Shown piece by piece: positions 1 to 64,000 of a stretch of DNA of 64,000 bases; the stretch's first letter is position 1; each line of letters begins with the position of its first letter. This stretch comes from Jaapia argillacea MUCL 33604 (Eukaryota > Basidiomycota > Agaricomycetes > Jaapiales > Jaapiaceae). Both the position numbers and the translations under genes were made by a program. The stretch is from contig KL197783.1 of assembly GCA_000697665.1 (NCBI GenBank), positions 20,776 through 84,775 of the forward strand. The letters are read 5' to 3'. The notes beneath the pieces are model-generated. The model had not been told where the DNA came from and searched no databases. It worked only from the letters and a program-made list of their open reading frames with translations.

Positions 1-498
1 CAGAAGCGACCGCTGGGTCACTGAGCGGGGTTGGACATTCCACCGCTTACGAAGAATTGTCGGTGTATTCGTGAGTCTTCCACGGTATTTGTCCCTGCAT
101 CCTGTCCATTAAACAAGCAACCGTCAGTTTGGCCGTAAATTATCTCTTTCTCACCAACAACGGTCTTGACGACCACCCCGAACTGACCGTTCGCCATTTC
201 AAGGCAAGCACGGAATTGAATGACTACGAGGTTTGTGTATACGCGAATTCGTTGATAATATATCCTCATCCATTCGCAGATTCCCTGGTCGCTTCGAGAT
301 TTAGTAGCGGATGATCGAGTCGCCCACTTCTTCTACCGAGAATTCACACTCCTCAGAGACGCGTTCGATGAGTGGCATCCCAGAACTACCATTCTCCGCG
401 ATATCAAGCGGAAGCTTCAACCCATCCAGAAGCTTCCGTCCGCCGCTGCATCTTCCCCCACTACAGCACCCCCTGTTCAACCTCCCAGCAAACTTTGA
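1..498 (+). CDS. 3' end of an unknown protein (partial at window start)
   Basis: Three exons can be read: 1-70, 128-230 and 280-498, separated by introns 71-127 (GTGAGT...CAG) and 231-279 (GTTTGT...CAG), and the frame stays open across both junctions to a TGA at 496-498. The tail has a charged, helical-looking stretch (around DDRVAHFFYREFTLLRDAF) and then a Pro/Ala/Ser-rich end. I do not recognise the family. The 5' part lies outside the window, so size and role are unknown. The gene is convergent with the F-box-like gene at 760. Confidence rests on the two clean in-frame splice junctions, not on homology. Confidence 0.6.
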
Positions 499-759
499 CT
501 ACTTTTCCTCCCAGGTTTCTTTACACTAGATCGTCTCACTGGCGTCACGGACTACCCATTCCCACCATATCCATCATCCTATCAACCTCCTATTTTGCAT
601 ACTAATTATTATCTGTATTCCATCGTTCGATGCTCTGTACAAGTACACGTAGAATTGCAAGGGAAGTGCTAGACAGTTCATGTCACACAGGGATGGCCGA
701 CCTGAGAGAACTCGGATATGTAGATAACAGAGAAAGCCGGAAAACATCGGCTCTGAATG

Positions 760-1976
760 TTACACCCTCAAAGCGTTCCAAAATGCGCTCGAAGCCTGCT
801 CATATCCTTCGACAATATCTACCTCTTTGTTGATTTCACTTTTCACGATTCTCCTCCCACCAACACCTTCCACCCACATGAAGGCTGTCACTTGATTAGA
901 CCCAACGTCGACGAAGATGACTCTGTCCAGTGATGGCCGGTAATCACATTTCCACGAATGGGCGAACCCTTCGAGCTCCCCACCATATTCTCTGTTCAAG
1001 TGCCTCCCCGACAATCGAACTGTTTGAAGGTTGGGGAAGGGCTCGAGAGCGGAACCCATCTCTGAAAATGCTTGTGAAGGGGGAGAGGATGGTACATCGA
1101 CGACAAAAGCAATTGATGTCAACTTACGTCGAAATAGTCAAAAGTAGGAATATGAATATCCAAGCAAGTCACCGTCTCCAGCTTGGCTCCGGCCTTGCTA
1201 ACGACAAACATGGGTAGATTCGGCGATACGACAAGGTCCCTGGGCCCTGGCCTGAATTGGATACCCAACGTCTTCATCGGTCCACTCGATAACGCCAGTG
1301 ATTGCTTCATCTCCTCGTATCCATTCCCGTCATCCTTGTTGTCGAGGGTGAAATCCAACGAGATGTGGTAGACGGGTCTGCCCGGCACTAGACCACGAAT
1401 TATCGACCCCCGAGCGCATAGAGTCTTCAGATTGGGCATGGAGGAAGTTGGGAGTGTAAAGTTGACCGCGCTTGGCTGGTACCAATCAGCGGCGTATCTC
1501 GTTGCGATGATTAGGGTCTCCATACGCCGTTGGCGGGTAAGGAATGAGGAGAGATTCTTGTTTGGTGGGATGGTGGTTGCGAAGTAGAGAGGCTGAGCTC
1601 TACAAACGTCGAGTATCCAGGATTCGTCTGGTGGGAGGTCGAAGATTGATAGCGAGTCGAGGCGTGTCATAAGCGAGAGTGCATCTGCAAGGAGACGGTA
1701 GAACGAACGGAGGACGGGCGCGTCCATAGTCCATGTCAATTTAGACATTCGGATTGTAAATGTCCGAACGGATAGATGTCGAGTGGATTGGGGGTGGTGG
1801 ACGATAGCATGGAGAGCTTTGATGGTTGGAGCAGTGGGTAGTTGGATTTCGCGATAGAGAACGGGCTCGACTAAGCAGCGAAAAATGCGATTGGCAGTGG
1901 AGAGTGTCGGTAGATCGGCTTGATCAGCGAACTTCACAATCTGCTCAACCAGTTCGATAGGAAGTGCAACAACCAT
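760..1976 (-). CDS. F-box-like protein
   Basis: ATG at 1976. The first exon runs to about 1129 (about 283 codons), followed by an intron starting GTAAGT and ending near 1064, and a last exon to the stop at 760 (about 100 codons). The N-terminus (LPIELVEQIVKFADQADLPT) has the Leu-Pro start and hydrophobic spacing of a degenerate F-box. The body alternates hydrophobic beta/alpha-like segments, as in the Leu-rich-repeat-like tails of many mushroom F-box proteins. Expected role: substrate adaptor of an SCF ubiquitin ligase, binding Skp1 through the first 45 residues. The acceptor is ambiguous: CAG and GAG lie two bases apart, and only the GAG choice keeps frame. It is not a close paralogue of the F-box genes later in the window. 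Confidence 0.65.
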
Positions 1977-4900
1977 AGTTGACTACGAGCTTTGAACGTT
2001 AGTGGTCGGCTATAACATTCGGGAAATATCTGACAGACTCACCAAAGAAAAACGGGTTGCTCTCGACTTCAAGGTCCTGAACCACCTCAAACCCCTTTAT
2101 ACCCTCATAAACGCGCTGACCGGTCTATATACGTACTCAACATCAAGTACCCCCGCCTGGAGACCAAACTAGCATGAGAACACCTCGCTATCACCCAATA
2201 GGTTACACAACCCCGAGAGGATAGGAACTGTGGTGTCATCGTTTGGCGCCTACTTATGTCGGGAGAGGTCAAGCGCCGAACTTTTTCAAGGGTGGAAACA
2301 CGTACTATGTGTGATGGTGACAGCTCTCAGAGAAACAGGAATATCTCAAGACGGTGCAAGAAGGACCAGAGAAAGTGAGGAATGTTGATAAGTGGTGATG
2401 AGGACTGATGAGGCGCTACTTGTTCCATTGCCGGCATGAGTTTTGGAGTGGCGTCTGTCGGCCGATTCAACCGATCGGTGGTGCTTGGTATTTACTGGAC
2501 AAGACTTTACGCTGGCAGGGTTGGCTACAAAGTTGAAGTTAAATACGCAAAGTGTTCCTTTCTGCTCTCGGGTGATTACCCCAGTGCTAGTGGAAACCCG
2601 ACGCGGAGATACTTATCATGTCTCCCCGGGCTGCAATTCTGCAAAGCTCTGGCGGATGCCAAAACCTGGCAATTGCGGCCCAGCTCTTGCGACAGAAACC
2701 TGGAACATCGACGACTCCTAGTGATGCGAGGGCCAACTTGTATCTATGGCGAAAGACGCTTCACAGTTGCCAGTCCGACTGCATTGAGGGAAGGGGTCGA
2801 CTCGACGTGGAACGGCATGAGTATCAGAATCACTCGACAAACTTGAACTCCATCAAACGAAGGGCTGGTGGGTTTTTGATTGGTCTTCTTTCCGACATCC
2901 TTGTTGATCGCTGTCGTCTGGTTGATCAAAATAACAGTTTTTCTCATCCCAGTTGCACTCGAGATGGACTCGAGCGAGCCGAACTCCGTCGACTACTCGA
3001 GAACAAGGGCCTAATTATATCGTAAAATCATGGAACCGGCAACAGCAATCATTTTGGGCGAGGATTCTTCCAAGATGTTGATCGAGGTCAAGCTTCAAAG
3101 TTACGGCCGACGTGGTACGCTCCCTCGAAAGTTCATGCCGTGCGGGCAAAGAGAGGACTCTCTCTAGCACCTCTTTAGAACGGCTTGCTGGTAGCGCCCT
3201 GCATCGTGCCCGCTACGGCATCTAGACGCAATTGTGGCGCGACCTCGGTCAGTATATGATTGGGTCTAGCGAAGGCACAAGGACTCCAATCACAATACTT
3301 TGTGAGTACGCTAGTATTGGTTCGAAATCTTACTTAGCTTTCTGCTAGGCTCCGAGACCTCGATCGTTCCGACTGCGACCCTCGTTTTGGAAGATCCTCG
3401 TTTTCTAGATCCCTCTGCGATTAACTTTTCGAGTTCCCAAGATCTTCAAACACTATCTGGTTCCCACCGTTCCCGGGATCACACTAAAGCTTAGACGTAC
3501 AATGCGGACGACACCGTATTCTACACGGGAAATTTTTCTGTGACGCATCTTTACGAACACCCGCTCCATCGCCACTCATGCACCACACTCCTTTTTCAAG
3601 GCATCCACCTTACCCGCTTCCCTCGTGTCCAGTGCAAGGCCTCTGCAATACGATGAAATCACGGCAGACGGTCCTTGTGCCACCGGATTGCTAGACTAGC
3701 GGGTCGACCATCTTGTGGTTGCAGTCGTTAAACCTATTCTTGTCGTGTGTGTCCCTTGTGGGAGTTGCGAACGAACGCATCCATGTCCGGCGAGTCGCCC
3801 GTTCCTCCTGATTCCCCGAAAGAGGTGTGGAGCTTCTCAATTGATTTTGTTGTCCTTTCACTGATTGACAGTTGACCAAGATGCTGGTAACGACAGATGT
3901 CTGCCGACTCTCGACGAAGAGAACGGGTATATTTTGGTATCCGAATCGATGCTTCTTTGGTCATGATGTCGACATCTACCCAATTAGTCGCCATGAATTG
4001 CAGAGCAGCTCAGTTTTGTGTTGCAGCATACTTGGTGGCGTACCTGCGGTGGAGACCATCACGTTGAACGCAACGATATCATTACATTCACGATATCCAC
4101 TTATCTCCCCCTTCTGCGTTCACTACCCATCTGGCGCTCGTGTTCTAGTCTGAATAACGAATGGATGACCGGTTGCACCTGGAGATATTATGGATCGTCT
4201 CCACAAGGGACCTGTGGTCATTCAGTTCAGGATCAGGAAGAAGGTGAAGGAAAGGCATGGCGTTACGGATAACCTGGGTCACGAGAGAAAGTGAGTAGCC
4301 TTCTCCAGCCTATATCGTCGCAGAGAACTGAATCTGTACGCGTCCTTAGTTCTCGCTAATAGCTGGCGGCCTTCCGTGTACACATCGTCGAGCCCTCCAC
4401 ATACATCTCATCTTAACAATCATCATCACGCCATTCAAAACAACACCTCACGCATCACCCGCCTCTGCCCTCTCGAAGCTCGAGAGCGTTCGGGTGCGTC
4501 CATCTGGAGATTGCCCGGAAAGGGTACTGTTTAGTTGCCGATTGGGGTTGGATTTCTTGGTAGGCTACACGGTTGCGCAAGAATGGTCAACCTGGATCGG
4601 GAACGGGTTTCGAACACGTGGACAGTCCATGCATGCGCCATCATTTACCACATTGGTTCAACCCCGATTCTTGGCCTCGGTTGCCTTCCCCTCGATATTC
4701 TCACTTTTTGAGCAGTCCACAATTCCGAGCACTGGTCACGGCAACTGCATCATATCATCACGCCCGGCCGTTTCCCTCTGACTGAAACCACGAACCCAGG
4801 AAGCCACTTCGCCGAGTAGTCCTTGTCCCACTCGTGGCAACTGTCGGGTGCGACGGAAATGACATGTATATTTTAATCTCGAATGATGTCATATGAATTT

Positions 4901-5007
4901 GTACGCGATATCCCTCCTTTTTTCGATTCAGTCAGATCACCTTATACATCTATCCGAGTCTCAGTGCCTTTCCCCGTATCGATGACCTCCTCCTCAGGTC
5001 CCAAATC
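1977..5007. other. 3 kb with no supported gene
   Basis: Only short, overlapping open frames occur here on both strands (longest about 136 codons at 2436-2846). None shows a domain, a consistent exon chain or a paralogue in the window. The first part holds the upstream region of the F-box-like gene. I see no tRNA, LTR or tandem repeat. Confidence 0.4.
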
Positions 5008-7175
5008 TTACTTCAAAGATAGTCGTTGAAAGAGATCGACCAATGTATCTGCAAGCGAAGGAGAGTGGTCCTTCAATAACCCCTGGAAGAGCTTATTGAA
5101 ACTCTTCGACTTTCGGACCTCTTCCTGGTTTCATGATGAACAGAGCACATTGTTCACAAAAAGAAATTACCCAATGACTCTCTAGATACTCCGACTGCAT
5201 CTTGTGAATTTCTGTGTGGAGTGCCGTGAAGCTACTGTTTAACTCCACCATGATATTTTCCGGGGTAAGCGAAGCCTTGATGTGGGCAAAACATGCGAGC
5301 TTCAAATCGATTAGGTCGAGCTCTATGCAGAAAAGGAGAGTTTAGGGAATGAAAGGAGGATCATGACGAGAGGAAGCCATACTATCGCAAAGCTTGTAGA
5401 GGCTCTTTGAGCTTACCCATGGGATACTCCTATGACCCAAGGTTGACAATACGGCGGCGTTCTTGACATTGAAAACGTCACGAGACATAAACTCGTCCGG
5501 CGAGGCAGCCCGCTTTGCTTCGTAGGTTGACTTTGGCGGGGCAAAAGCAATGCAGCTGAGCGGACTTAGTCAGTATGATCAATTAGAAGTAACGGTGAAC
5601 TAATACCCGGTATACAGGTAGAACAACAGGGCTCTGTAAGTGCGATACCTGGCACAGGAATTTCATGGGCTGAGGATAGAACTGGTATCGGTGCCAGGGA
5701 ATGGCTAACTTACGATGCGTCCGTGATGTACACGGTCTTGAATGAGGAGGGACCAGGAGCCTGTGGAACTTCGGGAATGGGTTCGGAATTCTGGGATATT
5801 CGGTCAGTCACCACGATTTGCACTTCCCTACTGGCGAAAGCCGTACTTTCGAGGATTCTGCGTGATGGGAACGTTGACCGGGCTTAGAGCATAACGTTAC
5901 GGATGTTTCGTCGTCTGGGTCTTTCATTGTAATTTCAATAGGGCCCCCGGCCTGACTAGAGGCATTCGGCTCATCAACGACTCTGCTATCAACCACACCT
6001 GCTTCTTCTTCAGCGGTATCCTCTTCGGGCTCGTCGTCGTCGTCGTAGTCTGAATCGGAGAATCCTCCCCAAGGAGGATGGATGGCACATGCCTTTTCGT
6101 CTTCCTCGGAAGCACTTTCAGCAAAGTGGCCTTGAAACACTGACGGGCAGTATCTATCAGATACACACACCACTTGACGATTGTGTCTAAAGACCCACAA
6201 GTTTTGAAATATCCCGAGTCATGAGAGGCTAAAAACTTGGAATGGGCGTAAATGTATCTTGGTTTCAACGTAGAAGCATGAGGGTGCACGATAACAAACT
6301 TCACGTCACAGCTGGAGCGGTCGTCGAAAATCTGTTCATTGGCTCTGGACATAGCCAACAGGCTGGGTGTCAGGTGTACGCTCATCGATTCGTTAGAGTA
6401 TTCTTCCACTAAATATTCAAGTTCCACAACGTCCTAAATCCATGTCATTATCACTAAGTTTCAGCGAGATAGAAAGACAAACCTCGTCTTCGAGATCTGC
6501 ATATGAAGCAAGGAAGTCCACCGGGCAGAAATTGGGCGATCCCCAACCTTTTCCTAGCTCCACCTCTTCAAACTGGAACCTTTGTGTTTCGAGTATCTTC
6601 CCCCGACACTTTAGCTGATGATGTGACAACTGTCAGTGGGATATATATTAGGCCGCAACAGGACTCACAACGAACGAACAGTAAACGACACCATTCCATG
6701 GTCTTCTAGAAGTGAAGCTGTCTTCAGAAAGGTCGCAAAGCATACAATAAGCACCGATGTGGTTTGGAGATTCCTCGCGACAAATTTCCAACGTGATGCT
6801 CCTATCCCTCAGGTGCTCATGATGGGACGTCAACGGTAAAAATCTGGGGAACACGAACCAGCGTCCATTTCCAAAATCTGGACTTTCGATGACCATATCT
6901 TCTTTAGCGATGCATGCTTGCCGCAAGCCTTGGATCTTGAAGCAACCCTGAGCACCGAGAGGTCAGGAGGCAAGTGGCCACACTTGATCTCGGACTAGTG
7001 ACTGACAGCAAACGGGGGAGATTCGCTGATGGAAACCATGGACTCGATAAGGCCAGAGATTGGCAGCTGGAACTTTAATGTATGCAAATGCGTCGGGTTC
7101 CACAGTCTGAGAGAGCAGTGTTCGCGCAGGAGCGGTTGTTGAACCGTTGTTCGTACTCGAAGTGGCGTGCAACAC
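5008..7175 (-). CDS. MATH-BTB domain protein (Cul3 adaptor type)
   Basis: The exon chain on the minus strand starts near 7175. The first exon (EPDAFAYIKVP...LWPYRVHGF) and the second (6926-6680, SPDFGNGRWFVFPRFLP...ITLEICREE) look like a MATH domain. A linker exon follows, then the BTB core at 6420-6200 (DVKFVIVHPH, YIYAHSKFLA, YFKT). Next comes a long acidic insert (5808-6130, runs of D and E), then BTB strands (RALLFYLYTGY) and the BACK-like tail (SSKSLYKL; LKLACFAHIKASLTPENI). The last exon is joined by an intron running from GTAATT after ...LESHW, and ends ...LADTLVDLFQRLSLK at a TAA at 5008-5010. Such proteins usually link Cul3 ubiquitin ligases to substrates caught by the MATH domain. 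No in-frame ATG is visible at the 5' end; a small upstream exon is likely. Confidence 0.75.
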
Positions 7176-7599
7176 GTGGCTGACTCAGGGGCCAGGCTTG
7201 CCCCGGCCAGTGGTCATCCAAGGAGGCACACAAAAAACAGTAACAGAGTGGGCCATCCAAGAACACAGAGGAACAGAGTGACACGCCCACCGATACACGA
7301 GAGGAGATTGCTCAAGTGCTCAAGGCTGACTCGATCTACACTCCAACATTTCATCGTCGCCCGATTCATCATGATGTCGTCGATGAATGAAGCATGCATG
7401 TGTGCCTACTCGGTTCTAACAGGATGCTGTGGTACAAACAGTCATCACCGGTTTATCGAGGAGGGATGGAGGTAGTCGCCTCTGCGTAATTCGATCGTCA
7501 ACGAAATCTCGCGAGTGGCCGAAATCTATTATTCCTCGTCAAGCCTTAGGCCCTCTTTCGTGGGGAGCTACCTGAAGAGACTGGAGAGTAATCATTCAA
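7176..7599. other. Upstream region of the MATH-BTB gene
   Basis: About 420 bases without a convincing gene. It probably contains the unresolved first exon and promoter of the minus-strand MATH-BTB gene. The open frames here lack any family signal. Confidence 0.35.
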
Positions 7600-8650
7600 C
7601 GGTGGGCGGAAGAATTGGGCCACACTCCCGGCCTTCGGACCCCCCTGTAATTGAACCAGCCAATCGGTAAGCGGTTGGTGGCGCTGAGGCAAAATCACGA
7701 AGAACGTATCCAATGAATCGTGGGATTCCTCACCTCGATTTTGTGGGTCTTGGCATAGAGTGCTGTGAAGCCACTAAATGCTTCAGTAATCACCGTCTGG
7801 GGCGACTGATGACTGGGAATAAAAAAGGGAAACACTCGTCAGTCCGGGAACATCAAGTTCTGTGCGAACTTGAATGCGAGCCTATTGAAACGAAGAATAG
7901 ATGAAGAAGGAACAATTTTAGAGGATCTTGGAACTTGCCCATGAGGACCACGTTATGACAGAGGGAGTAGCCGAGTGGTAGGCGGAATGGGCCTGCTTAC
8001 CGGACGTAAAAGCGCGAGTATATTGCAAGGCACTAAATTAGAATATAAGCTCGCTGGGAGTACAATATCTGGGAGGGTGAGTTAGAGCGTTCATGATCCG
8101 GGCGAGAAGGCGCACAACTGAAGCTTATGACATACCTATGGCGGCAGGTTCAAGGTTGAGTATGTGGGAGTGTGAGGGTTTCACGAATGCCGACCATATA
8201 TTGGGCTGGGCAAAACCAGCGCACCTTCAGCAACAATCTGTTCAAGAAAGGACAGTCGCACCTTTCGCAATTCGACAGGACCGAGACGCGAGAAACTTGA
8301 GGGAGCCCGCTCGGACCATTCCCCGTGGTTTGCTCGCCAGATACGGCGAGGCAATCCTCAGGTTGGTGGATGGGTCGTGTTTGCCCCTTTTCATCATCCA
8401 TGCCTACAATACTATCAACAAGCCCCCAACCCCATTACGAGAGTCCAAAGGTTTCGAGCTTGGCGTGAGAGTAAACGAATCTCGGCTCCTATCGCGATGC
8501 ATGAGGGCGACGCGCGATGAGACAGTTAAGGAGCAACCACAGAAAACGCCGAAGGCTTGATGGCCAACTGGGATGGTTTCGAGAGTCGGCACCAAGTCGA
8601 GATAAACGGATTCGTTGTCGTATTCTTCAACTAGATAGTCGAATTTCGCA
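7600..8650 (-). pseudogene. Decayed MATH-BTB copy
   Basis: Several pieces of the neighbouring MATH-BTB gene recur here in the same order and strand but not in one frame. FDYLVEEYDNES (about 8640-8600) matches its EYLVEEYSNES; PRFVYSHAKLETFG (about 8490-8450) matches PRYIYAHSKFLASH; FSGFTALYAKTHKIE (about 7780-7740) matches FTALHTEIHKMQ; and a GVRRP piece near 7650 matches the EVRKS segment of the last exon. Stops and frame changes separate them, and the catalytically unimportant but structural BTB core is largely lost. I read it as a tandem duplicate in decay. The extent is approximate. Confidence 0.6.
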
Positions 8651-9789
8651 GACGGCGTCGCTACAAGGGTACGGCGGGAGACAAATCTTGGACTGACGAA
8701 TATGCAATTCGCGGTCAGGATGGCCCACGGTTGAGTTCATAGGGCGGAACACAGACCTCCCCAAACTATGTCCAATCTCCAGATCCTGGTGAATCTCGAA
8801 CCTAGGGCATCCTTCAAGCGTCTCCCCGGCACCATGGCTAAATTCGAAGCAAATTTATTATTCATGACGGAGACATGTGGCCAATCGGACTTAGCGTGAA
8901 GGAAAAGTAAGTGCGCCCCATCCAAAGATCGCGCCGTAGAGAATTCACTTGAGACATCTCCGATAACCAGAGATACGACGATACCAGAGGTTACTCCATT
9001 ACGCAAGATTTCTTTCTCTTTGAAAGATGGCGCAGACCGGTAATCAGAGAAGGTGGGAGGAATGGAACGCAGGATATCGAGAGCGTAGTGCTCTATTCAG
9101 CCTTCTTTCGCGCCGTGTCCAGGGTGAAACCAAACGTCGATTCATCGTTGAACGGGGTATCTTCTGTTTCAGCGACGGGCCCCGAAGGAGCTTTGTACTC
9201 GATCCAGCTGATCCGATCGGAGTCATAACGGCGAACGATTGTCGCAAGGATGTCCAAGATCGCGGAAAGATCGTAAAGAGAATGGATGCTAAGACAGGCG
9301 CTCAGGTGAGGGATATTGGGACGGTGCGTCGTTCGCCAAAGAACTTCTCATACTTGGTGGGATGTAGCATCGTGCTAAACTTTCAAGTTCGACCCGTTTC
9401 CGGTTTGTTTTTGGGAGCCTTCAATTTTGATGTACCAGCTCTGGGTTTTTTCGACAACTTGAATTAATCAATTGACAGTGTGACCAATGCTTTCCGCTGC
9501 CGGCAAACATCCTAGGCGTCTAGATCTTATGTGGGATGCCTCCCCGCGAGTCGACCCTTCGTTTAAGTTGTCGAATGACGGCATATGGCTTCTGGTAAGT
9601 ACTCGGTATCTTTTGCCCAATTAGCGCTGTCGCCTCCCATTGAATGCACTCAATGCGAGGTCAAACACGACAGTCCATGGGACACGGCCATTCCACTCCT
9701 GTCAAATTGGTCGTGGCTGGCAGAGGCGACTTTTGTTCCTTTCTGTTTCAACACCTCTCGTATTTCGTCGACCGTCTGCTCCATCCACC
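8651..9789. repeat. Upstream repeat of DUF6533 gene 1
   Basis: About 9170-9330 and 9585-9789 recur, inverted, upstream of DUF6533 genes 2 (about 26200-26640) and 3 (about 29870-30480). The best-kept part would translate as FSDGPRRSFVLDPADPIGVI here and nearly the same in the gene 3 copy, followed by a VQDRGKIV segment. An ATG-started frame covers 9027-9467 (146 codons) here, but the gene 2 copy breaks it. The segment is either a remnant of a neighbouring gene carried along in the duplication or a promoter-proximal region. From 8651 to 9000 I see nothing recognisable. Confidence 0.5.
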
Positions 9790-11556
9790 ATGTCGGGCTT
9801 CAGCGAACCTGTGTTCGTCAGTTATCTACAACTCTCCCGTATGGGGCAACGTGAGTGATTACTGATATGGTGACGCTGAGGGGCGGGCGAGCTCACACGA
9901 TACCTCTACTAGTTTCTGCTACTCTGGCGGCGTTGTACGACCATGGTGAGGGACATGGGTAGATTCTTCTTCCCCGCTGCACTGATGGCAGCATCTGTCA
10001 GCCATCTCGATTGACGAAGAGGTGAGTCATTGTCTTGATTGGCGCCCCTCAACCTGTAATAAATCTCAACGTCGTCTGATTCAGCTTGAGCTCATATGGG
10101 TATGCCGCCACCTCATGAAGACTCTGTCCGGACCCTCATCTTTCCGAATTGTAGGGGCGTCCCGGTCACACTGCCAAGATGTTTTACTTTCTCGTAAGGT
10201 TTCCCTCTCGTCGACCTCTTTTTGACTAACCGACGGGTTTCAGACGAGATATTGCGGGAATACTGTTGTTGTGTAGGTCTCTGTCACCTCACTGAGACGG
10301 GTTCCCTCTCATGTAGTTTCGTACCCTATACAGAACGATCCTCGCCTGTAAGGAAACTAATTTATTTCCAACACTTTTTCCTTATCATTGGCCCACTAGT
10401 CATGATCACTAGAATCAATTCGGACGGCGTAAGTCACAGACAATGTTAGATCATACCCCCACTCATCCTTTCTCCTCAGGCGTACGTGGAACAGAGTGCT
10501 ATGCTGATTTATCACTGACTCGCTCTTCCACCATCGCCAACTACTGCAGGTGTATGTTATCTCCTCACCTGAAAGGAAACAACCAACTAAATTTGATCTC
10601 TTAGGCAAGAGTCAACTTCACCTCCAGACTTGGGCAACAGCTGTACCAGCATGGGTTGTTCAAAGTTGGTTTTATGTGCTCCATTTAAGGTCAAAGTCCC
10701 CGTTTTTGACAACAATTTAGTGATTTTGCAGTTTCGACTTTATGCGATGTATAATCGTTCAAGACGGATTCTCTTCTTTATGGCATCTTGCTTTCTCATC
10801 GAATTGGCTGCAGCCATGTCTTTCGCCTTGTACGAGGACGTTGAAGGTAGAATTCCCTTCTTTCATATCTCTCTTGCTGATTACTATATCTGCCATGTCC
10901 AGTTATTGCTGTTCGAATGGACAATTTGACTGGTTGTTTAGTGATAAAGTCGCCCAAGTTTGCGTACGGCACTTGGGCATCGATTCTAGCTTTTGAAGGC
11001 GTCCTTTTCTTTCTCGCACTCTATAAAATGGTGCTCCATCTGTCCCGGTTGCAGACTCATTGGACCAGGGACAATGTCACCGATGTGCTGCTCCGAGATA
11101 ATATGTTCTACTTTCTTGTGTGCGTCTTTCCTACCATGTTCGTGTCGCGTTTGACCATCACCGCTGACTTTGATCGTTAGTATTTTCATCACATACTGTA
11201 TGACCATTGTTTCTTGGTTCACCCTCCCGGTACGCCCTTACGATTCACGTTCTTCCGGTATCGCTGATCTTGGAACATTTTGCCTGGGTAATTCCCAGCC
11301 TATCTTGATGCAAATTCTTGGAAGTTATACAATCACCGTCACATGTACACTCGGTAGCCGCCTCATCCTCAATATTCGGCGGGCATCATATCACCATCAG
11401 GAATGTGTCGATACAAAGGAAATCGAGTACCAACTACACGTCTTACCCGGAGATCAGGACGAATCCACTTCTCAGCCTGATATTCCATCCTCTTCTCAGG
11501 CCGAGGGATCAGGTGTTCGACAAGTTGAGGCTGGGACGAGCGGCACCACTGGGTAG
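9790..11556 (+). CDS. DUF6533 multi-pass membrane protein, copy 1
   Basis: ATG at 9790 (MSGFSEPVFVSYLQL), then a run of small exons giving YDHAISIDEE, LELIW and GRPGHTAKMFYFLVR, the N-terminal signature of the DUF6533 family. Later exons give TWATAVPAWVVQ, RLYAMYNRSRRILFF, a Tyr/Trp-rich helix (AYGTWASILAFEGVLFFLAL), LLRDNMFYFL and a last helix ending in NIRRASYHHQE. The Ser/Gln-rich cytosolic-looking tail stops at a TAG at 11554-11556. Six or seven membrane helices are expected. Function is unknown in the family; a receptor-like role is often suggested but not shown. It has two close paralogues on the other strand at 24-30 kb. Middle exon borders (10200-10620) are uncertain. Confidence 0.75.
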
Positions 11557-11888
11557 TATGGTGGAGGATCGGTCAGTTATTGTAGCGCTACCACCTCTAT
11601 GCGACCTGGTGATTAACTTTGATATTGGCATGGAGGGGGTCTCGTCCCAGTACAGTACAAAATGTGAATAAATGACTACGACATTCAAGAGTCCGGTTGG
11701 TAGTCAAGAAAGTCGTTGAAGTTGTACATAGAGACCGACAGTTGGCTCCCTTGGCAAATGTTTCGAAACTGCCCTCCAATGCGGGGATCAAAAGTGATAT
11801 TTTCCAAGTGGTGAAGTAATGGGCCCGGGAGGCGAAGAAGAATACATGAACTCCGACTATCGATACAAAGGGTTTGACAATGTCACGA
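11557..11888. repeat. Shared 3' flank of DUF6533 genes
   Basis: The first 130 bases (for example GATTAACTTTGATATTGGCA near 11610) match, inverted, the 3' flanks of DUF6533 copies 2 (about 24030-24227) and 3 (about 27900-28084). The duplication therefore included downstream DNA. The remainder is the convergent gap to the reductase gene. Confidence 0.5.
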
Positions 11889-14293
11889 TTACATAGAGAA
11901 AACCTCCGTCTGCAACCCAACGTACACCCCGCTCATTCCTAACCTCGCAACAGCATTCCTAGCCTCCCTCACCAAAGTAGTCGGCCCACTCGCACAAACC
12001 GCCACTCTTCCCACCTCCTCCCCATCCGGTTCTCGGGGAGCATCAGCCGATCTCACCTCCACTTTCATACCCTTCTCGACCTCAGCCTCCACTCCTCCAA
12101 TTTCTACCACGTCGACAGAAGGAGACGGAGCCGAATGCACTAGCCCTTTGACGAGCTGTCTCACGCTCGGTCTCTCGTCCAACAAGACCTTCGAGTTCGG
12201 GATATCGGGCACGGCATCGGGGTTGCATAGACACGTCACGTAGATTGATATCCTCAATTCGAAGGAGGAGGCGGGGACAGTACAAGCCCGTCGAGATATC
12301 GTTTGCAAGATGGGCGCGAACCATTCGATATTCGCTACAGTCGAGAATCAACGAGAAGAAAAAATAAGTGAATGAAGTTCACGATCAGACGTGGACGTAC
12401 CGAAGCTTCGAATACACCAAACAAACTCAACCAGCCTAGTCCTCTCCCCTCCTCTCCTACCCAACCTAACAACCCTCCCAACCAAATCATCCAACAACCC
12501 AATAGTATACGTAGCCCCACTCCCTCCCGCAACCAACAAGACATTCTCGTACTCTCCTAAATCAATCGACGAACCACCATATGGACCATCGATCATAACC
12601 TGAATAGGTACACCGTCCAACGTCTGCATCGGCGTAGAATCACTATCCTTCTCATCAACAAAGCCACCATTGCCCAACTCGGATCGCATGTGTGACTCAA
12701 CGGCTTCCGTCCAGTCTCCCAACGCTCTCGCGCCCAATAACATACCCTTCCCGATCTCCAGCCCCGCATATCCAATATCTACGGTTGGATGGCAGGAATT
12801 CGGCGGAGGGGTAAGACAAGAAGTCGAAGGAGGTGCGTTCATGACCGTCAGCGGATGCGATTCGATGAAGTGTTGGTTTGGGAGGAAGATTCGGAGACGG
12901 AGGTGTTGACCTGCTGACCAGCCGGAGGTACAGTCGGGTATATCGATCTAGGGTAAATTATTAGCAATTGAAAAGAATTCACGGAGCAGTGGGGGTACGG
13001 AAGTGATGAGGAGAGACAGGGGAGTAGCAGGACGAGTAACGAAAGTGATAGACGTATGAAGGGTCGAGTGAACGACATACCAAGGTCATACCGCTCCCCA
13101 CGTGTATCAACAAGGCGTCCTTCACCCGATACCTCCCCATCCTCAACACGAGATCTAACCCATAAAACGCCAGCGGTGGGAATATCCAAGGCGACGCAAA
13201 TGGCGTATGATAGCAAATCGTAATGAAAAATGCGACAAACCCAGCGACGCTACATTCCAAAAAAAAGCCCCGTCAATACCGATCCAATTACCCCAGAGAG
13301 CGAACACGAAACTTACTGCAAATAAAAGAACCCTTGATACGCCCATCTCCGAACCACCCTCATGCTACTCAACACAATCAAACATAGAACCGAAAAAGCA
13401 GCGACACCCGAACCCTCCTTCTGTTGTCCCAGAATCGGTAATCCGAATGTCAAATGGTTGTTGATCCATAGACTACCGTGGATCGCAGCTGAAAGGAAGA
13501 GTATACGTCCGGCCCAACGATGTAGGAAGTTGATTTTCTCGTAAGAGAGGGACGGGAGTGAGGAGAATAACGGGAGGGTGTGGAGAGATTTCGTTGAGAG
13601 GAGGAAGACTGGGGAGAGTTGTGCTAGGGCCATGAAACCTACGGAACAAGGAAACGAGGACCATGAGTGGGAAGAGGAAACGGAGCTGCGAGAGACATAC
13701 CGGCGCGGTTAGGGTTAGACATCAACGGCGCGTTTCTGATGATGCACACCAGCACGGTGGTGAGGTACCCGACCACTATCAAAACTGTTTCAAACGGAGA
13801 GGTCAGAACCAGAAAGGTGAGAGAGCCGACGATGCTTACTCTGTCCAACGTCTAGCTCGAGGTAGGGAATGGTCCATAACATCGCACCCCTGATCCTAAC
13901 GAACAGACTGGAGGCTAGCTGTCTGCCCCGCGTCCTCTTCATCGTCTCCGGCCTCCCAATATCCACTACATCCAGACCCTCATCCTTTTCAGGCGTGCCA
14001 ACACTCAGATATATCCCCTTCCAATCCTCCCTCACCCCCAAGAGGGCTTCAAACGTCTTTCCCCGTTTGATCGCGCGATAGAATGCAGGGAGGGAGAGGA
14101 GGAGTACGAGACCGGCAAGCGAGGCCCATACAATAGTGAACTTGCGCTGGTATTTTGGATCTTCGACATAAGAACTGTAGAGGATGCGTTAGGACTCAAC
14201 GAAAGGTGAGATAAGCGAGATGATAAAACGTAAGACTCACTTGTAGATCTGGAAACTGGACGGAATCTGAGGAGCGTCACCGAAACCAGACAT
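11889..14293 (-). CDS. Ferric/cupric reductase (FRE family, NOX-like)
   Basis: ATG at 14293 (MSGFGDAPQIPSSFQIY), with several exons to a stop at 11889. An N-terminal helix (FTIVWASLAGLVLLLSLPAF) precedes the ferric reductase membrane domain. The two haem-ligating His pairs are both spaced H-X13-H: HRWAGRILFLSAAIH, and a second pair whose first His is formed across an exon junction (CA|C) and whose second is in ICYHTPF. The FAD motif HPLTV and the NADPH motif GGSGATYTIG follow, with a C-terminal CASGP. It passes electrons from cytosolic NADPH across the membrane to Fe(III) or Cu(II), giving the ions used by uptake systems. The Ctr copper transporter lies 3.3 kb away in divergent orientation, which favours a copper/iron uptake role over a NADPH oxidase one. 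Confidence 0.85.
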
Positions 14294-17200
14294 CGTTCAG
14301 GTCTTCCCTCGATATATTCGAGAAGAACCTTGAGTGGGAATAATACGAGGCGGTAAATGCACAAATCCTGGAGCGTAGATGTGTTTGAGACCGAGGGAGG
14401 GAGGATACTGAAAGCCCAAGGTTGACGCCACAAACACCAGATATCAGTGAAACGACCAAACAAAGTGGAAAAGTTTTTCATCTTGCCGGACTTCAACAAG
14501 ATCCCGTCTGATCATGAAGACTGACCGGGCGGCGCTGAAGCACCATAGCCATACTGTACTGGAGCAGAACCACGACAATCATAACCATCACCTGAATCAA
14601 ACTCCTATCATCTCGCAAGATTATGAGGGCCACGAGCCAACGAAAGGCACGGCTGTCACGGTACCGACCGAATGATAGTCTCATGTTAGCCTAGGGTGAT
14701 ACAGTAGCGCACATCTTTCGGGACCCGGTGTAGACCGTAAAAATAGTTGACCACGATATCATTGAGGGCACAGAAGCAAGATATGAAAGAGTACAGAACT
14801 AAGGATCAGACAAAACGAAAGATTGTATCCAAAATCTCTATCCAAGAGCTTGATGCAGCGCCCTGAACTGAGGATGGCTGACCGTCGAGCAAGTGCTCCT
14901 TAGGTGAAGGTGAGGAAGAAACTATGGGAGTGGGTGTAATAAGCTCGACGTCTGGCGACTTGGGATCACGACCTGATGTATCATCCAGTGCGACAGTGGT
15001 GGCCTGATTGAAATCCTTTCCAACAGCGAATCTACCCTCACCTGAACTTGGCGCCTGGGTATCGCCAAATTCCATACAACGACCAACGTCACGTCATTCC
15101 TCCAGAAACACAAGAATGGACGTACTCGACTGGAATATTGTGTGTCACCCCAGGTGCTTCGATAATTCGCGTCAAGGTGGTCAGCTAGGCGCCGAAAGGT
15201 ACCGACCTTTGTATCGATAGACCAAGGGGGGTATAGAATATTTCGACGCCGTGTGAGAGTTCTGAACTGTTGGTGCAACTACACAAGCAGATGTCGGTGT
15301 CAGTTCGACAATGCTGAGGAGATAGGAACACACTCTTTCATACAACAGGCCCCAACGATGCCTCCGTTCCCCTCATTCGGCGCACAATGGGCATCCCACA
15401 GAAATGCGACGGGAATATTAAGCGTCGGATCCAAAGCTTCTATTGGCCAACCACGTTCTCCGTCATAGTAGTATCCAGTGCCACGAAGCGCCACCACGCC
15501 GCAGCAGCCCAGTCCCACAAAAAAGGGCCAGCAGAGCCTGGAATATACGGAGAACTACGAAAGGAATATGCGCACATTGAGTTGATGGTGCGTCCCAGAG
15601 TCCGGAGGCAGACGAGCGACCATGGGATCAACTGCCGGTCATAGAGGGGGGGAAGTGGAGAAGGTGTGAAGGTTAGTGAAGAGTTATGATATGAAGGGAG
15701 CTGAGGCGGAGCGAAGATGAAAAATGTGCTAAGGCATGAGATCGAGAACATTGAATGGAAATCCAACGACCTTGGTGCAAGGCGAGATCAGACACCGAAA
15801 ACCGACTGCGGGAAGATACTTGGAAAGGGACGAGGTACTGTGGTATTGTATCTTCCGTCACCGTACGTGACCCCGTCGTCGAAACCCACAGTCGATACGC
15901 GTCAGATCTTTGGGTCTCCAACTTTAGGCTGCAAAGATCATGGGTGGACCTCGAAGAAGACGGAGAGAAGATATGTGATAGCATGCTGACTGGAGTGCTG
16001 GCTCCATGAGCCTGAACCATACGTCTTCGCTGTCGGTGCGCCCGAAGAGCAAGCCCCGAAGGTGGTCCGTGCCCTTGTTTGTCATTGATTGTCCAACACT
16101 GATCGACCAATCACAGAAATGCCTCCAGGCAGAAATGTCTCGTCATCCTCGTCACCCTTACTCTTCACACGACCACCAAAATTTTGCTCATCGTCGTCCT
16201 CGACGCCGACACTGCTCCCTCACTTCGGTCGCCGTTGTCTTGCATTGGCCCCACTGCCCGCCGACGAGTGAGAGCGTTGTCCTCATGAACCTCGTCGTGC
16301 GTGCTGTCTATGTCGCCACCCCTGCTGTGATTCCGTCCTTTGTGAACACCGCAGGGTGCTTTGTCTGTGTCTCATTCGCATCATTCGACTGTATCGCATA
16401 TCGATCTCCTTGCCACCACCATATATCGCTTGGCCTCGCGGCGATATGCTCCGTTATCCACCAAACCATCACCCTCAATCAACCCCACCTTCCGCATTTG
16501 ACCTGTGCTGCTAGCAAAACCTTCTATTGTTGCCCCAATATCGTTGCCTATGCCTGCCGATCCACTTATCCACCCATTTCGAGGGACCTTTCCGATCGTG
16601 AATCGTGTCAACTCTACCCTGCCTGGCGTTTACAAGTTGCCGACTAGCTGTCCTTTCAACTCGCCTTGCAGTCCACGAGTCCCTATGGCCCATGGCAGCC
16701 CACCCCACCCCTCGGCTTTTGCCTACTCTCCGCCATCAAACACACTTCGGGTGTATTTTTTGTCTCGTCGGCGTCCGCATGCGCTCGGCCATACTCCTGC
16801 CGACTTCACCCTTCGTTTCTATTTCGGACTTGGGATGCACGTTTGCTGGACCTCTTGACAAGAGCTGTATGGTGTACAATCAAGTCCGAGTCGACTGCCG
16901 GTTCCCGTCGTCGCATCGTCGCCCAACATTGTTCAAATATGACGGGTCAATCCCCCTACCACGCTCAAAATGCCATCGCAACCATCCTGAAAAACATCGC
17001 CTCAACCTCGGCTACCTCAGATACAAATTACGACTCAATTCTGTCCATTTCGTTTCACGGTCTCCTGTTTTTTTTGGCCACCGGAATAATCAAACATTGC
17101 TACTTTGCGTATCGTCTGGCTCGGGGAATGACTCGGGACCCAACAAAGTCGTATTCGTATACATTGTCCAACTGCGCAGGAAAAGGGGACCACGCGTCTA

Positions 17201-17568
17201 GTTGGTTTCAATGGCCATCTGACAATATTTGCGTTTCTTATTTCCACTCGAAACCACCCAACCTACCCTGCTTGTCAATCGATTTCCACACGCCGTTTAC
17301 ACTATCCTTCGTTTGGACTCCCAAATCTTACGCGAGTTAAAGTCTAATTGAGCCCTCGGTTCTCTGGCTACGGAGTTCTGCGTGGCTTCGCTCCGTTTGG
17401 CCTTGTTTGGTCGGGTTCGAGCCTAATAAGGCCGAGTTCTCACGGGTTTCCGTCAACCATCAAAGACTCCGTTACAAGACCCTCTTTTTATCGCCCGCTT
17501 CCATTCACTGAGCGGTTGTCTCCCCCCCATCTCATCCTACGCAAACGACAAACGCACACTATTTCACC
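14294..17568. other. 3.3 kb divergent region between reductase and Ctr genes
   Basis: The interval separates two divergent metal-uptake genes. About 14806-16110 (minus) has three open frames (89, 108 and 145 codons) with a hydrophobic piece (VVLRIFQALLALFCGTGLL) and a Ser/Pro-rich tail ending at 14806. This may be a small intron-rich membrane protein, but I could not build a consistent exon chain. About 16000-17560 is C/T-rich on the plus strand and open in all three plus frames (up to 224 codons), which I attribute to composition rather than coding. One TTTGCTCA octamer lies at 16183-16190. Confidence 0.3.
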
Positions 17569-18390
17569 ATGGCGAAATTAAGTTCCCACCATCTGACTCT
17601 CCTCGCGCTTGCGCTTTTCTTTCGCTCCTCGCTGGCGCATTCATCAAACGGAATGGATTCATCAATGGACGGACCAATGTCTCTAGCTCAAGGCAACATG
17701 TTACCCTACCTCCATTTTACACCAGGCGATACCTTATGGTTCCAAGGATGGGTACCTGCCAGTGGTGGAGCGATGTTTGGGACTTGTATCGCATTGGTGT
17801 TTTTGGCGGTGGTGGAGAGGTGGCTTGCGGGGGTTAGGAGGTGTGTTGAAGTCGGGTGGAGGTTGAGGTGAGATACTTCCGTTTTTTTTTTGTGGGTTGT
17901 GCTGAGAGGTGTTTTTTTTAGGGCGAAGAGGGCGTTGGAGGCGAAAGTCGGTTTGCCGACAAAGTCTGGTTCGAGATCGCCTTCGTCTGTGGATGAGAAG
18001 GCTGTGGATGAGCAGGATTCGTCGACTTCACCTTCGCCATCTTCTCCGTCGCTGCCATCGCTCCGCAATCGTTATCGAGTCTCGTTCTCACCGAGGACGA
18101 TACCGCCGTTCATCCCTTCTGTGGATATTTCGAGAGGGGTGTTGCAAGCCGTACAGAGCGTGTTTGGGTATTTGTTCATGTTGGCTGTCATGTACGTATT
18201 CTATCTATCTTCTTCGCTGCGAAGCATCGTCGTTCATTTTTGGACGTAATCTTCTGTGCCAATCGTTGAATTGTGTAACTCATGGATGGGAACTTCGTTT
18301 AGGACGTTCCAAGTTGGGTTCATTTTGAGTATCGTTGTCGGGTTGGGAATTGGCGAGTGTTTGTTTGGGAGGTGGGGTGTTGGGTTGTGA
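17569..18390 (+). CDS. Ctr-family copper transporter
   Basis: ATG at 17569 starts a signal-like helix (LTLLALALFFRSSLA). A Met-rich segment follows (MDSSMDGPM) to bind Cu(I) outside. TM1 is around SGGAMFGTCIALVFLAVVE. A charged/Ser-rich loop begins in exon 2 (about 17932). TM2 has the MxxxM motif (MLAVM), completed across an intron (AT|G), and TM3 has GxxxG (GLGIGECLFG). Stop TGA at 18388-18390. Introns: about 17871-17921 and 18192-18302. The length, near 215 residues, is normal for fungal Ctr proteins, which work as trimers in the plasma or vacuolar membrane. It would take up the Cu(I) made by the neighbouring reductase. Confidence 0.88.
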
Positions 18391-18699
18391 GGTTTGGCGG
18401 TTTAGGATGTGGGCATGTTGAGAGGGGATGTTGAGAGGAGGAAGGGGTTGTAGCCATACTGGATCATTATCTTCGACTTTCCCTTCCCCTCGACAAGGTT
18501 GGATGATTCTATTTATCCTTAGTTTTTCACCTTTCGTTATGCATGAATGGATGTTGTCTCCGTGCCACGTCAATGAGTCATGTTGATATTCGGTTCCGCC
18601 AAGTACGTGACTCGGTCGCAACTTACTTGCATGCAACAACCTCACCACCTCCTTACTCTCCTACTTCTACGTCAACCTCGATATCCCAGTTTACACATC
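18391..18699. other. Intergenic, Ctr to NADAR
   Basis: A short gap with 3' sequence of Ctr and the promoter of the NADAR gene. An in-frame ATG at 18580 could extend NADAR by 40 codons, but the added residues show no conservation signal. Confidence 0.35.
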
Positions 18700-19422
18700 A
18701 TGCCTAAAGTCCGAACGAAATCCACATCGGCTTCCTCGGCTACCAAAGGTGTCGGTAAAAGCAAAGGGAAGGGGAAAGCCAAAGCCAAAGTACCGAGCAC
18801 GCTTCCACCCGCAGACACATCAGACTCTCGAGACAACTACGTCTTCTTCTGGAAGCCAAACGAAGTTCACGGATGGGCCTCTCAATGGTACCGCTCCCCT
18901 TTCACCGTCGCAATCCCTTGTGGACCACCCGACGATTCCGGTAACCGTACCAACGAAGAACACACTTTCCAAACAGCCGAACATTGGATGATGGCACAAA
19001 AAGCCCTCCTCTTCTCAGATTATGACACACTCCATACCATCCTCTCCATAACATCCACCGACCACTCCTCCCTCGCCCGCGTCAAATCTCTCGGTCGCCA
19101 AGTTACACCGTTCGACGACAAGGTGTGGAACGAGAAGCGTTTGGGGATAGTGATAGAAGGGAATTTATGGAAGTTTAGGGGGGATGGGGAGTTGAGGGGG
19201 AAGTTGGAGGGGACGGGGGAGAGGGAGTTGGTTGAGGCTAGTCCTAGGGATAGGATTTGGGGGATTGGGTTTGGGGAGAAGAATGCTATTGGGAGGGGGA
19301 GGGCGGCTTGGGGGTTGAATTTGTTGGGTAAGGCTTTGATGGAGGTTAGGAGGACGTTGAGGGAGGAGGAGGGGAAGGAGGGGGTGAGGAGTGGTGTGGA
19401 TGAGGGGACGGTTGACAGTTAG
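18700..19422 (+). CDS. NADAR-domain protein (YbiA/RibX-like N-glycosidase)
   Basis: Single exon, 240 codons, ATG at 18700 (MPKVRTKST), Lys/Ser-rich for 45 residues, then the NADAR fold: FFWKPNEVHGWASQWYRSPF, TAEHWMMAQKALLF, the KSLGRQVTPFDDKVWNEKR segment, and SPRDRIWGIG near the end. Family members hydrolyse N-glycosidic bonds, either of damaged riboflavin-pathway intermediates or of ADP-ribosylated guanine. The conserved Glu-His and Trp-Gly-Ile-Gly segments are present, so it should be active. I cannot tell which substrate applies. The 3' third switches to a strongly G-rich coding strand. A truncated copy lies at 26905. Confidence 0.85.
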   Translation: MPKVRTKSTSASSATKGVGKSKGKGKAKAKVPSTLPPADTSDSRDNYVFFWKPNEVHGWASQWYRSPFTVAIPCGPPDDSGNRTNEEHTFQTAEHWMMAQKALLFSDYDTLHTILSITSTDHSSLARVKSLGRQVTPFDDKVWNEKRLGIVIEGNLWKFRGDGELRGKLEGTGERELVEASPRDRIWGIGFGEKNAIGRGRAAWGLNLLGKALMEVRRTLREEEGKEGVRSGVDEGTVDS

Positions 19423-20800
19423 GGAGGATAGTTTTGTGGCTGGATCAGTTCTGGGATCATTCTTCGATGTACTAACTAGGATTTGGTATTCCGTTTGCAC
19501 CATATATCGGACATGTACATTTATTATTGTATTAGTAGAGTTCGACACGGTATATATCCCCTTGGGCTCACGAAAATGGTGATTGCTCTACGACTTTCTC
19601 CTTGGCACAAAGTAGCCTCTCCGGCAAATACACACGATCCACCTGTCCACTGCACCTAAAGGTATCGTTTCTGGCATCCCCCGGGTCGCCAATCTTGTAA
19701 AGATCCCACACCACCCACAAGTAGTACAAGTGTAGAAGATGTCCGGAATGTCGAGTTTCGGTTTCGGGGAGATGCGCGGAACGCTGCTCTGAGTCGAGTG
19801 GATTCCAGCATGTGGGTAGCAAGGACAATGGTGTGCAACAGCGTATATCGCGGATGTAAGAAGCCGTCGAGACGGCGGAGATGATGAAAAGGAGTCCGAG
19901 TACACGAGTGCCCATGACGACGAGGAGAGCAGGAAAGTAGCCTTCTGCGAGATGCAAAGACGTGGGGACACGGTCTGTCGGTACCGGTGACGAGAACAAA
20001 GTAAGCTGGGGGTGGAGGGACAGGCCGTAGTCCCCTAGTGACAGATGAGATTGTAGTGTGCATGTAGTTCCGGTCGATGTCGGAAATACTTGATCGGCGA
20101 AACCGTCACTGCCTCCACACCCAATTGAACCGCCTCAGGGGAGCAATTGTGCCTCCACGGGATACGTGTCGCAGTTCGCCCCTCTCCACTTCTTTCTCCT
20201 TGACTCAACTTAGCCTCTCCGGCAAGTCCATACGATCCGCTTGCCCTAAGGGTGTCGTCTCTGTCGTCTCCTAGTACGTTCCCAAGATGACGGAATTTAC
20301 ACTCCTAGAATGATGTGCTTCGATCTCGGGGAGCTACGCGGAAAGTTGTTTTAAGCCAAGTGAATTCCAGGTCGTAGGTAGCAGGGACAATCGAGCCGTC
20401 GAGAATGGAGAGGTCTGCGAGACCAAGGAATGAGATATCAGAGACAGATCAGAAATTTGAAGACAACTGTCCATGACGACAAGTCGAAAGGGTGGAGTGC
20501 AGACAAAGTAAGACGTGGTGGAGAGGTAGGTGAATGGACCGCAATGTCGTCCCAAAGTGATAGATCAGTGAAAAATCGGCAGTGTTGTCAGGACAGAGCG
20601 CCAGGGAGGACTGCGCTCTCGCTGCCCATCATTGATCATCGCGAGCAGCAGTGGGCAGGACAGTCTAGGACGTTGGCTGCCAGTGGCGGGTCATCTTACC
20701 GAAGCTTCGTGTGAAAACACTCATTTCCCACGTCGTGATCGTGTCTGCCAAACGCGTCGCAGACCTCCATCTTACTCACAGACGCGTCGCCGACTCGGAT
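19423..20800. repeat. Repeat zone between NADAR and F-box A
   Basis: Two tandem related units, about 19570-20070 and 20080-20560, share segments such as AGCCTCTCCGGCAA and a region around GGATTCCAGCATGTGG. Both units recur around 27110-27790, after the NADAR fragment. On the minus strand the first unit can encode a hydrophobic peptide (MGTRVLGLLFIISAVST...) that is not kept in the other units. It may descend from a small membrane or secreted protein gene, but no copy is intact. About 20690-20800 is the promoter shared by the F-box paralogues (TGGCAAACACTCATTTACC in other copies, altered here). Confidence 0.55.
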
Positions 20801-23634
20801 ATGGTACAGACACGTCGACAATCTGGTAAGCTCCCGCCTCCGAGGTATCCTGCAGCCGCTGCTACGTCTGAGTCGGGTGAAGAAGATGGCGACGACGAAG
20901 ATGGTGTCAGTTCCGAGTTGACTGAGTTGGAAAATAATGTGGAAGCCAAAGGTGCATGCATCGTGGTTTAATCGACGGCGGCGGCGATTTGTACTCATGA
21001 TTTCAATTTCCAGATGTCCTTCCAGCCAGGAAACGTGCCAAAACTAATGGCACACCAACCAGTACCAGCACCTCCGTGACTACAGCAGCCACAGCTGTTC
21101 GGAAGAAGCGAGTCGGTGGGCTCAGCATGTTACCCCATGCGCCACTCGACATCCTCTTTGAGGTTTGCCTCTCCCTCCTCCCAACCCCTTCTTCTAAGTT
21201 TCACCTTTCCATCTCCACTAGATATTTGGGCACCTAACTCTCAAAGACCTCCTTAGCCTCTCACGCACCAATAAACTCCTCCGCAAAACTCTCTTGTCTC
21301 GTAGTTCTCTCGGTGTCTGGAAGAATACTCGTTTGGTTGCAGAAGTACCAGATGGGCCCGAGGAGATGTCAGAGCCTGCTTGGGCCGAATTGCTTTTTGG
21401 TACGACTTGTCAGGTATGTCCTTCATTCCTTTTCTTTCCTTGTTAGCATCTTTCCTGATGTGGTGAATAGAACTGTGGAGAGAAATGTGTGACCACCGTC
21501 GATTTTGCAATTCGGAGGAGATGTTGTTCTGATTGTCGAAAGGAACAGTACGTCCTCCTTGCTCTCTTATCATGTCTAATTTAGTACCAACCCTACAACT
21601 TTTTGAATCTAGCATTGTATGTGCTGGTCTGTTCGAAAGGAAGTTTCCGAATCTCAACCCAGTGATTATGAAGCTCATCCCTTTCGCATCGAGTATGTCC
21701 TCTCCCCCATTTTTATCAGTCCCTCTTCCCCCTTCTCTGCCCCCCTCCCCTTTCTCCACTCCTGTTCCCTTCCCCACCTGTTGTCCCTTTCTCCATCCTC
21801 TTCACCCTTCTTCACCCGTTCATATCCTAATTTATTCGCCGACCTTAGTTGGTGGCTGGGCCCAGGGTTACTCTCCTTCCTCCAGATTCTTCTGGGATGC
21901 CGATGTCTATACAATGAGTAGACAACTCATCCCTTACCGGAACACTGTACATATGATTACACCTGGTGCGGAAGCTCCTCTCGATACCTTTAAGGAGGAC
22001 AGGAAGGCAGAGGTCATTCGAGTCATTGAGGTGTGTTGCGTTCAATCTGATGGGACTTTTTGTGTGGTTTGACTCATTTATGTGTGTGAGTAGCAAGCTG
22101 GGAAGTATGAGGTATGGGCAGAGGCATGGGCTAGTGAGGCTGGCAAGAAGAGGATTTCCGAGTGAGTCCCTACCTCCCCCCCTCTCTCCGTATTTTTTTA
22201 CTGATGTTTTGTCACTTTGGCTTGGTGGTTGATGTGTATGAAGTATTGTAGCTCGGTTATTAGCACTTGGTTGGCATCAACGAGATGTTGACCGTATTCA
22301 GTTTGACCTCCAACGAGAGCCAAATAATAACAAGGAGCTCACAGATCGTGGTATGTCTTCTCTCTCCTATGTCTACATCTCAGTTAAGCGATGGCTCCGG
22401 CTTATTTATTTCTCAACATCTAGGTTTCGCAATGATGAAATCTCGCCTAGAAACTACCCTCGCAACCTACAAATCCAAGCGTATTGAACGAGAAACTATA
22501 GCTCTTCGTGGAGCACGTACCACCATGGTCCCCTCAACGTACTACGATTTCAAGGGATCCCTACCACCAAAATCATGGGCACTCCTCCCTCGGCTGTTAG
22601 ACTTTCAGAGTGTGGAAGCAGTGAGGGTGTGGTTGGAAGTTGAGGATGGCGTGGAGGATGGGAAGGATGTGTTGGAGAGGGAAGAGGTTGAGAGGTTGTG
22701 TGGTGGATGGAAGGAGGAGAGGCGAGCAGGGATCGAAGCACTCATTCAGGAGGACTGTGAATCACTCCGAACTGCCTCGACGGACTCTGAACCCAGCCAA
22801 ATCATCACCGATCGGGTGATTCCCGTGTTCGTCTGTTCAAGTAGAGGTTGCACGAATGATTCCGAGTCACCAAACCCTCCATCTGAAACCCGGTCTTCGA
22901 CGCTAGTGGGTATTGAATCTGCCGTGGTACACAGCTGTCGTGGAAGGGTCGACGATCGAGATGTCGAGCCAGGAGAATTAAAGTTTTGTAGGAGGGGAGG
23001 GGAGGGTTTTGCGTCGGTTTTGAAGGTGGTGGGGTTGGATATCAAGGCTGGGGAGCATGTGGTCGAGGAAATGGATAGGGTTGATGCGAGGTTTGTGTGT
23101 GAACGTTGTGCACCGGTTGAGCAGTATGGGGTGTTGGGAAAGTTCATCATGACTTGGAGACAATGTGTGCGTGTTATTATTCGTTCATCTTATCCCAATT
23201 GATCTCGACTAAATATTCTCTGATTTTTTTGGATGAAGGTTGATCATTATATCGAGTACGACGATGTTTGCCATGGAACGCCGAGTTGGCAATTGCTCGA
23301 CATGAAGCAGAGAACGAGGGTAGTGGATCAACAGCGTGATCCGGCGAGAAAAGCTCATCGGTGGTTATGTGGGCTTTGTCAGTTCAGTCTCAAGCAGGAC
23401 ACGACACACAGGGCAATTCGGAGGCATTATCGACAACTGTGAGTGCTTTCCGTTTTCTCCGCGCGCCTTCGCTGTGGATTGTGGGGTTTCGTTCGTTCTC
23501 TAGTTGATATCATTGCTACGCCCCCCAGACATGCGCTCGAGAACGTCCCGGGGCCTATCAAAGGAAAAGATATATTTTACAACCCAAGCTTATTCCGTTT
23601 ACAACCCAAGCAGTTACACACTGGCGCCATTTAG
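20801..23634 (+). CDS. F-box/Cys-rich protein A (C-terminally truncated)
   Basis: ATG at 20801 (MVQTRRQSGKLPPPRYP), an acidic exon, a basic linker, then the F-box (MLPHAPLDILFEIFGHLTLK). After SEPAWAELLFGTTCQ a CxxC-type exon follows (NCGEK...RRRCCSDCRKE), then helices, a long exon (22426-23166) with FVCSSRGC, FCRRGG and FVCERC, and an exon ending WLCGLC. The F-box should bind Skp1; the Cys/His pairs suggest zinc-supported substrate binding. Compared with copies B and C the last Cys pair (CKRCDG) is missing: the frame ends at TAG 23632-23634 after YNPSLFRLQPKQL. A shadow of the lost tail (ELDIDFEKL) remains out of reach to 23831. The rest of the exon chain is consistent. Confidence 0.75.
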
Positions 23635-23831
23635 ATGTTACGTTGGGGCTGCCAGTTCGCGACAGCCCCGACTTCTCCAGGGTGAGACACCATATTCGTG
23701 ATAGGCAAATGGTATTTGTTATGATTTTTGGGTGCGATAATGATGGCGGGGATTGTTTCGTGTTTAAGCATATGGTCAAGGTGGAGGAATCAGAATTGGA
23801 TATCGACTTTGAGAAGCTCAGGGTGATGTGA

Positions 23832-24227
23832 GGGGCCTTTTGGTAAGTGGGGTTGGGTTCTGAACTGGTACAGCAGATCTCCGATGCTCGCTGCGTTAAC
23901 CTCCGGTAATGGGTAACTCATCCAATACTCCTGCGTGCTGATGGTTTCGGTTATATGTGCCTTGGTTGAGTATTCGATTCCGAGGGACAGTCGTTGCGTC
24001 GTTGCGGTCGAGTAGCTTGTAGTTCTGACTCGCCAGTGCAATGAGAATTCCATTGTTTGGGCTGCCCACATTACTATCACTATCAGCCCGAGCCTTGAAT
24101 GCCACAATCGGTGATTTAAATCCGTACTATACAGGGATGCGACCCTCCATGGTAATATCAAAGTTGATCACCAGGTCGTTGGCGGGAATAGAGGTGGTAG
24201 AACTACGATAACTGTCCAACTGTCCAA
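23832..24227. repeat. 3' flanks of F-box A and DUF6533 gene 2 (convergent)
   Basis: Contains the F-box 3' flank followed, from about 24030, by a segment shared with the 3' flank of DUF6533 gene 3 (27890-28084; for example ATCACTATCAGCC). The join between F-box and DUF6533 flanks is the same junction that is short-circuited at 27870 in the second unit. No gene seen. Confidence 0.45.
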
Positions 24228-26000
24228 CTACCGAGTAGTGTTGTTCATCCCAGCCTCAGCTTGTCGAATACCTGATCCCTCGGCCTGAGAAGACGGCGGA
24301 ACATCAGGCTGAGAAGTGGACCCCTCCTGATCACCGGGTAAGGCGTGCAGTTGATACTCGATTTCCTCCGTATCGACACATTCTTGATGTCGATATGACG
24401 CCCGTCGAATATTGAGGATGAGACGGCTACCGAGCGTACACGTGATGGTGATCGTATAACTTCCAAGGATTTGCATCATGATCGGCTGGAAATTACCCAA
24501 AGGAAATTCTTCGAGATCAATGATACCCGAAGAACGTGAACAGAGAGGACATACCGGGAGGGTGAACCAAGAAATAATGGTCATGCAATATGTGATGAAA
24601 ATACTAACGATCAAAGTCAGTCGCCAAGGTCAAACAAGACGCAAACATGGTAGGACGCACGCCAGAAAGTAGAACATATTATCTCTTAGTAGCACGTCAG
24701 TGACATTATCCCTGGTCCAATGGGCCCGCAATCGCGTCAAATGCAGAACCGTTTTATAAAGTGCGAGCAAGAAAAGGATGCCTTCAAATGCGAGGACCGA
24801 TGCCCATGTGCCATAGGCAAACTGGGGTGACTTGGTCACTAGACAGCCGGTCCAGCTGTCCAGCCGCACGGCGACCACTATACACGGCAGATATAGCCAT
24901 CAACATGAGAGATACCAAGAGGGGAGTTGGTACCTTGCACGTCTTGATACAAGGCGAAATACATGGCAGCAGCCACTTCCATGAGAAAGCAAGATACCGT
25001 GAAGAATAGGATCCGTCTCGAACGATTGTACATCGCATAAATTCGAAACTGCATAATCACTGAATCGTTTTCAATAAAGCGACCGTAGACTAGATACCGA
25101 GGAACTAACCTTGAACGACCCACCCGGGCACGGCCGTGGCCCAAATCTGGCGGTGAAGTCGATGCTTGCCTAATAGATCGAAAATTGCAGGTAGCTTGCT
25201 TCCGAGGTAGGAAATAACATACATCTGGAGGAATTCGGAATAGTAGACGAGAAAATCAGTCTTTAACCAGCACAATAACCAGTTCCACGTACGCCTGAAA
25301 AGAAAGCATGGGTGAATGGGTTGCAGTGAGTTATGACAATATCGGAGACTTACGCTGTCCGATTTAACTCCTATGACCAGTGCTAGATGTGCCAACGGTG
25401 AGGAATGAAGTGTTAGACATAGATTGGGTTCCTTACAGGCGAATATTTCTCTGGAGCCGATGGGAGCCGATGTGAGAGGGCAGCTGTCCCAGTGCAAAGT
25501 TACGGAGACTTACAAAACAAGAGAGTCCCCGCCGTATCGGATCTGAACGTCGTCGGTTAGTCAGAACGCGGTATACGAGAAGGAATCCTTACAAGAACGT
25601 AGAAAATCTTGGCGGAGAGGCCAGGATGCCCCTGCGATGCGGAGGGATGAGGGTTCGAGTGACATATTCATGAAGTCGCAGCATACCCATATGAGCTCGA
25701 GCTAGATCAGACGAAGATGATTTATCTTGGGTTGAACAACACCGACCGAGACGAATGGACGAATGGCTCACCTCCTGGTCAATCGAGATGACTGACAAAG
25801 GCCGCCATTCAGTGGGGCAGCAAGAATGGGGTCAAGTCCCTCACCGTGATCATACAACGCCGCCAGAGTAGCTGAGACTAGGATAGATACTAGATTTAGC
25901 TCTCACTCGCTAAACACCATCGTATCGGCAGTCACTCACGTTGCCCGAGATGGGTGAGGTTCAGATAACTGACGAATACAGCCTCGCTGAAGCCCGGCAT
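24228..26000 (-). CDS. DUF6533 multi-pass membrane protein, copy 2
   Basis: ATG at 26000 (MPGFSEAVFVSYLNL), with the same exon order as copy 1. It includes IWATAVPGWVVQ, RIYAMYNRSRRILFF, AYGTWASVLAFEGILFLLAL, LLRDNMFYFL, a last helix ending NIRRASYRHQE and a Ser/Gln-rich tail with a stop at 24228. The paralogue comparison makes the exon chain secure in the 3' half. The gene is convergent with F-box A. I see no lesion in the exons I could follow. Function is unknown, as for the family. Confidence 0.75.
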
Positions 26001-26904
26001 GGTGGATGGAGTAGACGGTTGACGAAGGACAAGAGGGGTTGAAACAGAAAGGAGCAAAGTCGCGTCTGCCTGTCATGAGCAATTTGATAGTGGTGGAATG
26101 GGCGCCTGGATCATGAGGTCGGACGTTAACCTCGCATTGAGTGTATTGAATGGGAGACAGACGGTAATTGGACAAAAGATACCGAGTGCTTACTAGAAGC
26201 CCACGAATGCCGTCATTCGCCAACTCAAACTAAGCGAAGGCTCGCGGGGAGGCATCCCAAATGTCAAATGAGACCGAGACGACTTGGATGTTCGAGGTCG
26301 ATAGTGGAAAGCACTGTTGGAGGCATTGTCAAACTTGAACGATTGTCGAAAGGAACCCACAGTGTACGCTGGCGTCAAACTTGAAGGCTCCGAGGGGAAA
26401 ACCGGGGTGTACTTGAAAGGGTTAACATAACGCTTCTACCAAGCTCTATGGCAAACGCACCGCCCCAATACAAAGCCTCACCTCTTTCAATCTTAGCATC
26501 CATTCCGTTTACGATCTTTCCGCGATCCTGGACGCCCTTGCAACAAGCACTCTGCCGCTACTTACTGCGAGTCGGATCCGCTGGATAGGCGCGGGGTAGA
26601 AAACTCCTCCGGGACCTGTAGCTGAAAATGGGGATACACCTTTCAACGATTTACGTTCGGTTTCATAGTGACATATGTCGGAGAGTGGAGGCTGGAGACC
26701 GAATGGACCAACAAAAAAACCTTTTCTTTCGCGGCGTCTCTTCTGATCGGCTAGGGTTGCTTCAAGATACGTCGCTCATGACGGGCACGTAACTTCACTC
26801 ACTGCAGTAACCGGCGTGCACCGTGCTCAAAGAGAAGATCGCAATGGAAAACCTCTGGTATCGTTGTATATCTGGTCATCGCAGATATCCCAAGACTTTG
26901 AACG
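26001..26904. repeat. Upstream region of DUF6533 gene 2, shared with genes 1 and 3
   Basis: Matches 8651-9789 (inverted) and 29849-31190 (direct). The part from about 26640 (TTTACGTTCGGTTTC) continues the match to 30850-31190 and includes a block around GTAACCGGCGTGCACC. It is not open across copies and I do not call a gene. It joins the NADAR fragment directly at its right end. Confidence 0.5.
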
Positions 26905-27095
26905 ATCGAACATTGGATGATGGCTCAAAAAGCATTCCTATGTTCTCATGATACCACACTCCACCCCATCCTCTCCATAGCCTCCGCCGATCGTGCCTTC
27001 CTCACCCGCGTCAAATCTCTCCGTCGAGAAGTCTCACCATTCGATGAAAAGTTACGGAATGAGAAGCGGTTGGGTAATGTGATAGCACAAGTGTA
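26905..27095 (+). pseudogene. NADAR gene fragment
   Basis: About 190 bases align with the middle of the intact NADAR gene (18978-19160), starting at ACATTGGATGATGGC. The equivalent of EHWMMAQKA can be read, but a deletion shifts the frame after the next few codons. There is no 5' third (no WKPNEVHGW segment) and no C-terminal SPRDRIWGIG segment. It sits in the same order relative to the repeats and the DUF6533 gene as the intact copy, so it is the remnant of a duplicated block. Confidence 0.75.
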
Positions 27096-27804
27096 GGTGC
27101 TGACCAGAGTATCGATTATTACCGCACGAGAACGTCTAGTTTCCGTCACGGGAGCCGCGAGGAATGTCGTTCTGAGTCGAGTGGATTCCAGCATGTGGGA
27201 GAGACAGAGTATACGAGTGTCCATGACGAGTCGGAGGAGTGGAGAGGCGGCAAAGCAACCTTCTGCGAGATGAGAAGACGTGGAGACTCTGTCTGTCGGT
27301 AGCGGTGACGAGGAAAAAGTAAGTTGGGGGTGGGGGATAGAACAGACTTCCGAGTCAAAGTTGGAAACACTTGATCCATAAAACCGTCAATCCTCCGCAG
27401 CCAACTGAACCACCTGATGGAAGCGGTTGTGCCTCCACGGGATACATTTCGCAGCTCACGCCTCTGACCGCTTCTTTCTCCTTGACTCAACCCAGCCTCT
27501 CCGGCAAGCCCGTACCATCCGCTTGCCCTATGGGTATCGTCTGTGTCATCTTCTAGGTTCCCAAAATGACCGGAATGTCAGTCATTAACGGTTGGTGGGT
27601 TGCAGGGACAATCAAGCCATGCAGGATGGAGAGGTCTACGAGATTGACAGAATGAGAGATAGATCAGAAAGACGGTTGTCCATTCGAAAGAGTGGAGTGC
27701 AGACAATGTAAGATGGGGGTGGAGAGATAGGGTCATCGAGCAGAAGCGCCATCGTCGCGTTTGCTTGGGCAAACAATGGCAAATACTCATTTACCGTCGA
27801 CGAC
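27096..27804. repeat. Second copy of the NADAR/F-box repeat zone
   Basis: About 27150-27560 matches 19745-20290 (shared GTGCCTCCACGGGATAC, CTTTCTCCTTGACTCAAC). About 27575-27800 matches 20390-20800 in shortened form and ends in the F-box promoter (AATACTCATTTACCG). No gene is supported. An open frame ending in Cys-Val-Ile-Phe at 27556 lacks an ATG. Confidence 0.55.
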
Positions 27805-27888
27805 ATGGTACAAACTCGTCGTCAATCGGGTAAGCTCCCGCCTCCCAGGTATGCTCCAGCCACATCCGAGTGCTCGTTGGTGAAATGA
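27805..27888 (+). pseudogene. 5' stub of an F-box/Cys-rich gene
   Basis: ATG at 27805 followed by MVQTRRQSGKLPPPRYAPA, identical to the start of the F-box genes. It then runs into DUF6533 3' flank and stops at TGA 27886-27888 after 27 codons. The F-box and everything after it are deleted. The promoter segment is retained, so a short transcript is possible. Confidence 0.8.
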
Positions 27889-28084
27889 GAATACCATTGT
27901 TTGGGGTGGGTCCTCCCCCATTCCTATCACTATCAGCCGGAGCCTTGAATGTCGCAGTCATTTATTCAAATTTTGTACTGTACGGGGATGAGACCCCCTC
28001 CATGCTAAAATCAAAGTTAATCACTAGGTCATTGGCCAGAATAGAAGCGGTAGAACTACGATAACTGTCCAACCCTCCAACATA

Positions 28085-29848
28085 CTACCGAGCGGTGTTG
28101 CTCGTCCCAGCCTCAGCTTGTCGAACACCTGATCCCTCGGCCTGAGAAGAGGATGGAACGTCTGGCTGAGAAGTGGATCCGTCCGGATCTCCAGGTAAGA
28201 CGTGCAGTTGGTACTCGATTTCCTCCGTATCGACACATTCTTGATGTCGATATGATGCCCGTCGAATATTGAGGATGAGACGGCTACCCAGAGTACACGT
28301 GACACTGATCGTATAACTTCCAAGGATTTGCATCCAGATAGACTGGATATTACCCAGACGAAACACCTCGAGATTAACGATACCCGACGAACGCAAACAG
28401 CAAGGACATACCGGGAGGGTGAACCAAGAAATAATGGTCATACAGTATGTGATGAAAATACTAGTGATCAAAGTCAGTCGCGAGGACGAAACAAAATGCA
28501 AACGTGGTAGGCGAGACATACACCAGAAAGTAAAACATATTATCTCGAAGCAGGACGTCGGTGACATTGTCCCTGGTCCAATGAGTTTGCAATCGGAGCA
28601 AATGGAGGACCGTTTTGTAGAGCGCGAGCGTGAAAAGGACACCTTCAAAAGCTAGAATTGATGCCCAAGTGCCATAAGCAAACTTGGGTGACTTGGTCAC
28701 TAAACAACCAGTCCAGTTGTCCATCCGGATGGCAATAACTGGACGTAGCCGATTTTAGTAATAAGCGAGAGAGATATGAAAGAAGGGAATTTATACCTTC
28801 GAGGTCCTCATACAAGGCGAAAGACATAGCCGCGGCCATTTCTACGAGAAAGCAAGACACCATAAAGAATAGGACCCGTCTTGAACGGTTGTACATTGCG
28901 TAAAGTCGAAACTGCATAATGACTAAATAATTGTCAAAAAACAATGACTTGAAATTGACGATAAAGAATTAACCTTGAACGACCCATGCGGGTACGGCCG
29001 TTGCCCATATCTGGAGGTGAATTCGATTCTTGCCTAAGAAAACACAAATAGTAGATGGATTCCTTCGGGGCGAGGAAATCACATACAACTGCGGTAGTTG
29101 GCGGCGGTAGTCAAGCAAGTCAGTGATAAGGCAGCATGGCACTCAGTTCTACGTACGCCTGAGGAGAAAGCATAAGTAGGCATATGATCCAACATCGTCG
29201 GAGACTTACATTATCCGAATTGATTCCCGTAATCAGCACTAGTGTGGCAATGGATGAGGAAAAGTATCAGAGATGAATTAGTTTCCTTACAAACGAAGAT
29301 TGTTCTGCAAAAGGTAGGAAACTACATGAGGGGACTCGTCTCAGTGCGAGGTGACAGAGACCTACACGACAACAGCATTCCCGCAATATCTCATCTGAAC
29401 TCGTCGGTTAGTCAAAACGAGGTCGACGAGAGGGAAACCTTACCAGAAAGTAAAATATCTTGGCAGTGTGACCAGGATGCCCCTACGATTGGGAGAGATG
29501 AGAGTTCAGACAGAGTCTTCATGGGGTGGTAACATACCCATATGAGCTCAACCTGAATCAGACGACATTGAGCTTTATCGCAGGTTGAGGGATGCCGATC
29601 AAGACGATTGACTCACCTCCTGGTCAATCGAAATGGCTGACGAATGCCGCCGTTCAGTGCAACGGAGAAGAAGAATCTACCCAAGTTCCTCACCGTAGTC
29701 ATACAACGCCGCCAGAGTAGCAGAGACTAGGAGAGGTATCGTATTAGCTCTCCGTCCCTAAGCATCGCCATATCGGTAATCACTCACGTTGACCCATGCG
29801 GGTGATATGCAGATAACCGACGAATACGGGTTCGCTGAAGCCCGGCAT
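28085..29848 (-). CDS. DUF6533 multi-pass membrane protein, copy 3
   Basis: ATG at 29848 (MPGFSEPVF). Exons match copies 1 and 2: RLYAMYNRSRRVLFF, AYGTWASILAFEGVLFTLAL, LLRDNMFYFL, a helix ending NIRRASYRHQE and a tail with a stop at 28085. The tail is closer to copy 1 and copy 2 than either neighbouring non-coding region is, so selection may act on it. The 5' exons (29000-29800) are less well resolved, and the copy could carry lesions there. No function is known. Confidence 0.65.
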
Positions 29849-30483
29849 GGTGGATGGAGTGGACGGTGGACGAAAGACGAGAGGAGGTGAAACGTAAAGT
29901 ACGAAAGTCGCGTCTGTCAGTCACGAGTAATTGGATGGAAGTGGAATGGCTGGCATGGTCCATGTTGTTGACCTCGCGTTGAGAGTATTGAATGGGAGGC
30001 TGTCAGGCGGCAATTGGGCAAAAGATACCGAGGACGTACTAGCAGCCCACGAATGCCGTCATTCGCCAACTCAAACTAAGCGTAGGGCCGTAGGCGCGGG
30101 GAGGCATTCCACATGAGACCTGGACGACTGGGATGCTCTGCCGTCGACAGTAGAAACCATTGGTAGCATTGTCAAACGTTGCCGGAACAAACCTGGAGTG
30201 TAGTAGGCCAACTCATGAAGGCTCCCAAAGACAAACCGGATTTGAAAGGATAACACAATACCACCACCGAGTATGAGAAGCTCCTTGGCCAGCGACTCAC
30301 CGTCCCAATATCCCTCACCTGAGCGCCTGTCAGGCTGTCTCAATCTTAGCATCCATTCCCTTTACGATCTCTCCGCGATCTTGGACTGCCTTGCAATAGA
30401 GCTCACCGTTATGACTCCGATCGGATCAGCTGGATAGAGTACAAAGCTCCTTCGGGGCCCGTCACTGAAAAAGAAGATACGCC
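29849..30483. repeat. Upstream repeat of DUF6533 gene 3
   Basis: Direct match to 26001-26640 and inverted match to 9170-9789. It ends at ACGCC (30479-30483), the left target duplication of the LTR that interrupts the match. Confidence 0.5.
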
Positions 30484-30837
30484 TGTTGGATTTACAAGCT
30501 CGTACGACGTCTTCTCGATCTCTTCTTTCCTTTATTGGTTATGTTCATCTAATATCTCCATTTTGTTGTGCATTCCATCCTTGACCGATATCCGTTCCTT
30601 CCCCTCCCTATTCCGTTGCTTATATTAGCTTACATGGTGTTCCGTTCTCCGTAGTATATCTTACAGTTCATTTCTCTTGCGACGAGGCTCACCTTTGATT
30701 CGTATCTTCGACGTGAGCCTCTGGTAAGCCATATACTTTAGTCCCGGTTATTCGTACCTTACTCATTCACTCGTAGATAGACTCGTGTCTTGTACAGAGT
30801 CTCGTCGATACCTTCAGGTCAATATATTATTTCTACA
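30484..30837. mobile_element. Solo LTR (354 bp) with 5-bp target-site duplication
   Basis: Sequence present here but absent from the otherwise matching paralogous stretch at about 26640. It starts TGTTGGA, ends TTCTACA (TG...CA ends, as in retrotransposon LTRs) and is flanked by ACGCC on both sides (30479-30483 and 30838-30842). It has no coding capacity. A T/C-rich body and a GAGGCTCACC...GTGAGCCTC inverted repeat near 30690 are seen. It is best explained by insertion of an LTR retrotransposon followed by LTR-LTR recombination. Copia or Gypsy origin cannot be told. Confidence 0.8.
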
Positions 30838-31350
30838 ACGCCGTTCAACAATTAATTTACGTTCGGTTTCAAGCTGGAGACGCGAATAGAGACTGAATGG
30901 AGTACTGACAAGGTCTGACAAGGTTTCCTTCACGGCATCTTAGACTCTCCCCCGAGCTCTCGGTATCCCGTGTTCCATATCCTCCTACCTTCTCATCTGA
31001 TCGGCCGGGTTTGCAAGGTACTTGGCTGGCGACGGGCTGTAAATTCATTCACTCCGGTTGCCGGTGTGCGGCGTCGCTCAAAGGGAAGATGATCTCGCGC
31101 AACGGCAAGAACTCTGGCATCGTCGCATATCATGTTGTCGGAGATGTCCCAAGAGAGCTCCTGACGGCTGCATGATCTTGGGGGTCGCATTTACTTTTCC
31201 TTCAGGCCAAGTCCGGTTGGCCACATCTCTCAGTCGTAAACAATAGATTTGCATCGAATTTTAGGCATGGTGAGGGGGAGACGCTTGAAGCATGCCCTCT
31301 ACATAGGGCATGGGTGTCTGTCTATGTGATACATCATGCAAGCCACTCGT
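30838..31350. repeat. Continuation of the DUF6533 upstream repeat
   Basis: From TTTACGTTCGGTTTC (about 30856) to about 31190 the sequence follows 26640-26900. Beyond that the match stops, where the first unit continues into the NADAR fragment. No gene. Confidence 0.45.
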
Positions 31351-31782
31351 TTAACCCCAAACAAATGATCCCCAAGGCTGAGCCTGTGGTCCAGCGTCGG
31401 AGCAAGCAGCAGCGAAGACAGCTACTGGAGAATTCATTGCCCCGAGGTAAAAGACGATGCTGAAGGCAGTTCCTTGCACATCAACGATAACAGCACAGGT
31501 CACCGAGTCAAGTTCCGGCCAAGAGTTGTAGTATAAAGTTCCTCTGGGGATGGGGAGGACGGCGGTGCCAGTGGGAAAGTCAACCCATCTCGTACCACGG
31601 TGATCACCCGTAGTTGTGATTTCTAAATTGCCGTTTACACGGGGCGGACCGACTATGAGACTGGAGGCAACCCTGTGCGCAAATTGACTAAGATCGATAA
31701 ACTGGAAATTGAAAGGTGCGTCGTGTGTCGAGGCCGTTCTGTCCCCAAGATAACCGAAGTCAAGAAGAGTCGAACCAGCCAT
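31351..31782 (-). CDS. Unknown 143-residue protein
   Basis: A single intronless frame, ATG at 31782 (MAGSTLLDFGYLGD), stop at 31351. The composition is soluble and beta-rich-looking (alternating small hydrophobic and polar residues, several Gly and Thr) with a Trp/Gly end (GPQAQPWGSFVWG). There is no signal peptide or membrane helix. I do not recognise a family and there is no paralogue in the window. The length and the plausible composition make it more likely real than the other short frames nearby. Confidence 0.45.
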   Translation of the reverse strand: MAGSTLLDFGYLGDRTASTHDAPFNFQFIDLSQFAHRVASSLIVGPPRVNGNLEITTTGDHRGTRWVDFPTGTAVLPIPRGTLYYNSWPELDSVTCAVIVDVQGTAFSIVFYLGAMNSPVAVFAAACSDAGPQAQPWGSFVWG

Positions 31783-32883
31783 AAGATTCTGAGATCACTC
31801 ATGGTTGCGCTTCCTCAGCGTTCACTGCTGCTTGGGACACGGATCTAGTGGACTATCCAAATCATTATCAAGCTTCGTTAGCTTCCAAGCACCTAGGAAC
31901 CAAAGCCAAACAAACTGCGGACTCACCTTGATACTGGGGGATTGCGAGGTGCTGCATCACCTAGAAAAACTTCAGCTTGTAAGGACTCCTCCGGTGAACG
32001 ATTCTTCCTGAGGTTTAGCACCATAGCGGCAGTGAATGCTGGCCTGTCTCAGGCGAGAGGCTCTTCGCACCGCCCAGTGACGCCAAGAGGGGAGATTCGA
32101 CCTAGCATTAATGTACAAAAATACAACGAGGGCTGGCGTTTGGCCCTGAGCCATCAGAGCATCGCGTCTCCGACTTCGATTTCTGCGAGTCAGTTAGTAC
32201 AGGATCTGCGTATTGGTATAAGCATAAGTGACTTATCGGAGATGTCTCCGCGAATCTCAACCCTCAGGCTAACCCGATCTCCGCCAGTTTGCGTGAGATG
32301 GACCGCCGAGATGGCATGGCTGGCTGAGGTTGGGAAACTACTCAAATGCGGATCAGTAACTCAGTTCGAAGGGTCCGCGAAGTTCAGATTACAAAACAAT
32401 ACTCAGCCTGGTGGCCCTAGTTAGACACGTTCACACAAGAAGCCGTCGGAAGGGTACCAAGACCGACCTTGATGGAGCTTCCAAAATACCGAAAGTGGTT
32501 TCCACTGACGACGACCAGGAGGCGATGCAGAAGTGAGGGTGCAGGTGGGGACTGATATCAAATTGCAAGATCGTGGTAGCAGAACGCCTTGTTACAGTGG
32601 AAGGAAGTGGTTGCTACATTGCCCCCAGTGTGTGAGGAAGGTATACCTAAAAATACATGATGGACGTCGAATCGAGTGCTATTTCCGAAGGGCGAGGAGA
32701 GTGCTAACGAGCGTCAAGATTTGGGGGAAGTGAATCTTCGGGTGACGGATATGATTGTGGCGGTGGAGGGACGAGCGAGATGTCATCTGAAGGAACGTGA
32801 ACCTGATGTGTTGGAGAGGGAGGGTGGGTAACTATGTCGATGGGTGTGGTGTGGGATGGTGGTGGTAAGCTCGGAGGGGCAGA
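31783..32883. other. 1.1 kb without a supported gene
   Basis: A plus-strand frame of 160 codons (31942-32424) exists but shows no domain and begins inside a region also open on the other strand. I looked for short pheromone-precursor frames ending in a CaaX box next to the STE3 gene and found none. Confidence 0.35.
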
Positions 32884-34499
32884 TTACCCATCCACGGGCG
32901 ACTCTTCCTCGAGTGTGAGAGGCTGATCTGGTTGATCACGGTTCTGAAGATGCGAAAGTGGAGAAGCATCGGTTTTGATCGCAGGTTCCGCCATACCAGA
33001 TTCCAAGTCACCTGAAACAAACGAATTGTCCAATGTCGATCTATTATCCGGGAATTGCATACCCGCGGACGAGAGAACGACGGAGACGTTGACGGCCCGA
33101 GTGAATTGTTTCATCTTAGGCGCGGGTTGTCCTGCAGGCGCAACAAATTGGGGACTGTCAATCAAAAATTAAGGTTATCATCTACAGGGAGAACATTTAA
33201 GAACGAGAACGCACTTTCGAGCACTCTGGGGCAAGAAACGACACCTCCTCACTACGAAATTGAACCCATCCCGATAATTCTTCAAAGCTTCCCCAGCCAA
33301 TCCAAAGAAGGCAAAGAAAAGTAAAGCGCAAGCCACAGGCGACCAACGACTCAACTCCAACGACACTGCCATTGTGTGGTTCGACTTCCACACAAACGAT
33401 GGAACTTGATCGGCGCGATCGTAATGGCAATGGGTCGAAGCCCAGCTCACAAAGGGTTCGACACGGCTACTGGCGTTCAGGTAGAGAGAGTAGGAGGATA
33501 ATGGGAGACCGAAGAGGAGCTCCATGCTCGTGAGAGCCATGAGACGATAGTAACGACTTCGGGAAAGAGACGTGTCTTCGCCAAGGATCTTGTTCAGGTT
33601 GGTTTGGAGACGAACAAAGGAATGAAGGGTGGCCACTATTCTCAAACGATTGAGCCAATAACAGCCGGAGCTTGTGGGACGAACTTACCACAGTAGCCAG
33701 CTGAGACGAGGGAAATCACCAGGGGCCAGGCATATACAAGGGGGAAGGATAGGGGTGTGAGATAGATGAATGGGAAACATCCTATGTCTTCGAAGATATC
33801 AAATCGATGTCCTTGGACAATGTAAGCTGTATAGACTGTGAGATGGAGCAAGATTTTGATTTGGGATTAGACTCTCACCTAATATTATTTGCAAAATCGG
33901 TATACCAACACACATACAAAGATCCACTATCACGGCGCGGCGTTTCTGGATGAAAGGTGGTTAATAAGTTTCCCAGCCTAATGGCGTTCTATACGCAGGT
34001 GATGAATGCCCACTGCAGCCTTATCTGTCAATACAGCTCCTTTCGCGTTGGCGATCCAAAACAGTCTTCGGTTGATACATAATGAAGCAGCTGGAATTGC
34101 GACGTTCACCGCAAGAGTGATCCGAATGGCTTCACAAATGGTCAACCAAAGCCAATAATCCGGCTTAGGGAACGTACAAATATCACACCACAAGGGCGCC
34201 CAGTTGATAGCGTTGTGATTCCAAACGACAGAATTAACGAACAAGTTCAGGCACTGTCCAAACGTCAGCGACTCCGATGAGAGATTCGAAAGCGAGGATC
34301 CGGACCTGCAACGCCGTCCATGCTATGTAACAACAAGCACCAATGTTCCATCTACGATGTGTTCGACTATTAGGTGGGATATAAAGAGATCCAAGTAGTT
34401 GAAGGTTGTACCTTCGAACTGCCAATAAAACGGCACCAAAACCAGGATGAAACCAATAAAAGAGGAAGCAGAGTAGACTGGGGTGGGTAGCGAGTCCAT
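32884..34499 (-). CDS. STE3-like: STE3-type pheromone receptor (7-TM GPCR)
   Basis: ATG at 34499 (MDSLPTPVYSASSFIGFILV), stop at 32884. Exons give the STE3 hallmarks in order: RWNIGACCYIAWTALQ, CLNLFVNSVVWNHNAINWAP and LWCDI, IRITLAVNVAIPAASLCINR, KRRAVIVDLCMCVGIPILQ, the loop YIVQGHRFDIFEDIGCFP, the SRYYRLMALTSMELL helix, and the SWASTHCHYD...VPSFVWKS loop. Seven helices can be counted. The cytosolic tail is joined through a final intron (GTGCGT...GACAG, about 33155-33215) and ends Glu/Asp-rich. It should bind a farnesylated mating peptide and signal through a G protein. It may belong to the B (P/R) mating-type locus or be one of the receptor-like genes outside it. No pheromone gene was found beside it. 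No lesion seen. Confidence 0.88.
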
Positions 34500-34894
34500 A
34501 TCTGGAAATGGGGATTAATCTTCCACGACATCGATGCGACGCAGCTTTATATCTCTCGCGGTAGCATAACCAATGTATGGTAGAGATTCATGTTACCACG
34601 AGATAAGGTAACGGACGGCAGCGCCTTATTCCGTTTCAGGAAATCCCTCTCAAGATGTGACGGATTCGATACGAGTGCACGATACTTAAGTTATCCGGTT
34701 AGTAGCAAGTTTAGATTCGGAGCAAGGCTGCAAGCTACTCTCCGTGGCACGAACCTAGTGGAGTGAGTGGCGGGGTGGACATCTTGTCGAAAGCTCCGTG
34801 CCACTGGTCAAGCAATGGCAAACACTCATTTACCGCCTCGTGATCGGCGCCCTCCTGGGCGCGTCGCAGCTCGCTCATCGGGCGCGTCTTCGAC
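34500..34894. promoter_or_regulatory. Divergent promoter region, STE3 and F-box B
   Basis: 395 bases lie between two divergently transcribed ATGs. The right 160 bases are shared with the promoter of F-box C (40740-40926), including TGGCAAACACTCATTTACCG, and in part with 20690-20800 and 27720-27804. The left part next to STE3 is unique in the window. Confidence 0.5.
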
Positions 34895-37800
34895 ATGGTG
34901 CAAACTCGTTGGCAATCTGGCAAGCTCCCGCCTCCCAGGTATGCTCCAGCCGCCGTCGCATCAGTTGTGTACCAGTTGGACGACGAAGATGGCGATGAGC
35001 ACGATGGTCTCAGTTCCGACTTGACTGAATTCGAGAGTGATGAGGAAGACAAGGGTGTGTCCATCGTGCTTGAATCGGAGGCGGTGGCGATTGGCTCATC
35101 ACCGGAACTTTCAGATCCTTACAATGGTCCTCCCATGAGAAAGCGTGCTAAAACTACAGCCTCACAAAGTGCCAGTACCTCCAATCCAACAGCCAAAGCT
35201 GCCACTCCGAGAGCGAAAGTTGTTCGGAAGAAGCGGATCGGAAAGCTTAGTATGTTACCTCAAATGCCGCTCGACATTCTCTTCGAGGTCTGTCGCTCGC
35301 TCGCTCCATCACCCCTCCTACTGACTTTGTCCCTTTGTTCCGCTATCAGATATTCGTCCACCTTACCCCAAAGGACCTCCTCAACCTATCCCGCACCGAC
35401 AAACTCCTGCGCAAAACCCTTCTGTCCCGTAAATCTCTAAGTATCTGGAAGAATGTTCGTTTGGCTGCAGAAGTGCCAGATGGACCTGATGGAATGTCAG
35501 AACCTGCTTGGGCAGAAATGGTTTTTGGTACGACTTGTCAGGTCTGTTTTTTCTCCCCGATCTTCCCTTCATACCCTTTGTTGAAGTGGATGACAGAACT
35601 GTGGGGCGAAGGGCGTGACCAATATCGATTTCGCGATCCAAAAGAGATGTTGCGTAAGTTGTCGAAAGAAACAGTGTGTCCCACTCTACTTTCCAATTCT
35701 ATTCTGGTATTCACCTTGGCCTTTTGGTATTAACCACGTAACATTTGATCTAGCCTTGTACATGCAGGTCGTTTCGAGAAGAAATTCCCCGATTTCAACC
35801 CGGAGATAATGGAACTTATCCCTATACAACCAGTACGCCCTCCACCCTCTTCCGTCTCTCGGTCTATCACTCCTCCTCTAATACACCTATCCTAGACGGC
35901 GGTTGGGCCCATGGCCACGCCTCTTCCTCGAAATTCTTTTGGGAAGACGATGTCCATATAGCATGCAAGGCGCTCGCCACGTACCAGAAAGCGGCACATA
36001 TGCGAACTCCGGGTGCCAAAGCTGCTTTGGATGGGTGGAAGGAGTCGAAGATGGAGGAAGTTACTCGGATCGTCGAGGTAAGTCCTCACCATCGCTATGT
36101 TTTTTCGTCATGGATTAGTGTTTTGTGTAGGCAGCGAAGGTGTTTGATCTGTGGGTGATACAACAAAGGATATCGAAGCGTATCCAAGGGGGCGAGATTG
36201 CAATGAAGAGGGTGGCTGAGTGAGTTTCCCCTCCGCTCTCGCTCACTCTTGACCCATTCTTGATTCGTCATTCAACCTTCATCCCAACATTTTCTGATCC
36301 TTGCTTTATAGTATCATTTCTCGGCTTGTGGCACTTGGTTGGGACAAAGGCGATGTCGAACGACTTCGGTATCGCATTGACGGCAACTCGAATAACAAAA
36401 AGGAATTGACCAATCGTGGTTCGTCCCCCCCCCCCTTTGGTTTCTTCCTTCCTGACACTTAATCCTGACTTCTTTCTCGGATAGGCTTCGCGATGATAAA
36501 GCCAGGCCTCGAAGCAACACTCGCAGAATTTAAAGCCCAGCGGATCGAAAAAGAAACGAAAGCACGTCTCGAAGCCCGTACCCAACTCTTATCGGCGATA
36601 TATTTCGACTACAAGAAAACTTTACCGATCAAAGAATGGGCTTTCATCCCTCGGTGGTACGATTTTTTAAAGATGAGAGAGGTGAAGGAATTGGTGGATC
36701 GAGATGAGGTTTTGGAGAGGGATTGTTTGGAGTTGGAGGTTATGGAGAGGTTGTTTAGGGAGTGGACGGAGGTTAGGAGGGCGAAGATCGAGGCACTCAT
36801 TTCGGACCTCGGACCTGGGTCCACCGACTACGAGTCTGGTCAAATCGTCAATGGTCAAGCATTCCCTGTATTCCTCTGCACCAATAAAGGTTGTATGAAC
36901 GTCGATCCAACAACCTTACCCCCCCAATCAGATCCCCATTCTGCGGTTATAATAGGCATCGAATCTGCTGTTGCTCACCGCTGTCGGAATATCATGGCCA
37001 CTCCATTCCACATGAATGAATTCGGAGAGGCCAACGTCGAGCTGGCTGAATTGAGGTTTTGTAAGAGGGGAGGGGAGGTTGTGGAGTGGCTTTTGAAGAC
37101 GGTGGGGTTGGATGTTGTGGGAGGGGATGATGTGATTGGGGAGATGGATAGGGTTGATGCGAGGTTCACGTGTGAGGGCTGTTTACTGGTTGTGCAGAAT
37201 GGGGTGTCGGGGAAGTTGGTCAAGACTTGGAGACAATGTGTGCGTCTCATCCTTCGTTTGTCCTTATTCAACCTTTGTGGTCTCCACTTGACTCTGCTGT
37301 TTTTGAAGGTTGAGCATTATATTGAGTGCGATGATGCTCGTCCTACAACTCCAAGTTGGAAATTGCTTGATGAGAAGAGGCGAAAGGAGGTGGTTCATCA
37401 ACAACATGATAATGCGGCCCAAGTTTGTCGGTGGATGTGTGGGCATTGTACGTATAGTGTTCAGGAGGAGGTGGATAAGAGGACTGCCGTGACGCATTGT
37501 AAGGCAAAGTGAGTACGTGCCATATTGCATTGATTCTTTTCCGTGGGTTATGAATTCTCTGACTGATGTCTTTGTCCTCACCCCCATCAGACATACGAAC
37601 AACTCCGAGCCTGTCGAAGGGAAAGACATATTCTACAACCCAAGGTTAATCCGTCTACAACCCAAACAATTTCTCATGCCTTTCGGTCCTCAACCATCAG
37701 TCTCGGTTGGAAAAGCGGCTGCCATCGGTGGAGACGGGGTATTTCTGTGCAAACGTTGTGATGGGAAAGCTCGTCAACGACATTTCCAACTTCAGGGGGT

Positions 37801-37937
37801 GCGACAACATCTTCGGGACAAGTGAGTGGTCCTTCTTGGGCGGGGGGGAGGGGGTGATGAATGTTGATTGATTCTTGTTTAGGCACAAGGTCAGTGTGGA
37901 GGAATCGAAATTGGATGTCGACTTTGAGAAGCTCTAG
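34895..37937 (+). CDS. F-box/Cys-rich protein B (probably frameshifted)
   Basis: ATG at 34895 (MVQTRWQSGKLPPPRYAP), stop TAG at 37935-37937. The order of parts is as in copy C: an acidic N-terminus, F-box (MLPQMPLDILFEIFVHLTPK), NCGAK...KRCCVSC exon, RFEKKFPDFNPEIMELIP exon, a long exon (36486-37238) with FLCTNKGC, FCKRGG and FTCEGC, CRWMCGHC, then YNPRLIRLQPKQ and LCKRCDGKARQRH. At the end of the MELIP exon it is one base shorter than copy C before the donor (about 35838), so joining to the next exon (GGWAHGH, from about 35896) breaks the frame unless another splice site is used. All later exons stay open, which argues for a recent lesion. Confidence 0.65.
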
Positions 37938-38373
37938 GGGACGTGAGGGGTTTTTGGTATGTGTGCGTTGGATTTTGAATTTACGGAGTGGACAGATCGG
38001 ATCTGTGGTGCTCGTCTTATTTAATTCCTTCCTCGATCGATGTTTTTTTTGGTTGTGTGTACCTTGATTGACTGTTCGGTTCTTGGGGGACAGAGGTTGC
38101 AACTGCGGTTTTTGGTTCGGTGGTCAGAGAGAGCATGGTGACGTTGTCAAGTCATCGCATTCCTCGTCCAGGAAGCAGCCTTCGGGCTTTCCATTCAACA
38201 GCGGCCTCGTGGCCTTGGTATTACAAGGGGTTTAATCCTCAGTACCCATACAAATGGAGGTATGGACTTTGATACACCGTTCCCCCGGCGTTTCAGAGAG
38301 GGCTCACGCAGTCGTATAAGGATGTTGTGCCAGTGTGGGTTCGTCACTCCAGCAGTCTCTCATTCGAACTAAC
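37938..38373. repeat. F-box 3' flank / Dabb promoter
   Basis: The left half matches the 3' flank of F-box C up to about 44180 (TTGGTTCGGTGGT). The right half matches the Dabb 2 promoter from about 48887 (GATGACGTTGTC, CCATACAAATGGAGGTATG). In this copy the two halves are contiguous. Confidence 0.5.
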
Positions 38374-38917
38374 CATGTACCCCATAACCCGTTTCGCTGC
38401 CTTCAAGTACAAGTCCACAGTCACGGAAGAAGAGAAGAAAGCTGCGATACAGGGCTTGCTCGACTTGTACGCATTAAAGTCCGAGTACGTGTCGGATGTG
38501 CAAGGTGAAGACCGTCGGGTTTGGTTGAGACTCTTGATCACTGAACGGCATGTCGGAAGTTGGGAAGAATAATAACGAGGAGGGATATAGCAAGGGTTTT
38601 GATGTGAGTATGAGTGAATACCCTACCGTTGTCGAGCTCATCATGGGTGCCGGAACAGATCGTGTTCTCGGTCAAGTTCAGGGTACGTAGCGTTTGGTTG
38701 ACAAGATGCGCAGGAGATGTTGAAGTCATTCCTTGTCAGTCGGTAGAGGATCGAGACAAATTCATCCCTGACGCAGACCATATTGCTTACAAGGTGAGGC
38801 GGATGCGCTTGAGCAAACCCCATTCGTTATCAGCTTGTTCCTAACGAGTGGTAGATGTCGGTGATACCCATCGTCGAGGATGTCATGGTGTATGACTTTG
38901 TCAACGGAGAGTATTGA
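38374..38917 (+). CDS. Stress-responsive Dabb (A/B barrel) protein 1
   Basis: Five exons in frame: 38374-38504, 38560-38603, 38659-38682, 38741-38794 and about 38856-38917, stop TGA. Translation gives 104 residues, the usual size of a dimeric alpha/beta-barrel Dabb protein: PITRFAAFKYKSTVTEEEKK, LYALKSEYVSDVQ, GKNNNEEGYSKGFD, IVFSVKFR, SVEDRDKFIPDADHIAYK and a last strand IVEDVMVYDFVNGEY. The family forms small dimers and is induced by stress in plants and fungi, sometimes with enzymatic roles in polyketide cyclisation. The substrate here is unknown. The Dabb 2 gene at 49203 has the same structure. Confidence 0.8.
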
Positions 38918-39230
38918 GGCTGGTGCAGAGCACCGGACGTGGAGTTGGTCTTGTATTTGAAGATGGCTTGCGAGGGAATCGTGGTTTGGTGGGACTGTAG
39001 TGGAAGATGAAGCCGGGGTAGAAAGGAGTGTATTGATTTGTGCGTCTTAGATAATAATAAAGATACTTTGAAATCGTGTGAAGGGGTGTAGACGCTCGTA
39101 TGCCTTGCAAGAAGCAATAATGAAGCCTAGAAGACGCGGTTGTCGGTTTTCACTACGAGTCGCGATGGTATGAACAACGAACGGGGGAGTCCAGAAAGAA
39201 AATATGGGACGCACTTCAGGGTTCAGTCGT
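38918..39230. other. Intergenic, Dabb 1 to downstream pseudogene
   Basis: Matches 49756-50040 downstream of Dabb 2 (for example ATAGATAATAATAAAGATA). No gene seen. Confidence 0.4.
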
Positions 39231-39930
39231 TCAGAGGTAAGCCTCGACGCAGCTACAAGTATAACAGCATTGGGCCAGGTAGAATATCTCTACATTGAAG
39301 TCCTCGTCATCTAGAACGAGATACTCGTCGGGTGCAGCTTTCGGGGAGGTCCTCGGAGCAATTGGAAGTGGAGTACTCTGAATATTCAACAGAGGGAGAG
39401 GGGCTGGGTTCGCGATCGTAGTAAATGTACCCAGGGCATCCGATGTCGAGGATATCATAGGTCTATCCATGGATTATCAGAGTCACTGTAGACCAGGGAT
39501 AGAGGCGAACGTGCCGTATTAAACCCAAATTGGGACTTGACATTCACGATGATATCGTGGAGAGTTTTCCTCCACTCCTCTTTCTGATTTGCTTCTCCTG
39601 CTTCCGGTTTTTGATAAGGAATGCTTCGACGAGGTCTTCTTCCAGCTGCGAAGCCTAACTGACACGATGAATCTTCGCAGAACGCGACGGCGAAGGTGAA
39701 CGAGAAGGCTGTTTGGGGATCGATTTTGGAAGCGTAGATGATGAATAGGATGAAGAACAAGGGGAGTGAGAATAGGTGGATGTCGTGGACAGTGTGCTGC
39801 CCTTTCGACTGTGGGTACGACTGACATCTACCCGGTAAGATGTAGGGCATGAAGGGCTGTGTCTTTTAAACATATCCGGGAATTTCATGGTCCGGACAGG
39901 GTTGTGGCCAGCCCGAGGCTCAGACATAGA
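39231..39930 (-). pseudogene. Broken, 5'-truncated copy of the SILK/RVSW protein gene
   Basis: Parallels 50052-50690. The Ser-rich part and LPKSIPKQPSRSPSPSR are present (SILK changed to SIPK). The HRVSW site reads HRVS then stop, because TGG became TAG (near 39655). Further on, at least one indel shifts the frame before KTLHDIIVNVKS, and the acidic tail exon (starting TYDILDIGCPGYIYYD) has a 2-base deletion that ends it early, before the Cys-rich end. The first exons (the counterpart of 50700-51379) are not found. Three independent lesions make this a pseudogene. Confidence 0.8.
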
Positions 39931-40471
39931 TAGTTAAGGATTGAACACCTCGGGAAGGTTTGGTGACGGAATCCATCATCTGAGGAACAGAATCCAAGAA
40001 TAAGTGCCGTTCGTAGAGTCGTTGCAAGACGGGCAGAGAAACGTATGGTGGATAACACGCCATAAGTATCATTTCAACACTTGAAGTCCAACACTCACTG
40101 GATCGATTATTACTGATAGGCCAGTACGATACTTGGAGTCTCCGGCATCACGAACTCTCGATCTGCTCAGGCTTGCTATCTTTCGTGGTGGTTCGTGATA
40201 ATTTCGTTCCTTGAGTTCGAATCACCTCCGAATCAACTCTGAGAGACCTGGGATAAATATGATGAACGATTCTCCAGATTCCAGAAACCTGTATCTGCCG
40301 TAATGGGAGAGGATGGAGACCATCATAGGTGGGAGAACTTGTACATACAAGTAATTATTCTCCCCGGCTTCCCAGAAATCGTTCAGCGCTATACTGAGCC
40401 CCAACCACGCTGGAGACGCGTTCACCTTGTACATCCGTAACATACTCCGACTTCCAACGACTGCATGAATC

Positions 40472-40620
40472 CGGTAGAGGGTGGAGACGAGTTCATCCTG
40501 ACCGTATGGCCTACAAGGCGAATCGGATGTGTTAGAGCAGATGGTGGCTATCCATGTCGTTTCTAACGATTCGTAGACGTCGGTCGTACCCATCGTCGAG
40601 GACATTATGGTTTACAATTC
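40472..40620 (+). pseudogene. 3' fragment of a Dabb gene
   Basis: Matches the last two exons of Dabb 1 (38741-38890): GGTAGAGGGTGGAGACGAGT resembles the VEDRDKF exon start, and GTCGTACCCATCGTCGAGG encodes the VPIVEDIMVY strand. The 5' exons are absent and the last codons are lost. It lies just upstream of the F-box C promoter and marks a duplication breakpoint. The 540 bases to its left (39931-40471) contain no recognisable gene. Confidence 0.65.
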
Positions 40621-40926
40621 CAGTCGAAAAGTTCGGTCAGAGAGCCTGAGGAGTGCTTGCGAGATTCGGAACTTGGGTGTGACCATTGGGCGATGGAAGG
40701 CGCAAATAATGTGAGGTTCTTGAGGATGCTCATTGCATAGAATACCCCCAGCTCACTCAGTTCGCTGCCTTCAAGTAAAAGCCCGAAAACAGTGACGGAG
40801 TGCAGGTGGCGAGACGTCTTGCCGAAAGCTGCGTGCCACCGGTCAAATAATGGCAAACACTCATTTACCGCCTCGTGATCGCCCTCCTGAACGCGTCGCA
40901 GCTCGCTCATCGGACGCGTCGTCGAC

Positions 40927-43900
40927 ATGGTTCAAACTCGTCGACAATCTGGCAAGCTCCCGCCTCCAAGGTACGCTCCAGTAGTCGTGGAATCAGCCGC
41001 GACCCAGTCGGACGACGAAGATGGCGATGAGCACGATGGGTTCAGTTCCGACTTGACTGAATTCGAGAGCGATGAGGAAGACAAAGGTGCGTCCATCGTG
41101 CTTGAATCGGAGGCGGTAGCGATTGGCTCATCACCGGAACTTTCAGACGTTTACAATGGTCCTCCCGCGAGAAAGCGTGCCAAAACCTCTGCCCTGCCAA
41201 GTACCGGTACCACTCCAACAGCTAAAGCTGCCCCACTAGGAGCAAAAGTTGTTGGGAAGAAGCGAGTCGGAAAGCTGAGCATGTTACCGCAAATACCACT
41301 TGACATCCTCTTCGAGGTCTGTCGCTCGCTTACTCGATCACTCCCTCTTCCTGACTTTGCTCCTGTGTTTCTCTAGATATTCGGCCACCTAACTCCGAAA
41401 GATCTCCTCAACCTATCCTGCACTGACAAACTCCTGCGAAAAACCCTCATGTCTCGTAAATCTCTCAGTATCTGGAAGAATGTTCGTTTGGCTGCAGAAG
41501 TGCCAGATGGACCTGATGGCATGTCAGAACCCGCTTGGGCGGAATTGATTTTCGGCACGACTTGTCAGGTCTGTTTCGTCTCTCCCGTCTTTCGTACATA
41601 CTTTTCGTTGACTGGATAATAGAATTGTGGGGCGAAGGGTGTCACAAATATCGATTTCGCGATTCAAAAGAGATGTTGCGTAAGTTGTCGAAAAAAACAG
41701 TGCGTCCCCCTCTCTAGTTTCCAAGTCCACCCGGTACTCACCTTTCGCGTTTGGTATTAAACGTGCGACCTTTGATCTAGCCTTGTTTACGCAGGTCGCT
41801 TCGAGAAGAAATTCCCTGATTTCAACCCGGAGATCATGGAGCTTATTCCTTACACATCTAGTGCGTGCTCCGCCCTCCTTCCGTCTGTTGCTTCATCTCT
41901 TATTCACCTATCCTAGACGGCGGCTGGGCTCACGGCCACTCCTCTTCCTCTAAGTTCTTCTGGGAAGAGGACGTTCATGCAGCCTGCAAAGCCCTCGCCA
42001 CGTACCAGAAAGCGGTACATATGCGAACTCCGGGTGCGAAAGCCGCTCTGGACGAGTGGAAAGAGTCGAAGATGGAGGAAGTTACTCGGATAGTTGAGGC
42101 AAGTCTTTGTCATCGCTATGTTCTTGTGTTTTTGAATCATGGATCGGTTCTTGGCGTAGGCGGCAGAGAATTTTGATATGTGGGTGAAGCATCGAACCAT
42201 GTCGAAGCATATACAGGGGGCTGAAATTGCAAAGAAGAGGGTTGCTGAGTGAGTTTGTTTCCCCCCTCTCGTTCCGTCTCGACCCATCCTTGATCCTCAT
42301 TCAACCGTTTTAACGCCTTTATCGCGTCGATTTCTGATCCTTACTTCTAGTATCATTTCTCGGCCTGTGGCACTTGGTTGGGATGAACGGGATGTCGAAC
42401 GACTTCGATATCGCCTTGACCGCGACTCGAGTAACAAAAAGGAATTGACTGATCGTGGTTCGTTTCCCTCCCTTCCTTCCTTCTTTCCTTCTGCTCTGAC
42501 ACTTCCTTTCTTCGATGTAGGTTTCAGGATGATAAAACCAGGCCTCGAAGCATCCCTCGCACAATACAAAGCCCAGCGCATTGCGCAAGAAACCAGAGCA
42601 CGTCGCGAAGCCCGTGCAAAACTCTTATCATCGACCTATTTCGATTACAAGAAAACCTTACCGATCAAAGAATGGGCTTTCATACCTCGGTTGGTCGATT
42701 TTATGGAGATGAGAGAGATGAAGGAGTGGGTGGAGTGTGATGCAGAGATGGGGGAGAATGGTTTGGGAAGAGAGGTGTTGGAGAGGCTGTTTGGGGAGTG
42801 GAGTGAGGGGAGGAAGGTGATGGTTGAGGGACTTGTTCGGGAGGGCCTTGGGTCGGGCTTGATGGATGTTGAATCTGGTCAAATCGCCGTTGGCCAAGCC
42901 TTCCCCGTGTTTTTATGCACGAGCAAAGGCTGCGCAGGCGATACGCGAACATCATCTTTCTCATCAAGATTACGTTCTCCAGCCATCATAGGCATTGAAT
43001 CCGCCTTGGCTCATAGCTGTCGCGTTATAGTTGCCGATCCATTCCGGACTATTTATTATGCACGCTATCCAGATGGGGAGCTTGAGCTGGCAGAACTGAA
43101 GTTTTGTAAGAGGGGAGGGGAAGCCGTGGATTCGATTTTGAAGTTGTTGGGGTTGGATGGTGAAGGTGGGGATGATGTGGTTGGGGAGATGGATAGAGTC
43201 GATGCGAGGTTCGTTTGTGAGGGTTGTGAACCGGTTGCGCACAAAAAGGTGTCGAGGAAGTTGGTCAAGACTTGGAGGCAATGTGTGCGTTTCTTTCTTC
43301 TTTTGTGCTTATTCACCCCTGTGGTCTCGACCTAACTCTCTTTCTGGCGTTTTTTTGGACGAAGGTCGATCACTATATCGAATGCGATAATGATTGGCAT
43401 ACAACACCAAGTTGGAAATTGCTTGACGAGAAGAAGAGAAAGGCGGTGGTTCAGCAACAGCGTGATGATGCAGCGCAAGCCCATCACTGGATATGCGGGC
43501 ATTGTACGTATAATGCTGTGAAGGAGGGGGATAAGAGGACTGTTGTGACGCATTGTAAGGCAACGTGAGTGCATGTCATATTGCATTGATTCTCTTCCGT
43601 GGGTTATGAATTCTCCGGCTGATGTCTTTGTCCTCAACCCCTATCAGACATACGAACAACTCCAAGCCTGTAGAAGGGAAAGACATATTCTACAACCCAA
43701 GATTAATCCGTCTACAACCCAAGGAAATTTACATGCCTTACGGTTCTCAAGCACCAGTCCCCGTTCGAAAAGCGGTTGCCGTCGGTGGAGACGGGGTGTT
43801 TTTGTGCAAACGTTGTGATGGGAAAGGTCGTCAACGGCATTTCCAACTTCAGGGGGTGCAACAACATCTTCGGGACAAGTAAGTGGTCTTTTTATGTGGG

Positions 43901-43996
43901 GTGATGAGATGTTGATTGTTTTTCGTGGTTAGGCATAAGGTAGGTGTGGAGGAATCGAAACTGGATGTTGACTTTGAGAAGCTTAAGGGGACGTGA
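40927..43996 (+). CDS. F-box/Cys-rich protein C (intact, about 790 residues)
   Basis: ATG at 40927, about eleven exons, TGA at 43994-43996. N-terminal basic MVQTRRQSGK, acidic segment, and a Lys/Pro-rich linker. The F-box at about residues 125-170 (MLPQIPLDILFEIFGHLTPK...SLSIWK) is followed by SEPAWAELIFGTTCQ. Then comes a Cys exon (NCGAK...KRCCVSC), helices (RFEKKFPDF; GGWAHGHSSSSKFFW; KKRVAD), a 250-residue exon (42521-43284) with FLCTSKGC, SCRVIV, FCKRGG and FVCEGC, then HHWICGHC...THC and LCKRCDGKGRQRH. Splice phases agree with copies A and B. It is probably an SCF adaptor with one or more zinc-binding modules that hold the target. The promoter is shared with F-box B. Confidence 0.8.
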
Positions 43997-44180
43997 GGGG
44001 TTTTTGGTATGCGTGCGTTGGATTTTGAAGTTGCGGAGTGGACAGGTTGAATCTGTGGTGCTCGTCTTATTGACCCATTTAATTCCCCTCTTCGATTAAT
44101 GTCTTTTTGGTTATGTGTACCTTGGTTGAATGTTCGGTTCTGAAGGGGCAGGGACCAGGGTATGGTTGTTGGTTCGGTGG

Positions 44181-47100
44181 TGCGACTGATAATTATCTTG
44201 TTGGTGTTGCTCGGTCTAGTGAGTCGACCAGTTCGTTCGTAGAGCTAAAGAACGGTGTAGTGAGATCTTTGAGTATAACGCTATGGCGCTGGCATCGTAG
44301 AGTATACCGGCAAGCAAGTATGCATGAAGCTCGGGAGAGTTGTGGATGCGAAGCAATATGGGCGAAAGCGCTTGCGCTTTCCGGCCCCACAGTGTGGACT
44401 CTGCACTCAGGGAGAAAACCGAGGCGAGCTGCGATTCCCAGCAGGTTAGGAGTCAGACGAGGTAGCTTGAGAATTGCGCCACGTAGCATGGAAAGGATCG
44501 GTAAGTCAAGTTCGGCAAAACAACTGCTGGCCTGAGTTCTTCTGAGGATGAAGGGGAAGAGGCTCCTTCCGGGTTGCACCGATACGAAGGAGTCCGCAGA
44601 TGGGAGAGATCTTGCCGATTGAAGAGCTTGGTGTCCCGTAGCTTCCAGATTATGCGAGGGTCCGTAATAGCTATTCCTCGAAGTCATCAGAGCTAGCTGA
44701 AGAAGTATCCGCGCGGAGCCAGTCGGGCGATGGGCGAGTCACTGTAACTGTCAATCCTGAGCCCGACATCACTGTTGTGATATCCACGGCTTCGAGGGAA
44801 CAGAGAATGTGCCCGCCGCTGCTCATGATGGATAGAGGTAGGTGTACTGTAATGTGTTAATCGCCAGCCGAGGCGAGTCATCCCGGACAGTGCATGATTG
44901 TTTGGCCAGTGCCATACATCTTGGATCCTCACAAAAGGGAACGATGATGGTAACTGTGTCGTGGCACTCGAAAAAGTGAGTAGATGATAGAATTTCGGAT
45001 TGTTTTGCGATTGGGTAGCCATTGAAGCCGAAATTGTCAGAGACATTAAGTAGTCATCAGGCAACGCCATCTGGGAGGGTGATGAAGTGGACATGACCAA
45101 AGAATAGCCTATGTGGGCTAGGGTCGTGGCTTTGTCTCGTTTTGCGTAGGGCTGGATTTGAGAGGGAGCCAGGGAACCGAGGGTGTATGTGATGGCCAAA
45201 TGGGTCGTATGATTTGATAGCACCTCCGGATTCCGTAAACTTCATCCGGTCGCATCACGCTCACTGCGTTGTCCACGATCTAAGTCGACAGATGAGTATC
45301 ATTGTCTCGTTCATCCGAAGAACCATAGCCCAGGATTGGGAAATCGACAACAAGCAGAGGATAACATAATGAAAATTTTAGCATTCGCCGTAAGATCGGT
45401 TGCCGATGGTGGCGAAGGAAGGCGGAGGAACGAGAGCGAGGGATAGCAGCACATGTGAGACTTTGATATTGAATGTTAACGCCGGTCACAGTTGGTGTGA
45501 TCCTAGACGAGAAGACCAAGGCCGTAGAGGTAGATGAATTGCACGAGTGTTGAAAATGGGACTATTTTATGCCGGTGACCACGCCCCCGTAGAGACATAT
45601 TCCATGGCAGTGGAGACCACAGGCGGAATGGAGGATTGACTGGGTGGTTAATAAAATAGCAAGTTTCGAGAATGACGATAGCCAAGAGGAGCAGGTATCT
45701 TGATAGAGCTAAGAGTAGACGATAATATTGGTGTGGGTGGGTAATGAATTGCCGTGTGAGAATTGGTTGCAGAAAGTGTGTTACAGTTGTCGAGACACAT
45801 ATGGTATGGGGGTGAGTTTACGATGGATGTGATGCATATTTGGCAACATGATGTCTTGAGATGAAGATAGTAGTGGGCCCATTCGAGTGGAGATGGGAAG
45901 TTTCGCGGTGTCGCGAGCCGGATAGTGGGGAGAGCCAGAGGTGATAGGTAATCTTGATGACTCTGATGGAGCGTGGAGATACACGGGCCACAGGAGTTCT
46001 GTTTGTCTCGTTTAGATATTGGTCTGGATTGGTCTGATGCGAGGACTCGGCCACTCGTCCCAGCAATGAAGAGCCACGGAATTCGCAACCGAGAGCTTCA
46101 GAATTCACCGAGGAACATGGGGCATAGTCACTGAGTCACCGATTTGGTTTGAGGGGGATGCAGCCGTAAAGCGTTCGCGTTCATGAAAGTTGCATAAGGT
46201 TGATAAACAAAGGGTGAGCGTCGGTATTGATCAAATCAAATGTTCGACCATGTAGTGACAACTAGCGGGAGTATGGGATTCGCCGAGCAAGGGGTAAGAT
46301 AGGCAAAGCCAAGGAGAGATCAGCATGATGCGAACGACATGCACGGGGTGAACATTGCCGATTGAGGATGCCAGTCAGAGAGATGCCATCTCGAAATGTT
46401 TGTGTCGGCAAGGGAGGCTTAGGCAGCAGACATTTATCCAACCACCTCAGAATGTGTAGTACAGCAAGCAAGCGCTTCGAATAGGAGGTAGTAGAATGTG
46501 GAGAGGAGGCTGCTTACGATATCTCGAGCAGATAGATGGTGCGAGGCTCCAAGAATATTCGCGCGGTTCTCTTGGATGGCTCTATCGTGAGCGTGAACGA
46601 CGGCCCACAACGAGTATCGGGGCACATAACGATACCACCGAGCAAATTGGTATTCACTCGTATTCGGTTGCTTTCGCATGCTTTGGATAAGTAGGTGAGA
46701 TCGCGACGACCAGGATTAGGCAAGCGGCGGCGGCAGTCGGAGTATTCGAGAGTCTCTGACATGTCATATTGCCAGTGAGAGTCGCGAGGGAATACCCATA
46801 TTGAGAACGGAGATGGCGGTAACAGGGGAGTAGCTGCATAGAGTAGCGTATACATCGCGAGGTTGCATGCTGGGCAATAGCTACGACGATAAGCGACGGG
46901 ATGGGCATGAGGGAATTGGTAATGTGCGAGAGTGAAGATGCATGGGAATACACCAACGGCGGAGAGGGTAATAGCAGAGGAGAACATGTGAAGCGAGAGG
47001 TCTCATGCTGGATTGACGAGGACCCTCTCCGTACGTTTATCTGAGTGGTCGGTCAACGATTGTAGGATAGTGGAGTGATGTATAGAGGTGAGGCTATGAG

Positions 47101-48886
47101 TCCATAAGCCGGGGCTGTCCAGATGCCGATGGGCAGGGGAGGGAACATGGGAACTTGGCTTGTAAAGTTTGTATGTAGCATCGGGAACGGGGACTTGTCA
47201 GTCGATACGAGACGACGATCACCCACCCGAAGCAGGCTATTCATATGAATCTTGATAGGTAGCATGCAAGATGATAGCTATGGGGGAGGGAAGGTCATGC
47301 CGAGACCGGAGATGAACAAGTGTGTTGATCAGAAGTATAGCTGCGACAGCGGGTTGTTTAGTAGGTTGGGTCACATTCCTATCGAGAGTGAAGTGGGTAG
47401 CGAGTAGGTTTATAGTGAGGAAGGTGGTGATCACACGGATAGCATAGAGTAGGTTGAAACAAATGAATTGGTAGCGAAGAAATTGACCAAGGTAATAATC
47501 TACACAAGATCATTTCATTTGAGAGTAGAGATTGTAGCGGAGGCAGTCGTATTGGCAGTGTTCGTAACTGCGAAAACGAGGCTGCGGATATCGAAGCTTC
47601 TCGCGTCAATAGCGTAGCGGAGGTGTAGCGGTAGCAGTAGCGTAGCAGGGATGTTAGCAGCGGTGGCCAAACAGTGTAGCGGTAGCGGTAGCGTAGCAGG
47701 GATGTTAGCAGCGGTGGCCAAACAGCGTAGCGGTAGCGGTAGCGTAGCAGGGATGTCAGCAATGGCGGCGGCCAGGCTGGTAGCGATAGCGGGAGCAAGA
47801 TGGCACTAGTGGCAGTACTGGGCGGGAGGCGTCGCGCTTAGTACATACGTGGCCCGAAACCGAGAGGTTGGGCCAGCAAGAAATCGGGAATGGAGGCGTA
47901 AGTATTGGACTTGATCGGAAGGAGATCAAGGCTGACCTTCATGCGAAATTGGGATATCATGCGGAACGAATCCCCAATGGCCACGCTAGGTGACTGTAGC
48001 CCATCGGTTGAGGGTCTTAGCGAGTCGCTAATGTGTCGGGTATTCAAACAGAGCAGCTTGACGATGATCGTCCGGTATGAGAGCTGGCTTTGGGTAGATG
48101 TCGTGGTGTCTTGAAAGTAGCTTCAGATAGCGGTGTATACACCTTGGGAGGGGTGGGGGAGGCAGGGGGTGCCAACGGATACATAAATCGATTTCGGTGG
48201 TGTCATTACGCTGCGGGAGAGGGTTGATGCTATAAGGCAAGGGAGGTCCAATGGCCTCGGGACTCTAGTGTGTAGGCGAACGGTGGTAGGTGGTGGATGG
48301 TTGGACGATCTAGTGCGGGCCTTTCCGCCGAAGCCTGTCAACCCTCGCTCCTCGTCACCTCTGCCTTACTCTAGCCTACAGTGAGCCCCTTCCCGTCTGC
48401 TCTTGGCCCTCATCTCTCTGGTCTGGGAGCAGGAGGCCTTCCGACCAAGGTTCACGTCACCGGACTCCTGGTGCATGCTGTCCGGATCGCTGTTTGTGGA
48501 GATGGGAGGGGCTGTGAGATCAGCGAAGGCGGCATCCAAGCTGGTGGATGGCTCGGAGCGTAGTGTAGTTAGACGGATATTTGTAGAATATCGAACACAA
48601 CAACGACGCTGGGTGTCGCAGGTAAAATTTTTCAGGATGATGGAAATATGTGAAATGAACCAGGTCGTGCTTGCGTTATACAACAGATTTCAGAGTAGCG
48701 CAGAAAAGAAAAGAAAACAGCAGAGCCCGACAGGCTATGCTGCAGGCTGTAGGCAGGCGTCGTCGCGGTACGATGACAAGAGTATCGTGCCGCGCCTGCC
48801 GCTCGCTCAAAGACTATGTTCTACTCCTTCCCTCGTGCCTCGCTACGTAATAGAACTGCAATTAGGGACGTCTAGTCGTTGAGCTG
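44181..48886. other. 4.7 kb segment present only in the second module
   Basis: Homology to the F-box B/Dabb 1 spacer stops at about 44180 and resumes at about 48887, so this segment is an insertion here or a deletion in the other copy. I found no terminal inverted repeat, LTR pair, target duplication or transposase. Minus-strand frames of 146-176 codons occur (44193-44687, 44693-45223, 45648-46088, 46514-46987), some hydrophobic (MFSSAITLSAVGVFPCIFTL), and an LSARDIVSS stretch faintly recalls DUF6533. I could not assemble a gene. Confidence 0.4.
47624..47776. repeat. Minisatellite, 51-bp unit, three copies
   Basis: Units at 47624-47674, 47675-47725 and 47726-47776. Units 1 and 2 differ at one position; unit 3 diverges in its last 20 bases. 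Each is built from GTAGCGGTAGC-like hexamer runs and GGTGGCCAAACAG. The unit length is a multiple of three, and the minus strand stays open through all copies, giving a 17-residue repeat (WPPLLTSLLRYRYRY). Confidence 0.85.
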
Positions 48887-49202
48887 CAGAGAGAGATTTC
48901 TGCTACATCATGGCATGATGACGTTGTCAGATCATTGTATCGATATGAAACACCCCCCCCCCCCTTCCAGCGCTCAGGAAGCCGCCTTCGGGCCTTCCAT
49001 CCACTCGACAACAGCCTTGAAACCTTGCTATTTTGGAGGGTTGCTGATTCTCCGTGGCCATACAAATGGAGGTATGAATTTTGATACACCGTTTCTCCGA
49101 GTCGGGTCCGGCGTTTCAGAGGGGGCTTGAGTCACGCAGTGGTATAAGGATGTTGGGTCCGTGTGGGTTTGTCGCGATAGACATCCCTCATTCGAACCAA
49201 TC
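48887..49202 (+). promoter_or_regulatory. Dabb 2 upstream region
   Basis: Matches 38130-38373 upstream of Dabb 1, with CCATACAAATGGAGGTATG strictly kept. A run of 13 C residues (about 48951-48963) is added in this copy. Confidence 0.45.
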
Positions 49203-49755
49203 ATGTCCCCCATAACCCGTTTCGTTGCCTTCAAGTACAAGCCCACAGTCACGGAAGAAGAGAAGAAAGCTGCGATACAGGGCTTGCTCGATCTGTACGC
49301 ATTAAAGTCCGAATATGTTTCGGATGTGCAAGGTGAAGACTACTCGGGTTGTGTTGGAATTCTTGATCGCTGAAAGATGTGTTGGAAGTTGGGAAGAATA
49401 ATAACGGGGAGGGATATAGCAAGGGGTTTGATGTGAGTATCAACGGATGATCTCCCAATTTCGAGTTCATCGTGCTCACGGTCAACGGAACAGGTTGCAT
49501 TCTCGGTCAAGTTCAGAGTGCGTACGGATCGGTCGAAGAGATCATGATGTGCAGGAGATGCTCAAATCAAGTCCCCTTTCAGTCCGTGGAAGATCGAGAT
49601 AAATTCAACCCTGATGCAGACCATATTACCTACGGGGTGAGCCTTATAGAGCAGATCGCAGTCGTTCCCCAGGTTGTTTCTAACGAGTGTAGATGTCGGT
49701 GATACCTATCGTCGAGGACCTCATGGTGTACGACTTTGTCAACGGAGAGTATTGA
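49203..49755 (+). CDS. Stress-responsive Dabb (A/B barrel) protein 2
   Basis: ATG at 49203 (MSPITRFVAFKYKPTVTEEE). The exon structure is the same as Dabb 1, with matching splice phases: SDVQ|VGKNNNGEGYSKGFD, VAFSVKFR, SVEDRDKFNPDADHITYG, and a last exon to TGA 49753-49755 (IVEDLMVYDFVNGEY). About 104 residues. Differences from Dabb 1 are mostly conservative, so both copies look functional. Role as for Dabb 1. Confidence 0.8.
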
Positions 49756-50051
49756 GGCCGGTGCAGAGCAGCCGTACGTGGAGATGGGTCTTGTTCTGAA
49801 GTCGGCTTGCTAAGAATTTGCTGGTTTGGTTGGATTGTGGTGGAAGATGAAGCGGTGGTAGAAAGGAGTGCATTGACTTGTGGGTTATAGATAATAATAA
49901 AGATAGTTGAAAATAGTTCGAAAGAGTGTGGATGCTCGCATGCATTGCGCGGTCATCGATGGTCACTACGCATCGCGATGGTGTGAACATGAGAATGACG
50001 AACAGGGGAAACAAAAAAGAAAAGATGGGACGTACTTCGGGGTTCAGGCGC

Positions 50052-51379
50052 TTAGAGGTAAGCCTCGACGCAGCGACAAGCATAACAGCATTGGGCCGGG
50101 TAGAATATCTCTAAATCGAGATCCTCGTCATCTGAAGGGAGATATTCGTCGGAGGAGCTGGTTTCGGAGAGACCGTCGGAACAGTCGGAAGTGGAATACT
50201 CTGAATATTCATGAGAGGGAGAGGGGCTGGGTTCGCGATCGTAATAGATGTACCCAGGGCATCCGATGTCGAGGATATCATAGGTCTATCCATGGATTAT
50301 CAAGACCACTAGTAGACCAGGGATAGAGGCGAACGCACCGTATCAAAACCAAATCGAGATTTGACGTTCACGATGATATCGTGGAGAGTTTTCCTCCGCT
50401 CCTCTTTTCTGCGTTGCTTCTCCTCGGCCTTCCGTTGTTTGATAAGAAATCCTTCGACGAGGTCTTCTTCAAGTTGCAAAGCCCAACTGACACGATGACC
50501 CTTCACAGAACGTGACGGCGAAGGTGAACGAGAAGGCTGTTTGAGGATCGATTTCGGAAGCGTGGAGGATGAATAGGATGAAGAAGGAGAGGAGTGAGAA
50601 GAGGTGGAGGTCGTGGAGAGCGTGCTGCCCTTTCGACAGCGGGTACGGAAGGGGATGAGGGTTGTGATGTTGGGAATTTTCATGCGGAGAGGGGGGGGCA
50701 AAGGCAAGATGCGCCTTACGGAGACCGTTTGGATGGGTTCAGGGGTGAGTTTCGGCTCCGGCTAAACATAACGGACGAGTCAGTTATGGTTTGGTGTACT
50801 GGAGAATGTCGAGATTTACCTCGGGTTCCGGCTCGGGAGCTGGGCGCGGTGCTACGAGTTTGTATTTTATGAGGGCAGTCTCGACCACCTGAGAAAGGAA
50901 TCAAGGGAGAAGCGTAAGGGTCAGAAACCGTCGATATCATTTCCAGAGAATAAAGTCACCATTTGCGTGTAGGTTTGGGCGTGCTAAGGCAAGATGAAAG
51001 GTAAATCACAAAGATATCACGAAGGAGTCCTTGCGAGTCTCACTTTTGTTTGATTGGGATGGATCTCCCAATACTCTCTCGCATCGACGTAAGCTTGAGC
51101 GAGCACTTCGAAGCTGTCGGGCCCTGCCTCCGGTTCGGGTTCTTCGACAGGCATGCTCTTCAGCGGAAAACTTGTTTTCTCAAAGAGTACCTCGTCGGGA
51201 TGTTTGGGCTCGAAATGTCGAGCGTATTGGAGAGGCTGGGGCGGATACTTTCTGCGGTTCCAGCGGACATAGATGCTTGTGGTGTCGATCCCGGGAGATT
51301 TGTCCATGGTGGATCGCCAGGCGTCGTCAGCTGGAACACCGGATGAACCACTGCGAGTAGTGGACTTGGTGCTTGACAT
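50052..51379 (-). CDS. Unknown 361-residue protein with SILK and RVSW (PP1-docking) motifs
   Basis: ATG at 51379 (MSSTKSTTRSGSSG). Five or six exons all join in phase 0: the first to ...HPNQTK (about 51044), then HAQTYTQM, VVETALIKYKL...PEPEPE, a long exon (about 50780-50345) and a tail exon from TYDILDIGCPG to the TAA at 50052-50054. Residues 186-210 are Ser-rich, SILK is at 214-217 and RVSW at 233-236, followed by a Lys/Glu/Arg-rich helix (about 250-270, RKAEEKQRRKEERRK) and an acidic Ser-rich tail ending in a Cys cluster (CCYACRC). SILK followed by an RVxF/W site is how several PP1 regulators, including inhibitor-2 and KNL1/Spc105 types, hold the phosphatase. No known domain is visible otherwise. 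Confidence 0.7.
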
Positions 51380-52302
51380 GATGTAGGGAGTGTAATGGAT
51401 ACCCTGTCTTTCGATAGTTTGACAATGCAACGGTAAGACGGCGGCACCTGGACTCGACCGACGAGGCGTAAACGGTGGTGTCGCGAGGGTAAGGTGGTGA
51501 TTTATTTGTTGACAACGTGGGTTTTCTACCTCAAAGCAAGTTATCGCGGGGTGACCTTGAATCGGAAGGCTTTGAGAGATGGTTCAAGCGTAGGGGAGTG
51601 GTGTCGCAAGTAGTGTCCTGTATCGGTGAGGGTACGATAGGAAGGGCCGGCATTTTGAACCAAGATCGAGGGTACACAGGCAAACTCCGCGAGTGGTTCA
51701 GTCCACAGAACCACGCGGCCACTGCATTGTTTTGAGCCACTTGAGAGGAATTCGGTCCGCAGGGGTGCGATGGCAGAACAATGGGAGGGACATGTCCGGA
51801 AATTTACGAGGCAAGACTCTGAGCACGCAGGGGTTATTGCGGAGGCTCGAGGCTCTCACAGCTCAGCCTCCCATAACAGCAGTATGCAGGTCGATTGGCA
51901 TGACAGATGGTCAAAAAAGCTATGGAAGCCCGTTAAACATGATGATTATTCACTAGATCAACAACCAGTTTGAACACCGAGACTGTTTCACTTCGACCCT
52001 TGCCACTGAGCGTTGGCCCAGCGGCGAGGGAGACCAGTGGTAGCGGTCCGAGCGAGGGGACACACTACTAGGATGATTCTTGGGATTCATTCCGTCGTCA
52101 GTTAGACCCGTCACAGTCTGATATCGTTGACGGAAGGCTTGAGTTCTGCATGCATTGAATATTGAAGTCGGACTCAGACTCGGAGGACGATGGAGGTGAT
52201 TGTCGGAGTTTGGGTCGTCAATTTGAAATGTCGCGTCCACAGCCGAGGCGCGTCACACAAGTATTGTTCGACGCGTCCACCCTTTTCCCAACCTCCATCA
52301 TC
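51380..52302. other. 0.9 kb divergent spacer, SILK gene to F-box D
   Basis: Holds the promoters of two divergent genes. Open frames up to 95 codons on both strands are short, overlapping and featureless. Confidence 0.4.
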
Positions 52303-55203
52303 ATGGTGAAAACTCGTCGACAATCGGGAAAAGTTTCCGTACCAAATCTTGCGACAAGTAGTAAGCAAGGCCAAAAATCTGAAGATGAGGGGGACGAGGC
52401 ATGGGCTTCAAACTTGAGCGAACCGGAAGGCGAGGAGGATGAAGGTACTCCTATCCAAATCAGTTTTGACATTGACAATCGGTATTCAGATTGACTTCAC
52501 TTCTAGCTGGAAGTAACGGTAGACCAGCCAAGAAACGTCGCAAAATTGCTGCCTCTTCTACACCCGCTCCTCTCGTCAAGAAGGCACTGCGCAAGAAAGG
52601 CAAACTGAGCAATCTCCCTCAAATGCCTCTAGACATCCTTTTCGAGGTTCATTTCTGCCACATCGTATCTCCTCTTGACCTCATTCTATACAACCCATCG
52701 TCTCAGATCTTTGGCCATCTAGGACCGAAAGACCTGCTAAACCTGTCCCGCACTTCCGTTGACCTCTCCCAAACTCTCCTATCCAGAGGGTCCGTAGGCC
52801 TGTGGAAATCAGCTCGCATCCTCCTGGATGCACCTGAATGCCCCGCAGGAATGTCAGAGCCGGCTTGGACCGATCTACTTTTCGGATCTGGTTGTCAGGT
52901 CAGTACTACATCTCATCAGATCTAGACTCAATCATCTAATGTTAAACTTAGGAATGTGGAACAAAAGGCGTAACACAAGCCGACTTCTCAATCCGGCGTC
53001 GAGCGTGTAACAAGTGTAGACGAGATTGGTGCGTTCCATCCCTCTTGCATCGATTCTCTTCACCTACTCTTTGAGTCCTTGTGTTTTGTGATTTCTCGGT
53101 ATCCAATTACTCACAATCCGCTCTCAGCTTGGTTTCCATCCTTCGCTTCAAAAGTGGATATCTTGAATTCGATCGAGATATCCCCAAACTACTTCCCCAC
53201 ACATCAACCATCACCTGTGCGTTGTTCCCTTACTCTAATTTATCTTCCAGCTACTATTTCTCATCTGAGCTTTGCCCCCTTGTCATCCAACATAGCCGGT
53301 CAGAAGGGCAGTCGCTCCGACTACTACTGGGAGGAGGATATATTTTCTATGAACCAAAAACTGCAGGATTTGGCGAAAGGCATCAACGCAGAGGAGACGA
53401 TTAAAGCATTTAAGGCGGAAAGGGTTGCGGAAGCAAGCGCCATTATGGAGGTGCTTTTTCTTCCTCCCATCTCCGTCCCTAACCCGTGAACTGACTATCG
53501 AGTGCTGGGTCTCAAACAGAACGCCCATCAACTACGCCGTTGGGTTGAGCGTAAAGCCGAGAAACTCAAAGTCGAGCTGAAAAACATCGGTAGGAATCGG
53601 AACGCAGAGTGAGTTTGGATCTCTTCCACATTTTTCATTCATTGCATGTCTGTCCGTTTTCTGATGCTCGCAAAATAGTATCGTAGCTCGCTTCGTGGCC
53701 CTTGGGTGGGAACAACCTGAGGTAGCCCGTCTCCAGCAACAGTTACAACATGAACCCCGCAACAACACCGAACTGACTGATCGAGGTCAGCTCCTCCTCT
53801 TGTTCCTCGCCCTGCGGTTCCTCTCATCACTTACACTGACCTTCGGTTTGGACTTGATCATCATTTTTCTAGGGTTTGCATCAATCAAAAAACGACTAGA
53901 GGGACTCCTCCAAGGTTGGAAGGAAGAGCGACTCGCCCTGGAAGCCAGGCGCCGTTTCGGAAACCGCAAAGCCCTTCTTCGTTCCCTCTACGACAAATAT
54001 CTCACCACTTCTGTCTTGAAGCCTCTGGAATGGGCAAGATCGCCACAGTATTTTGATATCCTCTTGGTGGAGCCGTTCAAGAACCTCCTCCATACAGATC
54101 CAGGTGTCGAGCTTACCGAACCCGATTGTGCTGATGCTATTGCGATGCTTCCAGCGTTGCTTGATGAATGGAGGAAGAGGAAGAGAGCCGATGTGGAAGC
54201 TTTAATGGATGTCAAGGTCGACCTTTCCAGTCATGGTGCTCCAGAGTCGAACGCACCTCAGACGATTCGGCCAGAGTTGGCAGTTTTCGAATGTGGAAAC
54301 CGCCGCTGCCGACGATCCTCCGACAAGGGTAACGCCATCGTCAGTTTTAATAGTGCAGTCTCGCATGATTGTCATCTACGTGACGACGTTGATCTCGAAA
54401 CGCACCTCGAGTTCAGTGTACGGGGCTCTGCCGCTGCTGCTTCCTTCTTGCCATTACTTGGCCTCGCTCCCGAGACGACCCCCGAAGAACTGGATGACCT
54501 CGACCTGCGTCTTCTCTGCGATCATTGTCCGACAATCGCGGAGGGAAGAACGTGGGGGAAGAATGCATACAAATGGAGACAATGTGTTCGTGCATGTTTT
54601 CTTGTCTCTACAATGCTACTTTTAACGTTGTGTGGATATAACCAAAGGTTGTCCACTACATGGAATCTGACTCTGACTCCCACCCGACCCCAAGTTGGCA
54701 GCCACTTACTCCTAGCCAAGTACAGTCTGTAAGGAATCAACAAACTGATCCTGGGAAGGGGTACAACATCGAGTGGGTATGTGGACATTGTCCTGGGGAT
54801 CATCAGTTTTGGGGATGGGATTCAATCGTCTTGCACTGTAAGGAGAAGTGAGTGGGCCCTCTTTGTTTTACTATTCGCTCCATTTTGACTTCATGTATCT
54901 TACCAGACACAAGCTTGAGACCCCCAAGGAGCGCGTCGACTGTTTCTACAACCCTCGTTTACTGCGTCCGCAACCAAATCTTGTCTTGGTCCCTGTGGGG
55001 GATCAACGTCAAGGGAATGGGTACTTTTATTGTTTGCATTGCGCTGGGAACGAAATCAGACGCAAACTTGAAACCGTGCAAGAACATCTTCGCGAGAAGT
55101 AAGCCACAATCATCATGTTGTCGCTTTGACTCGAAACTAACCGTACTCTGGCAGGCATTGTGTTGAAGAGCCAGCTCGAGATTTTGATTTCGTTTCAGCT
55201 TGA
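52303..55203 (+). CDS. F-box/Cys-rich protein D (diverged family member)
   Basis: ATG at 52303 (MVKTRRQSGKVSVPNLA), TGA at 55201-55203. The same architecture as A-C at clearly lower identity: acidic segment, basic linker, F-box (LPQMPLDILFEIFGHLGPK), SEPAWTDLLFGSGCQ, ECGTK...RRACNKC, YYWEEDIFSMNQK, IVARFVALGWEQPE, a long exon (53877-54583) with FECGNRRC and LLCDHC, EWVCGHC...LHC, and YFYCLHCAGNEIR, with a last exon HCVEEPARDF. All exons are open with consistent splice sites. It is likely the family's older member in this locus, A-C being later duplicates. Confidence 0.8.
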
Positions 55204-56223
55204 ACCCTGTTCCCAATCCCACCAGTACATCACCTCAATGTGATATTATTATGAACCACTTTGTCGATGCTACATAACATCGAATTGTACACAGACAGTT
55301 GACGGGGTGGAGAGTCTCAATACTCAAAGGATGTCCAGTCGCCATTTCAACTTCAAGCTGCCGCTTATGTCGTCCTATGATTACTGTACTCCCTGTGTTT
55401 TTACTTTTGTCCCTCTAGAGTCGCGTTGCGATGATGTCCTTTGAACGCACTCTGAAGCGCCCAAGATCAACTGTTGGCTTCCACCACCGTCCATCCCGAC
55501 GCGCCCCTCTTATCTCCACTCCATCATGTCCTCCAACCCCGGGCTCTCCGCGGAAGATACTTGACCATTCCACCAACTTCTGGAAGCTGGTGGGAGTGGC
55601 ATGACGACTACATGACTGTCAGGGCAAATATTGATCATCGCGACTTGAGTAAATCTTGTACCAGATTGGTTCGCTTCCCCAAGTGAAGTCCGATGCGGCG
55701 AAGTGGTGCTCCAAATAACTCGCAATTTCCCCGGAGGTTATTCATCTCTTTTCAACATCGGCGACGAGGTCATGACAAGGTTGGTTCTCGGACAGTTCCC
55801 CAACGGGAAAGGCTAACGGAACTATCTCGGCAGAAATGAAGCAACGGTGACACCTACTTAGTGTTGCCGCACTTGACACCCTCCATCTGAGTCGTCGAAG
55901 ACCGCCGACAGGCTTGACCCCACCGCCGGTGGTTTTTCTTTGTTCCTGACCAAAGTTACACGGCCACCCCGGTTTTGTCGAAGTCCATTCGACACTCGTT
56001 CTCAATACAAGTCCACGACTTCCCGTATCATTTAAACCCCAAGTCCTACAGCGCCCGACCGCCCCCGGACAAATTCGCCGATTGGCGTTTTTACACCCGC
56101 TGGATAAGTATACTTAACGTTATGAACTCCGGCCATTCCAGATTCGAGCTTCAGGGTCATAGATAACTGGTGTACACCACTCACTGCTGACTTAGGACAG
56201 GTCTCTCTTCCCCCCTCTCCCAC
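55204..56223. repeat. Upstream region of DUF6534 gene 1
   Basis: About 55740-56223 is repeated at 59160-59576 upstream of DUF6534 gene 2 (for example GGTCATGACAAGGTTGG versus AGTCATGACAAGGTTGG, and ACAGGTCTCTCTTCCC). A minus-strand peptide (CFISAEIVPLAFPVGEL) is similar in both, but nothing shows it is translated. 55204-55740 holds no recognisable gene. Confidence 0.45.
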
Positions 56224-57895
56224 ATGTCGTTCGTTTCAACCATACAATCCCATCCTGTGGCCTTTTTGGCTCCTGGTTTCACCAGCATGTTCATTCAATC
56301 TTTCCAAACCGGCGTGCTGGTGGACCTTTCTGTCAAGTTTTGGCCTCGTGCACATCGTGAAAGCCTTGCCATCAGAATCATGGTGATCTTTGTCTCTGTG
56401 GTTGCATTGTGAGTGTTGTGTTATCGTCTAGACTAGGTTACGGCTCTGAGTTGCCACCAAAAGCTACCAAACAGCGGCGACATTCTATGTCATGTGGCAG
56501 AACAACGTTGTCCATTATGGCGACTGGGCAAGTTGGGCGATATAATGGTCCAAGGAATCCCTAACCATTAGCTATTTAGACTGCACTCCTGGTTGTCACA
56601 TGGCCGGATAAGCTGCAGAATCTAGTGGTGAGCAATGAGGACGCCTTCAGTCACACTGACCGACATGGTAAAATCTACAGACAGCATCCCTGGCGTCTCC
56701 TATCCAAGCCTTCCTCATTCGAAGATGCTGGATGGTGGGTTTTTTTCTTGTTCCAATTGTTGCCACTCATTACCGATGCTTATGTTGGTCCAGCTAACGA
56801 ATAAAAGCTGGCTCGCCCTGGTGAGTTTTCCCTTCAGCTTCTACATTCAAAAGCTGACAGTGCATAGGTCCCATTGATAGGGTTACTGCTAGTCACCATC
56901 ATCGCCAATATTGTTCAAACGGCGGCGATGTTCGAATTGTACTTCCCATCCAACGGATCGCCGCCACATATAAAAATATCGGTGATTTTTAATCACTTAG
57001 CCCTGCCGTTGACTTCCTGATATCCTCAGGATTACAGTTTATTCAGTCTTGTAAGCATCGTCAGCCAAACTATGTCAGGTACGATGTTGAACCTGCGTCT
57101 GCACAGTTGTTGTGGGCTTGGTTTCGACTGCGGGTGGGGACTCCTCGTTAATATCGCAGGTCGTGTCACATCTGACTCCACCAAGTTCTCGACGTGGCAT
57201 TGACGATCATCTGTGAGATACGCACTATGTTGCTGTTCTGTCTCCCCTTAACCGCAGCTGTAGTGCTCACTATCCTATGGCGATCGCGATCAAGCATCTA
57301 CTCGCGACGATTCCGCCGGGTACTCTATTCCTCCTTCGTACTCGTTCGAGCGTACTCCTCAACCCCGTTAGACAATCCGTCGACTGATATTGATCTCATG
57401 GGAAGCAGCCGTCCTGCCCTCAAGCTCTGCGACAATTTCCGTACTCCTGTTTATTATCTTGGTCAGTTCCTCCGGCGCTCAGTACTATTCGAAGCGGACT
57501 AACCTTTCGGTCCGCTAAGGGTAATAGCAATTTCTGGTACCTGTTCTTTCATGCAATCCTTGGGAAGTTATACGCAATTTCACTCCTAATCACATTGTAT
57601 GTTGTCGAGCTGCAACTTCAGCCACCACTCCCACCTGACCATCTTATAATTCAGAAATGCGCGACTTGACCAGCACGACGACCGTCCACCAACTCGGCTA
57701 ACAGAAATCCAGCTCTCCCTCCCTCCTACGGGAATTCGGGACATCGTGAGTGATAGTTCCTAGTCTCTGGCGCGTTTTCCTCTTGAAACATTTTCCGGTC
57801 AGGTCGACAGCGAAAGTAGCGGAATGACCTCTCCAAATCCCCCAATATCGTCCCCACCAGATGTACCTGTCGGGAAGCCGGTGATCAACAGCTGA
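56224..57895 (+). CDS. DUF6534 integral membrane protein, copy 1
   Basis: ATG at 56224 (MSFVSTIQSHPVAFLAPGF). Exons give SFQTGVLVDLSVKFWPRA, FYQTAATFYVMWQNNVVHYG, TALLVVTWPDKLQNLV, SPIQAFLIRRCWM|LTNKSWLALV, PLIGLLLVTIIANIVQ, LISWEAAVLPSSSATISVLL, FWYLFFHAILGKLYAISLL|NARLDQ and a tail VDSESSGMTSPNPP, stopping at TGA 57893-57895. About seven helices and the LGKLYAxSLLxTLNAR end define the DUF6534 family, which is greatly expanded in mushrooms. Function is unknown. The intron after ...VVHYGDW appears to use a GC donor (GCAAGT). The middle (57000-57350) is poorly resolved. Confidence 0.7.
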
Positions 57896-58362
57896 CCTCT
57901 GAAGGATGGTATTGTAATATAACAACGTCACCTCGATGAACAATGGGAAATTCATCGACAAAATCCCAAATGGATCCGAAAATTTGCTCACATAAAATCC
58001 TCACTGTGGAGATCGACGCTTCCAGAACGGAAACACGAGACGATATAGGAGCCTCCCCGTTGTATTTTAGTGTAGTACACTGTGGAATACCTTACTTCGG
58101 GCATACGAGCCTAAAATTACTATTATATGTTCGGATAAGGGAGACGAAGGGCGCGAAGACCATAGGATTTCGGTGAAGGGTTTAGGGGTTAAAGCCATGG
58201 TGGTGTTGGACCGGGCTCGGATCACTCGTCAGGCCAGGAGAAGCTCCGAATGTGGATGGCGAGGAGCCAACCAGCCCTTCGGTCATGGTCAATACCCTTC
58301 ATCTAACAGTGTTGACAGAGTTAACAGAGAACGGAACAGTTGAAAGCCTCACAGACCAGGTA
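57896..58362. repeat. 3' flank of DUF6534 gene 1
   Basis: Matches 61243-61680 downstream of copy 2 (for example CCAGAACGGAAACACGAGAC, CCAACCAGCCCTTCGGTCA). The match ends at the boundary with the Crinkler-like remnant. No gene. Confidence 0.5.
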
Positions 58363-58990
58363 TCGCGTGCATTCTGGACCGCAGTCAAGTGAGCTGCCAC
58401 ATGAAAGGAATGAGAAAGAGCACCGATGGGATGATGACAAAGGAGAGCGCACCTCGTTCATCAGAGTGAACCTCCCGCAGCCCACCTAGAAACTAGTCCA
58501 AACGAGTGGAAGACAATGGCGTGAAAATGACCCACCGGACGGTAAGTGAAGGACAAGCTGGAACTCTGTTCTTTTTGCGAAGTAATAAGCCCAGAAATCG
58601 GTTCGAGATTGCTGGGTTCTGTAAGCTGGCCACGGTTTTCGTACTTGCATACGCGACTGTAAAGGGAATCGTGTGGGTTTATGGGAATGTCTGATGACTG
58701 AACGAAAAAGGGTGAGTTTTGTTTTTCGGTTGAGAATGGCGGTGCTAGGATGATCATACCGAGTAGGTGAGTGTCAGGCCGCCTCGCCCCTCCCGACCTT
58801 CCCGTACCGAAACCAGTACTCCCAGATACGCATTGTGAGTTGTTGGACGTCAACACTATCGTCGACCTCCATCTCGATGTATTGAACGTCTTCGGATTCG
58901 AGTTGTTCACAATAGAAAATGAAAATTTGCATGGTTTGCACTAGTACGTAGACGGTAGGCGGCAACTCCTTGCCAGCCAATTCAGGTCTT
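58363..58990 (-). pseudogene. Damaged copy of the Crinkler-header-like gene
   Basis: Inverted match to 63300-63900. The header exon reads FIFYCEQLESEDVQYIEMEV and DSVDVQQLTMRIWEYWF, but after GKVGRG a few extra bases relative to the other copy bring a stop at 58774. The second exon (SDIPINPHDSLYSRVCKYE) and a third piece (AHLTAVQNARD) are still readable. The copy ends near 58363, exactly where the DUF6534 3' flank begins. Confidence 0.6.
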
Positions 58991-59576
58991 GCTCACTGTT
59001 CCAACTTGTCCTCACCATCGTTCGACAATGGAGCTACCGTACCTGAAGACTGCGAGGGTAGAGTGGGATTGAGCCAGTGCGCAAAGGGCCGCGGATATCG
59101 GACATCGAGCAACTAATTTCAACTGCTCCGAGCCCCGCCATGAAGTGGTGTTCCGGGTAACTGTCAATTTCACCAGAGGTTACCTGTTCACTTTTCGACA
59201 TCGGCGGTCAAGTCATGACAAGGTTGGTCCTCGGGCAGTTCTCCAACAGGAAAGGCTAACGGAACTATTTCTGTAGAAATGAAGCATCGATGACTGTCTG
59301 CCTGAGACGTCGAAGACCGCCGACTTGACCCCACAGCCATTGATTTCTCTCTGTTCCTGCCCAAAGTTACAACTAGCCATATCATTTAAACCCTCAAGCT
59401 TTACAGCACCCGTTCGCTCTGGGGAATAAATCGTCGCTTGTGGATATACGTAACATTATGAACTCTAACCAATCCTGATTCAAGCTTCGAGTTCAAGGGT
59501 CATATATATCTGCCAGTGGTCTTAAACGCTCGCTGTTGACTGATTTGGGACAGGTCTCTCTTCCCCCCTCTCCCAT
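58991..59576. repeat. Upstream region of DUF6534 gene 2
   Basis: From about 59160 it matches 55740-56223. The first 170 bases are the 5' flank of the damaged Crinkler-like copy and show no other feature. Confidence 0.45.
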
Positions 59577-61242
59577 ATGTCGTTCGTTTCAACCATACAA
59601 TCCCATCCTGTCGCCTTTTTGGCTCCCGGTTTCACCAGCATGGCCATTCAATCTTTCCAAACTGGCGTGCTGGTGGACCTTTCTGTCAAGTTTTGGTCTC
59701 GTGCGCATCGCGAAAGCCTTGCTATCAGATTCATGGTGGCCTTTGTCTCTGTGGTCGCATTGTGAGTGTTGTGTTATTGTCCAGACTAGGTCTATGGCTC
59801 TGAGTTGCCATCAATAGCTACCAAACAGCGGCGACATTCTATGTCATGTGGCAGAACAACGTTGTCCATTATGGTGACTGGGCAAGTTAGGCGATGTAAT
59901 GGCCAGAGTGATCCCTAACCATCGCTACTTAGACTGCGCTCCTAGTTCTCACGTGGCCGGATAAGCTGCAGAACCTGGTGGTGAGCAATAAGGACGCCTT
60001 CAGGTACACTGACGGACATGGTAGAATTTATAGACAACATCACTGGCGTTTCCTGTTCAAGCCTTCCTCATTCGAAGATGCTGGATGGTGGGTGCCTCTT
60101 GTTCCAATTGTTGTCACTCGTTGCTAATTCGTATGTTGGTCCAGCTAACGAAGAAAAGCTGGCTCGCCCTGGTGAGTTTTCTATTAAGCTTACATGCAAA
60201 AACTGACAGTGCATAGGTCTCATTGACAGGGTTACTGCTCGTCACCATCATCGCCAACATTCTTCAAACTGCAGCCATGCTTGAATTGTACGTCACACCC
60301 GGCGGATCGCCGCCACACTTTAAACTACCGGTGATTTTTGATTTCTTATCCCTAACGTTGCCTTTCTGATATCATCAGGATTACAGTATATTCAGTCTTG
60401 TAAGCATCATCAGCCAAACTATGTCAGATAAGTTGTTGAATCTGTGTTGGCGCAGTTGTCGTGGGCTTGGTTTCAACTGCGGGTGGGAGTTCCTCGCTTA
60501 TATCTCAGTTCGCTTTACGTCTGACTCCACCAAGTTCTCGACGCGGTATTGACGATCATCTGTGAGATATGCACTCTATTGCTTCCCTGTCACCTCTTAA
60601 CCAATGATGCAGTACTCACTACCCTATGGCGATCGCGATCAAGTATCTACTCACGACGATTCCGCCGGGTAGTCTGTTCCTCTTTTGCACTCGTTTGAGC
60701 GTACTCATCAAACCCGCCAGACGATCCGTCGACTGGTTTTAATCTCTTGGGAAGCAGCCGTCCTGCCCTCAAGCTCTGCGACAATTTCCGTACTCCTGTT
60801 TATTATCTTTGTCAGTTCCTCCGGCGTTCCGTATCATTCGAAGCGGGACTAACCCTTCGGTCCGCTAAGGGTAATAACAATTTCTGGTACCTGTTCTTTC
60901 AAGCAATCCTCGGGAAGTTATACGCGATTTCATTCCTAATCACACTGTGTGTTTTCGAGCTATAGCTCAACCCACCACCACCTGACGCTCTTATAATTCA
61001 GTAATGCGCGACTTGACCAAAACGACGACCGCCCGCCCCCTCGGCTAACAGAAATTCAGCTCACCCTCCCCCCTACGGGGATCCAAGACATCGTGAGTAA
61101 TACTTCCGGTTTCTGACGTTCTTCCCTCTTGAAATATTTTACTGGTCAGGTCAATAGTCAAAGTAGCGGAATAATCCCTTCAAATCCCCCCATATCGTCC
61201 CCACCAGATTTACCTATCGGAAAGTTGGCGACTACCAGCTGA
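59577..61242 (+). CDS. DUF6534 integral membrane protein, copy 2
   Basis: ATG at 59577 (MSFVSTIQSHPVAFLAPGF), with the same exons as copy 1: SFQTGVLVDLSVKFWSRA, FYQTAATFYVMWQNN, TALLVLTWPDKLQNLV, PVQAFLIRRCWM|LTKKSWLALV, SLTGLLLVTIIANILQ, FWYLFFQAILGKLYAISFL|NARLDQ and the tail VNSQSSGIIPSNPP, stopping at TGA 61240-61242. The unusual GCAAGT donor after ...VVHYGDW is kept. High similarity extends into both flanks, so the duplication is recent. The middle exons (60440-60780) remain uncertain. Confidence 0.65.
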
Positions 61243-61761
61243 CCTCTGAAGGATCGTATTGTAATGACCCCGCCTCGATGAGCAATCGAAATTCACCGAT
61301 AATATCCCAAATGGATCGGAAAATTTGCCTATATAATGTCCTCATGGTGGAGATTGACCTTCCAGAACGGAAACACGAGACGATATGGGAACATCCCCAT
61401 TGTATTGTTGTGGAAGACCTTCCCTCAGATTACTATGATATGTTCTGATGTAAGGGAGACGAAGGGAGTGAAGATCATAGGATTCCGGTGACGGGGTGAG
61501 TGGGTAAAGCCAGGGAGTTTGGTGTTGGACCAGGCTCGGATCGCTCGTCAGGAGGGGGGGGAGAAACTCTGAACGTGGATGGCGAGAACCCAACCAGCCC
61601 TTCGGTCACGGTCGATACCCTTCGTCTAACAGTGTTCGACAGAGAACGGAACGGTAGAAAGCTTCACAGATCAGGTTCTGAAAAAACCAGAAGGGCTTGA
61701 TGGAGATGCGAAAGGTGAAAAGTACATTGATTGTGATCCCAGATCGACCACCACGTCACAA
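61243..61761. repeat. 3' flank of DUF6534 gene 2
   Basis: Matches 57896-58362 up to about 61680. The last 80 bases are unique and lie beyond the stop of the convergent hydrolase gene. Confidence 0.45.
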
Positions 61762-62980
61762 CTAATGGCCAACTAGCACCCTATCAACCCACCTCCCAAC
61801 ATCAACCCATACCTGACTCCTCTTCCTCTCACAATACGTCTCATTCATGATAAAATCATGCATACCATCCTGCCCAACCCTCACTTCCGCTTCTACTCCG
61901 TCCCTCTCCATATACTCGACCAACCGCTGAATCTCCGGCGCGAACGCCTCCGAGTCCCCATACGTGATAAAGGTGGGAGCCAAGTTTGAGAAAGATCCTC
62001 GGGGTCCATTCGAGCGTCCTGGTGAGAGATAGGGAGAGGTGAAGGATAAGAGCGGTTTAACCGAGGACGAACTCGCCGAGTGTTCGATGAGTCCGTTGCT
62101 TGCCAAGTGTGAACGAACGATGGGTCCTCCGATCTCCATCACCAACAAATTCGATTCCAGAGTCGGAGCGTCGACGCTCATGTCACACCACGGAGAATTA
62201 ATAAACAAACATCTCGGGGATCCAACCACACCCTCATCCCTAACGTACCTAGCGAGTGCCAAAGCGAGATGAGCACCGGCACTATCACCACCGATCATGA
62301 TAATTTTGAGGTTGGTATCCGCAATGGTCAACGAGGTATGTGTAAGCTGAGATGGCGTCGATGAGTTGGGCCGGCCAGGGAGCTTGAGGAGCGAGACGAT
62401 ATTCGTGGGTGAAGATTTTGGTTATGGTGGAGTATTTGAGGAGCTCGTAAGCCTGGGTCGTTGTCCAGCTGTGTTCACGGGCGGAGGAGTTGAGGTAGGC
62501 ACCTGAGTGTAGGGTTGGGATGTCGTAAATCGAGGAGAGGGGAGAGAACTTACCTCCATGACTCAACAATCAATCCGTCTCTCCAGGCTCAGCCTTCGTC
62601 CTCTCCCTATCATTCCCATAAAAATATCCCGTGGTAACCACAGGTCCGGCACCCGGATCCAAAAGCGCCATTCCCTTCAAGTATTTCTCATTCGCAGGAG
62701 GTATGACCACCACTGTCGACTTTTTCAACGTCTTTTGATCTAGAACTTGGTCAACGGCAAAGCCATCCGCTTGGTATCCGTGCGCGATCATTCGACGGGA
62801 GTACATGCGTTTGGTTTGTGCTGTTGTGAGACATGCTGCAAGACTCCAGGTAGGGCGAGGACGGTTGGATGGGAAGATGTATATGAGGGTCCAGTAGGGG
62901 ATGCGAGAGAGTACATCGAGGGTGAGGAAAACGATGTAGATGGTCTCGAAGGGCTGTTTCCTGTTGATTGGCATCATCAT
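61762..62980 (-). pseudogene. Alpha/beta hydrolase (HSL/steryl-acetylhydrolase-like) with two lesions
   Basis: Start ATG near 62980 with a membrane-anchor-like N-terminus (FETIYIVFLTLDVLSRIPYW). The family motifs are present: oxyanion HGG (HGGAYLNSS, joined across an intron 62504-62553), EYRLAPQAPWPAQL, nucleophile GDSAG, and the acid and His regions (YGDSEAFAPE; GMHDFIMNE). Two breaks are seen. An in-frame TGA (62570-62572) stands three codons before HGG, and one extra A in a run of four (about 62312) shifts the frame just before GGDSAG; without it the strand reads PQIIMIGGDSAG. Neither is explained by a GT-AG intron. The rest is well kept, so the loss is recent or these are sequence errors. 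The substrate would be a lipophilic ester. Confidence 0.75.
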
Positions 62981-63324
62981 GATGGACGGTAGCGAGTTAT
63001 TGGAAAGATAGAATCGGCAGACGGAGGTGGAAGTTTATCGAACTGTGTGGTGGACAGTTGAGCGGCGAAGATCACGGTATTACCAATTTATATGGACCAC
63101 TCGTCGGACTGGTAGGTTAGGGAAAGATAGAACGAGTGCTGACGATGGTCGAGGGATCGGGCGTAGCTACGGTGGGCTTAGATGATGAGCGCAAACTCCA
63201 GGAATAGGATGCATATCAGGCTGAAGATTCGAACGTCGACGTCGACGGTCGTGGTCAACGGACGAAGATGAAATTACAGTTTTAAGCTTTTGGCTATTGC
63301 CGCCTACCGCCCACAGTGCAAACC
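62981..63324. other. Divergent spacer, hydrolase to Crinkler-like gene
   Basis: About 340 bases with promoters of two divergent genes. No frame or repeat of note. Confidence 0.35.
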
Positions 63325-64000
63325 ATGCAAAAGTTTATTTTCTATTGTGAACAACTCACATCCGACGACGTTCGATTTGTCGAGATGGAGGTCGACGATA
63401 ATGTTGACGTCCAACACCTCGTAACGCGTATCTGGGAGGAGTGGTTTCAGGACGAGAAGGTCGGGATGGGCCAGCTGACATTCTTCTACTCGGTATGATC
63501 ATCCTAGCACCGCCATTCTCAACCGAAAACGAGACTCACCCTCGTTCATTCAGTCATCAAGCATTCCCATAAACCCACGCGATACCCTTTACAGTCGCGT
63601 ACACGACTACGAAAACCATGGCCAGCTTGCAAAACCCGGCTATACTGACCCGATTTCTGGGCTTATTACTTGTGCACGAACAGAGTTCCAGCTCATCCTT
63701 CACATAAAGTCCGGTGGGTCCCTTTCACGCCATTGTCTTCCACTCGTTTGGACTGGTTTCTAGGTGGGCAGCGGCGGGAGGTTCACTCTGATGAACGAGG
63801 TGCGCTCTCCTTTGTCATCATCGCATCAGTGCTCTTTCTCATTCTGTAGCAGCTCACTTGACTGCCGTCAAGAACGCACGCGATGCCCCCTCTCCTTCAA
63901 GCGTGGCGGGTGATGTCGAGACATTCATGGCCGAGCAGGAGATACACCCCGTTTACAACGGACGGCCCAATAATCTTTGCAGTTCGCCGATCGCCATTTA
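63325..64000 (+). CDS. Protein with Crinkler-like ubiquitin-fold N-terminus (partial at window end)
   Basis: ATG at 63325 (MQKFIFYCEQLTSDDVRFVE), exon 1 to about 63492 (...GQLTFFYS), intron GTATGA...CAG, exon 2 from about 63555 (SSSIPINPRDTLYSRV, then ...PISGLITCARTEFQLILHI). A further exon from about 63850 (AHLTAVKNARDAPSPSS) continues past the window. The beta-strand, 'VDDNVDVQHLVTRIWEE' helix and 'SIPINPRD' strand order resembles the ubiquitin-like header of Crinkler (CRN) proteins, which in fungi precede nucleolytic or kinase-like C-terminal domains. That C-terminus lies outside, so the call is tentative. The inverted damaged copy at 58363 supports the exon structure. Confidence 0.5.

Follow-up and report, generated by a model that had tools for sequence, protein, structure and literature searches.

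Regulators of PP1 dock onto its catalytic subunit (PP1c) through short motifs, among them SILK, with the consensus [GS]IL[KR], and RVxF. The minimal form of the latter, [RK]x(0-1)[VI]{P}[FW], is said to arise randomly in about 25% of proteins, and 16 of the 17 Plasmodium proteins picked by an extended form, [KR][KR][ACHKMNQRSTV]V[CHKNQRST][FW], bound PP1 in vitro (PMC4794898). Human inhibitor-3 (I3) is reported to bind via a non-canonical SILK, the sequence KVEW (residues 40-43), basic patches, and CCC (60-62), and the removal of the non-canonical SILK reportedly hardly alters the affinity (PMC10066265). In its homolog Ypi1, which has a Trp-type motif, the W53A substitution is described as abolishing the binding to both Glc7 and Ppz1 (PMC6506691). 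The order of the motifs varies: in the Rif1 of unicellular organisms SILK is reported to precede RVxF at a variable spacing, whereas animals have the reverse order (PMC3410773). Since both orders occur in Rif1, motif order alone is not diagnostic.

We analyzed a stretch of 64,000 nucleotides of the basidiomycete Jaapia argillacea MUCL 33604 (hereafter the window), located on contig C75 of an assembly of 43.7 Mb in 95 contigs. An earlier note had proposed that one of its genes encodes a new PP1 regulator. The genome encodes PP1c (contig C9; a hand-joined fragment matches solved PP1 chains, best E 5.1e-95) and a PPZ-like phosphatase, named from its long N-terminal extension. A Spc7 match (PF08317) on contig C19 adjoins an ORF with KSILK and RRVTF, an inhibitor-2 match (PF04979) is on contig C1, and an inhibitor-3 match (PF07491) on contig C30 carries HVAW, which puts a Trp-type site in one of the organism's known PP1 inhibitors. 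The open frame of the inhibitor-3 match also has a SILK further upstream, which was set aside since it precedes the probable initiator Met and might not be translated. The search of the genome for Rif1 (PF12231) gave no match, and as the controls were equally silent, this does not show its absence.

The candidate resembles the KNL1/Spc7-like ORF of this genome (contig C19) in having a SILK followed by a basic RV[ST][FW] and, 7 residues further on, by a hydrophobic pair (VF in the KNL1/Spc7-like ORF, LV in the candidate). It differs in the distance between the motifs, which is of 71 residues in the KNL1/Spc7-like ORF and 15 in the candidate. With the inhibitor-3 match (contig C30) it shares in kind a Trp-type site followed by basic residues and, more distantly, by a Cys pair, but its Cys cluster lies 113 residues past the Trp, compared with KVEW at 40-43 and CCC at 60-62 in human I3. 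With the inhibitor-2 match (contig C1) it shares a SILK-type motif (GILK in the inhibitor-2 match) and a Trp-containing site, and the long helix reported for known inhibitor-2 (PMC10066265) has a predicted counterpart in the candidate. Unlike these three systems, the candidate carries none of their domains: PF08317, PF07491, and PF04979 were all missing among its Pfam matches up to E 10 (353-aa model, see below). One could imagine a fungal PP1 inhibitor that converged on the logic of inhibitor-3. PP1c would be held by SILK together with a Trp-type RVxF, with the basic helix placed along the acidic substrate groove and CCYACRC extending to the active-site metals; we consider this very improbable.

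The gene is best described by a five-exon model on the minus strand (51379-50052) that encodes a protein of 361 aa (Table 1). Its four introns are 53-71 bp long and all GT/AG, and all exon lengths are multiples of three. The very short exon 2 sits in a gap of 155 bp, where it leaves an intron of 60 bp on one side and of 71 bp on the other. Its inclusion gives exactly the residue positions that the earlier note had claimed for SILK and RVSW. The alternative model without this exon has 353 aa, with SILK at 206 and RVSW at 225.

Table 1. Features of the candidate gene and of its duplicate (positions in the window)
Feature	Coordinates	Strand	Residues	Remarks
Exon 1	51044..51379	-	1-112	Without known domain
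Exon 2	50960..50983	-	8 aa	24 nt; splice signals only
Exon 3	50820..50888	-	23 aa	
Exon 4	50339..50761	-	144-284	Ser-rich stretch, SILK, RVSW, charged helix
Exon 5	50052..50285	-		Acidic Ser/Asp/Glu stretch, C-terminal CCYACRC (350-356), stop TAA
SILK	50540..50551	-	214-217	Exon 4
RVSW	50483..50494	-	233-236	Exon 4; 15 residues past SILK; coordinates computed from SILK position
Predicted single helix	50351..50497	-	232-280	K/R/E-rich; single-sequence model, exon residues 89-137
Decayed duplicate	39231..39819	-		Truncated; part of exon 4 and exon 5; in-frame TAG at Trp codon

The protein was said to lack any known domain, and our searches agree. The Pfam search with the 353-aa model, for which matches were taken up to E 10 and in which the filters of HMMER discard most weak matches, returned a single family, with an E of 0.32 that is under its cut-off. 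The same model gave four matches in the PDB, with E from 0.36 to 8.3, none of them meaningful. Again with the 353-aa model, no relatives were confirmed among the 33 pattern stretches found in viral contigs and the 124 found in contigs of prokaryotic genomes, and a plasmid search with exon 1 only revealed no relative. The viral, prokaryotic, and plasmid collections are not fungal, and the absence of matches there does not make the gene an orphan. Within its own genome, searches at E 0.001, 1 (with the 353-aa model or parts of it), and 10, where only the best candidates were scored, identified no second full-length copy; the sole relative found is the duplicate inside the window. In the literature, no paper on such a basidiomycete or fungal protein was among the titles listed, which is faint evidence that the protein is undescribed so far, as a nameless protein is hard to search. 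The only listed match of a search on RVxF and SILK in lineage-specific fungal PP1 partners was a paper on a ciliary PP1 subunit.

The duplicated block spans 48975-50647 and 38169-39819, with 80.5% identity over 1,707 columns, and includes part of exon 4, exon 5, and the downstream DNA up to 38169. The DNA similarity ends inside exon 4 (at 50647 in the gene and 39819 in the copy). Hence, the copy is a truncated duplicate lacking exons 1-3. At the motif sites it reads SIPK and RVS-stop, as had been reported, and two more frame-changing gaps are found elsewhere. At the C-terminus, all four Cys of QCCYACRCVEAYL (50052-50093, minus strand) are retained in the decayed copy as QCCYTCSCVEAYL (39231-39272, minus strand). 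This Cys cluster is possibly a lipid or metal site.

The comparison of the two copies bears on whether the gene model is that of a functional protein at all. It could instead be a decaying gene, like its neighboring copy, or a wrong chain of exons. The divergence between gene and copy is 0.115 and 0.121 in the exons, the same as in the intervening intron (0.115, 6 of 52 bases), and higher downstream of the exons (0.193, 0.193, and 0.152). Changes are nearly even across the three codon positions (21, 18, and 24, in about 179 sites each), a pattern to be expected where one of the copies has drifted freely for a long time. The lack of relatives in Pfam, PDB, viral, prokaryotic, and plasmid searches, and a 24-nt exon whose evidence is confined to its splice signals, point in the same direction. 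Against this, the five exons form one open frame with introns of fungal size, and the amino acid changes are fewer than expected in the frame of the gene only. When the observed substitutions were re-placed at random on like bases and the changed codons counted, we found 32 changed codons out of 177 in exons 4-5, relative to 40.8 expected (P = 0.0046 for the two exons together, 0.017 for exon 4, and 0.19 for exon 5), while the five control frames gave P of 0.92, 0.53, 0.40, 0.99, and 0.09. The dN is 0.10 and the dS 0.21. This result covers exons 4-5, exons 1-3 being missing from the copy. Selection has thus probably acted on the frame during some of the period after the duplication. Because the reading frame is constrained relative to its local duplicate, the gene is probably real, and we regard a non-functional model as unlikely.

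The earlier note had also pointed to the absence of both sites from the copy, described as no longer under selection. As evidence for the motifs this argument does not hold, since the copy is truncated at its 5' end and evenly decayed. The two proteins differ at 32 of the 176 aligned residues, and among 154 pairs of four-residue windows placed at the spacing of SILK and RVSW, 47 (31%) changed in both windows. With so many double changes and such an even decay, the loss of both motifs is uninformative: in a truncated, decaying duplicate it tells nothing on whether a motif works.

The genes of the window are intron-rich. The starts MVQTR(R/W)QSGK or MVKTRRQSGK recur at 27805, 34895, 40927, and 52303 (plus strand). 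Two ORFs of the window are weakly of the F-box type, under the Pfam cut-offs, one of them at 52491-52925 (E 0.0011). The ORFs at 22264, 36469, 42253, and 53665 resemble the F-box-like ORF by eye; Pfam gave no match for those at 42253 and 53665. The repeated starts and similar ORFs may represent a local family of F-box-like genes, judging by eye and from a weak match. A frame starting MSSTMGTTDVY (40225-40611, minus strand) lies upstream of the decayed copy; this ORF of 129 aa has no Pfam match. Frames starting MTSSTMGITDIY (near 38886, minus strand) and MRSSTIGITDIY (near 49724, minus strand) are found downstream of the decayed copy and of the candidate gene, respectively, and positions 40533-40615 and 49647-49731 match at 77.9%. 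The window also encodes a NADAR-domain ORF (18577-19422, plus strand; PF08719, E 8.3e-50), an alpha/beta hydrolase ORF (61762-62421, minus strand; PF07859), and a ferric-reductase-type FAD/NAD-binding ORF (12348-12947, minus strand; PF08022 and PF08030).

We now turn to the motifs of the candidate. SILK fits its consensus, and RVSW fits the minimal RVxF pattern. The stricter forms of RVxF fail because a His stands before the Arg in GHRVSW: it lacks the K/R at -3 and -2 of the extended pattern, which is a screening pattern that is not demanded of every member (PMC4794898), and by eye it does not match the form with two K/R ahead of the V (PMC10454571) either. RVSW is preceded by K-G-H and followed by E-E-D, with the hydrophobic LV after 7 residues, and the linker of 15 residues between the motifs is rich in Ser, Arg, and Lys. 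Another PP1 motif, Fxx[RK]x[RK] (PMC4794898), occurs twice in the candidate, at 181 and 248, and was given no weight. The disordered, Ser-rich setting described previously is apparent in the Ser+Pro fraction, which is 0.45 in residues 181-220 and 0.47 in residues 201-240, flanking the motifs, and in the low model confidence of this flank. The single-sequence model of exon 4 (mean pLDDT 70.1, pTM 0.34) places SILK in a low-confidence coil. Exon 1 modelled alone has a mean pLDDT of 55.9, one short helix, and no confident fold.

The helix said to follow the motifs is indeed predicted, as the only one in exon 4, but its 49 residues begin at H232 and cover both RVSW and LV. Docked RVxF peptides are extended, and the RVSW segment would need to unwind from the predicted helix. 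This is mild counter-evidence only, because single-sequence models place helix ends poorly. Together with the unmatched extended pattern, it nevertheless favors an explanation in which the gene is real and the motif pair coincidental, SILK arising from Ser/Lys-rich disorder and RVSW starting a charged helix with a structural role. A difficulty for this explanation is that the segment from residue 233 is not notably amphipathic (P of 0.59 and 0.40) and that W236 sits off the hydrophobic face of the predicted helix. An amphipathic helix as the reason for the V and the W is thus unsupported, and the helix alone fails to explain these residues.

The coincidence can be assessed from the rarity of the pair. 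Among 300,000 shuffles of the whole protein, an ordered SILK+RVxF pair occurred in 282 with a loose pattern, 52 with [RK]V[^P][FW], and 12 with the tightest pattern, [HKR][ACHKMNQRSTV]V[CHKNQRST][FW]; when residues 181-280 were shuffled, the corresponding counts were 313, 76, and 31. The permitted range of spacings, about 5-45 residues, was set once the candidate had been seen. The counts agree with those of 200,000 shuffles of the 353-aa model (whole protein, 232 loose and 33 strict; residues 151-275, 512 and 66). At the level of a proteome, assumed to have 15,000 proteins of 450 aa, the chance pairs expected for the three patterns are 37, 5.8, and 2.0. These figures derive from shuffling 145 ORFs (minimum length 150 aa, 41,463 aa in total) taken from 17 sampled stretches; the real ORFs contain no SILK+RVxF pair. 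Six-frame ORFs from the window and from 17 arbitrarily chosen 10-kb stretches (261,971 aa) contain 16 SILK-type sites, and an RVxF-like site lies no more than 50 residues away from just one of them, that of the candidate. Hence, the motif pair is unusual for one protein, yet expected a few times per proteome.

The scarcity of the tighter patterns among the shuffles (12 to 76 per 300,000) argues against coincidence, whereas the 2 to 37 chance pairs per assumed proteome argue for it, as does the fact that the motifs were singled out after reading the sequence, which makes the test post hoc. We give the coincidence close to an even chance. The other reading, a real fungal gene whose largely disordered product docks PP1c via a bipartite SILK and RVxW, has in our view a chance that falls somewhat short of even, and the two are about equally likely. 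The earlier proposal of a candidate PP1 regulator therefore stands in part: the motif order, their flanks, the disordered setting, the rarity among shuffles, and the presence of PP1c in the genome speak for it, and the evidence from the paralogue has to be dropped. The observations are the motif sequences, their rarity among shuffles, the frame constraint on exons 4-5, and the PP1c that the genome encodes.

If the product docks PP1c, its plausible role would be that of a subunit for targeting or substrate selection, with SILK and RVSW filling their two separate grooves on PP1c, bridged by the 15-residue linker, and the remainder of the protein carrying PP1c to a partner. Phosphorylation of a Ser or Thr at the x position of RVxF blocks docking, and phosphorylation of the Ser in RVSW might provide a natural off-switch. 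A Ser or Thr is reported at this position in more than half of the RVxF regulators (PMC10066265). Binding, targeting, and switching are all inferred from the sequence, and PPZ is possibly a docking partner besides PP1c. At present, this is a motif prediction, cheap and testable. If PP1 is bound, a gene without known relatives would have entered an ancient phosphatase network by acquiring two short motifs, and PP1 might then have more partners in fungi than have been counted.
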